Positions 1 through 64,000 of a stretch of 64,000 bases of DNA are shown here, piece after piece. The DNA comes from Halichondria panicea (lineage: Eukaryota; Porifera; Demospongiae; Suberitida; Halichondriidae). Below the pieces are notes generated by a model, which was not told where the DNA came from, searched no databases, and saw nothing but the letters and a program-made list of their open reading frames with translations. Where the stretch lies: NCBI RefSeq assembly GCF_963675165.1, contig NC_087392.1, positions 1,069,001-1,133,000 on the forward strand, given 5' to 3'. Numbering within the stretch: the first letter of the stretch is position 1; the number at the start of each line of letters is the position of its first letter. The translations under genes and the position numbers were made by a program.

Positions 1-647
1 AGACCATTTAGAGGGAGGGGATCAGCTGAAGGTCATGTGCACAGGTTAGGTACATCCTAATGAAGTAAACAGATGAATGGCTTAATGAGGAAGTTTAGAG
101 GGAGGGACAAGCAGCACCCTGCTAGCTGTAGTTAACGAGTGTTTTCGTTACTGAGATTCGTCATGGAGACTGTTCTGGGCATGCTCAGTAGAGTCGGCTT
201 TGGTGAATAACACTTTGACACTGATTACAAGAGATTTGGAGTTAGTGGTGATTAGAAGGATTGCTGACATGTAAACACTTTGATTAAACTATGTTAACCT
301 TGCACTAAAGCGCTACCTATATTTTGTTAGCCAAAAAAGAGCCGCAAAGCTCTACACTACTGCCAGAAGCAGCAGCCATTGTGAATTCGGACCTTTTGCA
401 GAAAAAACCCCTTTTTTAAGTTATTCAATTGACAGGAAATGCATAATATTTAGCATTATCTTTGAATATCATCTTTAACCATCAGTCTGTTTCCATAACA
501 CTCTAATACTTTTGTACCAAAGCAAAACTTAAAAATAAAACATGCCTAAGCGTGCTTGTGGGATTTTTGATACTGTGTACTTATCATTAGTCCATCATTT
601 TGTAGCCGGCTACATTGTTATAATTATAACTGCCCTCTCTCTCTCAG
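1..647. other. Upstream intronic sequence, no exon seen
   Basis: No exon, RNA gene or repeat could be supported here. The first clear ASCC3 exon opens after a pyrimidine-rich tract ending in CAG at 645-647. Because that exon begins inside the helicase, this stretch is most likely an ASCC3 intron, with the earlier exons left of the window. Confidence 0.5.
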
Positions 648-3600
648 GTTGAGTCGAGTCAGAGGATGATCAGGATAGTGGGGCTCTCGGCTACCCTCCC
701 CAACTACCTGGACGTGGCTCATTTCCTCAGGGTCAATTTTTACAAAGGTCTCTTCTTCTTTGACGGGCGGTTTCGTCCTGTGCCACTCTCGCAGACGTTT
801 ATTGGGATCAAGGCGACCAATCACCTGCAGCGGCTCAGAGATATGGACGAGGTCTGCTATGACAAGGCCCTGGTCAACATCAAGAATGGCTATCAAGTAA
901 GAGTCACTATTTGTCTTAGTCATTGTTGCAATTTGGGGGATCAGTCTTTTCTTTTCCTGTTCAAATCTCACGTTGAAACTTCTATTGACATTTTTCGTAT
1001 AGAAGACGGCATGCATAATTACACTAATTTTACTGTTAGAGTGTTAGCTCTCATCACCCAAAACTAGATCAGTTTGCAATGTGCCAACATGTTCTTTGTG
1101 TACTCACAGGTGATGGTGTTTGTCCACTCTCGTAACGGTACGCTAAAAACTGCCACTGCCCTGAGGGACCTGGCCGCATCTAAAGGGGAACTCCCCCTCT
1201 TCCAGCCTGAGCAGAACCCCAAGCTAGGACTGGCACAGAAACAGGTGAATACATGGAGCCTGGTTGTGTTGTCAATAGTGATGGCCACGTAGCCTAAGGA
1301 ATGCCACGGCTATAGCAGCAGGGCTTGTTTTAATAGCTAACTTTGATTGCTCATAACTTAATATTTTGTGTGTTCAATTTCAACCATTTTCTGATTTTTT
1401 TAAAGTTTAATTAGAAAGAGACCTTTCTAATGGTATCATCAATGTTCATGTTTGGGAGATGAAAGAATTTACCTAATACCATGGATTATTATAGTCCATG
1501 GCCCAACACCAAAATTATATCAGTGTTATCACTCACACACCACATTAATTGTGTGCAGGTGGACAAGTCTCGGAACAAGCCCCTTCGTGATCTGTTTGGG
1601 GATGGCTTCAGCGTCCATCACGCGGGTATGCTGAGACAAGACAGGACTCTAGTGGAGAGACTGTTCTCTGAGGGGTTTATCAAGGTTCTGGTGTGCACGG
1701 CAACGCTGGCCTGGGGTATCAATCTACCAGCTCATGCAGTCATCATCAAGGTGAGCATACCATAAGCATAGAGGTGCATGGTTGTTTGTCCCTGTCTGTG
1801 TATGTGTGTGCCTTAGTGCTATCTTAAGTATAATATGTTACATATACTACTTGTACATACAGAATGAACCAAAAAAAACCTAATGAAAGGTTGCTAATAC
1901 AGTATAAATACACCTATCTCCATGGATACACACACCCTCAGGGCACACAGTACTGTACTTGTACATACAGAATGGCAGGTTGCTACTATTGTAACAGTGC
2001 ATGTGACTAACAGTGTATCTCCATGGATGCACACACCCTCAGGGCACACAGTGCTGTACTTGTACATACAGAATGAAAGGTTGCTACTACGTACTGTAAC
2101 AGTGCATGTGACTAACAGTGTATCTCCATGGATGCACACACCTACAGGGCACACAGATCTACAATGCCAAGAAAGGCGCTTTTGTTGACCTGGGCATCCT
2201 GGATGTGTTGCAGATATTTGGACGAGCTGGTAGACCACAGTTTGACAAGTTTGGGGAGGGTACGATCATCACGAGTCACGACAAACTCTCTCACTACCTT
2301 TCTCTGCTCACCCGTCAACAGCCGATAGAGAGTCAGTTTGTGGCTAGTCTCACGGACAACCTTAACGCTGAGGTGGGCGGGGTTCAGGTGTTTGACCCCT
2401 ACCACATTGTTACTGAGCAGTTCCCTATTGTTGTATAATTATACAACCTATCTGCTCAATAATGGAGTAGCAGTAGCCATTTGTCCAAAATATGGCTTAG
2501 CAAATGTATACCAATTTGTAATCTGTTGAATGGTAGAATCTCATTTTCCTTCAGATTGCACTTGGTAGTGTGAGCAACATTGAGGAGGCTGTTCAGTGGC
2601 TGCGCTACACCTTCTTGTTTGTGAGGATGAAGCTCAACCCTCTCATCTATGGCATCTCTAACAAGGCTAGGGAGGTACGTACACGTAGGTTACATACTTA
2701 GTGCCTGACATTCAACTAAACAGTCAAACCACCCCCACCTCCTTGGTCCTCATTCGCACACTCATTCTATATATTTACATACACACATACACATACGTAT
2801 ATGTCAACAAATTCACTCCTACGTGTATCTACCTGCACTACCCCCACACACCCCCACACACCCATCACACTCCACACACCCGTCACACTCTTCACACCCC
2901 TCACATTCCTCACACCCCACACACTCCTTACACTCCACACTCCTCACACCCCACACAGACGGACCCCAACCTTGAGGAGCACCAACGTACGCTGATCACA
3001 ACAGCTGCTGAAAAGTTGGACAAGGCCAAGATGATTCGTTTCGTCCAGCACACGGGTAACCTCCACTCTACAGACCTCGGCCGCACCGCCTCCCACTATT
3101 ACATCAAGTACGCTAGCATGGAGATCTTCAACGAGCTATTGAAGCCATACATGAATGAGGGACAAGCGCTCGCCATGGTCTCCAAATCAGAGGAGTTTGA
3201 GCAAGTCAAGGTTCGATCATAGTCAATGAGCTCATTTTGTAGTCCTGAAACATACTTCTATACCTTAATTGATAATTCATTATGCTCAATGCACAGTACG
3301 TACAACAGAGTACTTTATTTGTGTTATGTACATAATTATTATATCATAATGTGCATTGTTTTTGTTCATCCCTTGGACATGATAGTTGATGTATTGTGTT
3401 CATGATAGTTGATGTATTGTGTTCATGATAGTTGATGTATTGTGTTCATGATAGTTGATGTATTGTGTTCATGATAGTTGATGTATTGTGTTCATGATAG
3501 TTGATGTATTGTGTTCATGATAGTTGATGTATTGTGTTCATGATAGTTGATGTATTGTGTTCATGATTTGCTTTCTTGTGTCTCTTCAGGTGAGGGAGGA

Positions 3601-6600
3601 CGAGATATCGGAGCTTGAGATCCACCAATCAGTGTGCCGACTGCCAGTGCAAGGAGGGGTCGAGAACTCGTACGGAAAGGTCAACATCTTGCTGCAAACA
3701 TACATATCTCGTGGGGGGGTCGACAGCTTCTCACTGACCTCTGACCTTTCCTATGTGGCACAGGTGAGCAAAGTTATAGAGCTTGTTAGCACAGCAATTG
3801 CAAGACATACGTAAGGTATCTCTCGTTAACTTAAATTGAATTTCTGTGTGTACAACACCCAGAGGCATTGTTGACTGCCTGTAACGTCGTCTGAGAATAA
3901 AAGTTTCTTGGGGGTGGAGCATGCCCCCAGAAGGCCGTCTGATATTGCACACAGATATCCGGCTTGGCTTCCCCGTGCAATATAATTAGATACTCCATAA
4001 GTTATGAGCGTTGTGTATGTAGCATGTACCCATTTGTTGAAGACGTTGTGTGCTTCTGTTTCACAGAACTCTGGCAGGATACTCCGAGGTTTGTTTGAGA
4101 TAGTGCTACGCAAGGGCCTCCCTGTCATGGCGTCTCGACTGCTCACACTCTGTAAGTCTGTGGAGCATCAGCAGTGGGCCTTTGAGCATCCCCTCAAGCA
4201 GTTCAAGGAACGTCTCTCTCACGAGATCATCACCAAACTGGAGGATAAGAGGGTCTCTCTCAGTCGACTCAAGGACATGACCCACGAGGAAATCGGTGTG
4301 TAATATACATGACTTGTGGTAACTCACAGAATATAAATTATGGTCTGGATGATCCAACTTTCCAAACATTTTTTTTAACTTAAAATGGTCTTTTCAATAT
4401 GAAATTCTCAATTGTGTCCTTGTGAAGTTTCATGTGATCAATTTTTACCTGTTCTGAATTTTGCAGGTCACATGATACGTCATGTGAGGATGGGACGTGT
4501 TGTAGAGACCCTTGTTAGGGGATTCCCCTCTTTGTTGCTCACGGCCACCATACAGCCAATCACACGGACGGTACTCAAAGTGCGATTGACCATCCTCCCT
4601 GATTTCGAGTGGAGTGACAAACTTCACGGCATGACCTCTGACCCCTGGTGGATCTGGGTGGAGGACCCAGAGAACAACCAGATGTACCACTCGGAGTACT
4701 TCATGTTACAACGGAAGCAGGTGAGAGCTCTCAGGCATGTACGTACACGCACTAATGGTCTACCACTAATAGCACAAAAACAACACAGCTAGTACTTTAA
4801 CAGGTCGCTGTACACCCAATAAATGTTGCAAGTACATGTATATACATAATTTTACTGCACATACAGGTGTTGGCCAAGGAGCCCCAGGACCTCGTGTTCA
4901 CCATCCCGATATTTGAGCCCCTCCCCCCTCAGTATTATGTGCGTGCAGTCTCGGATCGCTGGTTAATGGCCGAATCTGTTGTCGCTATATCATTCCAACA
5001 CCTCATCTTACCGGAGCTCCACCCACCACACACGAAGCTACTCGATCTCCACCCACTTCCTGTGTCCGCACTCAAGAACCCCGCCTACGAGTCACTATTT
5101 AATTTCAAGTATTTCAACCCTGTGCAAACACAGGTGTTCCATACTCTGTACCACTCGGATACCAGCGTGTTGCTAGGCGCCCCTACTGGCAGTGGGAAGA
5201 CTGTAGCCGCTGAGCTGGCAATATTCAGGTGACATGTACAACATTGCTCAGTAATGTCCTCTCTACCCTCGTGTGACATGTATAGATCGAGCTTGTGTGT
5301 TATGTGCATGCATCTGTTGCTGTTAGCTGATTGTCAGTATTAGAGGTTCCACGAAGTATAAGTGCCTCGAAATTTTCGCGCTATACGGGTTTATATATAT
5401 ACCTGTACCTATCATGCACACACTCATGCATGTTGAGTTCAAAGGAATTTTCTGCATAAATTTCATCATTCCTAACGATGCCTGATACTTAAATTGCACT
5501 TCCCTCTCTTACAGAGTGTTCAATGAGTACCCTGGGGGCAAGGCTGTGTACATTGCCCCCCTCAAAGCGCTGGTGCGTGAGAGGGTGGCCGACTGGAGGA
5601 AGAAGCTCGAGGGAGCTCTGGGGAAGACGGTGGTGGAGCTAACAGGAGATACCTCCCCTGACATCCGCGCTGTGGAGAGGGCAGATGTCATAGTTACCAC
5701 ACCTGAGAAGTGGGACGGCATCAGTCGCAGCTGGCAAAATAGGTATAATAATATTATAGCCTCCATTCTCTTGGCAACCGAACTTCAAATTCCTTTGATA
5801 AGCTACTTAGGTTAAAGCGACTGCCAAGTAGACAATATTATATTTCCTGTAGGTCATATGTACAAGCGATGCGTGTGCTGATAATTGATGAGATTCATCT
5901 CCTTGGCGATGAGAGGGGACCTGTCCTGGAGGTGATTGTTTCTCGTACCAACTTCATAGCGTCTCACACCGGCCAGGCTGTGAGAGTGGTGGGCCTCTCC
6001 ACCGCTCTAGCCAACGCTAAGGACCTCGCTGATTGGCTGTGCATCAAACAGGTGGACACCAATTGATATGAAGTTACTCTAGATAGAAAATAATTATGCT
6101 TTTATTTATTGGTTTTATTGGGAGTAGTCTGCTCTTAGTATTATATAGCTATTATTTTCCTGATCTCAGCTCGTTTGAAGGCACATGTACACAGTAATTA
6201 ATATTAATATATATACATGTACTTTTATCTACCCCTTCCAATCTTGTACATGTGTTAACGCAGGGCGGTCTGTTCAACTTCCACCCAGCAGTGAGGCCCG
6301 TTCAGTTGGAGGTTCACATCGATGGCTTCCCTGGGAAGCACTACTGCCCTAGAATGGCTACCATGAACAAGCCTTCGTACACCGCCATTAAGACTTATTC
6401 TCCCGACAAACCTGTTTTGATATTTGTCTCCTCGCGTCGTCAAACCAGACTGACGGCTTTTGATCTTGTAACGTACGTGGCCGCTGAGGACGACACCAAA
6501 CAATGGCTGCACATACCGGACCAACAGGTGTGTGTGTGTGTGTGCGTGCGTGCGTGTGTTGTGTGTGTGTGTGTGTGTGTGTGTGTCATAGTAACCTCAC

Positions 6601-8188
6601 ATTCTGTGCCTCTGTAAGCATGGAAATGCTTGTACCATTCTCTTTGATTTCAAATCTATACTGCCTCCAGATCACTCAGATGATTAGAGTACCTTTACTA
6701 CAGCACATGTACCCTTTACTCCCTCCTTTAGTTGGATCCCCTGCTGGAGGGAGTCCGTGACACCAACCTCAAGTTCAGTCTGGCATTTGGAGTGGGACTG
6801 CATCACGCTGGTCTGCACGAGAAAGACAGAAACCTTGTCGAAGAATTATTTGTCAACCAGAAAATACAGGTGAGGAACAAAATATCAAATTTGGCTAGAA
6901 ATCATTTGTGTTCGTATAAATAAACCATTTATTCTTATTGCAGATCTTGATAGCCACCAGCACTCTTGCCTGGGGTGTCAACTTCCCCGCTCATCTGGTA
7001 GTCGTCAAGGGAACAGAGTACTTTGACGGCAAGTTGCAGCGTTATGTGGACTACCCAATCACAGACGTGCTTCAGATGATGGGGAGAGCGGGGCGACCAC
7101 AGTATGATGACAGGGGTGTGGCAGTTATCCTCGTACATGACATCAAGAAACACTTTTATAAGAAGTTTCTCTACGAGCCGTTTCCAGTGGAGTCAAAGTA
7201 AGTGGGTGTTGCCTTGTACCTTTTAGGCTGTAGGCTAAGGTAGTAATTATAGATTCTGTCTCAGTATTGCACATGGGAGCATAATTATGTGTGTGCTTGG
7301 AGGGGAATTAATTACTGGACGTATCGTTGGCTAACTTGACGAAGCCGTAAATATCGATTAGAGCCAATTCAAAACTGAAAATTAACTGCGTCAAGAGCTA
7401 TGCAATATTATGTCAAGATCAACAATCTGTGATGCATTTGCCCCCCTCACAGTCTGCTGGCCGTCCTGTCTGACCATCTCAATGCTGAGATAGTGGCAGG
7501 CACCATTACCTCCAAACAAGACGCCATGGACTATGTCACCTGGACCTACTTCTTCCGTCGACTCCTCATGAACCCCTCCTTCTATCAGCTGGAGGACACG
7601 GCTAAGGGCTCTGTCAACACCTTCCTCTCTGGCGTAGTGGCCAGGGCTCTGACAGCCCTCGAGAGCTCTTACTGCATTCAGGTGGAAGAGGTATGTATAA
7701 GGAGTGTGTGTGTCCACTGCAGGCTGTATCTGAGCCTTGATGTGTGTATACCGTATAGCGGGTAATTTTTGGGGGACAAAATATTGAGACATTTTGTGGG
7801 TAATATTTTCGTGGTTGGAGCTTGCACTGCAGGTAAAGGTAGGCAAGATCGCTTCATTTGTGGTAAATATTCGTGGTCAGAGCTCCAACCACGAAAACCA
7901 TGAATATTTTGCCCCACGAAAATCACCTGCTATACGGTACATGACTGTGTGTGTGTGTGTTGATATACGGTATTAGATCCACATTGTATTGAATTAACCC
8001 ACAGTGCTATCTCTCATATTGGAGAAGTTTTACACTATTCTGCTCACTCACAATGCAGCGGTTTATTGCTTGTGTAGTGAGGGAATTTTAGCATATTGCT
8101 TAACCTTATCGCTGATTTGCATTATCGAAGTTACGTACATAGCCTTAGATTGATTGCAAACAGCTAAAGGTAATCAATCACCACCTGT

Positions 8189-8253
<65 letters not shown>

Positions 8254-10285
8254 ACAGCCAGTAGCTACACACACACACACACACACACATATAAGTAGAA
8301 CACAACTAAGTACTGTGTAACAATTTTGAATATCATGTTTGCTCCTACATGTATGTAACTCCATCACCATGACTGCAGGATGATAGAACAATCCAGTCGC
8401 TCACTCTCGGCTGCATAGCTTCCTTCTACTACCTCCACCACACCACCGTGCGGTTGTTCAGAGAAAAGCTCTACGCTCACTCCACTTTCCAGGACCTGCT
8501 GCAGCTGCTCTGTGTGAGTCAGTGTACTGTACCTGTCTGTTGTAGTTGTAGTGACTTGGTCATGTGCTGTATAGCGGGTACGTTTTGAGGGATAAACTCC
8601 TGTACTGAAGCATTGCCCCAGACACTGTTTATTTGTTTAGTATCTCTCACTCTACACATACCCAGGATGCCTCGGAGTATAATGAGCTGCCAGTGAGACA
8701 TAATGAGGATGTGATGAATACCGCGTTGGCCAAAAAGCTGCCCCTACCAGTCTCACCCCCTGACAGCTACGATAGTCCACACTCTAAGGCTCATCTCCTA
8801 CTGCAAGCTCACTTCAGTCACAGCGACCTGCCAATAGCAGACTACCAGACAGACACAAAGTCCGTATTAGACCAGGCCCTCAGGATATTACAGGTGTGTG
8901 TGTACACTGTACGAGTAGACATAATTATATAGCTGAGAATTTATCAGAAGTCATGCAAATTTCGACTTTCTTGGCCATTCCTTGTAACTTATAGCATTTC
9001 ATGTTTTGTGGTCTAGTCTCCTCTCACTTCCCATTTGTATATATATACTACTCTTCCTCTGTATAGGCCCTGGTGGACATTTCTGCTAATGAGGGTTGGT
9101 TGTCAACCACTCTCAAGTTGATGCACATAGTACAGATGTGTGTACAAGGGAGGTGGGTCTCTGACCCCTCCCTCCTCATACTCCCCCACCTAGACCACAC
9201 CCACATTGAGCTGCTCAACAAGAAGCTGACCAAGGGGGCAGGTGTCACTGAGCTCACCTCCCTCCCCGAGTTGATGACTGTGATGGAGAGACAGAGAGGG
9301 TTCTTACTGTCATCTCTTGTGGACACTCGTGCTCTCACCAGAGAGCAAGTAACCAAGGTATGGACGTATTACTAATACTGCAAGTACTTGTGAATGGACT
9401 TTGTATCACTGGTTCTGCATTTTATTAGTTACTGTACTGACATGCAATACATGTACCTTTATATAGCGTGCCCACAATTGTCAGTTTATTTCCTCACCAA
9501 ATTTAACTCATTGTTGTATTATAATTATGTAGTACAGTTGCCTATAGTTACGTACATTGGTTATGATGCCTGTACAGATCCAGGAAGTGATTCAGAGACT
9601 CCCGATTGTTGTCCTCTCCCACAAGCTTAGTGTTGGGAAGAAGGATCTGGGGCATGCTAAGCGCGGCTCCTCCACTGTTGGCCAGACCGTGAGAGAGAGA
9701 CAATGGACGGACGTACCAGCTGGAGAGGAGTGTGCTATTCACTTGGATCTGACTCAGCGTTGTCTGGCTAGAAAGAGGGTGAGTTCTTGTACTATACGTA
9801 AGTATCATGTGTTTGCATACTGCCCATTTGTGCTTGGTAAAACTTCCCACTACTGTAGTTACACCCCATGACCTTCATCACTAAGTCATATACATAATTA
9901 TAACCAGGAGTATTCATGCACTCCTGGTATAACTATTAAAGGCTTAAACTTTTTTTTAAACGTTCAGAGATACTTTTACCTCTCTCATCATGCATATGTG
10001 TATTTTATGCAGGATAATTCAAGGGCCTATGCTCCGAGGTTCCCGAAGACCAAGGATGAGGGATGGTGGCTGGTCCTGGGGGAGGTGGACAGTGGGGAGC
10101 TGCTGGCTTTGAAGAGGATCGGCCGCATCAGAGGGAGAACTCAAAGCTCTCTGGCATTCCCTGCCCCGGATGAACCCTCTAGGAAGATACTAACACTTTA
10201 TTTGATGAGCGACTGTTATTTAGGCCTAGACCAACAATTTGATTTATCTCTGAATTTTGTAATCACTGGAACAAATGAAAATTGA
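648..10285 (+). CDS. ASCC3: ASCC3-like Ski2/Brr2-type helicase, 5' partial
   Basis: Helicase subunit of the ASC-1 complex, which in other animals acts in alkylation repair and in splitting collided ribosomes. Twenty-one exons join in phase: 648-896, 1110-1244, 1559-1750, 2148-2372, 2555-2674, 2959-3210, 3590-3763, 4067-4295, 4467-4720, 4867-5228, 5515-5742, 5853-6051, 6264-6527, 6732-6869, 6944-7197, 7453-7690, 8379-8513, 8666-8893, 9067-9357, 9578-9778, 10013-10285. They encode about 1546 residues. The read opens at motif III of cassette 1 ([13 protein letters not shown]), then has motif VI (GRAGRPQ), Sec63 domain 1, a complete cassette 2 with Walker A (GAPTGSGKT), DEIH, STALANA and a second GRAGRPQ, then Sec63 domain 2. 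The human protein is about 2200 residues, so roughly 650 N-terminal residues lie outside. The DEIH box and STALANA motif fit ASCC3 better than Brr2. It ends 222 bp from the convergent neighbour. Confidence 0.95.
1349..1520 (+). repeat. Dispersed repeat, copy 1
   Basis: About 170 bp in an ASCC3 intron. It shares an ordered set of words (ATAACTT, TTCAATTTCAA, GAAAGAGACCTTTC, GTATCATCAATGTTCA, ACCATGGATTAT) with copies at 37300-37536 and 42143-42240. No coding potential or clear terminal repeats were seen. Confidence 0.6.
1912..2160 (+). repeat. Tandem repeat of about 100 bp spanning a 3' splice site
   Basis: Two full units and part of a third, each with CCATGGAT, CACACAC and AGGGCACACAG. The last unit carries the true acceptor of the exon at 2148 (CCTACAG then GGCACACAG). 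Earlier units have CCCTCAG in the same context. Confidence 0.75.
3378..3566 (+). repeat. 23-bp minisatellite
   Basis: About eight nearly perfect head-to-tail copies of a 23-bp unit built on GATAGTTGATGTATTG, inside the ASCC3 intron between exons 2959-3210 and 3590-3763. Copies abut with no spacers. Confidence 0.9.
6528..6587 (+). repeat. (GT)n tract starting at a 5' splice site
   Basis: Interrupted GT microsatellite beginning at the donor of the ASCC3 exon ending at 6527, so the donor dinucleotide is the first repeat unit. Confidence 0.85.
7749..7939. mobile_element. Non-autonomous inverted-repeat element (MITE-like)
   Basis: The left end TACCGTATAGCGGGTA is mirrored by CCTGCTATACGGTA at the right. 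The inner arms also pair (TTCGTGGTTGGAGCT with AGCTCCAACCACGAA). About 191 bp, bounded by TA, with no ORF, in an ASCC3 intron. Likely a DNA-transposon derivative. The same family recurs at 23160-23340. Confidence 0.75.
8190..8290 (+). repeat. (CA)n microsatellite
   Basis: Long CA tract with one interruption in an ASCC3 intron. The Cys-Val reading frames across it are repeat artefacts. Confidence 0.9.
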
Positions 10286-10507
10286 TGTTTCCATATATAA
10301 TTCATGTAAAATAATAATTTAAAAACAAAATTGAAACAAGCGTGTCTGTCATGTACATGGAAAATGATGAAGTTGCATATTGAAATGAGAATGAACTGTG
10401 TGTGTCAACAAGTCCGGTGATAGTATGGATAATGGTGTTAGAGAAGAAACGAACAAGTGATAAATGAGAATATAAATTATTATAATTATACAGGTTGGTG
10501 ATGATCG

Positions 10508-13500
10508 TTAGTACACCCAATGGGACTCGCCCGTGACCTGATCTCGCCATATGCCCCACGGAGCATTATTCAAGAGGTACGGAGGAGGTAGGTTATTCTC
10601 GGCTTTCATCTCTTGAGGGGACGCAACAGCAGCCAGGAAACTATTAGCATCGCTATAGCTGTGCTCTCTGACAATTTGGTGTAGAGAGTGTGCTGACCAT
10701 TCCAGATTCTCGTCATTGCTTGGTATAGCCACTAGTGCCTCAGGGGACACGTTTATAGAGGAGTTGTTGAACACAGAATTACCACTAAATTCAGCAATGG
10801 AATTGTTAGATGCTTGAGCTGCATTTGGTGAGTAGCAGCTTTCATCACTTGAACAGTCAGCAGAATCTAAATCCAGTACGAGTTTGAAGGAGTCCACTGA
10901 TGAACTGGATTCGGAACATTCTCTATCGACTTTTATATCTTGAGGAAGCTGTTTTGGCGTCGATTCAGAGTCTCTCTGCCTTGTCGATGTAAATTTGGAC
11001 AGTTCAATGGAAACAATGAGTGGTGAATGGCATCTCTTTTGATGGGCTCGCACTCCTTCCTTTGATACGTACATCTTATTACACAATTTGCACTTGTGTC
11101 TCTTCTTAGCAGTTAGGAATATTCTAGCTGCATGGGATAATGAAGGTGTGTGTATTTAACGTTATACCCGTAGTTGTGCTGTCTGCCAGCTAAGAAAAGC
11201 ATGCAACAGTCTAGCTGGACTAGCTGGACTACATGTAGATTAAATGTCCAACAATTCAGGGAGAGGGAATGAACACAATGACTCACCCATTTCTCCACGA
11301 GAGCAAAAAAACAGACTCCTTGCTCTTGTTTTTCTCATCACACTGCCAGACATCATAGTGCATGTAGTGTGTTTGCATCAAATGCTCAACTTTTTTGTGT
11401 CTGTACCTTATCTGCATGTGGGCTGCTTCTTATTAGAGGAGCGTCGCCGCCCTCTTGCCACTTATCTGAGCCGCCCTCGTGTTTCAGGACAAAAAACCAT
11501 TTTAATACAGAATTTCACATTTTCAATTTTACTATAATTATAGACACATAAACAATATTGACATGAATTAACACAATTGACATGAAAATAGTCTTATTGC
11601 ACTAAGTGGCCAGCACTGTCTTTTATAGTTCTTGCTATCTGCAGCCGAGATCACGTAACAGGTCCTGCACAGAAGTCGTGACATTATAATCATAATTATG
11701 TCCATGAAAAATAAATTGCGCAAAAGTAGAGTATTAAAAAAACTAGTATTTGCTGCATACCTGGACGTGGTCCTTTAGCTTGATGTGCGACTCATTCTGA
11801 TAGGAGGAACCACTTTTGAGTGAGTCCGTGTGGTGCATGAACACCAACCCCAGACCACTCTTGCACTCTGCCAACTGCTTCACAAATGTTGGTAGCTGGT
11901 CCATTTGTACACCACAAGCTAGGATCAGTGCTTCAATCAGCTCTTTGCTGCAAATAAACAACAAAGTAAATCATGCAACTAAATCTCTGTCTGTTTTACC
12001 ATAATTATGTATATCTGGAGCAACAAAAGAATTTATATCCCTTACCATATTGCTAGGTTTGATTTCTTCTTTTTCTGATTAGTCCAGATAGCAATTCTGT
12101 TTCCCTTCTTGCGTCTAGACATGACCACTCCATTCACGAGGTTCCTCCTCACTGAGTTGCCGCCAATCAGCAGCAACAACTACAGGAGAGACGAGGGGAG
12201 GGGTAATCAGACTGTGATGTAAATACGTATACAAAGTTCAAAGAATTGCCGATTTAACAAACTAGCCACTTGAAAAGTACTATATACAGTATGCCCAAAA
12301 ATAGCGTGTATAACTATTGTACTTGTCTGCCCACTATTTTACGTCTCTGGTGCATATAAGAGCACACATGTACACAACCCTTACCACTTCCAACCAGGTT
12401 CTGTCCAGGATGTGAGGGCTCTCCTTGATGGTGAGTACCCACTTGCCTCCCGGCTGATTGGCAGGGTCCTCCCACAACGGGTTGATGCCAGCTTTGAAGA
12501 AGTGGTAGTTGGTGCTGTTCTCCAGGGCACTGGGAGGTTTGATGTTGTTGAACAGCTTCCAAAACTCCTCTACCTGGATAATAGAAATTGCAAAACATTA
12601 CACAATAGCCACACCATATGCATGTACTGCATGCACTTCATTATTAGGAGAATGTCATCACATACACGTTGCATATAAAAGAAGCCAGGGGAGAGAAGTA
12701 AAAGCTTACTGATGTGATGGTGTAAATTTGTTTAAGTGATGCCTTGTAGTCAGAGAAACTGTTCCTATGACTCCCAATGATCTTGTCATACCACAGAACC
12801 CAAGTATCACACAGAGAGTGAGTGCTCTTCGCTGGAACAGGTTTGATTGGTTGTGGGTCTTCTTTGTGTGTCTCGCTGCTAGGCCAGCTAGTTGGGAGAT
12901 TGCCGCCATCTGCTGGTGGGTATGTAAAGTTGAGAGGTTGTGGAGGTCTCTCGAACATATGCGGTGGGGGTGGTGGCATGAACATAGGTGTGGAGTGTGG
13001 AGGGAAGGGGGGGAAGAAACTGGGAGGTAGTGACCTGTGTGGAGGCTGTGGAGCATGTGCAGAGAGTGGAGGGGTGCCATTGCGTGTCAGGAACATATGA
13101 TGAAATTGTGGGGGGAGAGACATTTCTTGTTCTTTTTGCATCTTCTTTTGATCCAGCTTCTCTTGCTGTTGTCTCAGCTGTGCTAGTAGATTACTGCGCC
13201 ATTGCTCCATTCGAAACTTTTCCTCCTGTGTTGGACGATGGGTAACACTATTCGGACACAGATGATCCACGGGGGGTGGGTGAGGAGGAGCTTTAGTGCT
13301 AAGATCGGGCCACTGCTGAAATACTTCAACAGTTGACTGTTGTGTGCTGGACAATGGCGGTGTGGGAGATGGCGAAAGGGAGAGGGGAGAGGTGGAGCAG
13401 ATGCTCGATTGAGGACTAGCTGTCGATAGAGAACTGAATTCAAAACTACTTCGCCCACGAGGGATCTGATGAGAGAGCTCCTGCGGTATGTAGATGAGAC

Positions 13501-16500
13501 CGGGTCGCTTTTCTTTGTGCTTTATTATTGACTTGGAGGGTGATCCAATGCTCATTCCACACCCGCTGTCGTGTTCCTCATCGTTGAGTTCCACGGGAGA
13601 AAAGGGACACTCGAATGTACACTTGTTGTATTCTTGTCCATTCACTTCTACCTCAATGTCACCGACCACCATTTGGAATACAGTATCATTCGAGTAATTT
13701 TTTACCATCGGCTGATTTTTCGGTTCATTGTGTATTTGTGAGTTATGAATGAATGTGTACGGGAAATTTGGGGGAGCATCTGATTCGATCACATGATCAT
13801 CGATGAGTGTCACATGACTACCACAAGATGGTGAATCTTCAGGTGAGACATTATTGAACGAATCGAGTTCTTGTTCTTGTTCGAGCTTCTTAAGTGAGTC
13901 ATGCAGTGAGTCCACACCCTCCCTCACGTGCACGTGGTGGACGGGGGATTGGGAACGAGACGAGGCCGGTGTGACGAAGGCTGAGGAGGTGGTGCTGCTC
14001 ATGCCACTACGCACTGGAACTGGGAGGTAGCTGCAAGGAGGTAGACAATGATGAAACAAAGATATATAAACAATAATTAATGCATGTTGCAATTCAGTTT
14101 CAGTATTACAAAATGAGACATTGCTCAAACATGACTTCCTAGCTATTAGCTAACAGCTATTATAACCCCTATAATATGAAAACATTACGGTATTTCCATA
14201 TATTACACGAGCACACACCCACACACACACACGCCTACCTCAGTGCATCCTGGAAGAGCTCTTCATCGGTGTCACTTGCAGCCAGACTAGATCTCCTGGA
14301 GGTACTGGGTGGGGAGAGTTGAGCAGAGAACGTCAGGTCAACCGTCATCCTAGGCTCAGATAATCGGAGAGACTGCAAGAGGGGACAAAAAGAAGAATGA
14401 AATTACACATTACCGAGAATTTAATATGGCCATTAATACGCACACAATTAACATGTACAGCAATAGTGTGAAATGTAAAGTTCTAGTTCCTTTTCCGTAG
14501 TGAAACTACAGAAAAATGTGCTTAATTGGTAATAGTAGTTAAGAGTGATATATAGTAATTATATCCTTGTAGCACTGCCACTGCATTAGGGTTAGGCCAA
14601 CCAACCAACCATATTACGCTTCACTATTGACCTGCTACCAAAAAAGGCAGCAGAGTAATATGCAAGGTGGGTATAAACACAGGAAATACAATCAGTCACT
14701 CTCAGACATGTGATAGGTAGCGACAGTATACGCTGCACCAAGAGTTCACCACTAATGAACCCTGACTGCACCAATGAACTATACACACACATAGTTCCAC
14801 ATATTCAGCCAAACAGTTAGCACTCTTTTGGTCGCTATTTGTATAAAAAGTAAACACATTAACTGCAAATTAAGGACAGTCATTAAATACTAACATCACA
14901 AGCTATCTATGCACTGTTACATAATTAGACATGCTTACCTGAGGTTGGCCTCCATTCTCAGAAGCACCAGTACAGTCCACCTCAACACTGCAGGACAGAC
15001 AGACAGACATAATTATAATTACATTATACACAACAACACTCCACCATTCCGCAAATCAGTGAAATCATCCACCCCTATGCCCACACCTAGCTACTCATAA
15101 CGTCTTACATATGCACAAGCACAGCACTATAACCACATGTGGTGAACACAGAGGGGGCTACTGCAGGTTGTATGGCTGACTCTGTAACTGACTATAGGAC
15201 TTGGAGTGGTTTCAAACACATGGCGATTGGCCCACAACAATCACTCACTGCCACCTGGCAACTATAGCCATTATTGCTGAATAACATATTCTCCAGGAAG
15301 AAATATTTCCTAGAGTGCAGTTGTTTATATTATGTACCATATAGCCAACTAGACATTAGTCATGCATTACACATACGTACATCATGACAGCAGATGAAAT
15401 CACAGGACCCTGTAATTTAGTTACCCCAGCAACACTACTAGTACTGACCTGGTGGTTAGGTAATAATTATAGTGGGTAACATATTCAATTACTGTTTTGG
15501 GGTAGGGACCAATAGATTCCAGGAGATAAACAGCTAGTGCATGAATATGTAGTAGGGTGAGAGTAGGGTTACAAATTGACGCTTTTGGTCAGATTGAGTG
15601 GGCTGTTTGGATTTGGTTACTATAGGAACACAGACATAATAACCCACAGAAGTCAATGACTGTTGTTATAACAGCGGCCTCAATACTAATCATCACATGT
15701 TCCATGGAACGTTATTCATAGCTCTAAAAAATTCCGGCTCAGTTGACAAAAGCAGCTGCAAGTTCCAATCACATGATTGAATTTACCACAACAAAGGGCT
15801 GCAGCCGTGTAAACTAAACACATGTGGAAGGCATGCTTGCAAACTATAGTAGCGAATTGAGTTTGTGGCTTAGGAATTTACAATAAAGGTTATTTGCATA
15901 TATGGACTACGAACAATTCATGCTATAGTGTTCTGCACATGCACACACACCTTTGCTTCTCCAGTTGACTGTGTGTGGTGTCTATACAGCTGGATGTAAT
16001 GGGAGACATCACCTTGACCTATTGTATGAAGATAAAAGACACAGTTAGACACTATCATAGAGAGATGGCTGGAGGCTAGGACTATATAAAATAGCTCTGG
16101 TGAAAGCTTAAACAATAATATTAACTCTATAAACCTATTAAATAGCCACCACAGCTCCCTCCCAGCAAGTAGACTGTTTACTAAGTGCTGCTCTCAAAAC
16201 TGGCATAGAGTGAAAAGTACACATTGTTGCTGGAATCAGTGGTTTATGTTATCAACACATGGGCAAACATGGGAAACAAAGCAAGCACTGTAATGTGTAT
16301 GTATATATATAGTTGCTCAAAAACATCCTCCTGGACTCATGACAGGAAACATCCCAGAAATTGACATGCACATTTGTAGATTACTATATCACTAAACCAC
16401 ATTGAGGCCACCCCAAGAGCAAACCACTAAGACCTCCCAATCAACAATGGACCATTGTGACTGACATTGTCCTACAGCTCCTAGCTCTAACCACAACAAA

Positions 16501-17610
16501 GCTTCCATAGACACTTGAGGGGCCTCACCATAGGCATGGTCACCAAGGGCAACACACAAGAACAGCAGGCAGTAACAATGAGCCGCTTAGATATTAATCA
16601 GTGCTAAATTCACATACTATGGATTAAGCAGCTGTTGGCCAACAGTCATGCAGTCGGCAAACAAATATCAATGTCATGCGCTAGTTCAAGTTTATATAAT
16701 CTCCAGCCGGTATTTTTAGCTACATAATCAAATTTAATGTTGTGCCAGCAACACACAGTTCCAGCCTGACACTCAACAAGCCATGGTGTGCGTGCAGTAT
16801 ATACACAAAGCATGTATAGGGCTTCTGAGGATGAGTGCTGCACTGGCTGGCAAGGCTACACTCGCACGATACATGCAGGGAACCTACTCTAGCACATGAT
16901 ACCAGCAGGGAACCTACTAGATGCAAGAGTGAGCTACGTACTGCACATGTACACAAATCACAATACTGCAGTTCTACACAGTTGTGTGATTGACTCCTGG
17001 TGCATATAATTATAATTATAGTTCCATTCTAAACACAAAACATTACATATACAGTAGACACACATATGTAATTATAGCAATCAAGGGATTTATTGCTTGG
17101 GATGCACCTGCTATCAATACTTTGTTTGAACAACAGTAGTTGTTTTAGTCGGTTAGTTTTGCCATTTAAATCAAGGGGAAAGGTAATTGGGGCACCATCG
17201 AAAATCTCCCAAACTCACATTTTGGGAAATGATGTTCTCCCTATACTAAACAGTTAATTTAAAATAACTACTCACCATTTCAGCTTTTTTATCTGACTTT
17301 TTCTTGGGCTGAGAAGTGTGAGCAGAGGTCTCTCCATTGGTCTTGTTACTCTGTCTCCTGTGGTAGTGAGCAAATTGAAGTTAAAAGTATTCAAGGCTAG
17401 ACCAGTTTACTGTAAATGGATGTGGTTGGTAAGGTCTGCTGATCAAGTAATCACTCCTATACAGACAAGCTTTGTCTCACCAATTAACAGTAAAAAACGA
17501 GCACATAAAGAAAAGGAGCGTCTATAATGTATACACCTGACTCCTTTCTTACCCTATAATGTATACACCTGACTCTTTTCTTACCGTTTCTTCCTACTAG
17601 ATTTTGACAT
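10508..17610 (-). CDS. eIF4E-domain protein with C-terminal C2H2 finger
   Basis: Ten exons join in phase: 17585-17610, 17276-17357, 15951-16018, 14939-14987, 14239-14372, 12710-14030, 12385-12573, 12046-12179, 11761-11947, 10508-11104, giving about 928 residues. Residues 1-515 are low-complexity, rich in Ser and Pro, with a short charged helix. An eIF4E fold follows at about 518-730. W43 is kept (TWVLW), the W56 position is Tyr (SDYKASL) and W102 is kept (PLWEDPAN). This pattern and the wording LKQIYTI...FW...NNI resemble class III eIF4E3 most. The last exon adds a classical finger, C-X2-C-X12-H-X4-H, at about 734-755, then a Ser-rich tail. Likely role: cap binding or translational control, by family inference only. 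The weakest junction is the last acceptor (CTAACTGCTAAG). If it is wrong, the finger exon could belong to another transcript. Confidence 0.75.
17522..17590 (-). repeat. 31-bp tandem duplication at a 5' splice site
   Basis: Two copies of a unit containing TATAATGTATACACCTGACT, each ending in TTCTTACC on the plus strand. On the minus strand the copy next to the first coding exon (ends at 17585) is the working donor, and the other is a second donor-like sequence 31 bp into the intron. Confidence 0.8.
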
Positions 17611-17973
17611 AATGATGGTTAGGGATGGCTACTATACACACTCGATCAGACTCTCTCTCAGAACTAGGAAAGGCAGTGACTAACTTCATGATAAATATAC
17701 CTGGAAGCAAACCTTTTATAACATGCCTATTGCTTCATCATCCTGCTGCACTATGTAAATATCCAGCATAAACTGAAACTATACTAAGTAATTTCTACAT
17801 GAGCCTGACAACAATTCCCTTAATTATTAAAGGAAATCAACAAGCTGGGCATGCAATCAATGTCCCCAACCACAAAATGACATCATTACACTGTATTGTA
17901 AATGTTAGCTTGTAAATAGAGCCCAAAGCTATATATAACAGGAACAACTAATTGTTGGGAGTGTAACATCTGA
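17611..17973. other. Spacer between two minus-strand genes
   Basis: About 360 bp of AT-rich sequence. It should hold the promoter and 5' UTR of the eIF4E-domain gene and the 3' end of the 141-aa gene. No distinct motif was recognised. Confidence 0.4.
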
Positions 17974-18524
17974 TCACTGCACAATCTGCACAATATTATG
18001 GTGCAATATTGACATACCGTACCTATGGTTTTCCGCTCTGAATCTTGGGGGAATATTGTTACTCTTTTTCTTCCTGCAAGGAAGAGTATAGTCTCATGCA
18101 CACACTTAAACTGCAATGCAAAGGAAATCATGCAAATCGAAATAGTAGAGGCCAGTACTGGACCATTTATCATAGAATGCTCTCCAGCTCTTGCTCACCT
18201 TTCATATGCATGAGCTCCCCTAGTTTGCCCTCTATCTGAGCTTGCAGACCCTCTATTGACTGCTACTGATGGATTTTCTTTGGAAGCCTTACAACTTGAT
18301 TCTTGGCTAGGTACAGGTCTGGACAATTTGCTCTCAGAACGTCTAGAAATGCCTTTCAAGGCCTTGGGGATGCCATTCTGTGGTGCTAGGCTCGCAATGT
18401 GACTCTGAGTGTGGCATGAGTAAGGTCTCATGGTGTTGCCTGCAAACTTTTGTAGCTGAACTTCAGGTTCCATTGGCCCTAGTCTTTCTTTATGAACTGT
18501 CTGCTGCAGAATGTAGCTCGACAT
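17974..18524 (-). CDS. Hypothetical 141-aa protein
   Basis: Two exons, 18199-18524 and 17974-18073, join in phase through a good donor (AAAG/GTGAGC) and acceptor (CTTCCTTGCAG) to give 141 residues starting MSSYILQQTVHKE. The protein is basic, rich in Ser and Lys, with no signal peptide, membrane segment or recognised domain. An in-frame ATG at 18605 would add 27 residues; I chose 18524 as the more plausible start. A further donor-like site (ATAG/GTACGG) could extend the gene, but joining to the downstream eIF4E-domain gene hits a stop, so I treat it as separate. It diverges from the CNK gene across 415 bp. Confidence 0.45.
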
Positions 18525-18939
18525 GGCTACTTGAACGATGCTAGGCTTGCTTGGATGTATGATGGAGCTTGGCTTCACAACAAAGCACCATTCACATGTT
18601 TGCACTGTTTACATCCTGTTCAAGTTCATAATACAACGGGTCCCATGACCAATTAGCTACGCTCTCTGGTTTTTGAATGACAAAATATTACAGTGGATGA
18701 CGACACTTGATGAGATCTAGATATTACAATATTGGTAAGTGGTCGTCATGCAGTAAAGTAGTGCCACATCTATAATTATACTTTATTACATGACGATCAC
18801 CACCAATTGCACCACATGGTTATCAAAATTAATTGTCTGGCTGACACTCAACTCAGCAGGAAATAAATGTTAAATAGAGATAGCTACTGGCTACAGTTTA
18901 GTATAGTAGTCAACCAACATCTAGATAAGCCTACACACG
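18525..18939. promoter_or_regulatory. Divergent promoter region, 141-aa gene and CNK
   Basis: A 415-bp spacer between two opposite ATGs, which should contain both promoters. No core promoter motif was recognised; inferred from position. Confidence 0.45.
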
Positions 18940-21900
18940 ATGGATCTGAATGGATACAAGCAAGTCTCTACCTGGGACACTGATGAAGTAATTGCCTGGA
19001 TAAGAGGTAACAGTACTGAAAGCACAAAAACACAGTGTCCATATTCATCATCATTCTATAGACTATGACTATCCTCTAGCTAGATACAGAGATGAATGGT
19101 ATCCAGACTGTACAGTGTAGGGTAGATAGTCCACAGAGAGTACTGTAGCATATAGCTGCCAGAGATTTAGAGTGTAGAAAATGGTGACCAATTAATGTAA
19201 ATAGTCTCGTGGACCAGCCGATATATACAGGGTCTGGGTCCGCGAGACTATTAATGTAAAGTGTGTGTGTCCGGCTGTTGCCATGCTATGTCATTATACC
19301 AACAAAAAAACCAACCTTGATCTGTTTGGCAGCCATACTTTTCTCACTGTAAACGATCTACATGTATGCTTTGTAGTAATGTTGTGTGTTATTATTGCAA
19401 TGTGTTATAGGTATTTATGGAATCTGCCCATGAGATTCTTGCAATGTCGTTGCAATGGCCCTAAAAAATTCACATCCAGTTTGTGTTTACCTAATAAGTC
19501 ACACCATGACTCCCCGCATGTTCCTATGGATAGTATGTGTCGTGATTTGTCTTGTGCGTAGTGGTCTGGAGACTCAACTTATTTAGCACTTGAGACAATA
19601 CTATGTGTACGTATATAGTGTCTTATTTTACTCGAGACTTTCCCAGAAGCTAATTGTTTGTCAGTGACGTAACTAGCTGCAAAGTGCATGGCTATGCTAT
19701 TACACTAGGGAAATGTGTGGCCGTTATCCACGAAATAACAACAGGTGTTTGACTTATTATAGAAAACCAGTACATGCAACTTGTCTGGTAACCATGATAC
19801 CTATATGGGTCTCTTGAGATGTTGTCTCAATATAGAGGTTGTATCTTTAAGATGATGTACAAACAAGTTAGTGCATGGTCTTAACTCACTCTCTGCATTG
19901 CTCTGATTAACAAGTGGTCTCTACTGCAGGTCTGGACCAGACCTTGGAGGAGCACACTCACCAGCTACTAGCTCACTGCATCTGTGGCCACGACCTGCTC
20001 AAGCTCAGCCAGCAACAATTGGAGTACCTCAAGGTACACTAGAACGTACTCTGGTTGAGTGTATCCCTTATGTGTGTACCAATGTGGTGTTAAATCGTGT
20101 TGATTGTGAATGTAGCTCTACACTTTCGTTGGGTTTCCAGTATTTGTCTATTTTGTGTACTGATGTTTGTATCCTTTTGGTTTGAATAGATATTATTTTA
20201 TTAAAGTGAAGATTGTTTTCAAAACTTACGCCCCTGATCTAATCACTCCAATATACATAGAGTTGTTTGTTCTGTTGTTGATTCAACAAATAAGTATGAG
20301 CATGGTACAAGTACGGCACAAAATACAAGTGTACGTACTAACCTCTGTGGCGCTGTTATAGGTGTCCCAGCTGGGTCATCAGGAGCTGTTGCTGGAGGCA
20401 GTGGAGCAACTCTCCACACTGGTATGGCAACCAACTACATGTGTTTGTTGTTATTGCTCTATTAAGTTTTTGATGCATTCACACTCTGTTTTCTATTATG
20501 GCATTGGCTCACCGCCACTCCTTTCTGGACACATCCTCTCCCCCACCACACACAAACATTATAGTTATACTACCTTGTACTTTGACCCTCCCAGGAGAGT
20601 GGTCATGCTCGGAGCTCCACCATCTCCTTGGCTAGCAGAGTCTCCAAGAAGACCTCTCAACTCATCAACACTCTCCAGCATAAGAACAATAGCGTGGACG
20701 GTGACACTACCCTCTCCAGGATAGAGATGACAGCGGGCGTTATGAATGCGGCCAAGTCCCTGGTCAGCTGGCTCGAGAGAAATCCCTCCTCCTTCATCTC
20801 CGACTACAAGTCCTTCAAACATGATATGTTGAGGAGTACCTTAGAGCTCTCGAGTATTCTGGTAGGTCATGGAGTCTCGCACTTCATTTTTGCATTTTCA
20901 AACTTGTTCATTGTAGGAAGACAAATTTGAGACGAACACAATGGTGGATGCTGTAAGTTGCTACATTGTAATACAGTTGCTCGAGTATAGCCTCTCTTTT
21001 GAGTCCCTCTGAACTTTGTTTATTTTGTGCAGCTGTTGAAGTGTGTATATGCCTTCAGTGTGTAACAAAGCGACACTTTTAATTATTATGGTTATAGTAT
21101 GTACATGCGTCAACAACACTGCAGGTGGTGTTACACGTTACATGTAATCTACCACCTGCAGTGTCGTACAATCCTGAAGCTCACATCATCGATGATGTCA
21201 CCAGAGAACTTCTCAGTAGTTGAACCTGTGAACCTGGTAGCAATCACCCTGAGCCCCAGAGAGGACACTGGACTGGTCAGTTCCTCTAATACTGTGCTAC
21301 ACTCATTGCATGCAAGACCTTTCTTTCATCTCACCTTTCAATTAGTATTATTGGGGTTCTACAGTGTATTGTATTGTTTTGTTTTGTTACAGTAGTGTAG
21401 TACATGTAGCTGAGGTCAGTCCTCACTGCAGTACTGTACTCTGGATCAGAGGAGGTCCGACACGAGTACCTCGATTAGGCTAAAATTGAGTTAACTAGTC
21501 ACATGCAACAATGACTTTAACGTTGAATTTTGCACGTGACCAAGCCTAATCGAGGTACTCATGTCGTACCTCCTCTGAGTGTGGATATATCATATGTGTG
21601 TACTGTGGTGTGATGATGGATATGACTGCATCTAGATTGATGCTGTTGCTTTCACAACCAGTATCGGTTCCTTTATTCTTTTCACGTCCAATTAACCATC
21701 CAATAGTCATGCTCTCTATGGCCTCTGCCACACACACACACACACACACACACACAGGGCTTCTCTATACAGAGAACCAGACAAGGCAACCTTCTGGTCA
21801 GCAGTGTCAGTGAAGGGGTGAGTGTCTACGCCTCATTGAGGCCCACAATGCCTAACTGTTGACAAATTATTAACCGGTTTAATTAGTAGCTTGAAATAAC

Positions 21901-24900
21901 TATCTAAATGGGGCTTTAGTTTTGCTGTACTCCCACTGAGTGTTGTAAGTGTATGTGTCGTACCTTGGTGAGTAGCTCGTTGTCATTACACAAACACTGT
22001 TACTATTAATGTTAAGCTCAGATGATCGATGCACCTTGTACCTTGTATGTCAAGTGCCAATGTGAAGCCATGCAAAGCTTAGATGATGTACCTTGTATGT
22101 CAAGCTTGATGATGCATGATGATGCATGATGTACCATGTACACGTATGTGTACCACAAACCCCTCCCCAGAGTCCGGCTGAGGAGTTGGGCCTCAGTCAG
22201 AGTGGTGTGGAGATTGTGCAGATCAACGCTCAGAATGTGGTAAGTCTCAGAAATGCAATACCTAAATCAATTAACTAAAACTCAATTTTTTGGATGCCAA
22301 TAAAATTCTTTGGTGTGTGTATGTATCATTATGTAATGATTGTCACATGACTCCCTCCAGGTTGGCTGGGAAGTGAGCAATGTGGTGGAAACTCTCAAGC
22401 AAAGTGGACATGAGGTGTCCCTCATCCTTAAGATTCCTAAACCCGTTAATGGCAACAAAGAAGAAAAAGACGATCAGACCGATGAAGGAGTTGTGGCTGA
22501 TGGTAGCAATGGATCATGTGAGATCTTAGATCCAGCGTCCAATCAAATGCCAGAATCAGACGGACTCTCTGTTGATGATGTCGATATGGAGGGCATACAC
22601 AGCCCTGACGGTTTCCAAGGCGACACGGACTTGAGCAATCTGCAGAGTATCTTTAGAATGAAGAAAAACGCATCTCTCGACCTCAAAAGAACTTCCAGTG
22701 TTCCTCTGACAGACAGGGAGAAGGCGGACACCATCTTGGAGGCACAGGGGGAGGGTGCTCTGGAGGAGACGGACGGAGGGTCCAATAACTTCTCACCTTT
22801 GGCTGGACTTCAGCAGAGAATGCACACAAGAACGTCCAGTGCAGGGACACCAGTGAGTCGTGTGGTGTAGTATAGGCTTGTAGTAGTGCTGGATATGGTA
22901 ATGGTCATCGCAGTAGCTAGTTAAAAAGACTGTTTTAAGTGATGCTGGTAAAGGGTCATGTCTTTTATATTTGCTTTTTTCTGTAGGCCTGTAAAGTGGA
23001 CACGTCGACTCCTCAGTAAGTTAATTACATGCACTTATGGATAACTGTTTGACAGTATTTTTATTTCCTCCTCTTATTTTAGGACTTCCTACAGAACTCA
23101 GATCATTGGTGGGGTGGTTATGAGGATCCCCATGAACGAAGGTATGCTCTATATTGCTATGCCGTATAGCGGGTACATTTCGAGGGTATAAATCTTTGTG
23201 GTTTTTGCTGATTAAGCATGTACCACGAACATTTATACCCACAAATTTATTATCGCATGCTGCAAAAAAGCTTTTATTAAATCCGCGAAAACGTTTCTAA
23301 TGGTATTTTTGCAACCCTCGAAATATACCCGCTATACAGTAGCTATGGCCTCACTTATAGAGTCAGATTGTTCACTCCATATAGCAGGTGCAAAGAAGGG
23401 GAAGCAAAAGACGGGCAGTGGACATGGGAGGACCAAGCTTCAGCGAACAGTGAGTGTTACCATATAGCACTGTGTTGCATGTTGTTAGTTCCATCTCATC
23501 CATCCTCTACAGGGCAAGAAGCTGAAGAAGACCAATACAAACAGTACAGGCAGTCTTACCTCAGACGAACTCTATCTACCTACTGGTGAGTATGAGCTCA
23601 GGGGCGTAACTAGAAAATTTACGGGAAGGAGGCAACCGCCCCCGCAAATTGTTTGCTCGGAAACCACACCCACTAATTATCGCGTAGAAGCGCATGCAAA
23701 TAGCAAAAACTGTTCTCCTTCTCTTTTCTTCATCAACAAGACAGTGATAGAGCTCATTTCTGCTCATTCTATATACCTAGTTAGCCCAAAGTTAGCTAGC
23801 CAGAGCTATTAAAAGCTAGTGAGGTGAATCACCTTGAAGTTCAATAGTACAGGAGGCAAGGGCCTCCTCTGCCTCATTGCTAGTTACACCCCTGGAGCTA
23901 GAGCATGCTGTACTTAGTGATGCATCTTATAGGAAGTACAAGATAGAGTCAGTACATATGAAGTAAGAGAAGCCATTGTTATAGTTGTCATGCCTTTAAA
24001 CTAAGGCATCATTCAGCATCATCATATTACATCACTCTTACCCACTAGCATATCCTACTGGCTACATGTATAGCCTTCCTATAGTTCTGAATGAATTATG
24101 GTTGAGCAGGAAATGCCTTGAAGGTGGTAAGAGTTAACCTATTGTGTAACTATTAGGCAATGTGTACATTGTGTGTATTACAGTGAATTTCAGGATCAAT
24201 GTCTAGGTAAAACCATTACAGAAGCTATATAAAAGCATTTCCTGTTAAAGACACAGTACTTCCTGTTGGGCTGTGTGCATATAAGTGGCAGCTGGTAAGT
24301 AGAAGCATACAGTAGTGCAGTGAGAAAAGTGAAAACATAGAACTAGAGCCTGCTGATAGTTTAATTGCAACAGTTATGGAGGTAGCAACACTAGACGTTA
24401 ACGTACATGACAGGAACAGTGTCTCCTATTACTCTGCTCAGTTTATCAAGGAAGGATCTGCAGGTCAGCTGCTGCAGTGTTCATTGTGCAATGCAGCTAA
24501 CAACACATTGGTTTAGCAGTCACTAATATAATATAAATGGCTATAAGTTATGTAGTGACTGTAATACTTGAATGGTACCCTACGTACTTATCTACATATA
24601 ATAATTGTAGTGATTTGATTCCTTGAATGGAGTCGGTTCTTAGACAATGTGGATTTCTTCCCTGAGGTATTTATATATAGTGAATTCATACCGTAAGTGA
24701 GCTGATTGCTTGGTCAATGATTTCAAATCCTTACTGGGCAGAATGTGTGTATGGTATGTTAACTATTAACAATCCACTAATTATTACACAATGCACACAT
24801 TTTATAATTTTCAGAGCCAGATGACTCCTCGCCTGAAAAGGTAAGCCAACCTACTACTACGTTTGTAGCTCGCTGCGTGCATGACACCTGAATACTATTG

Positions 24901-27058
24901 CTAACATTGAGTGCTGTGTGTAAACTCTGTTTGTTAATTTTCACAATAGTACTTCCTAGACCAATGTTTCAGTTTTTTTTTCAATAATCCTTTGTCTGTT
25001 ATAGACTTATTTTGACTCCTGCTTGAACACACCCAATGCACTCGTAGCCATTAGACGCTTGTATGTATGGTACTGTTTAGGGTGTGTGGCTTCTGCTTAT
25101 TTGATTTTTATGAGTCATCCTTTGTTTGTTGTGTGTGTGTAGGGTGCAGTGTTCAGTGACGCTAGAGAGGTCACTATCGGAGGAACTAGTAAGTGTTTGG
25201 CAATATTCCTTTAGTCACATGACAATATCCTTTTAGCTATAGTTTTGTGTTTGGCAGTTTGGCAATTCCCTAGTAGCCACATCTTTGTTGTGAGAAGGTG
25301 GTGGTGTGTGATGTACACCTGCGTGTGTTTATAACATCACCAATACAAAGTCATTATCGCCTACAGAGTGATTTCCCTGCTAGTGTTGCTAATATCCTGT
25401 GTACTGATATGTATTGTGGTTCTTGGAAGCCTTTGACTGCTTGCAGGGGATTTTGTTTGTCTTTGTTAGAAGTCTTCCTTGTCAGGGAATCCTCTGCTAA
25501 GTAGTCATTCTGTCTAATACATGTTTACATTACATTTTCTTTTTTTTACTTTAACAGCTGCCAAGCAGGTCACAGTCACGTCTATATCTGAAGGACATGT
25601 AAGTGTTGATTCTTAGCTAGTAACGTTGTGCTTGTATCTAAGCATGCTCTATCTATCTAGTCCAATGTTGTGTTTTTCTTGTGTGTTGTCTAAATCACAC
25701 TGCTCACAGTTCCTAGCATTGCTTACGATATTTACGTACATATTTACATAATCTCATCTACAGCGTAATGATGAGGTTGCCGTGCCTACTCGTAAGAAGT
25801 CGGCCAACCCTGCTCTGATGGTGCCCTGCTTTCAACTCAAGAACACAGAGCAGGAGGGATGGATGAACAAGCAGGGAGGGTCAGGACTCACTCCTAGGAA
25901 CTGGAGGAGAAGATGGTTTGTCCTCAAAGAGAGCAAACTCTACTACTACAAGACTTCCTTTGTAAGTGTCGACTGCCTCGAATTCTTCAATCAGACAGCT
26001 ATTAGTGACACAGATGTTTGTATATATATATGTTATTATGTTAAAATTCTAGCCCACCATACACACACTATTAGCTGCAGTATTGGTATTTACGTATACC
26101 ACACATGGTGCATGTATTCTCAAAATCAGTTTCACACGTACGTGTACTGTTAAGCTCTGTGTAATAATAATAGCATCATCTGTACACACTGCAGGACATA
26201 TCTGCTCTGGGTATTGTGGAACTGGCTGGCTACTCGTTTGAACCGACTACAGATATCAAAAAGAAATAGTATGTGTGCATTGAGTCTCTATGTTCAGTGC
26301 TAGTGCATTGTTGTGATTATGACTGAGTATTTTTCACATTAGTAGCTAACTAGTATGGCTCTCCCCCGCATCTGCTCATAGTAGCCCAGGCATGCTGCTG
26401 CTGTATTGGTAGCTCCAATGGAATGTTTATTGATTGCAAAGAAGTGCTTTTTGGTACTAATAGCATCTAGTAAGACTTCTGTTTCTGTTCACAACGACAC
26501 TTGCTGTTCTTGATATCAATTAAAGCACATTCTTTAGCTTATTAGGTCCAATAAATCATCCTCAGCATGATGTAATAGTGATGCAGTATTACACGCGTGC
26601 AATTGTGTAATTCTAATGATGTTAACAATTGGCTTATTGTTGTGGTTTGTTTCTGCAGTGCATTCAAGGCCGTCAGACAAGGAGCACGGACCTATTCATT
26701 TGTTGCTGACTCAGCAGATGAAATGACCAGGTAGGTAATGCACGGAACCTTGCTTGTACCGGTATGCTTACATGTTTTGTATGAATGCCGAGTGGCAGTG
26801 TACGTACATGTACATGACCATACCTTTAACCCGTGTAGATGGATTGAAGTGTTGACAAGAGCTGCCAGCTCTGTCACAGAAGGCTCTTCGTTCACATCCT
26901 CTATAGGTAAGCAGAGAGTGTGTGAGCTAGTTAGTACCTCTAGTTCTGATATCGTGCTTATGTGTGCTAAACCTATACTTGTAGTTAGTAAGTGCAGTAC
27001 TGTTTTGACTAACCCCGCCCCCCTCCCACACACAGAGGCATCAGATGATGAGCTGTAG
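18940..27058 (+). CDS. CNKSR: Connector enhancer of KSR (CNK) scaffold
   Basis: Membrane-associated scaffold linking Ras/Rho and RAF-MAPK signalling. Twenty-two exons join in phase: 18940-19006, 19930-20033, 20362-20421, 20595-20861, 20917-20952, 21162-21275, 21758-21817, 22171-22239, 22361-22852, 22987-23015, 23083-23141, 23388-23449, 23513-23585, 24374-24463, 24815-24840, 25143-25188, 25558-25598, 25764-25961, 26195-26268, 26659-26730, 26839-26906, 27036-27058. They give about 709 residues. Domain order is diagnostic: SAM (about 10-75, ending LGHQELLLEAVEQL), CRIC (about 80-170), PDZ (about 205-300, with GLGFSI and VVGWEVSNVV), an acidic Ser-rich linker, then PH (about 575-690, with EGWMNKQGG and RRWFVL). 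The small exons between 23585 and 25764 are least certain and may be alternative. Vertebrates have three CNK paralogues, so no number is given. Confidence 0.92.
19192..19260. mobile_element. 49-bp snapback insertion with 10-bp direct repeats
   Basis: TAGTCTCGTGGACC at 19202 pairs with GGTCCGCGAGACTA ending at 19250 (one mismatch). The 49-bp core is flanked by identical copies of TTAATGTAAA, like a target-site duplication. In CNK intron 1. Too small to encode anything. Confidence 0.6.
21438..21586. mobile_element. Foldback element with CAGAGGAGG ends
   Basis: The 131-bp core 21447-21577 has long imperfect inverted repeats (CAGAGGAGGTCCGACACGAG mirrored by the right end). The flanks ACTCTGGAT and AGTGTGGAT match at 7 of 9 bases, suggesting a decayed 9-bp target duplication. 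It shares its terminal 9 bases with the element at 59732. In a CNK intron. Confidence 0.7.
21730..21757 (+). repeat. (CA)n tract forming a 3' splice site
   Basis: A CA microsatellite runs directly into the CACACAG acceptor of the CNK exon starting at 21758, in place of a usual pyrimidine tract. Confidence 0.8.
23160..23340. mobile_element. MITE-like element, same family as 7749-7939
   Basis: CCGTATAGCGGGTACATTTCG at the left is mirrored by CGAAATATACCCGCTATACAG at the right. It fills most of a CNK intron (23142-23387). No ORF. Confidence 0.75.
23599..23894. mobile_element. hAT-like non-autonomous element
   Basis: Terminal repeats CAGGGGCGTAACTAG and CTAGTTACACCCCTG bound about 296 bp in a CNK intron. 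A CAGGGG terminus is typical of hAT-related MITEs. The flanks share only GAGCT rather than a clear 8-bp duplication. No ORF. Confidence 0.65.
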
Positions 27059-27347
27059 GAGACATTCATTCACCGTATTTTTTACTCTCCATAGATCAGA
27101 GTGTGTTTGTTATGTATGTGTGTGTCATGTGATTCATCAGTTACCCTGGCGATTATCAGCCATCCATCAATCATGTGTTGGACTAACTCAGTATCAATTC
27201 TGTTTTTTGCTCTTTATTGCCCCTCGTATTTTATTCCTCATTCTCATCTCTTTTATCAACAGCTGATTTTGTATAATAAGCACTATTTCGTTTTGATTGT
27301 TATTATAGTGACATCATGCAATGTAATATATTTTGTGGCATTAAGAA

Positions 27348-29048
27348 TTACAAAAAATAGTGATTATTCGTATTTACGAGTGTTTGTGATGACTTGATGT
27401 TCGAGTTCAAAGGTGTACTTAAACTGTGAAAAAAAAGTTGCGTAATTACCAAGATCAGGAAACATTTACAAATCACCTGACTATCCACTTGTTTTACTGT
27501 TATTGGCAATTTGACTGGACGTGACAGACGAATGATATCCTGCAACCAGATCAACATTAATATACATATCACCATAATCATTACCTCAGACGGGATGGAC
27601 TGTGTCCGGTACTTGTACAGTAGATCCACCCCTTCCACTAGAGGGTAACTAATGGGAAGAACACGAGATCTCTTGGAGGGGTAGGTCTCCTCAGAATCCT
27701 CGAGTCCCCTCTTCCTACCCCCCACAATCCTCTGCTCAGAATCCTCCAATTCCCTCTTTCTATCCGCCGCAATTCTCTGCTCGGAGTCCTCTAACATCAC
27801 TGACACAGAGGGTTGAGTAGCTGCTTGTTGGCAATAGTAACAATCACCGTTCTCACAGCACACGTCACTACTACGCTCTTGTTTCAAATCTGATGTGACT
27901 CGTCCAGACGATGTAGAAGTGGAGCCAGTGGACACTCTCAAGATACCAGCTCGTACTGACAAGTGATTGGACGACGATGTGGACGTAACAGAAGTACGGC
28001 ATATTGAAATTGATTTACAAGAGGAAAAAGGGCCGGAAATTACCAATGGACTAACGTTTTTTGCCTCGTCGCTGTTAAAGTTTAGACAGTACTTTAGCAG
28101 AGTTTCGGTAGTGTCTTCAGTCTTCACAGCACAAACTATCCCAGAAACTTCACATTTGTCGGCACAGAAACAAACCATTTCATCTTCAAAAGGGATCTCT
28201 ATTCTTGTCCAGTTCGTTTTCAATTTTAGATCAGCTTTCGATTGAATATAACTGAGAACAAGTTGCCAAAAAACCCTGGGTGAGGAATTCTTCATACTAC
28301 ACCAAACAGATTGTTTCCCTGGACTCACTCTCGACAGCTGACCTCGTTGTTCGTCTTCACGCCAGAAAGTCAGCCATTTTAGTATTCCCCATCTTTTACC
28401 AATAGACGGAGCAGAACACACCTTAGACCAGCTGGCATGTCTCGATCCAAGACTTGAATACATGCAAACATTACCAGTAGAGTCAATAAGGAAAAAATTG
28501 TCATATTTATCCAGAGATATAAATGTAGGCACACACACTTCTGAATCATCATTATTCCACAGATCTGAAGGGCATGGTGGAATTCCTTGCCAGTTCAATA
28601 TGAGCAGAGATTTTTTCTTTGTGAGATCGATTGTTGATAAGTCGACTGTAAACAATGCCCCAGACTGTGTCCTCCTAACAACAAAATAGGAACCAACTGC
28701 AATATCGGTTGCCTTGCAGTACATTTTGCTCCAAGAGTTTCCCAGTGGGTTGTCATGAGTTACTCCCAAGCGAACACACAGTTCTGCATTTTGGATACCA
28801 CAAACAATGCCAGAGTAGCCTCCAACTACAGTGCTGAAACCAGCACCTTCTTTCGACCAAGGAGGCCCGGGGCTAGGGAGAGTGGGAGGGTCTATTTCTG
28901 TTGTAGCTGTTTCCTTTATTGATAAGTTGGGGTTGACAGACGCTGTGTACATTTCGAGATCCCTCAATACGTGCACGTTACCTTGTTCATCGCAGAGCCA
29001 TATGTGTGATGACTCGTGGCTGTCTGAAGCAACACTGCCGATACTCAT
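27348..29048 (-). CDS. Tectonin-repeat (TECPR-like) protein
   Basis: Two coding exons, 27585-29048 and 27348-27539, give about 551 residues. The start is the first ATG after an acceptor at 29055; an upstream exon must be non-coding because its phase does not fit. The N-terminal 330 residues hold tectonin-type beta-propeller repeats: WSKEG, then SGIVCGIQN, then LCVRLGVTHDNPLG, then SWSKM, and later ASWSKV. Such repeats occur in TECPR1/2, which act in autophagy and membrane trafficking. Residues 400-480 hold a Cys cluster (CCENGDCYYC) and two copies of LEDSEQRI with basic runs (KRSR), a possible nuclear signal. It is far shorter than TECPR1, with no PH or dysferlin domain seen, so orthology is not claimed. 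The C-terminus could change with a further intron. It converges with CNK (289-bp gap). Confidence 0.6.
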   Translation of the reverse strand: MSIGSVASDSHESSHIWLCDEQGNVHVLRDLEMYTASVNPNLSIKETATTEIDPPTLPSPGPPWSKEGAGFSTVVGGYSGIVCGIQNAELCVRLGVTHDNPLGNSWSKMYCKATDIAVGSYFVVRRTQSGALFTVDLSTIDLTKKKSLLILNWQGIPPCPSDLWNNDDSEVCVPTFISLDKYDNFFLIDSTGNVCMYSSLGSRHASWSKVCSAPSIGKRWGILKWLTFWREDEQRGQLSRVSPGKQSVWCSMKNSSPRVFWQLVLSYIQSKADLKLKTNWTRIEIPFEDEMVCFCADKCEVSGIVCAVKTEDTTETLLKYCLNFNSDEAKNVSPLVISGPFSSCKSISICRTSVTSTSSSNHLSVRAGILRVSTGSTSTSSGRVTSDLKQERSSDVCCENGDCYYCQQAATQPSVSVMLEDSEQRIAADRKRELEDSEQRIVGGRKRGLEDSEETYPSKRSRVLPISYPLVEGVDLLYKYRTQSIPSEVMIMVICILMLIWLQDIIRLSRPVKLPITVKQVDSQVICKCFLILVITQLFFHSLSTPLNSNIKSSQTLVNTNNHYFL

Positions 29049-29253
29049 TCTGATCTGCACAGGGGAAAAGAGATGAAAATAACCAAGACATAGATCTAGA
29101 TCTAGCTGCATAAAACCACTTACATCTTGGCAGCTTCATTAGAGGTACTTCACCAAGGGAGAGGTGCAGAGCATGTTCAAAGGCATAACAAAAGTACAGT
29201 ACACAGCTAGCTAGCTATATAGGTAGCTGAATTACTGAAGGGGGTGGGGCAGA
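29049..29253. promoter_or_regulatory. Divergent promoter, tectonin gene and TMEM39
   Basis: Only 205 bp separate the two start codons, and part is a 5' intron of the tectonin gene. Both promoters must overlap here. Inferred from position. Confidence 0.45.
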
Positions 29254-31621
29254 ATGAAGGGAGTGGCAAAGATGTGTGCTGCATGGCTAAGAGTAGTTCC
29301 AAGGAAACCTGGAGGAATGAGAGCTGACTCTGCCAGTCACTTGCTCCGGCAGCCGGTCAGTTTTGAGCTATTCTTCTTCACTTATCTTGTCTGTGCTCTC
29401 CTACTCCAAAAGATAAACATTTACAAAACTGTGAGTCAGTATCTATATTGGTCTCTGTTATCACAATCAATCTTACCGGTTTCCTTCCTCCAGAATTTCC
29501 ACCTGGTTGATTTTAACCTGGTGCTGTTTACGATCATTGTCCTGAGTCGTCGCCTGGGCTGGTGTGTCCTTCAAGAGCTCCAATCTCATTGGCCGAGTGT
29601 CAAAAAACCCCTCAAGAGTTCGTCCAAAGGGAGTCGGAAATGGGCCCACGTGTTTGAGAGTATGGTGAATGTGGTGAATGTGAAGCATGTGATGGTTGTC
29701 ATTTGTACCCTCCTTGTGATCCTGTGGTCAGTTGTGAGGCTCATCGAACACACCTCTCTATTCAATCTGCTCTTCTTGTTCTATCCGTAGGTCTTGTAAT
29801 TATACATATAATTATTATTGGGACTCAATGAATAAGTGTCATGCTTATATGAATACTGAGAGTGCCTACATTTCTGTTAGTATAACTATTAGTCAGTTTC
29901 AATGTTCATTTTGTCACTTTGCGGTGGGTACTTCACTGGCACCACCTGCAATTGCAGTGTGAACTTCGCTATGTACATTTCTCACCTCTGCCCATATAGG
30001 TTGCTGCTCTACCTTTCTCTATTTGGGTTCACCTTGGAACCAAGACGATATCGAAGCAGATTCTCCCCTCCAAGAACCTTCCTCCATCACATCAACTTCT
30101 CGTCTTTAGAAAGACAAAAATTGAGGTCCGAAATTTTCTCTTCACCCAGCAGTAAAGTTACAACCTTCTCCTCCTTGTCTACTGTCCCTGCCCACATTGA
30201 CCGCACCTCCTCAAATACATGCAACTCGGGTCCATCTTTAAATCACATCCCCTCTTCCAAGTCTGCTAGTGTCAACTCAGCGTCTGCCCAAACCTCCAGT
30301 CTAGGCTCAAATTCTCATAAGACGGCTGCTGCTACTCGCAACGCTTCTCATAAAGATAAAGCAGCGGAACCTTCTGGAGTGGTGAAAACTGAGCAATCAG
30401 CTAGCCTCATAGCACGACTTGCTCTCGGTAACTTGAGTGGAGATCGACGATACACGTGGGAATATGCTGTAATGCTGCCCACCACGCCAGATGAGGTTCG
30501 AAATGAAGTGGACATTTTGTTATCGGATTTGATTGTACGATTGAAGCAACTTCTGTTCAACTCGCTTCTGTGTGCCTACTATGTTGGGTTCATTCCGATG
30601 CTTTTTGCTGACGTGAGTAATTTAGTCTATTGGAGCATATCATCTTAATTAACGATCTTGGGGCGTGTGTATACATAAGTACACATTCTCTACCCCCCCC
30701 CCACACACACACACACACATGCAGAGTCACCTCTACTATGACAAGTGGTGGTGTGTGGAGCATGCATTCCTCGTGTGGGCCAATTCTTTTGTTGTTCTTT
30801 CCTCCCTCTTCCTCCCTCCGAGCTACTGCCAGTTACTCTACCACTGTGCCCTGCACCTGGGCTGCTGGACCAGGTGTAACCATGACGACTCCACCAATCT
30901 GTGAGTGCACATGTTTGATTTGTTTTACATATTAATTGTATCAGATATAATTATTGTAGGGCTAGCTCAATACGTATTCAGACAAATTTAGCATTTAGCT
31001 GAAGGCCTTTGCAGGCTATCACACAAGGTTCCTGGTAGCTATTTATCACTGACTGTATGTATTGCTCCCGTGTAGTTGGTCTCCCACGGTGACGTGGAAG
31101 TACGATGCTTTGGTCCAATGGAATGGAGAGTCCTTCAAAGGAGAGGGAGTGTTTAACATGGCCATTCCTTGCGACTCCTCACAAGAGTTCTTCTATGTGA
31201 GTTCACTCCAATAGCTACTGACCTACTAGCCTCGATTCCCCTTCTCAGTGGCTTGAAATCAAGGCTCTATACCTAACTCATTAATACACTCATGTTTACG
31301 TCTATGTATTTCATAATAATTATGTGACCTTACTATAATTATATCTATTGTGTTGACACTTTTCCTATACCCACTTGGTCATCACCCCTCTCCTCCCTCC
31401 CTCCCTTCCAGCTGTTGTTCCAGTCTCGACTCCACGTCCACACCTGGCTCCTGACGATGCAGAGCATCACAGTGCTCTTCCAGATAGTGGTCCTCCTACG
31501 CTTGGTCTACTGGCACCAACTGCTGAGCATGTCTGTGCTGCTTCTGTTCAATGTCTTTGTGTTCTACAAGCTTCTCCACAACAGACTCTGGCTTAGAAAG
31601 ACTTTATGGATACCCACTTGA
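29254..31621 (+). CDS. TMEM39: TMEM39-family ER membrane protein
   Basis: Multi-pass ER protein; vertebrate TMEM39A regulates autophagy through SAC1 trafficking and the nematode homologue acts in collagen secretion. Six exons join in phase: 29254-29430, 29494-29786, 30000-30612, 30725-30900, 31076-31196, 31412-31621, giving about 529 residues (human TMEM39A 488). Conserved landmarks: NIYKT in TM1, NFHLVDFNL, LFNLLFLFYP, the loop motif PDEVRNEV, then LLFNSLLCAYYVGFIPM, SHLYYDKWW, the Trp-rich WSPTVTWKYDALVQWNG, and a Leu-rich C-terminal pair of TMs. The loop in exon 30000-30612 is longer and Ser-rich compared with vertebrates. It converges with the perilipin gene (218 bp). Confidence 0.93.
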
Positions 31622-31839
31622 CTCTCTGAATTTTCATTTTTGGCATTATTATAATTACATTATTATCCAGTATAATTATAGTTTTATGGATTACTAATTA
31701 ATGCATGACATTACAATTTATATGACAAAATATCATTTCAGCAATAATGGGAGCTATCTCAGCGTAAGTTTATATCAGTAAGTACAGTGTCAGCAAATCT
31801 GTTGAATATGGGGTGCATACATAAGTATAGGTACAGTTC

Positions 31840-34762
31840 TTAGGCAGCCTCTTCATCAGTGGGATCATCCTCGCTCTCACTCCCTGCACGCACACAACAA
31901 AGACAACAGTGAATCAATACACAAGACACATACATACATACATATGTAGCTGCATGTGAGATTGCACAGCTAGCTACGTACACAAGCTCTTGGTATGGTA
32001 ACTAGAACTGATTGACTGCTCTCACCTGGGGGCTGAGAGGTGGAGGGGTCAACAGACAGGTCATCATCATCATCTTGTTCATCCTCACTCAATTCTCCAT
32101 TGTCACTCTTATTATCATCATCATCAGCTTCAGTGGTCTCCTCAGTACGCCCACGCTGTGGGGGGGGGGGGGGGTAAATAAGGTATACTTATAGCATAGC
32201 AGCAGAAGAGGATTTCCTTTACAGTGCCCCTGATCTAGAAAGTTACGTAACTAGTACAAGTATTGTAGGCGAATTTCCCAGCTTGTGTAATTGCATTTAT
32301 AAGCACAGCAAGTTTTTGAAGCTACAGGCAAGCTCTTGTAAGGGAATATCCTGGCCTATAGCTAGCCTGTAACCATAGTGCAGCTGTAGCAGTAGTGTTA
32401 TGACAACACGACAATGAAGACAATACACAATGGTGCTATTATATCCATTGCATCATACCACTCCTAATCATACGTGTAGAGAGGTCATCATGACACGATA
32501 CATGTAGGTTATAGGTTACCTACCTTAAGCACAGAGGTCAGGTAAGTTCCAAGTCCACGAATATATCCGAGTTGTGTGTCCACGATTTCAGAGATACGGT
32601 CCAGAGCTTTCTTAGAGAGGTCACTTGGGGTTTGCACCTGAACAAACAGCCGCTTATGTCAATGTACATATAAGAAGTAAAGCATAACTACCTTGTACTC
32701 TAATTAATTAACAGCTTATTACACATTTCGTAGCACAATTCTTGCATATCAAGCTATTTACTAGGTAGGGCAGCCCCCTAGCAAAGCTATTTACAGTGTA
32801 AGCTGTAAGGATATTATCAACTATCAACTTATGAGCAACTTTAACGTACGGGTTTGAGTTGAGTGTAGAGTTCCTGGGCGTAGTCATAAGCCTGAGTGGC
32901 CCCTCCCTTCAGATGGTGGGGAAGATAAGAGGTGGCACCAGAGATGGACTTGAGACCAGAATACACTCTCTCGCTCAGCTGTTTGGAATAGTCCAGGGTG
33001 GATTGAAATCGTGTGGGTTTGGGTTTGAGCCATTCGATCTGGCTGTCTTCTTCAGTCTCGTCAGGTAACCAGGTGACCTTGTTCTCCTCCCCTTGGGCCG
33101 TACGTGAGAGCATTTCCTTGACATGATCTTGAAGGTCCTTGAGTGTAGAGGAGATGTTTTCGTACTGTTGGCCGGCCTTCTCACGGAGGTCCCGAGACAA
33201 CTTGAGCTGTGAAATAGAGAGAGAAGCTGTAGGTAAACTTAGTCATAGCTCGGAGGCAACATAAAGAGTGGTGTGTCTATGTACGCCTGGTGTCACAATA
33301 GAATGCTGTTGTGGTTGTGTGTGTGGGAACAATGTAACAGATGGGCACACTCTGAACATGTGGGGTGATTAGTAGTCATAGTGATTCAATACACCTGTAA
33401 TGCAGCACATGTGATAAACTGACCCCTTACTCCCAGGAACATAACAATGAAAGGTCACTGTAGCTATAATGTAGAGAGGTCAACTTACCAGATCAACGGC
33501 TGCTTTGAGCTGCTCCAAGGAGGATTTGCTCTGCTGTTGCACACTTTGTAGACGACGCATGGAACGGTAGTAGATTCGAAGCTTGACCTTTCGAGAGAGA
33601 GTCTTGATACGTTCAATTCGGCCACTTTTTTCAACTTGTCCGAGACAATTTTCACATTTCTGGCAATTTTGGCAATCTTCCACCACAACCACATCTTCCT
33701 CGACCTCCTCAGTAACGGTGCCTTCCTCGGTGGACTTGATAGTGGTCATCTCAACCGATTCTTTGATCTTGACAGACTCTGATAGAAGCTCCTTCTCGTT
33801 TTCTTCGGCTGGGATGAAGTAATCGACAATGTTCTCAGTGGCAGTCAGGGTACGATCGAGTCCGCTACCTACAAGGATGCCAGCTCGTGTGTTGGCCACA
33901 GCAGAAGCACCTGATTGTACAGAAGAGTACAGTGCATCTTTGCCAGCTGTAATTCGAGTAGTCACAGCTTCTTTTCCTTCGGAGACTTTACTGACAATGG
34001 CATCCTTTCCTTGGCTGGCCATGGTAACAACACGGGTCTGGGAGAGTGCCTCGGTCCCTGCTTGAACTTTAGAGACAACCGCATCTTTGCTAGCAACCAC
34101 ACGACTCGTAATAGCTTCTTTCCCTTCGGAGACTTTACTGACAATGGCATCCTTTCCTTGGCTAGCCATGGTAACAACACGAGTCTGAGAGAGTGCCTCG
34201 GTCCCTGCTTGAACTTTAGAGACAACCGCATCTTTGCTAGCAACCACACGACTCGTAATAGCTTCTTTCCCCTCGGAGATGCGGGTCTTGACGGCTGTGT
34301 GCCCATCGCTGATTTTAGTGGTGATAGCATCCTTGCTCTCGGTGAGGTAGGTCATCACTTCAGCAGGCTCAGACTTGATAGCAGGCACCTTCTCCTCGAG
34401 TTTCGTCAGTTGTTTTGCAGTAAATGAGTCGACTGCATGAACTGCACGAAGAGAGGAGAAACACAACAGTCAATTCACAATACAAAACACAAGCTTTTAA
34501 TAGAATGTGGTTTAGTGCATAACTTACTTGGTTTGTCCAATTTCTTGACAAGAGGAGCTGCTGTCCCAGCAGCAAACTTTACAGAGCTTTCAATGGTGCC
34601 CAGAGCATAGTCACTGGCCCTGCTGTAGCCTTTAGAGCCTTCATACGCAGCGTAGAGAGCGTTCCCAGCAGAAGAGGCCATAGGGTTGGTGGAGAGCCAT
34701 CCGTACACTGATCCAGAGTCAGCCGGTGGAGGAGCTGGGGTTGTTTCAACAATTTCAGTCAT
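31840..34762 (-). CDS. Perilipin-like lipid-droplet protein
   Basis: Six exons join in phase: 34528-34762, 33489-34432, 32850-33206, 32524-32637, 32026-32155, 31840-31883, giving about 607 residues. The N-terminus has a PAT-like segment (SVYGWLSTNP...YEGSKGYSRASDYALGTIESS). Residues about 90-250 are 11-mer amphipathic helical repeats (SEGKEAITSRV, SKDAVVSKVQA, SQGKDAIVSKV) of the type that binds lipid droplets. A 49-residue block is duplicated almost perfectly. A Cys cluster with paired CxxC motifs (CQNCQKCENC) follows, then a helical domain resembling the PLIN2/3 four-helix bundle, and an acidic tail. Expected on the lipid-droplet surface. The Cys cluster is not a standard perilipin feature I know. 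It is divergent from the ASK-like gene. Confidence 0.8.
33965..34262 (-). repeat. 147-bp in-frame tandem duplication in the perilipin gene
   Basis: Two nearly identical 147-bp (49-codon) units within exon 33489-34432, encoding the block that starts VSEGKEAITSR and ends QGKDAIVSK. Only a few synonymous or near-synonymous changes were seen, suggesting recent expansion or gene conversion. Confidence 0.85.
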
Positions 34763-35092
34763 TGCTTTCTTGCAGAGAGAGGTAGACGTTCTGTAGCTGT
34801 AGGTCTAGTAGTTTGAGATTTTACACTTCTTCTTTGCACTAGTCTTGTCTTCTTGCTTGAGGAACTGTAGTCACGCGAGATTGCTGTTCGCCCACACACC
34901 ACATGACAGGGCTAGCTATAGGGAGAGTCCCTTTCAAAGCAGCTCTGGGTTCAAAGGGTTCAAAGGGAGTTCTAAAAAATTGATTTTCAAGATCCTGCAG
35001 ACTCCTGGTTCAAGCATTGGTTAAAGGTGAGCTAGACTATTAAAATGCACGAGGAAGGACATTTATAACTATTCCCCTTTGCATGCAGGAAC
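34763..35092. promoter_or_regulatory. Divergent promoter, perilipin and MAP3K
   Basis: 330 bp between opposite ATGs. The MAP3K ATG is preceded by an acceptor-like CATGCAG, hinting at a non-coding first exon. A repeated GGTTCAAAGGG is visible near 34950-34970. No core promoter motif is claimed. Confidence 0.45.
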
Positions 35093-38000
35093 ATGTCTTT
35101 GAAGCATAAATGGAAGTCTGCTACAAAGAAGTCGTCAGCCCTCAAGCGTCCACCTGAGACAGTGGTAGCCGTGTTTCCGGACACAAAGAAAGGCGAAAGA
35201 GCTTTCCAAGCTCTACAAGATGCTCTGAAAGAACATCAACAATCTACCATCGAGCGTCTTCCTTTTGAGAAACTCGATTTCGGCGATTTAGACATGCTGG
35301 AAAAGTTCTACAGTGCTCCCGTGGTGGTGGTGGATGTAACAGAGCGACAGTACGAAGCCTGCCTCTATTATCAGCTGGGGATACGAGAATCGTTTGGCAT
35401 GAAGCACAACATAGTGACGTGTGTGGACCAACAAAACTCCTACACTGGAGGAAGGAAGGCGAGCATCATACCCACTGACCAGTCAAGCAGTACATCCAGC
35501 TATGGGGTGAGTACAGATCATGGCCATCTAGTACGTTAACAGCAAATGATTGAGTTTTTAGAAACTACCCCTTTACAAGCGTGCATACTTAGCTTGTCCT
35601 TTCATGTGTTTACTTTACTGATTGTTAATTGAAAGTTATTACAACCTAACAACAGTTCTAGCACTAGTTTGTTTTCTCACTGCAGTTTCTTGGTGGCAGT
35701 TTTACCTTTCTGGCCTACTTTGTGGACCCAGATGGCCATTGCATGGTGAATGAGGGGCACGACCCCACCCATCCACAGAGAGTGCGTCTGGAGAAGAAAC
35801 TTAAGAGTCTGATCCAAGACATTCACCTGGATGTCAGGTGAGGCTCTAGTGAAGCCAGCTGCTAGTACCCTAGCTATTTGGCCAATTAGAACTATTGAAA
35901 TCATACTTCTTACTTGCAGCGACTGTGTACATGTCATGTATGCCGAAGTAAAATTTATTCTCACTTAGCCAGTGCTTATGACCTGTTCTCTTTTGTCCTA
36001 GGAAAAACTTCAAAGAGATGTTCTTCAAGTCCTTGCAGCAGGTCCGAGAGTCTAAGAAAGGGGACGAGCTAAAAACGGTAAACTTTTCTTTTCTCATTCC
36101 TTCATGAAACTCACTTATTGCTCCCCAGGAATTGCAAAAGCTACGCCGGCTGATTGATTCTGACCCCAAACTGTTCACAACTGACGTCCTCCTCCGCTTG
36201 ATGCTCACCTACAGAGACATACAGGTTCGTAAGATTGCTTATACATGTACATTAAATATGTACTCTCCGTGTTTTATTAGCATAACTCCAACTTGCTGTT
36301 TAATTTACAGATTGCTTTTTCTTTTGATGCTTTCTATCTATGTTACTGAATGTCACATGATACGTTAGTTATCACATACCACACGCACACATTTCCCACA
36401 GGACTATGAATCAATGGTGGACCTGGCAGAAAGTATTCCCGACCATAATCAAATCCAGAAGGCACCAATTCAAGTGCAGTACGCCTTCGCTCTCAATCGG
36501 AGGAACAAGGAGAAGGACAGAGACAAAGCACTGGAGATATTAGAGAAGGTATAATTATAGAGAGATCCTAAATATCAGTTTGTTGTGGGGAATTATTATG
36601 AGTTGGGTTGGTCAGTTGTGTCTTCCTGGCAGAAATTCCCCCCCCCCATTGATTAACATACACTGAATGTCATCCCTATCGTAGTTGTGTTATTTGAGAC
36701 TATATTGGATTACCAAACTTATCAGATCAACATTTTTCATCACCGTTGTCATTTGGCATAATTCCACTCGTATTATAATGCAGGTACTTGAGAACAAAGA
36801 GAACCATGTGCCAGACTCACTCTGTCTCTGTGGCCGTATATACAAGGACAAGTTCGTTGAGTCAGATCACTCGGACATTGCCAGTCGAGACAAGGCTGTC
36901 CAGTGGTATAGGAAAGGGTTTGAAGTGCAACCTAACGAGTACGCAGGCATCAACCTGGCCACCCTCCTCGTCATATCTGGGAAGGACTTCTCTACTTGTC
37001 CTGAGCTCAGGAACATCGGTACGTTAAATGCCTCAACTATGTGTGTGTATGGTGTATGTCTTTGCCTAAATTCGTAGACAGCTAGGTATAATTGTGATAG
37101 TACTTAGGAAAAGGGCCCTTAAGCACGTAATTATCAATTTGTGCTATGTTCAAAAATAAGTGGAGAGTGATATCTAGGGCAAACTACTTTTTTTTTTGAT
37201 ATGCAAAGCTTAACCTTTGTTCTAACTGCCTGCAAAGTTTTGGCCCTCAGTGGTCCTTTTCCTAAGTACTATCACATAATTATATACATGGTATATGATT
37301 TTCTGAAAGCTTAGAAAGAGACATTTCAAATGATGTGAAAAAAAATTTGGAGCCATAATTTATCATTTTTCGGCCTTGGACCATGGGCTATAATCCATGG
37401 TATTTGGCCGAAATTGGCAAATTCTTTTATCTCTCAAATATGAATATTGATGATACTATTTGAAAGGTATTTTTCTAAGCTTTTAGAAAATCATAAAATT
37501 GTTGAAATTAAATACACGGAATTCAAGTTATGGTAGCTGACAGAGTCCCTAAACTATTGATTAAACAGAGCAGGGGTTGCAGTTGAACAGCCGTAACTTA
37601 TAGCATCATTGAAAAATGTATACAGTATAAGACGATGTCTAACTGTACATGTACATGTACAAAGTTTCCACAATGAGATACAAATACTTTAGTGCTGTTA
37701 CGACCGTCACCTTACCCCAGGAAATACTCTGAATATTTTGATTGGACGCAAGGGCAACCTGGAGACGCAAACGGACTACTGGGCCGTGGCCACCTACTTT
37801 GAGATCAGTGTTCTGGCTGAGAACTACCCGAGAGCGTGCGAGGCAGCTGAGTTCATGTTCAAACTCAAGCCCCCTCTTTGGTGAGTGTCATCCTCCTGGC
37901 ATTACACGCGTGTGTGTGTGTGGTGTGTGTGTGCATAGGTCGTGTCCCTACCCTTAACAGCCTATGTGTGTGGGTGTGTGTGTGCATAGGTCGTGTCCCT

Positions 38001-41000
38001 ACCCTTAACAGCCTATGTGTGTGTGGTGTGTGTGTGCATAGGTCGTGTCCCTACCCTTAACAGCCTATGTGTGTGTGTGGTGTGTGTGTGCATAAGTCGT
38101 GTCCCTACCCTTAACAGCCTATGTGTGTGGGTGTGTGTGTGTGCATAGGTCGTGTCCCTACCCTTAACAGCCTATGTGTGTGGGTGTGTGTGTGCATAAG
38201 TCGTGTCCCTACCCTTAACAGCCTATGTGTGTGGGTGTGTGTGTGTGCATAGGTCGTGTCCCTACCCTTAACAGCCTATGTGTGTGGGTGTGTGTGTGCA
38301 TAAGTCGTGTCCCTACCCTTAACAGCCTATGTGTGTGGGTGTGTGTGTGCATAAGTCGTGTCCCTACCCTTAACAGCCTATGTGTGTGTGGGTGTGTGTG
38401 TATCAATAGTACCTGTTATTACTTGTGTTAGAGTTATGCTTTGCTTGTAATGTACATATACATGTAGGTATAGGTAGATGACAATGATTGTGTGTTTGTG
38501 TGTGTATTGCAGGTACCTGAAGTCAACAGCCGGTAACATCCAGCTCATCAACTCACTTCGTAGCAGAGACTACGACTCCTCGGATAAGCCGGAGGAGAAG
38601 CTGTTTGCCTTCTGGATGGAGTTCTTTATTGACGCCAACCGGACCGACTTCCCCTCCACACAGTTCCCAGTGAGTTACCTGTATTCCAGTGCTCTAGCCC
38701 TTACATTGCATCTACTATGTGACCACTCATACATGTACATTCTTGACTTTTTTCGATACGGAATCCAGAATCCCATAGAACAACAACACACATGCAACAT
38801 GTACAAGATGGAATGATGTGACCTAAGAGCATTAATTTGTTTCCAGGTGCTTATTCTGGAGCCAGACAAGGAGAAGAGGACTGGCTTTGTGTACATTCCT
38901 AGCTACATCACCTACCACGAGGGACAGACCAACATCCACCCCGAGTCAGTGAGTGGCTTCATTAAGAGGTTGGTATTAGTAGTCAGTGCTCTCTCTCTCT
39001 TTCTCTTTCCATGCAGTATATTCAGATCTGGTATTGCTCGTCCGAGCAAGTCCCAGGGGTGAGTCTAAACACAGACATGTGTACTGTATCTCAGTAACCT
39101 CTGTTTGTGTTGCAGTAGCAGGTGTACAAACTTATCATCGTAAGGCCTTGCAGCATCTCTATAAGTATACTCCATAAATTCTAGGCCATTGAAAATCTCA
39201 TGTACAGAGCTTGCCAAAGTAATGTGCTGCCACAAAGATTTCATGCGTGATAGTGTAATAGTGTGACTGACTTGAAGTACACGTTGCTCTCTGCTTCACA
39301 GACTACTAGTGAGTGGAGGTATTCCCTCTCTTCTTTGAAGAACATGAGCATCAACAAGAGAGACGAGAGGGGACTGCTCCTCTATGTAATTGACAAGTTC
39401 GGAGAGGACTTCCAATTCTTCTTCCCCTCCAGAGAGCTCTGCAAGAAGTGAGTAAAACTGCTCAGAGTTGTCACTTATCTATGGGACTGTGAAACCACTC
39501 CTCTATGACTTTCAAGTTATCAAGTATGATCTCTTCCTATCCCCAGATTCACTGACTTGGTTCAGGACGGCCTGACAGAAGCTTCCTCCAGTGAGGGACG
39601 CGTGGTGAGCTTTGATGACGACGATGAAGACGAAGACGAGATCCAGTATGAGTACGAGCTGGACAACCGCGGGGAGAGGGTGGTGTTGGGACAGGGGTCC
39701 TTTGGCACTGTGTACTCAGCACTGGAGAAGAGCACACTCAAAAAGATGGCTGTCAAAGAGATAGTGATGAAGAATAATGTAGAGGATTCCGGGTAAGGGA
39801 TAATGGTGTGTACATGTCAGCTGTTGTTGTACGTGCCACACCCTTTCTCCCAGCCATTCATGTACGCCTACCGCCCACACACACACATCGCCCACAGGCA
39901 CGCTCAGGCAACCCAGGAAGACATCAAGCTTCATCGCCACTTACACCACAAGAACATAGTGCAGTACTATGGGGCCACAACGGAGGACGGTGTGCTCAAG
40001 ATATTCCTCGAGTTTGTCCCTGGAGGTGAGTCAATATTTTACTGTTAAGCCTGCTCTTGGCATTTAACCTGTGAAGCTTGTGAAGATTATTACCTGGGAT
40101 TGTAGTACACTGAGTAGCAATTGGTAAAAACCTTCTATATAAATGTTTTTTAGCACACTTTGAAGCTATCTGTACGTGTAAGCAATTGCTTATTATCTTG
40201 TGTATATATATGTATGTGTACCATGAGCTGTTACACGTGGCCGCAGGGTCACTGTCCTCCCTGCTCAAGGTCAAGTGGGGGGCCCTCACGGACGAGAACA
40301 CCATACGCCATTACACCCGACAGATCATTCAGGGTATCAAGTACCTCCACGACCAACGCATAGTACATCGTGACATCAAGGGAGACAACGTCCTGGTCAA
40401 TATGTACACAGGGGAGCTCAAGATCGCTGATTTTGGTACCTCCAAGAGACTGGTTGGACTGCAGAACTCGGCCAAGTCGTTCACAGGTGACTGGTTGTAA
40501 TCTCTAGTAGTTGTGGTATATACATGATGTCGACTTTTGGTATTATACTAATTAATGTGCATGTACAGTAGATTGAAACTCTGCAAAATTGTCCACAATT
40601 GATCTATTGTCTTCAGGTACGATGCAGTACATGGCCCCTGAAGTGATCAGAGCTGGCCTCAGAGGATATGGCCCTCCTGTAAGCATGTACATGTACAAGC
40701 TGGATTCTCTTCATTTTATAATTAATGTTCATGTATAGATATGAAGACTTGGAGTTTCACACAAACCCCCACCTCACTCCCCCCCCCCCCACACAGGCTG
40801 ACATCTGGTCTCTTGGGTGCACTGTGGTTGAGATGGCAACAGCTAAGCCACCCTTCACTGAGTTAGGGGCTCCTGAAGCAGCCATCTTTAAGGTGGGCAT
40901 GTATCACGAGCACCCAGAGATGCCTGACTTCCTATCAGAGACAGCTGTGGAGTTTATCTTACTGTGAGCAAAATGGTCAACCTTCAATCAAGAGTTCATT

Positions 41001-41884
41001 AGGACTCTTGGTTACATGTATAGTATCTATATGTGTTCCTTATGTGTGTGTGCCAAATGCAATGTGTTCCATGTAGAATTTATAGTATCTGCGTGTGTCC
41101 AGTGTGTGTGTGTGTGTGCCCTGTGTAGTGTTGTAGCTCCTCCACTTGCTGCAGTGGTGTGTGTGTGTGTGTGTGTGCCCTGTGTAGTGTTGTAGCTCCT
41201 CCACTTGCTGCAGTGGTGTGTGTGTGTGTGTGTGTGCCCTGTGTAGTGTTGTAGCTCCTTCACTTGCTGCAGGTGTTTTGTGCCCAATGCTGCTGAGAGA
41301 GCCACAGCTGAGGAGCTACTGGCACATCACTTCTTGTCTACAAAGTATGTTTCTATGGGCATGTGTGTGTGTGTATGCTTTACTTTCATACGTACATGTA
41401 GGTGATTTTGAAGTAGATGTTTATACACCTTTAATGCTACCATGTACCCACAGGAAGAAAAAACTTCACATGAACTCTGCACCGGATCTATTTCGAAGCA
41501 AATGTAAGCAAATATGTCACTGATTATAATATCTTCAAGTAACTACCCCTCTTTTCTAGCTATGGCCGCCACTCATGTGATGCCTGACATACCGTCCTCA
41601 GTGCGGTTCTCATCAGCCGTGACCATACCAGCACAGTGAGTATCTATCCAGTTATGTACATCAAAGGTGAAGTTACTTGCTCTGTAGGAAGAAGTCTCCC
41701 GTTTCTCCAGCCACTGCTGATGGAGGAAAGAGACTGTCTCAACCAATCATGTACGTCCCATCTTACTTACAGTACAAAGTCTAAGCAGTACATAGCAGGT
41801 CTTTCACTGAAATTGCTATAGCATTATGTATGTCTCTTGATCAGTCATCGTATTGCTCATAGTACTAAATCCTGAATGCCTCCA

Positions 41885-41973
<89 letters not shown>

Positions 41974-44057
41974 AGGCCCCCTCTCCACGAGAGTGAGGCA
42001 ATTGAGGGCAATGTTACCCAGAGCAACAGTGGAGTGTTCCTACCCGAGCCGGAGTTCAACCAGGTCAAGATGCACGCACACAACCAAATCATCCTCACCA
42101 ACGTCCTCACCTCAGAGAAAGAGAAGGTCAGTACTTTCAGCTGCCATAACTTGAATTCCGTGTATTCAATTTCAACGATTTTCAGATTTTTTGAAAGCTT
42201 AGAAAGAGACCTTTCAAATGGTATCATCAATGTTCAAACGTACATGTACATCAGTTCATATGTACACCATTGAAATACCCCCTCTCCATGAGTAGTGCCT
42301 CTTACAATTCTCTTCTGCTTTTATTTTATTGATAGTGCCACCCCTGTACAGATATGTGACGACCTGTTAGAGCACGTCAAAGGTCAGCTGGACTCTCAGA
42401 AGGTGCACGTGACTCAGGAGCAGCTGGAGGATATTATTGATGCCGTCATTGCATTTACTAAACACGAGAATGTCGAGGAAATGGAGACTATGTTATGTAA
42501 GATTATCTAACTCTCTGGCCTAGTCTTCCGTCTTCCTTTAGTAATCAGTTTCAAAGTATACGGCAGCGAAAACAAAATGCCTTCATAAGTCATAAATGCT
42601 GTTTTTGTTAGTTCTGATTGCCACTCATTTGCTGTATGCATGTATGTAACTACAATTTCGTATTCTACCTTTTCCAGATGAACTCAGAAGAGAGTGTGTC
42701 AACGAGCAGCTACAGGCTCAGATCGAGCAGGTCATCTTCCACTTCCCAAACATGGTGACAGCTGCCCACAAGCGTCGTGGCACAGCCCCTCACTGCATCT
42801 TTGCCATTGACAACCTTGTACGCAAGGCCACGAACAGTCTTCTCTCAATAGTCTCACCAGGTCAGTCCCTGTTTGCAAACATTGCTGGCTCTTGCACTAC
42901 AATTATTGAATTATGTATGTACCAGGGCTGAACCAATATACTGTACAGTGTGTGTATGTTCCCACATGCTATGGCTGGACACTCAAACCACCTCTTGTAA
43001 ACGTACGTATTCCCAAGTCCATCCCAGTGGCTTGGTTAGGCTAGACTTTGCCTGAGTCAGTTTTATTCTGAACATGCCTCGCGCTCGGATGCTTGTGGGA
43101 TTTGTTAGCTTACAATGTATATAGACATACACTAATCCCCCCCCCCAGACACGGCCACTCGACTGGGCAGCATGGACGACCTGATGAGCCTAGTGAGCTC
43201 AAAGAGCTCCTCCCCCTTACCCAACAGACACGCCTCCTCTACCAAGTCTGTGACGTGGTCCCAGGACAGCTACGACTCTGACAACCAGCTGTCTGAACTG
43301 AGACGGCAGCTCAAGGACGTGCAGCAAGAGAACATTAGTCATCTGCGAGATCTGGTGAACGTGAGGAAGGACATGAACAAAGTGCTGGAGAGCAGTGTGG
43401 AGGAACAGAGACTCCATCTCGCTCAGGCGGATATAAACACCACTGAGGAGTCAAGAGCACCAACTGGTTAGTCTCCAACTTTTATTTATGGCCACTGTAT
43501 CCTCTTCTTTAGTTAGCTACAATGAAGTTCTACTAATTAGTAGAACTTTTTCGTATTAATACGAAAAATCTTGAAGCATGGTGTAGTACCTATTGATCAT
43601 CCAATGTTTGTTACTTTAGCTAATTTTAGTGTGGATTGTCCAATTATCATGCATTCTGTATCACATAGTACGTTGATACCCGTGTATGTATTGCTGTTAG
43701 TCAGACTAACTCTATAGGATGTGCTGGTGGAGAGGAGTTACCCCAGGACCTGGAGGAGTGGTTGGGTGGGTGTGGCATAGACACACACACCATGCTAAGG
43801 GTAAGCACGTGTGTAACGTACTGCTATGTTTTGAAGTGTGTTTTCTGTGCAGTTTGGCATCGAGCAGGTGACACTGAACGATGTGTTATGTCACATGACC
43901 CGGCAAGATCTCGCAGACATGAACTTAAAGTAAGTGCTTCTCTAGACTATATATATATATATATATATAGTGATTGATTTATTGCTGCCATTGTAGGATA
44001 GGACCACGATGTCGGGTATGGGCCAAAGTCACACAACATCGACAATCATTATCATAG
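35093..44057 (+). CDS. MAP3K5: ASK-type MAP3K (MAP3K5/6/15-like)
   Basis: Stress-activated Ser/Thr kinase feeding p38/JNK. Twenty-five exons join in phase: 35093-35506, 35686-35837, 36002-36077, 36129-36224, 36402-36548, 36784-37018, 37721-37880, 38513-38669, 38847-38948, 39302-39447, 39547-39792, 39898-40025, 40247-40486, 40617-40678, 40797-40963, 41273-41344, 41454-41503, 41560-41635, 41976-42126, 42352-42496, 42678-42860, 43149-43466, 43718-43800, 43853-43929, 43997-44057; 1247 residues (human ASK1 1374). Order: N-terminal thioredoxin-binding region ([20 protein letters not shown]), TPR-like TRAF-binding region, PH-like region, kinase about 600-865 ([39 protein letters not shown]), coiled coil about 1110-1150 and C-terminal SAM. 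The catalytic Lys, HRD and DFG are intact, and the activation-loop Thr is kept. It predates or lies outside the vertebrate ASK1/2/3 split, so the number is nominal. Confidence 0.93.
37093..37276. mobile_element. MITE-like inverted-repeat element
   Basis: TGTGATAGTACTTAGGAAAAG at the left is mirrored by CTTTTCCTAAGTACTATCACA at the right (one extra base). 184 bp, flanked by TAAT-like sequence, in a MAP3K intron. No ORF. Confidence 0.7.
37300..37536 (-). repeat. Dispersed repeat, copy 2 (inverted)
   Basis: On the minus strand it carries the same ordered words as copy 1 (ATAACTTGAATTCCGTGTAT, AATTTCAAC, TATCATCAATATTCA, ATACCATGGATTAT). The 5' part (37300-37350) also has a forward fragment (CTGAAAGCTTAGAAAGAGAC), so the locus is partly a head-to-head pair. 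Confidence 0.6.
37905..38402 (+). repeat. 51-53-bp minisatellite, about nine copies
   Basis: Units spaced 51-53 bp (GCATA marks at 37933, 37984, 38036, 38090 and on), each with TCGTGTCCCTACCCTTAACAG and a GT-rich tail of varying length. Sits in the MAP3K intron between exons 37721-37880 and 38513-38669. Confidence 0.9.
41098..41275 (+). repeat. About 59-bp tandem repeat ending at a 3' splice site
   Basis: Three copies of GCCCTGTGTAGTGTTGTAGC plus a CACTTGCTGCAG end and GT-rich spacer. The last copy supplies the true acceptor of the MAP3K exon at 41273; the earlier copies contain the same CTTGCTGCAG. Confidence 0.85.
41879..41972 (+). repeat. (CA)n tract at a 3' splice site
   Basis: About 90 bp of CA repeat ending in CACCCAG, the acceptor of the MAP3K exon at 41976. 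Confidence 0.9.
42143..42240 (+). repeat. Dispersed repeat, copy 3 (short)
   Basis: Shares CATAACTTGAATTCCGTGTAT, TTCAATTTCAAC, GAAAGAGACCTTTCAAATGG and ATCATCAATGTTCA with the other copies; in a MAP3K intron. Confidence 0.6.
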
Positions 44058-44108
44058 CCAAACACTGACCCAATATCGCTTATCGATGTTTGTTTTTTGT
44101 TCGTCATA

Positions 44109-44114
44109 AATAAA
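44109..44114 (+). terminator. Poly(A) signal AATAAA for MAP3K
   Basis: AATAAA 52 nt after the MAP3K stop codon and upstream of the next gene on the same strand. Position fits; no cleavage data. Confidence 0.5.
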
Positions 44115-44307
44115 TAGTATGCCCCCTCATCGTGCATTTCTCTACACTGATTAATTTTTGTGCAACGGAATCATTGCTATGGCTACACCTAAGATGATGA
44201 AACAGTAATTGATAAGTGGATTATACATTCTATGGCTTTTGTTTTTGCTTGAGGTGAGAAGCTTTTGCTGGCTAGATCTACTTTGCTGAATGCTGCATGA
44301 AAGCAAA

Positions 44308-47300
44308 ATGTACTTTACTGTTCAGTTGAGAGTTCTTTTGTTCCTTACTAGTGCAGTGCTGCTGTGGGCACAACCTGAAGGAGATGGGGTCCTTTTACAG
44401 TATATATAGTGATGCTAGCTAGTCTAGTCTAGATGGACTTAATTTATACAACAAAGCAAATGTGTGTGTAATATACATGCATTGTTATACAGCCACTGTG
44501 TTCATCTACTGCTCCTGTGCACTCAACCTGCACTCCGTTAGCTGGAGCTGACTGGGTGTCTGGACTGACTGCTGATACAATCAGCTTCTCTGTTGTAACT
44601 CTATCATGGACCCCGCATCCGCTCGAGCCTCTTAACATGCAAGGGACTTACGAGATATGGTGGAGAAGATTCAAAGAAGCCCCTCCTCTTCTTGAATGGA
44701 GATTATCACAACAAGTACGTTCACCTTCATTGATTTTGTATACCCGCCTTACCGTATTACTAGAATATTTTGCGGATGAAAAACCTTTGCAAATGAGCCA
44801 AATCAGCAGGAAATGTGGCCCTTTGTGATCTAACTATTGCGTTCTGGCAAGATCGTGTGTATTTACTAGTAGTTTTGCGGATTTTATTGTTGCGAATTGA
44901 TCAACCATCGCAAAATTCGCAAATGTTTGATGCTCGCAAAACATTCTAGTAATACGGTATATCATTTAGTGTGAAATTATAATTTTGCAGCTTAACGAGT
45001 CTATTTTCAACGCCACCTCCAATACATTGAGCAAAACGATTGACGAGCTGCAACACAACACACCATATGAGATGAGGGTGTGTGTCTCCCCTGCACCCAA
45101 CCAAACCTCTGATGATCCATCTCCTCCTGAGTGTGGATACTGTACTCTCTGCTTCCAGACCAAGAATGGTGAGTATAAAAATTATATATCTTACGCTATA
45201 TATTGATTTTCCTATCTCTTTCAGCCTCTATCTGTTTATTAAGGACCATAAGAAGAGAAACGTCATCAGAGGAACTCACTCTCACCTGTGAAGCTTCCAG
45301 TGACCCTCCTTCCAACATCAGATGGAATGCTCTAATTAATGGAACTAGAGTCCCTTTAAAGGATAATTCAGATTTTTCCATAGACGGTTCTACAAATTTC
45401 CAAGCGGTGCCCCCTATTACAATCAGCAACCTTGAGTATAATCCGGACAATGAGGAGGTTATGAATCCCAACTGTGTTATTGATAATGGCTTTGACATAT
45501 TGAAAATCAGATACACATCATTCACGGAGGAGTCTGCCAGTAAGGAGTATAAAATCCACTGCATGCATACTCTAGATAACAACAGGAGTATATTCTGTTA
45601 AGTATATCTGATTCCTTACTCTCCATTGAGCTAATGGACTCCTGATAACAAGTATATCTGATTCCTTAGACTCCATTGAGCTATTGAGTGCCATGGTTGA
45701 GTTCCGATCAGAAGGAGTCACTCGCTTCACTTGTGAAGCAGCCAGTGATCCTCCATCCTCCATAACTTGGGACACTAGAATATCTGACAGCACAAGGGAA
45801 GCTTTAGACGGTGGCACAAATCCAAATTACTCCATAAGTGGATCTGTGGATGTTGAAGCTATGCCCCCCATAACTGTTAGCTACCTTGAGTACAATCCGG
45901 ACAATGTGGACTTCACGGTTCCTGACTGTTTTATCCGAAACGGTTTTGATACATTGCGAGTCAGAAACCCATCTTTTACTGAGGTCACTCCAGGTCCACC
46001 TACCAGTAAGAGTTAGTGTATATAGCCTTGTGTGTTTTTATTGTACATGGTGTTATTTTATGGTGCAGGCTTCGATTATCACTGCTTATTGATAATTTGC
46101 AGTATATGATCAAGGCTCACACCTAATTATTGTACACAGGCGGAGACATCTCTTTGGTGGATGCACGCTTTGAGCTCTTAACTAATGGCACCAATGTTTA
46201 CATCTGTGAGGTGACGTCTTCCACTACCCTCGAGTTCACGTGGGAAGTGAGGATGGAAGGATCAAGAGTCCCTCTCCTCACTGACAACCCGAATACTCCC
46301 TACGTCATAGTGACTGATGTGGACTCCACTATTAGCCCCATCTTTAGCAGCAGTAGGATCTTCTTTAGCCCGAACTCCGTGAGCTTCGATGATCCGGAAT
46401 GTGTAGTCAGGAATGAAATGGGCTCACTACTTAGAGTTAGGATGTCGGAATTTATTCTTGTCCCAACTGGTATGTGAATGTGTATGGTTTGAGCATCGAT
46501 ATTGTAGACTTCTTACTCAGTGTAATTGTAATGTAAGGCATATAATTATAGGTATAATGCTCCTGTTTGGTGTGTGCTTCATTTGCACACAATGACAACT
46601 GTACATCAATTTTGCACACCTAATAATTGCACCCATACATATTATTATTATACGTACAGATGTCAATGCTGTTGTTGTGACTCTACCGTTGTGGGCTATC
46701 CTTCTATTGGTGGTGTTACCTTTCTTCGTGATAGCCAGTCTGGTCGGAATGGGGATAGCATGCAAATGTCTGTCCATCAAGAGAGAAAAGAGAATAATAG
46801 CATCCAGCATTGAGAAGTGAGTCATGTCTGTTTGTATTACTGCATGGCGCTTTAACAACCATCCATTCTTCATGTATATGGATCTATTACTGCCTGTCTT
46901 TGCAGAATGAAGAATGCTAATGATTACACAACATCTGTACCCCTGAAGGCAGTTTCCAATAGTGACCCTGACTCTAGTGAGTTGAACTGCTGCCATTATA
47001 CACATGCAGATCCGTGCCCTTACTTGGCAGCATGATTGCATATTTGCTATAAATTAGTTCCTATGTTTTGTGTACTGACTGGCTTCTGTGTTCAAATGTC
47101 GAGGACTAAATACGTGTATATAATAACCGCAATTTTAAACATGTGTTTTACACACAGGCATTCTTTATGGGCCGCTAGAAACTGCGCTACCCAGTCACAT
47201 GATAGTGCCCAGCTCGGACATCAAGGTCTCCACTGTTATTGGTCAAGGTGAGTAGGTTACTAGCTACTTGTGTGAGTTTACCCGTTACATTGTGTTTGGC

Positions 47301-48742
47301 TGGCTGCAGGTGAATTTGGTGTGGTGTACAAGGGAACACTCAACCAGAATAATCACCGAGAGTTGGTGGCAGTGAAAACACTTAAAGGTGAAACCATCAT
47401 CACCGATATGCTAACGCTCACATTATCATCTCCTTACTTAGGCATCTTTGCGAGTGCTGCTGACATACAGAGCTTCACAGAGGAGATCCTGATTCTCCAA
47501 CAATTCAACCATCCCAATGTCATGTCTCTGATCGGAGTGTGTCTAGGTGCTGACAAAGTGGGAGGGGGTCCATCCATCATCCTACCGTTTATGTCTAAAG
47601 GAAGCTTACTCAACTTCCTCAGGAAAGAAGCCGACCGACTGAGACCCTCAAAGGATGCTGACGTCACACAAGTAAAAATGTTACACCAACCGTATCCATA
47701 ACAGCAAAAATTGCAATTTTAATTTATCGTAATCGTATCCAGCAAAAATCTCAATATTAAATTATACTTAATTACATTCTCATGCACTTTGCTTATTATG
47801 TTTTACAAAACTAATTCTACAGATTGGAGCTGTTGAGAAAAGTCTTATTCAGATCTGTCTGCAAGTGGCCAAAGGAATGGAATACTTGGCTAGTCAGAGG
47901 TTTGTCCACAGGGATCTGGCTGCAAGGAACTGCATGTGAGTTCGATTCCTCCACCATTCTTCAGTGTGTTTTTACTATACCGTACTGTTCCAGGATTGAC
48001 CAATATAACCAGATTAAAGTTGGTGATTTCGGTCTGAGTGAAGATATCTATGCCAAAAACTATTTTAGACAAACTTCTAGTGATGGAGTCAAACTACCTG
48101 TCAAGTGGATGGCTCTAGAGAGCTTGAAATTGGGGGTATTTTCAGAGAAATCAGATGTGGTAAGTTCTCCCATGCAAATTTAAAGTAGCATTGTAATCTG
48201 GCTCTTGTTTCTTCTTGTCCAGTGGTCATATGGTGTGACTTGCTGGGAGGTATTCTCTTGTGGGGAAATCCCCTACCCAGGGGTCCACCCCCAGCAGGTG
48301 CTGGAGCTCCTAGAACAAGGGCAACGTCTCAGGAAGCCGGGAAATCCAGCATGCTCCTATGAAATGTAAGCACCACGGTTTTTGCTCATGTAAATCTATT
48401 TTTGCTCTTCTTTACAGGTACTCAGCGCTCCTCTTATGCTGGGAAGTCAATCCTGACAACCGCAAAACATTTACAGAGCTATGCTCAATAATGGAGGCAC
48501 AGCTCCACTCAATGTCCGACTACCTGGACCTTAACCTCATTGCCAACACACAATTCAGCGACACAACTGCAGCTGTGCCCGAGGAGAGTCCCTATGAGAT
48601 GGCCGATGATAGTGCAGACAGGGAAGTCCCTCGAAGTGATTCAAGAGCCTACGACAATGTGGCTGATGATGCCCATGACAGTACAAGTGTCGACATGCTG
48701 TATGAAAGAGCTCCCGAGGACAATACGTACATTGGTGTGTAG
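44308..48742 (+). CDS. Receptor tyrosine kinase with repeated ectodomain
   Basis: Single-pass receptor of about 944 residues. Exons: 44308-44388 (tentative signal peptide), 44493-44714, 44991-45168, 45225-45539, 45670-46005, 46140-46469, 46660-46816, 46906-46976, 47158-47247, 47310-47387, 47442-47671, 47823-47935, 47994-48159, 48223-48365, 48418-48742; all in phase. The ectodomain has a fibronectin-III-like unit, then three related modules of about 105-110 residues, two with the CEASSDPPS-type core. The TM segment is at about 490-515, followed by a basic stop-transfer (KREKR). Kinase motifs: [35 protein letters not shown] and [11 protein letters not shown], closest in wording to MET/TAM kinases. 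Tail tyrosines include YDNV (GRB2-type YxN), YEMA and YIGV. The catalytic core is intact. The first exon's donor (GGG/GTCCTT) is weak, so the 5' end is the least certain part. Confidence 0.88.
44750..44959. mobile_element. MITE-like element in an RTK intron
   Basis: Terminal repeats TACCGTATTACTAGAAT and ATTCTAGTAATACGGTA, with further pairing of GCGG/CGCAAAA tracts inside. 210 bp, no ORF, filling most of intron 44715-44990. Confidence 0.75.
45600..45688 (+). repeat. 49-bp tandem duplication at an RTK 3' splice site
   Basis: AGTATATCTGATTCCTTA and CTCCATTGAGCTA occur twice. Only the second copy has the AG (CCTTAG) used as acceptor at 45670; the first reads CCTTACT. Confidence 0.75.
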
Positions 48743-49301
48743 TTTAGAGAACAGTTTGTTTAGTGTATGTTCATTGTGTATATAGCAGATCTTTCATTTT
48801 TGATTATGTCCATTGTATTGTAGGTGTGAATTTATAAACCCTTCCAACTGTTCAATCAAAATTATTAAGCTGTGGTTGCTTATATAAACATAACCCATGG
48901 CTTAAGCTCCTTAGGAGGCCTCTCATGATCATTTGGTCATCAGTCATCACTATTCTAATTGAGTGAGTCCAGTAACGTGTACAATTAAGGGAATGTCCCT
49001 GGTACAACCCCCCCCCCTAACAAGGCTATATGGGGTGGGATCAATTGTTTCAGATAGATTTTCAAAGGACTGTACATATTAATTTTTGTTATTATGTACC
49101 ATTAACACATCGATCATATTTCCGCATCAGTTGTACAACACTATCAGTGAAAAAGAATGTAGATGGTGCCAGTATATACAATCATGTAACACAAACAAAA
49201 CATGACAGTTACATGTACAAAACCGAATAAAATATTTGTACATGTATGTGAATGTGTGCATTGACAAAATTAAAACTGATCAATACTATATTTACACAGA
49301 G
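48743..49301. other. Convergent spacer, RTK and mannosidase 3' regions
   Basis: About 560 bp, AT-rich, presumably the 3' UTRs of both genes. AATAAA lies at 49226-49231 on the plus strand. A run of nine C occurs near 49009. No further gene was seen. Confidence 0.5.
49226..49231 (+). terminator. Possible poly(A) signal for the RTK gene
   Basis: AATAAA 484 nt after the RTK stop and just before the end of the convergent mannosidase gene. Only positional support. Confidence 0.35.
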
Positions 49302-53297
<3,996 letters not shown>

Positions 53298-53640
53298 TGT
53301 GCATGTGAGTGATGTCAGTTCTAGTCACTGATTATAAATGTAACAAAAGGGGGTGGTGGAACCTCTTGACTCTGCTGCCAGTAAATAATGGAAGCTCTTG
53401 AGCTTGAGAGTTCGTCACTCTTGTGTACTTCTAACAGGAGACCATGTCGGTAGAGATACAGCTTGGAATGCACGTCTTTGCTAAAGGTACGTGCATATAC
53501 TTTCTTGTACATACAGTACGTACTTTGTACTGTACTGCACTGGTACACAGCAACAGTGACGTCATTTGTGAAAGAACGATTTCCTGTGACTTCGCAGAGA
53601 TATCACATGATAATCATCAAAGATAATTATGGTTTAAAAA
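53298..53640. promoter_or_regulatory. Divergent promoter, mannosidase and CEP43, with a spliced uORF
   Basis: 343 bp between opposite ATGs. On the plus strand an ATG at 53444 opens a short frame (MSVEIQLGMHVFAK) ending at a good donor (AAAG/GTACGT at 53487). Splicing to an acceptor near 53597 (CTTCGCAG) continues it to a stop at 53626, 14 nt before the CEP43 ATG. This looks like a 5' UTR exon with an upstream ORF. Confidence 0.45.
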
Positions 53641-55364
53641 ATGGCGGGTGAAGAGGACGTTGAGTTGAGAGATCTGGTTGCACAGACGCTAGAGACAAAA
53701 GGTGTACTCGGGAAGATAAGGGTAGGTTGTCATTAAATCTGTCTGTCTGTATAACTCTAGGGATATTACAATATAAAGTGTTTGAGTAAAACTGTTCAAA
53801 ATGTTCATGGTGTAAATGAAGCATTAAACATGAAACTATGTCCTTATACTAGGCTCAGTTGAGGGCGTCTGTGTTCTTGGCTTTGGAGGAACACGATTCT
53901 GAGAAGGTACGATATATATAATTGTCCGATACCTTTATGATCGAACACTCCCTTAGAAACCACATCCACTGGCTAGCTCTAAACTTGCCGAGTTCTTGAA
54001 GACAAAAGATGGACAATTGACTACAGCTTTAGTTCGAGAGTTTTTAGAATTTTTTGAGTTGGACTACACGTGTGCTGTCTTCGACCCTGAATCAAACGCT
54101 GTAAGGAAAATCAGTCGTTTCACTTTGTACTGCTTTTATAATTCCCTTGTTACCTCCTGTAGTTGGAGAGCTATCCTGGTCGGGGAAAGCTTGCTCAAGA
54201 TATTGGCGTTGACTCAGAAGCGTCCACGACTACTCCTCTACTAGCTAGCATCCTCCATAAGTCAAGGCACTCTCCTCCTCCTCCGTCAGTTGCCGTAAAG
54301 CAGCTCACATTCCCCGAGCAAGCCACAGACTCTCAAATAGTCAATAGAACTGCTAACTCAATTCATAGAAGGCCACTTGATGATTCACAACTCCCCCCGT
54401 TGAGTCAAGGAAAACTTGGACAGCTAAAAGAAAACGATAGTAGTCACAATAACAGCACATTCACTCCGTCACTACAACCCTTCCTTACCAACTCACTTAA
54501 TACAAATGAGAACAGTAACCTCCGCCCTAAGGAAGTGCCTAAGGACGTACACCCTCACACGGTCACTCAGAATGGTCTGGATGAACCACGGAACTTAGTG
54601 GATATTAGTATGGACTCACTCAACAACAGAGGAATACACGCTGAGCTTGGGGAAACCTTCACCGGTGACAACAGTTTGGATGTGGACAAATTATTAAACT
54701 CATCCGAAGACTTGGACAAAGTGGCACAGTTAGCAGGTGTAAAAACAGAAGAATCGGGTCGAGATGAATTAGATGACTTCTTCGACAATGCCCTCCCCTC
54801 CAAAAGCAACCCAAGGTGGGTGGTATTTATTATTGTGAATGTGCTTTTGGTCATTGTTTACTTTGAGTCAATGGTGCGTTTCATTGTGTCCAGTGATCCA
54901 AACAGTTACATGTCTGAAGACCTTTCTGCTCCATTATCAAGCATCACAGGAAAAGTGAGCTTTAGTGTAATTTAAAGAGCCCTTACATGTCTCTTGTATA
55001 AGCTTCCAGATATGTCTCATATTTAACACAAGTGATTAGTATAATTAGTAGTATCAGGTACCCCTGGTAGTATGGTTAAGAGTGCTATTAATCCCGAGTA
55101 ACCATACTATTCGTTTACGATGCAGTTCTCTGCAGCTTTAAGATTTTCAGCCATGGCCGTTATTCGAAAACAAGCCCCGTGCAATTACTGGTCTAGATGT
55201 GATGCGCGATTAATAGCACTGCTTCACTGTACAAATCCCAGTGCACTAATAGTGCATCATACGATTATAATTATTTCTTTTTCCAGTTTGAGACGGAGGA
55301 CTTGACTCTATCTGAAAACAGTGTACCCGATGATTTTGACTACTCTGAGCAAGTTCACTCATAA
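53641..55364 (+). CDS. CEP43: CEP43/FOP (FGFR1OP) centrosomal protein
   Basis: Centriole and ciliogenesis protein. Six exons: 53641-53721, 53853-53906, 53957-54100, 54163-54815, 54894-54954, 55287-55364, giving about 356 residues (human 399). The N-terminus matches the FOP dimerisation region and LisH: EEDVELRDLVAQTLE, GVLGKIRAQLRASVFLALEE, then FLKTKDGQLTTALVREFLEFF and TCAVFDPES. The middle is Ser/Pro-rich; the acidic segment DELDDFFDNALP matches the human FFDDPIPKP region. The tail ends DDFDYSEQ, like the human DDYVDDF segment. Read straight through, 54816-54893 would encode a false hydrophobic stretch. It is instead a 78-bp GT-AG intron whose removal keeps phase. Confidence 0.88.
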
Positions 55365-55697
55365 CAACACTGCGTATTCCCCATTATTACTCTCTCATTT
55401 GTGATCTGCTCCTTTATTAGTTTTATATGCACTGACTGTCATTAATTTTTTTGTTTTGTTTTGTCTTGTAGCTCTCATCTGCAGTCATAATTATATACAC
55501 AGGTTTATTACAAAAAAGTCATAATTATTGTTAGAAAAAATTAATAATGGGCGGGGCTATAATTATATATATAATGTCCAGTCAAAGGTCAATTTTGGTG
55601 TGCGTTTAGAAGAAATAGAGGGAGGGGCTGGGCTGCATGCTGAGCTAGCTGATCCTGATATAAAATCAGCTAGCTAGAGTGCCTCCTATAGATAACA
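55365..55697. other. Spacer between CEP43 and the IQ-motif gene
   Basis: 333 bp, very AT-rich with repeated ATAATTATA words. It should contain the CEP43 3' end and the promoter of the next gene. Nothing specific was recognised. Confidence 0.4.
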
Positions 55698-56911
55698 ATG
55701 ATATCTAACGAGGAGGCAAGAAGTATACTGAATAATACCATTTTTCCAGGTAAGTGCAAGTAGATATGCCCACTACTGCATACTGTGTGTGAAGCTAAAT
55801 TAGCTGGTTTCCATGGTTTCATGATTAATTATAGATGAAAGTGATCCTACATACTCCTATTGTCTTTCCAAGACCAAAAGAAAGGTATATAAAACTTGGC
55901 CCATTAAAATTTTGAGCAATGTTTCTATCTGACATCATGGCGTCATGTACACCACCCTTGGCCTTCAGAATGCAGTGTTGTCAAGAAGTGAGCATTGTAA
56001 CATTGCAGCAGCTATCCAGATACAGAGTGTCTGGAGAGGTCACAGGACTAGGTTCGTGTAATAATTATGATACTTGTACTTTTCAGTTAACATTTATTTA
56101 TGTGCTGATTTTCAGGCAAAAGCTAAGAACTATCTTTGGATGTCAATCTTCAGAAAAGGTTGCATGCAACACTTTCCCAACTGTACATTTATTATTTATT
56201 CTCCTCTACACAGTCACTTGACTGCTTCTGCCCTAGAGTGAAGTCCAGATATGAGGAGTACCTTCGCTGGTGTCACGAGCAGGGTCTGGATCTCAAGTCC
56301 TCCTCAACTATCATATCGTTTGAGGATTACTGTGCTAGGATCATCCAGTCATGGTGGAAGAGGCTTGATGTTAAAAGGCGTCGGCAAGAGGGCTCTTGGC
56401 GTGGAGGTATGCGTTCTAGGCCCTCTAGGAGCTCTGCCATGGGTAAAGGTAGGAGGAGGTTGGATCCTCACAATGCTGCAGTTATCATTCAGAGAGCATG
56501 GAGGAGACATAATGTGAGTTACTAGATGGAGTTGGGGTGCAGGACTTTTTTTAGCTGACATTGGCAGTATAGTGGGCTGCTTTTAAACAATAGAGAGCTG
56601 TTGTCACTCACTGTTGTAGCTGGTACGTCTTTATACATGTACACCAGTCATTATTGATATAACATTATTATAAACTCACATTTGTAGGATGTGAGAGTGT
56701 ACAAGTTCTACAGAGATCTTATCAACTTTAAAGGCAAGGGTGATCCCAAGATGATGCTACGTTGCATCAATCCTGCTGAGGCCAAACTATTTGATAGGGC
56801 CGCTGGAGCACATGTTAAGTTTAGATTGGGAGGGGTAAGTTATTTTATGTAGTCTGGCAATGTGACTGGATGTACTACAAATTTGATATTAAATTTTGTT
56901 TCTACTCACTC

Positions 56912-56962
<51 letters not shown>

Positions 56963-57930
56963 TGACCTTTCCACCTAACATATACTACAAGGTGTTCACT
57001 CTTCGACCCATTGTGGACCTGTGTGCGTACAGTCCCAGAGACTACACAGCCATGGCGTACAAGCAGAAGCTACCACGAGACGTACATAATCGTGGAAAAG
57101 GAGCACCCCCTTCGAACGGTACGTACATTATTAAATTTTACAATATGTACTTGCCTATTTTTTGATTTTAGATAAAGCTAACTGGTATAAGAGGCACGAG
57201 AATAATGGCTGGAGACCTGTGTCTGACAGAGTAAGTAAGATGTGGTAAAAAAGGACACTTGACACGATATCGTTTGCAGGTCTTTCTGAGCACCCATCTA
57301 GATCCTATCACTGTGGAAACATCAGCAAAACAGAAGAGCTTTCATTATTCCAAAGTAAGCTAAGTCCTGATGTTTACTGCATATTTCTAGTGAGTAACTA
57401 TGATTATAATTATTGTTGTGTATTAGGTGAAGAGAAAGGATGAGCTAGAGAGAAAAAGAAAGCAGAAAAAGATTGGATGGCTAAGAAAAATGTAAGACAC
57501 ACACACACACACGCACACACACACGCACACTACCATCTCCACTCACAGGTACCAAGAAGGAATGTTACAGGCCCACAGCACTACCACCACATCTGCTGTC
57601 CAGTTGGCAGCTGACCAGCTTATGGAGTTATCTGACACACACCCTGAGGTGGTCGAGGATGAGGACATTGATGATCTACTGTCCTGGACCAACGCACTTA
57701 ACTTTGACGAGTGAGCTTATGCTGATACCTTGTAATCGTAATAATTATGTACATGTGTGTAGTTATTGTACAGGATATTAGCAAATTCTTGTACTATTCG
57801 CTATACATTATCTATTATCTCTACTGTCCACAGGTACATCACAGACTGGCATATTTCGGCTTCTACTACATTTTCAGACATGCAAGGAAAACAAGATCCA
57901 TACGAGCTCACATTAACTGCACCAACTTAA
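55698..57930 (+). CDS. IQ-motif protein, C11orf65/MFI-like
   Basis: Thirteen exons join in phase: 55698-55749, 55835-55884, 55969-55987, 56009-56051, 56116-56158, 56214-56513, 56688-56834, 56962-57118, 57172-57230, 57280-57354, 57427-57491, 57549-57710, 57834-57930, giving about 422 residues. Three IQ-type calmodulin-binding motifs are visible: TAIQIQSVWRGHRTRQKL (only after joining the 19-nt microexon 55969-55987), ARIIQSWWKRLDVKRRR and AAVIIQRAWRRHN. The core that follows (DVRVYKFYRDLINFKGKGDP, MLRCINPAEA, TFPPNIYYKVFT, WYKRHENNGWRPVSDR) matches my memory of vertebrate C11orf65, named MFI for a role in mitochondrial fission. The assignment is from recall, not a search. A Lys/Arg-rich helix and an acidic C-terminus follow. 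It converges with pyridoxal kinase (94 bp). Confidence 0.75.
56906..56957 (+). repeat. (CT)n tract at a 3' splice site
   Basis: Pure CT repeat serving as the pyrimidine tract for the exon at 56962. Confidence 0.85.
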
Positions 57931-58024
57931 TTATTGTCCATTACATAATTATTGTGTTGAATATTAAATTAATGTCCATTATTGTAATTCATTATGAAAA
58001 AAACACTAAAAAAAACAACAAAAG

Positions 58025-59612
<1,588 letters not shown>

Positions 59613-59722
59613 CTAGCTAGCTCTGGAAGTTGGTCGATCAAGCTAGCCATGTGCTTTTGCAAGTTTTTATGGGAGGGAGTGGCTCAATCTTCAATTTCAA
59701 TTAGGTAGCTTGATCATAGATA

Positions 59723-60172
59723 CTATAAATTCAGAGGAGGCTGGAACCACTTGACCTTAGCTAATTAAGGTCACTAATTGGATTTATCCAAACTTCTCTT
59801 GCAGACTACTTCAAGCCTAGTTTTTAGTGTCTATCAGTTTAAAACGTTATTTTTCAGGGGGGTCAAATTTTATTTTCGCCAATTTTGCTCAGAAGCAGAG
59901 ATACAAGTCTCAAAGCCAGCTATGCAGTGACCTCGAGAACAAGCCGCTCATGATATCGAGGCTAGTGCAAGAGCAAGACTTTTGATTGTATCTCTGCTTC
60001 TGAGCAAAATTGGCGAAAATAAAATTTGATTCCCCCCCTGAAAAATAACGTTTTAAACTGATAGACACTAAAAACTAGGCTTGAAGTAGTCTGCAAGAGA
60101 AGTTTGGATAAATCCAATTAGTGACCTTAATTAGCTAAGGTCAAGTGGTTCCAGCCTCCTCTGCTATAAATT
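59723..60172. mobile_element. Foldback/MULE-like non-autonomous element with 9-bp TSD
   Basis: The core 59732-60163 (432 bp) consists of two nearly perfect inverted arms of about 175 bp around a loop of about 75 bp, starting CAGAGGAGGCTGG and ending CCAGCCTCCTCTG. It is flanked by identical copies of CTATAAATT (59723-59731 and 60164-60172). Long terminal repeats with a 9-bp duplication fit Mutator-like non-autonomous elements. No ORF. Confidence 0.85.
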
Positions 60173-61010
60173 ACATGGATATGAAACGCCTCTAGATTAC
60201 AGTGATTCCAGATAGTATCCGGAGTTTTGCTGGGAGGAGGATTGTCTCACAGCTACCAGAAAATGAAGAGCTACTGGCAAGCAAAGAATCTGTTGTCACA
60301 AGAGTCTACGATTGAAAACTGAAGTGATACTACTATGATTGGCTTTAACTAGGTCTGTAAAGTAAGTTTTAGTTATGATTGTTCCAGGTAGAGCGTTGTA
60401 GCTGATTTGTGGAGCTAAAAATGGCTATATTCACTCTTTTAATAACTTTGTGTTAGTTGATCTGCTGTTTGAAAAGAATTACTGTGTTTATTTTTTGTGT
60501 AGTAGTTAGCCAGTAGGTATAGGTACTGGGTCCACTTACTTCTGACCTTGTGTATGCTTTAACTATCTGGTTACAAACAGTTGAAGGTGTTTTCAAGTGT
60601 CCTTCTTTGTGTCAGTTGATTTCTTGAACCACATGTGTTGAGTGTCTGTACTAAGTTTTATTGCGTAGAGTAAGGGCATGTTCACCGGGTCCACTAAGTT
60701 TTATTAATGCACATGTCTTAGTTTGGTTAAAAAGCAAGTTCAAATGTACTAAAAATTCACGCTCTCAATGAATTGTTGTTGATTATTTATTATTTTTCGA
60801 TTATGAAATTATAGCTACAGAATTATTTTTCGTTCGTATAATTATTATAGTAGTTACAATGTCATACTTGACTGTTTGCTTATGTTTTGCAGCCAGACTA
60901 TGTACACCTCAGACAATGCCTCGCGAGAAGAAGGAACCATTCATTGACTGGCGAAAGAATGACACGAGAATGTGACGTCCACATGTCTATGTCAAAGCCT
61001 CTACTCCACA
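60170..61010 (+). ncRNA. Possible small spliced transcript
   Basis: A good donor (GTAAA/GTAAGTTTTAG near 60360) and a good acceptor (TATGTTTTGCAG ending near 60893) could join two exons. The second contains a 19-codon frame (MPREKKEPFIDWRKNDTRM, stop) and the first a similar-sized one (MKSYWQAKN...). No long ORF or recognised family. It could be a non-coding RNA, a micropeptide gene or chance. Confidence 0.25.
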
Positions 61011-61267
61011 TCAGCTATTATAGCCAAGCATTATCATGATTCATTCATTTCCAATCTATCTAGACACATAGTTTTTGTTATTAAATAATAATAATTTTGT
61101 GCTATATTAAATCCCAGAATGCACATGTAAAGTTATTCTTGTTATTGTCGAGCCTCCATCATCATCATTCTCAGTCAGAAATTTTCAAAAGTCATCTGAG
61201 ACGCTCTCAGAGCTGGAACAACTAGAGACACACTTTCAGTAGCCATTTTTATTTGGAAAAATTTGTA

Positions 61268-61663
61268 TACCGTATATCTTCTAATTTATCGGACAGCAAA
61301 AAATAATTATTCTGGAAATTGTCCGGGTATAATTGGAACAGATTTTTATAGAGCATGCGAAGTGTCCGGAATAATTAGAACAAGCAAGCAGCTGCATGCG
61401 AGCTAGCTAAGTTTAATAGAACAAGGTACGACTGAATAGTTGCACTAACTATCTAAAACTAGCTACTCAAAGCTATCTAACTGCAGCACTCCAAGTCTTA
61501 CTTGCCGTCTATGAATGGTAACTCAACTTTTCAAGGTATTGTCCGGATATTTAGAACAAATGTAATATTAAAGTACTGGAGTGTCCGTATTAGAACAACG
61601 AAAATTGCCCAAAAGAGTGTCCGGGTAATTAGAAGTGTCCGATAAATTAGAAGATATACGGTA
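61268..61663. mobile_element. Inverted-repeat element with TACCGTATATCTTC ends
   Basis: TACCGTATATCTTCTAATTT and its complement at the right bound 396 bp; about 29 bp pair almost perfectly. TA at both ends suggests a TA target, as in mariner/Tc1 derivatives. Inside, GTGTCCGG-type words recur. No ORF. Confidence 0.75.
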
Positions 61664-61785
61664 CTAGACCGTTTACATCCGAGGCAATCATCATCCCAGC
61701 CCAAACCTGAGGCGTTTCATATCCATGTAATTATAGTATCTATGGCTTGATAGAGAGGAGTGTGAAATCTTTATCAAAGAGTGCT

Positions 61786-63571
61786 ATGTCGTCCCAACTG
61801 AGCAGTGAGGTGGCTTCTCAGCTGGATCTATCTGTAATCCGATACAGTCGTGTGGTGGAGGACCACAGAGTGCTGTCCCATGCCTTCAACATTGTCCCAG
61901 ACCAGGACACTGTGCTCTCCATTACAAGGTGAGCCCTGCAATGGTGCACTAAAGTTCCAATCTTAATATGTTTGCAGTTCTGGTGACAATGTACTCAATC
62001 TTCTGCTCGAGCGACCAAAGAAAATAGGTGAGAAATTTAATATTATATCCATAGGTACGTGCACAATGCACAAATGTTTAACTTCATCCAAGGGCCTCCT
62101 TTTATCCATTCTTTTGTTCTCTAGTTGCCATTGATATGAGCCATGCACAGACATCAATTCTGGAGCTGAAGCTTACTGCTATCCGTCACCTCAGTTACCA
62201 TGACTTCCTAGTGTTGATAGGAGAGGTTGCGGCCACTGGTGATGAAAGAGAGGCTGTGTTCCAGACGATGAAACACCACCTACCACCACAAGCAAAGGTA
62301 AGGGAGACCATTACTATTGTATTAAAGCCATCTTTACATTAGGTCTAGGAACGGTTACTTTGGGGTTTCATTATTTCAAAGCTAAATCTAAATGCAAGAG
62401 TAGATACTCTTGATATAGCTTTGATTCAAGGCCGATTAAATTGAATCGAGGCTACTCTTGATACTGCTGTTATCACAAAGGCTCACATGTTTAGTGTTTG
62501 CATTTTTATCTCATTCAGATTTGAGGATTCTATTGTGCCCTTAAAGGGGTGATAAGAACCACATGATTGAAAATAATTGCCCTGTGTAGGTTTTCTGGGA
62601 AGATCGTGTTGATACAATCAGGGAAGGAGTAGCCACGTCAGGTCGACTACAAAAGTACCTGATTAAGATGATGCGAGACCAGCTGTCAGAGACAGTAGGA
62701 GATCAAGTAATGGACAGTATGTTCAGTGCCCAGAGTGTAGAGGAGCAGAGGCAAATCTTCCAGTCCATGCCCCAGGACAAAGTGGAGGCTATTGTGAGGT
62801 ACGTGAACACAAGTCAATGCATTATTCAGCATTACAATTTTGTTTGTATAAATCATATCCTGTTTGTCTTTACTCTGGGAATTTTCTCACCGTACAGGGC
62901 ACTCTGTGACAAAAACAATGCATTAAAAGGTCGATCGCCAGCACAACAAAAGTATTTGTCAGACATTAGTCAGGACTTCATTGCGGACACATTACTGACA
63001 GGGTTCAATCGAGTCAGCTCAGAAGTGAGCCTCAAAGACAACTTCTATTTTAATTGGATTTGTGTTGGAGAGAGGGGGTATAATCCAGAGAGCCGTCCAG
63101 AGTTTGCCCCTCCCTACCTCAGAGAAGAGAACTTCCTGGCTCTAAGGGTATGCCATATAGTAATTACTGTTAAGATGTTTTTACTGTCATGCATGCAGGG
63201 CCTTGTCGCCAGGGTGGATGTACATACTACTTCTTTGGAGGACTATCTCAGTCTCCCTGACATACCACTTTTCAACAAAGTAAGTTGTATGAAAACACAG
63301 CCACTTGTTGCCTCACTATTCTCATGCACTGCAGATCAACCTCTCTGACATGTTTGAGTACATGAGTGCTGAAAATACAGAGCGCTTTTTCAGTCTTCTA
63401 TCTGACAATATGGCAGTTGGTGCCCGAGTGGCCTACTGGAACCTGATCCTCCACCGACTCCCCCAAAAGTGTCCCTCGCTGCAACATCTGAGCCAACTCT
63501 CCAAAGAGTTACATAAGAAAGATAGACTGTTCTTTTATTCTGAGGTGTGTGTTATTGAGAAGACCAACTAG
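61786..63571 (+). CDS. BtaA-like (DUF3419) aminocarboxypropyl transferase
   Basis: By family, the first step of betaine-lipid (DGTS) synthesis: transfer of the 3-amino-3-carboxypropyl group of SAM to diacylglycerol. Seven exons join in phase: 61786-61928, 61978-62027, 62125-62297, 62590-62798, 62898-63147, 63199-63279, 63335-63571, giving 380 residues, close to bacterial BtaA. Landmarks: YSRVVEDHRV at the N-terminus (compare YxQVWEDPRV), the SAM site DTVLSITSSGDNVLNLL, then IVAIDMSHAQ followed by ELKLTAIRHLSYHDF (compare DLNPAQ...ELKLAAIRxLxxEDF), and LSDMFEYM with ARVAYWNL near the end. No BtaB-type N-methyltransferase is fused, unlike fungal and algal Bta1. The start is the first ATG in frame; an in-frame TTG upstream is not used. 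Family assignment is fairly sure; the actual product is not shown. Confidence 0.8.
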
Positions 63572-63761
63572 ATCTCGAACAATTTCAGAACCCTTAATTC
63601 TTAGTTTGTACGTATGTCATGATTTTTATCATTATAGTCTATACTATAATAACAGTATTGTAAAAAACACAATGGTAGAAATTATATAGTGGGATGGGGA
63701 AATTAATAAGGTTCTAAAAGACTCATGGTCAGTTCAGTAATGATTGTAAAGCTAAAATTAA

Positions 63762-64000
63762 TCACAAGAAGAGTTCACTGATCGGAGGGGGCGATTTGAT
63801 GATGTCCGTGTTTTGAATTAATCTGAGCTCCAGGTGCTCCACTTTAGGTGGGCCACCACCAGACATTTCTGTACATAATTATATAGAACAAAAATAAAAT
63901 TAACTGTTACAGCTAGTATTATAGACATGTTCACTTACCCAAAGCATAGCTCAATGTCTTCTTCAGCATTGCATTTACTATGCAGACTGCTTTCTCACAG
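63762..64000 (-). CDS. PDXK: Pyridoxal kinase, copy 2, 3' end only
   Basis: Two exons, 63762-63868 and 63939-64000 (running off the edge), join in phase at the same position and phase as the last intron of copy 1. The encoded ends match: CEKAVCIVNAMLKKTLSYAL versus [20 protein letters not shown], and HLELRLIQNTDIIKSPPPI versus IELRLIQSKEDIERPPLI. Identity is about half over this tail, so the duplication is old. It converges with the BtaA-like gene (190 bp). The catalytic part lies outside the window. Confidence 0.85.

Follow-up and report, generated by a model that had tools for sequence, protein, structure and literature searches.

We found that an intact, intron-bearing gene of the DUF3419 family is present in animal DNA, at positions 61786-63571 (plus strand) of the window, that is, of the whole stretch of 64,000 nucleotides of Halichondria panicea analysed here. 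We somewhat favor reading its product as a SAM-dependent enzyme of class I fold that falls within, or is sister to, the DUF3419 class with GDN and NLSDIFEYM(S) motifs (here the orphan class); its acceptor is probably not the diacylglycerol of DGTS synthesis, and no BtaB follows it. The seven exons join in frame to 380 codons and a stop, and all six introns (49, 97, 292, 99, 51, and 55 bp; phases 2, 1, 0, 2, 0, and 0) are of the GT-AG type, so the introns claimed in an earlier note on this DNA stand. Its family assignment was borne out by the Pfam profile search, in which DUF3419 (PF11899) matched almost end to end (residues 18-378 on profile positions 10-385 of 385) with 191 bits (E 4.9e-56), above the curated cut-off of 28.2 bits.

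The landmarks of the family are spread over the exons, all on the plus strand. Exon 1 (61786..61928) carries the ATG start, the strand preceding the glycine-rich loop, and IRYSRVVED, in which the otherwise invariant W24 of the family's WED motif is V. The glycine-rich SAM loop SSGDNVLNLL is encoded by exon 2 (61978..62027), with GDN as in the orphan class and not the GCN of BtaA. Exon 3 (62125..62297) holds VAIDMSHAQ with the conserved Asp68, the expected SAM-ribose contact in this fold, and then helices. Exon 4 (62590..62798) contributes a helical insert and the GxxxKY region, and its end is unlike either class; exon 5 (62898..63147) contributes the GRSPAQQKY and DNFYFNW regions. Exon 6 (63199..63279) belongs to the joined model, and exon 7 (63335..63571) encodes NLSDMFEYMS, an orphan-class sequence in the position that motif IV takes in this fold, followed by AYWN, the C-terminus, and the TAG stop. 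In the host assembly (131 Mb, 39 contigs), two DUF3419 matches were reported; since both are exons of the window gene, the exon-by-exon search was able to find a multi-exon gene. NCBIfam had no family for the window protein, for one orphan member, or for one BtaA. Sequence searches of the PDB gave no DUF3419 structure (best E 0.53 in one; in another, E 0.039 to MJ0883, presumably a tRNA methyltransferase). Foldseek with the window protein gave nothing under E 0.001, VIA-align pointed to the general SAM fold, and an Rfam search gave no match.

The surrounding DNA is animal, because neighboring exons match MAP3K5/ASK (DRHyd-ASK), perilipin, a tyrosine/serine-threonine kinase domain, and glycosyl hydrolase 47 (GH47). 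By impression only, its compact genes and short introns resemble those of sponges. An inverted-repeat transposon of 396 bp with perfect 28-nt terminal inverted repeats (61268..61663, no strand assigned) lies outside the enzyme gene, its end separated from the ATG by 122 bp. In the assembly, no fewer than 40 sites, the one in the window among them, hold this element at near-full length with 96-100% identity (40 of 732 candidates were scored), and from these sequences it looks like a young MITE family. With a multi-copy host transposon this close, the DUF3419 gene is part of the host DNA. Bacterial contamination was rejected because of the introns and the animal neighbors, the earlier note having cited the introns and intact neighbors against it, and the transposon adds to the case. 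All relatives found were bacterial, eukaryotes lying outside the searched collections; even so, the same three observations, and a best identity to the bacterial sequences of only 33%, leave it very improbable that the gene came by recent bacterial transfer or contamination and lacks a host function. The perilipin-family exon lies at 33483-34469 on the minus strand.

Bacterial DUF3419 genes were compared with the window gene. In a first set of plasmid records, L004 carries BtaA with a downstream methyltransferase, L005 an unannotated BtaA, L003 an orphan DUF3419 gene in a UbiA/PEP-synthase-like/ligase operon, and L006 a further class. A scan of bacterial genomes with a mixed alignment gave at least 588 stretches and at least 531 confirmed relatives, of which the best 80, ranked by likeness to the window protein, were kept, so that this set favors the orphan class; the window protein as a single query gave no match in the genome scan. 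When 30 genomes of the best-80 set were searched whole, three (G004, G015, and G021) had a second, BtaA-type gene (337-381 bits). Of 199 genomes drawn from one phylum, 43 contained DUF3419, and no relative turned up in the phage and viral collections apart from a single BtaA-type gene on a viral contig. Altogether 149 rows were collected, and 122 remained after identical ones were removed (26 BtaA, 89 orphan, 6 other, and the window row); matches shorter than ~300 residues were excluded, among them the broken BtaA of L007. The class labels are partly based on motifs, which makes the bacterial class split partly circular; the window row was not used in setting them. The L007 gene (~3016-4145, Sinorhizobium meliloti Ak57 pSymB) is broken across two reading frames, has no gene entry there in PLSDB's incomplete table, and is followed downstream by a class I SAM-dependent methyltransferase. 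A third class (L006:2917-3990, L099, L101, and L157) has SLSDFxSY and GSG-RP-like motifs, and its L006 member adjoins genes annotated as NAD(P) oxidoreductase, MBL-fold hydrolase, and CoF synthetase. A very divergent DUF3419 gene (L100:4043-5023, on a Mycobacterium riyadhense plasmid) has adjacent genes with the annotations iron-containing redox enzyme, GNAT, and RND transporter.

The motifs of the two main classes were distinct. GCN and LDxxDW were present in all 26 BtaA rows (the longer LLDxxDW in 25), while orphan rows had GDN in 77 of 89 (the remainder mostly GEN), mostly NLSDIFEYM, and S306 and E310 without exception. The window protein has SSGDN and NLSDMFEYMS and lacks the GCN and LDxxDW of BtaA. 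The diacylglycerol-transferase signature reported in the earlier note therefore does not hold. On class profiles built without the window row, it scored 253.6 bits with the orphan class, 153.4 with BtaA, and 102.2 with the third class. At ten class-diagnostic columns (at least 85% conserved and differing between BtaA and orphan), it follows the orphan class at seven, BtaA at one, and neither at two. Its N-terminus begins near the start of the orphan L003 protein and is shorter than those of the BtaA proteins L004 and L005, whose extension it lacks. The orphan insert stretch RWRxLFRxFFSR..GRDPxFF is missing (residues ~175-215), with KVEAIVRALCDKNNALKGRSPAQQKYL in its place; the SPAQQ found there is slightly closer to the PPQQ of BtaA than to GRDPxFF, and the one BtaA-like diagnostic column lies in this region.

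BtaA is the SAM:diacylglycerol 3-amino-3-carboxypropyl transferase, and it shares a Pfam family with the window protein; of the 21 columns whose conservation BtaA and the orphan class have in common, the window protein keeps 20. From these shared columns, a transfer of the same kind as that of BtaA is most likely. We infer the activity, the transferred group, and the acceptor alike: the window enzyme would be a SAM-dependent 3-amino-3-carboxypropyl transferase, probably acting on an acceptor other than the diacylglycerol that is the DGTS precursor. The reaction is assigned by analogy, as we found no paper characterizing the orphan class. A SAM-binding enzyme of this fold could also have turned to other chemistry, for example methyl transfer or a different small-molecule acceptor, considering that the class I SAM fold is generic, that residues ~175-215 are unlike both classes, and that W24 is changed; the retention of nearly all common columns speaks against this, and we regard it as quite unlikely.

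The neighborhoods of the bacterial genes separated the classes as well. A BtaB homologue was present in 22 of 25 BtaA locus records (none in L102, L149, and L150; L004, the source of the query, was not counted). By contrast, it was seen in none of 108 orphan records, including 27 short re-fetches of genes that were already in the count, and in none of the 10 other records from the phylum draw. The earlier assignment to DUF3419/BtaA is thus supported for DUF3419 and not for BtaA proper, given the motifs, the 100 bits gained on the orphan profile, and this distribution of BtaB. Instead of BtaB, the main orphan set, from many bacterial phyla (L003 and L015-L094), has a recurrent operon of HMG-CoA reductase, UbiA, a PEP-synthase-like protein, DUF3419, a membrane protein (C2), GNAT, and an AMP-ligase. 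The 81 orphan loci with known surroundings came from the likeness-ranked best-80 set and L003; among them, the PEP-synthase-like gene was found near 67, C2 near 60, the ligase near 60, UbiA near 50, GNAT near 48, and HMG-CoA reductase near 40. Of the six partners, at least four occurred in 42 of the 59 orphan loci whose flanks each spanned at least 3.5 kb. Pfam recognized one GNAT member out of three above its cut-off, and the three C2 members had no family match above cut-off. Single C2 and GNAT proteins used as queries had no match in the host assembly, in a search run without a positive control.

A subclass from the planctomycete phylum (L151-L154 and L156) has YLSDIFEWMS or YLSDIFEYMS together with ASGDN. 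Neither BtaB nor operon partners were found within ~1.5 kb on each side of these genes, while the main-class records of the same draw (L155 and L158) have PEP-synthase-like and C2 neighbors; the operon is therefore weak evidence for the acceptor of the window enzyme. A third-group record, L160, has a weak PEP-synthase-like match nearby.

As the earlier note stated, the window protein has no fused BtaB half, and a separate one was sought in the host genome. Matches to one BtaB query were all on contigs other than that of the window gene. The best of three BtaB-like candidates reached 32.8 bits on the BtaB profile, whereas ten bacterial BtaB proteins kept out of that profile, some of them close kin of its rows, scored 245-330. 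The best match to the BtaB query (28% identity) was rejected as an orthologue and is a generic methyltransferase, with best NCBIfam models of the BioC, ArsM, and UbiE types, below cut-off in all of the 25 matches listed out of 44. No BtaB orthologue was found in the host assembly by this exon-by-exon search, which a fast-diverged BtaB could escape.

These results bear on the alternative that the gene is a divergent true BtaA making diacylglyceryl-homoserine, with DGTS completed by an unrelated host methyltransferase or by a symbiont. Generic methyltransferases are indeed present in the host, the Pfam family is shared, and the SPAQQ region with its one diagnostic column is BtaA-like. On the other hand, the fit to the BtaA profile is 100 bits lower, only one of ten diagnostic columns agrees, and the best host candidate falls far below bacterial BtaB. 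Phylogenetic trees left this alternative some room. In the tree of all 122 rows, the window row was at the unresolved base. Trees were also built from 52 and 47 hand-picked rows of the 122, with the long rows L100 and L160 left out. The window row and the orphan rows were on one side of a branch in both the 52-row tree (90/76) and the 47-row conserved-core tree (88/70), each time below the support bar. Approximately unbiased (AU) tests did not reject a window row forced together with BtaA (p 0.33 for 52 rows and 0.135 for 47 rows). The claim that the enzyme is not BtaA rests on motifs and profiles and not on the trees; the best trees weakly place the window row with the orphan class. A well-supported branch (98/90; 97/95) keeps the window row outside the main orphan set, and thus it is not nested in that operon-bearing set. 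In the 52-row tree, the window's side of the 98/90 branch, which is also BtaA's side, comprises 17 BtaA rows, 3 third-class rows, and the planctomycete-subclass rows L151, L154, and L156. Trees from the full alignment give the window row a long branch (2.4-2.9), and its best identity to bacterial rows, reached with orphan ones, is 33% overall and 41% over the 199-column core. The window row thus lies between the main orphan set and the planctomycete subclass. Taken with the profiles and motifs, a true BtaA is unlikely.

The favored enzyme, in or sister to the orphan class, shares with bacterial orphan DUF3419 proteins the motifs, the N-terminal start, the best profile, and the best identity; it differs from them in that the gene is standalone, in its position outside the main set beside the planctomycete subclass, and in residues ~175-215 and W24. 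The earlier note had left two options, a separate methyltransferase that completes the pathway or another product; the latter is the better one, and the trees lean that way without settling it. With UbiA and HMG-CoA reductase as its partners, the main bacterial set suggests, by analogy, a lipid-like or isoprenoid acceptor, which the host need not share, since the window protein lies outside that set. Only tentatively, and with low confidence, do we propose that the animal makes an undescribed lipid or isoprenoid ether of homoserine via an enzyme related to the bacterial HMGR/UbiA/PEP-synthase-like operon class.

DUF3419 has been used as a marker of DGTS synthesis, and DGTS was reported in 20 of 21 DUF3419-positive algal strains, according to the excerpts of that study considered here (PMC6642084). 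In eukaryotes, passages of another paper describe Bta1, the fused BtaA-BtaB DGTS synthase, from algae, fungi, and choanoflagellates, and the BtaA tree of that paper takes in choanoflagellates; the words "metazoa" and "sponge" do not occur in its main text (PMC10685587). Bta1 is a eukaryotic carrier of DUF3419 like the window gene, which has no fused methyltransferase half; the two are set apart here by the published description. In the portions of the open-licence literature covered, with bioRxiv outside the scope, we found no description of an animal BtaA, of the orphan DUF3419 class, or of its operon. Our results show that DUF3419 comprises at least two well-separated classes, only one of which is tied to BtaB. 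Therefore, whether in animals or in bacteria, a DUF3419 match should be taken as a sign of betaine-lipid synthesis only after GCN and LDxxDW have been checked. The orphan class, together with its operon, suggests that bacteria of many phyla form a SAM-dependent product of which we found no description; thanks to the animal gene, what this class does can be tested in a eukaryote.
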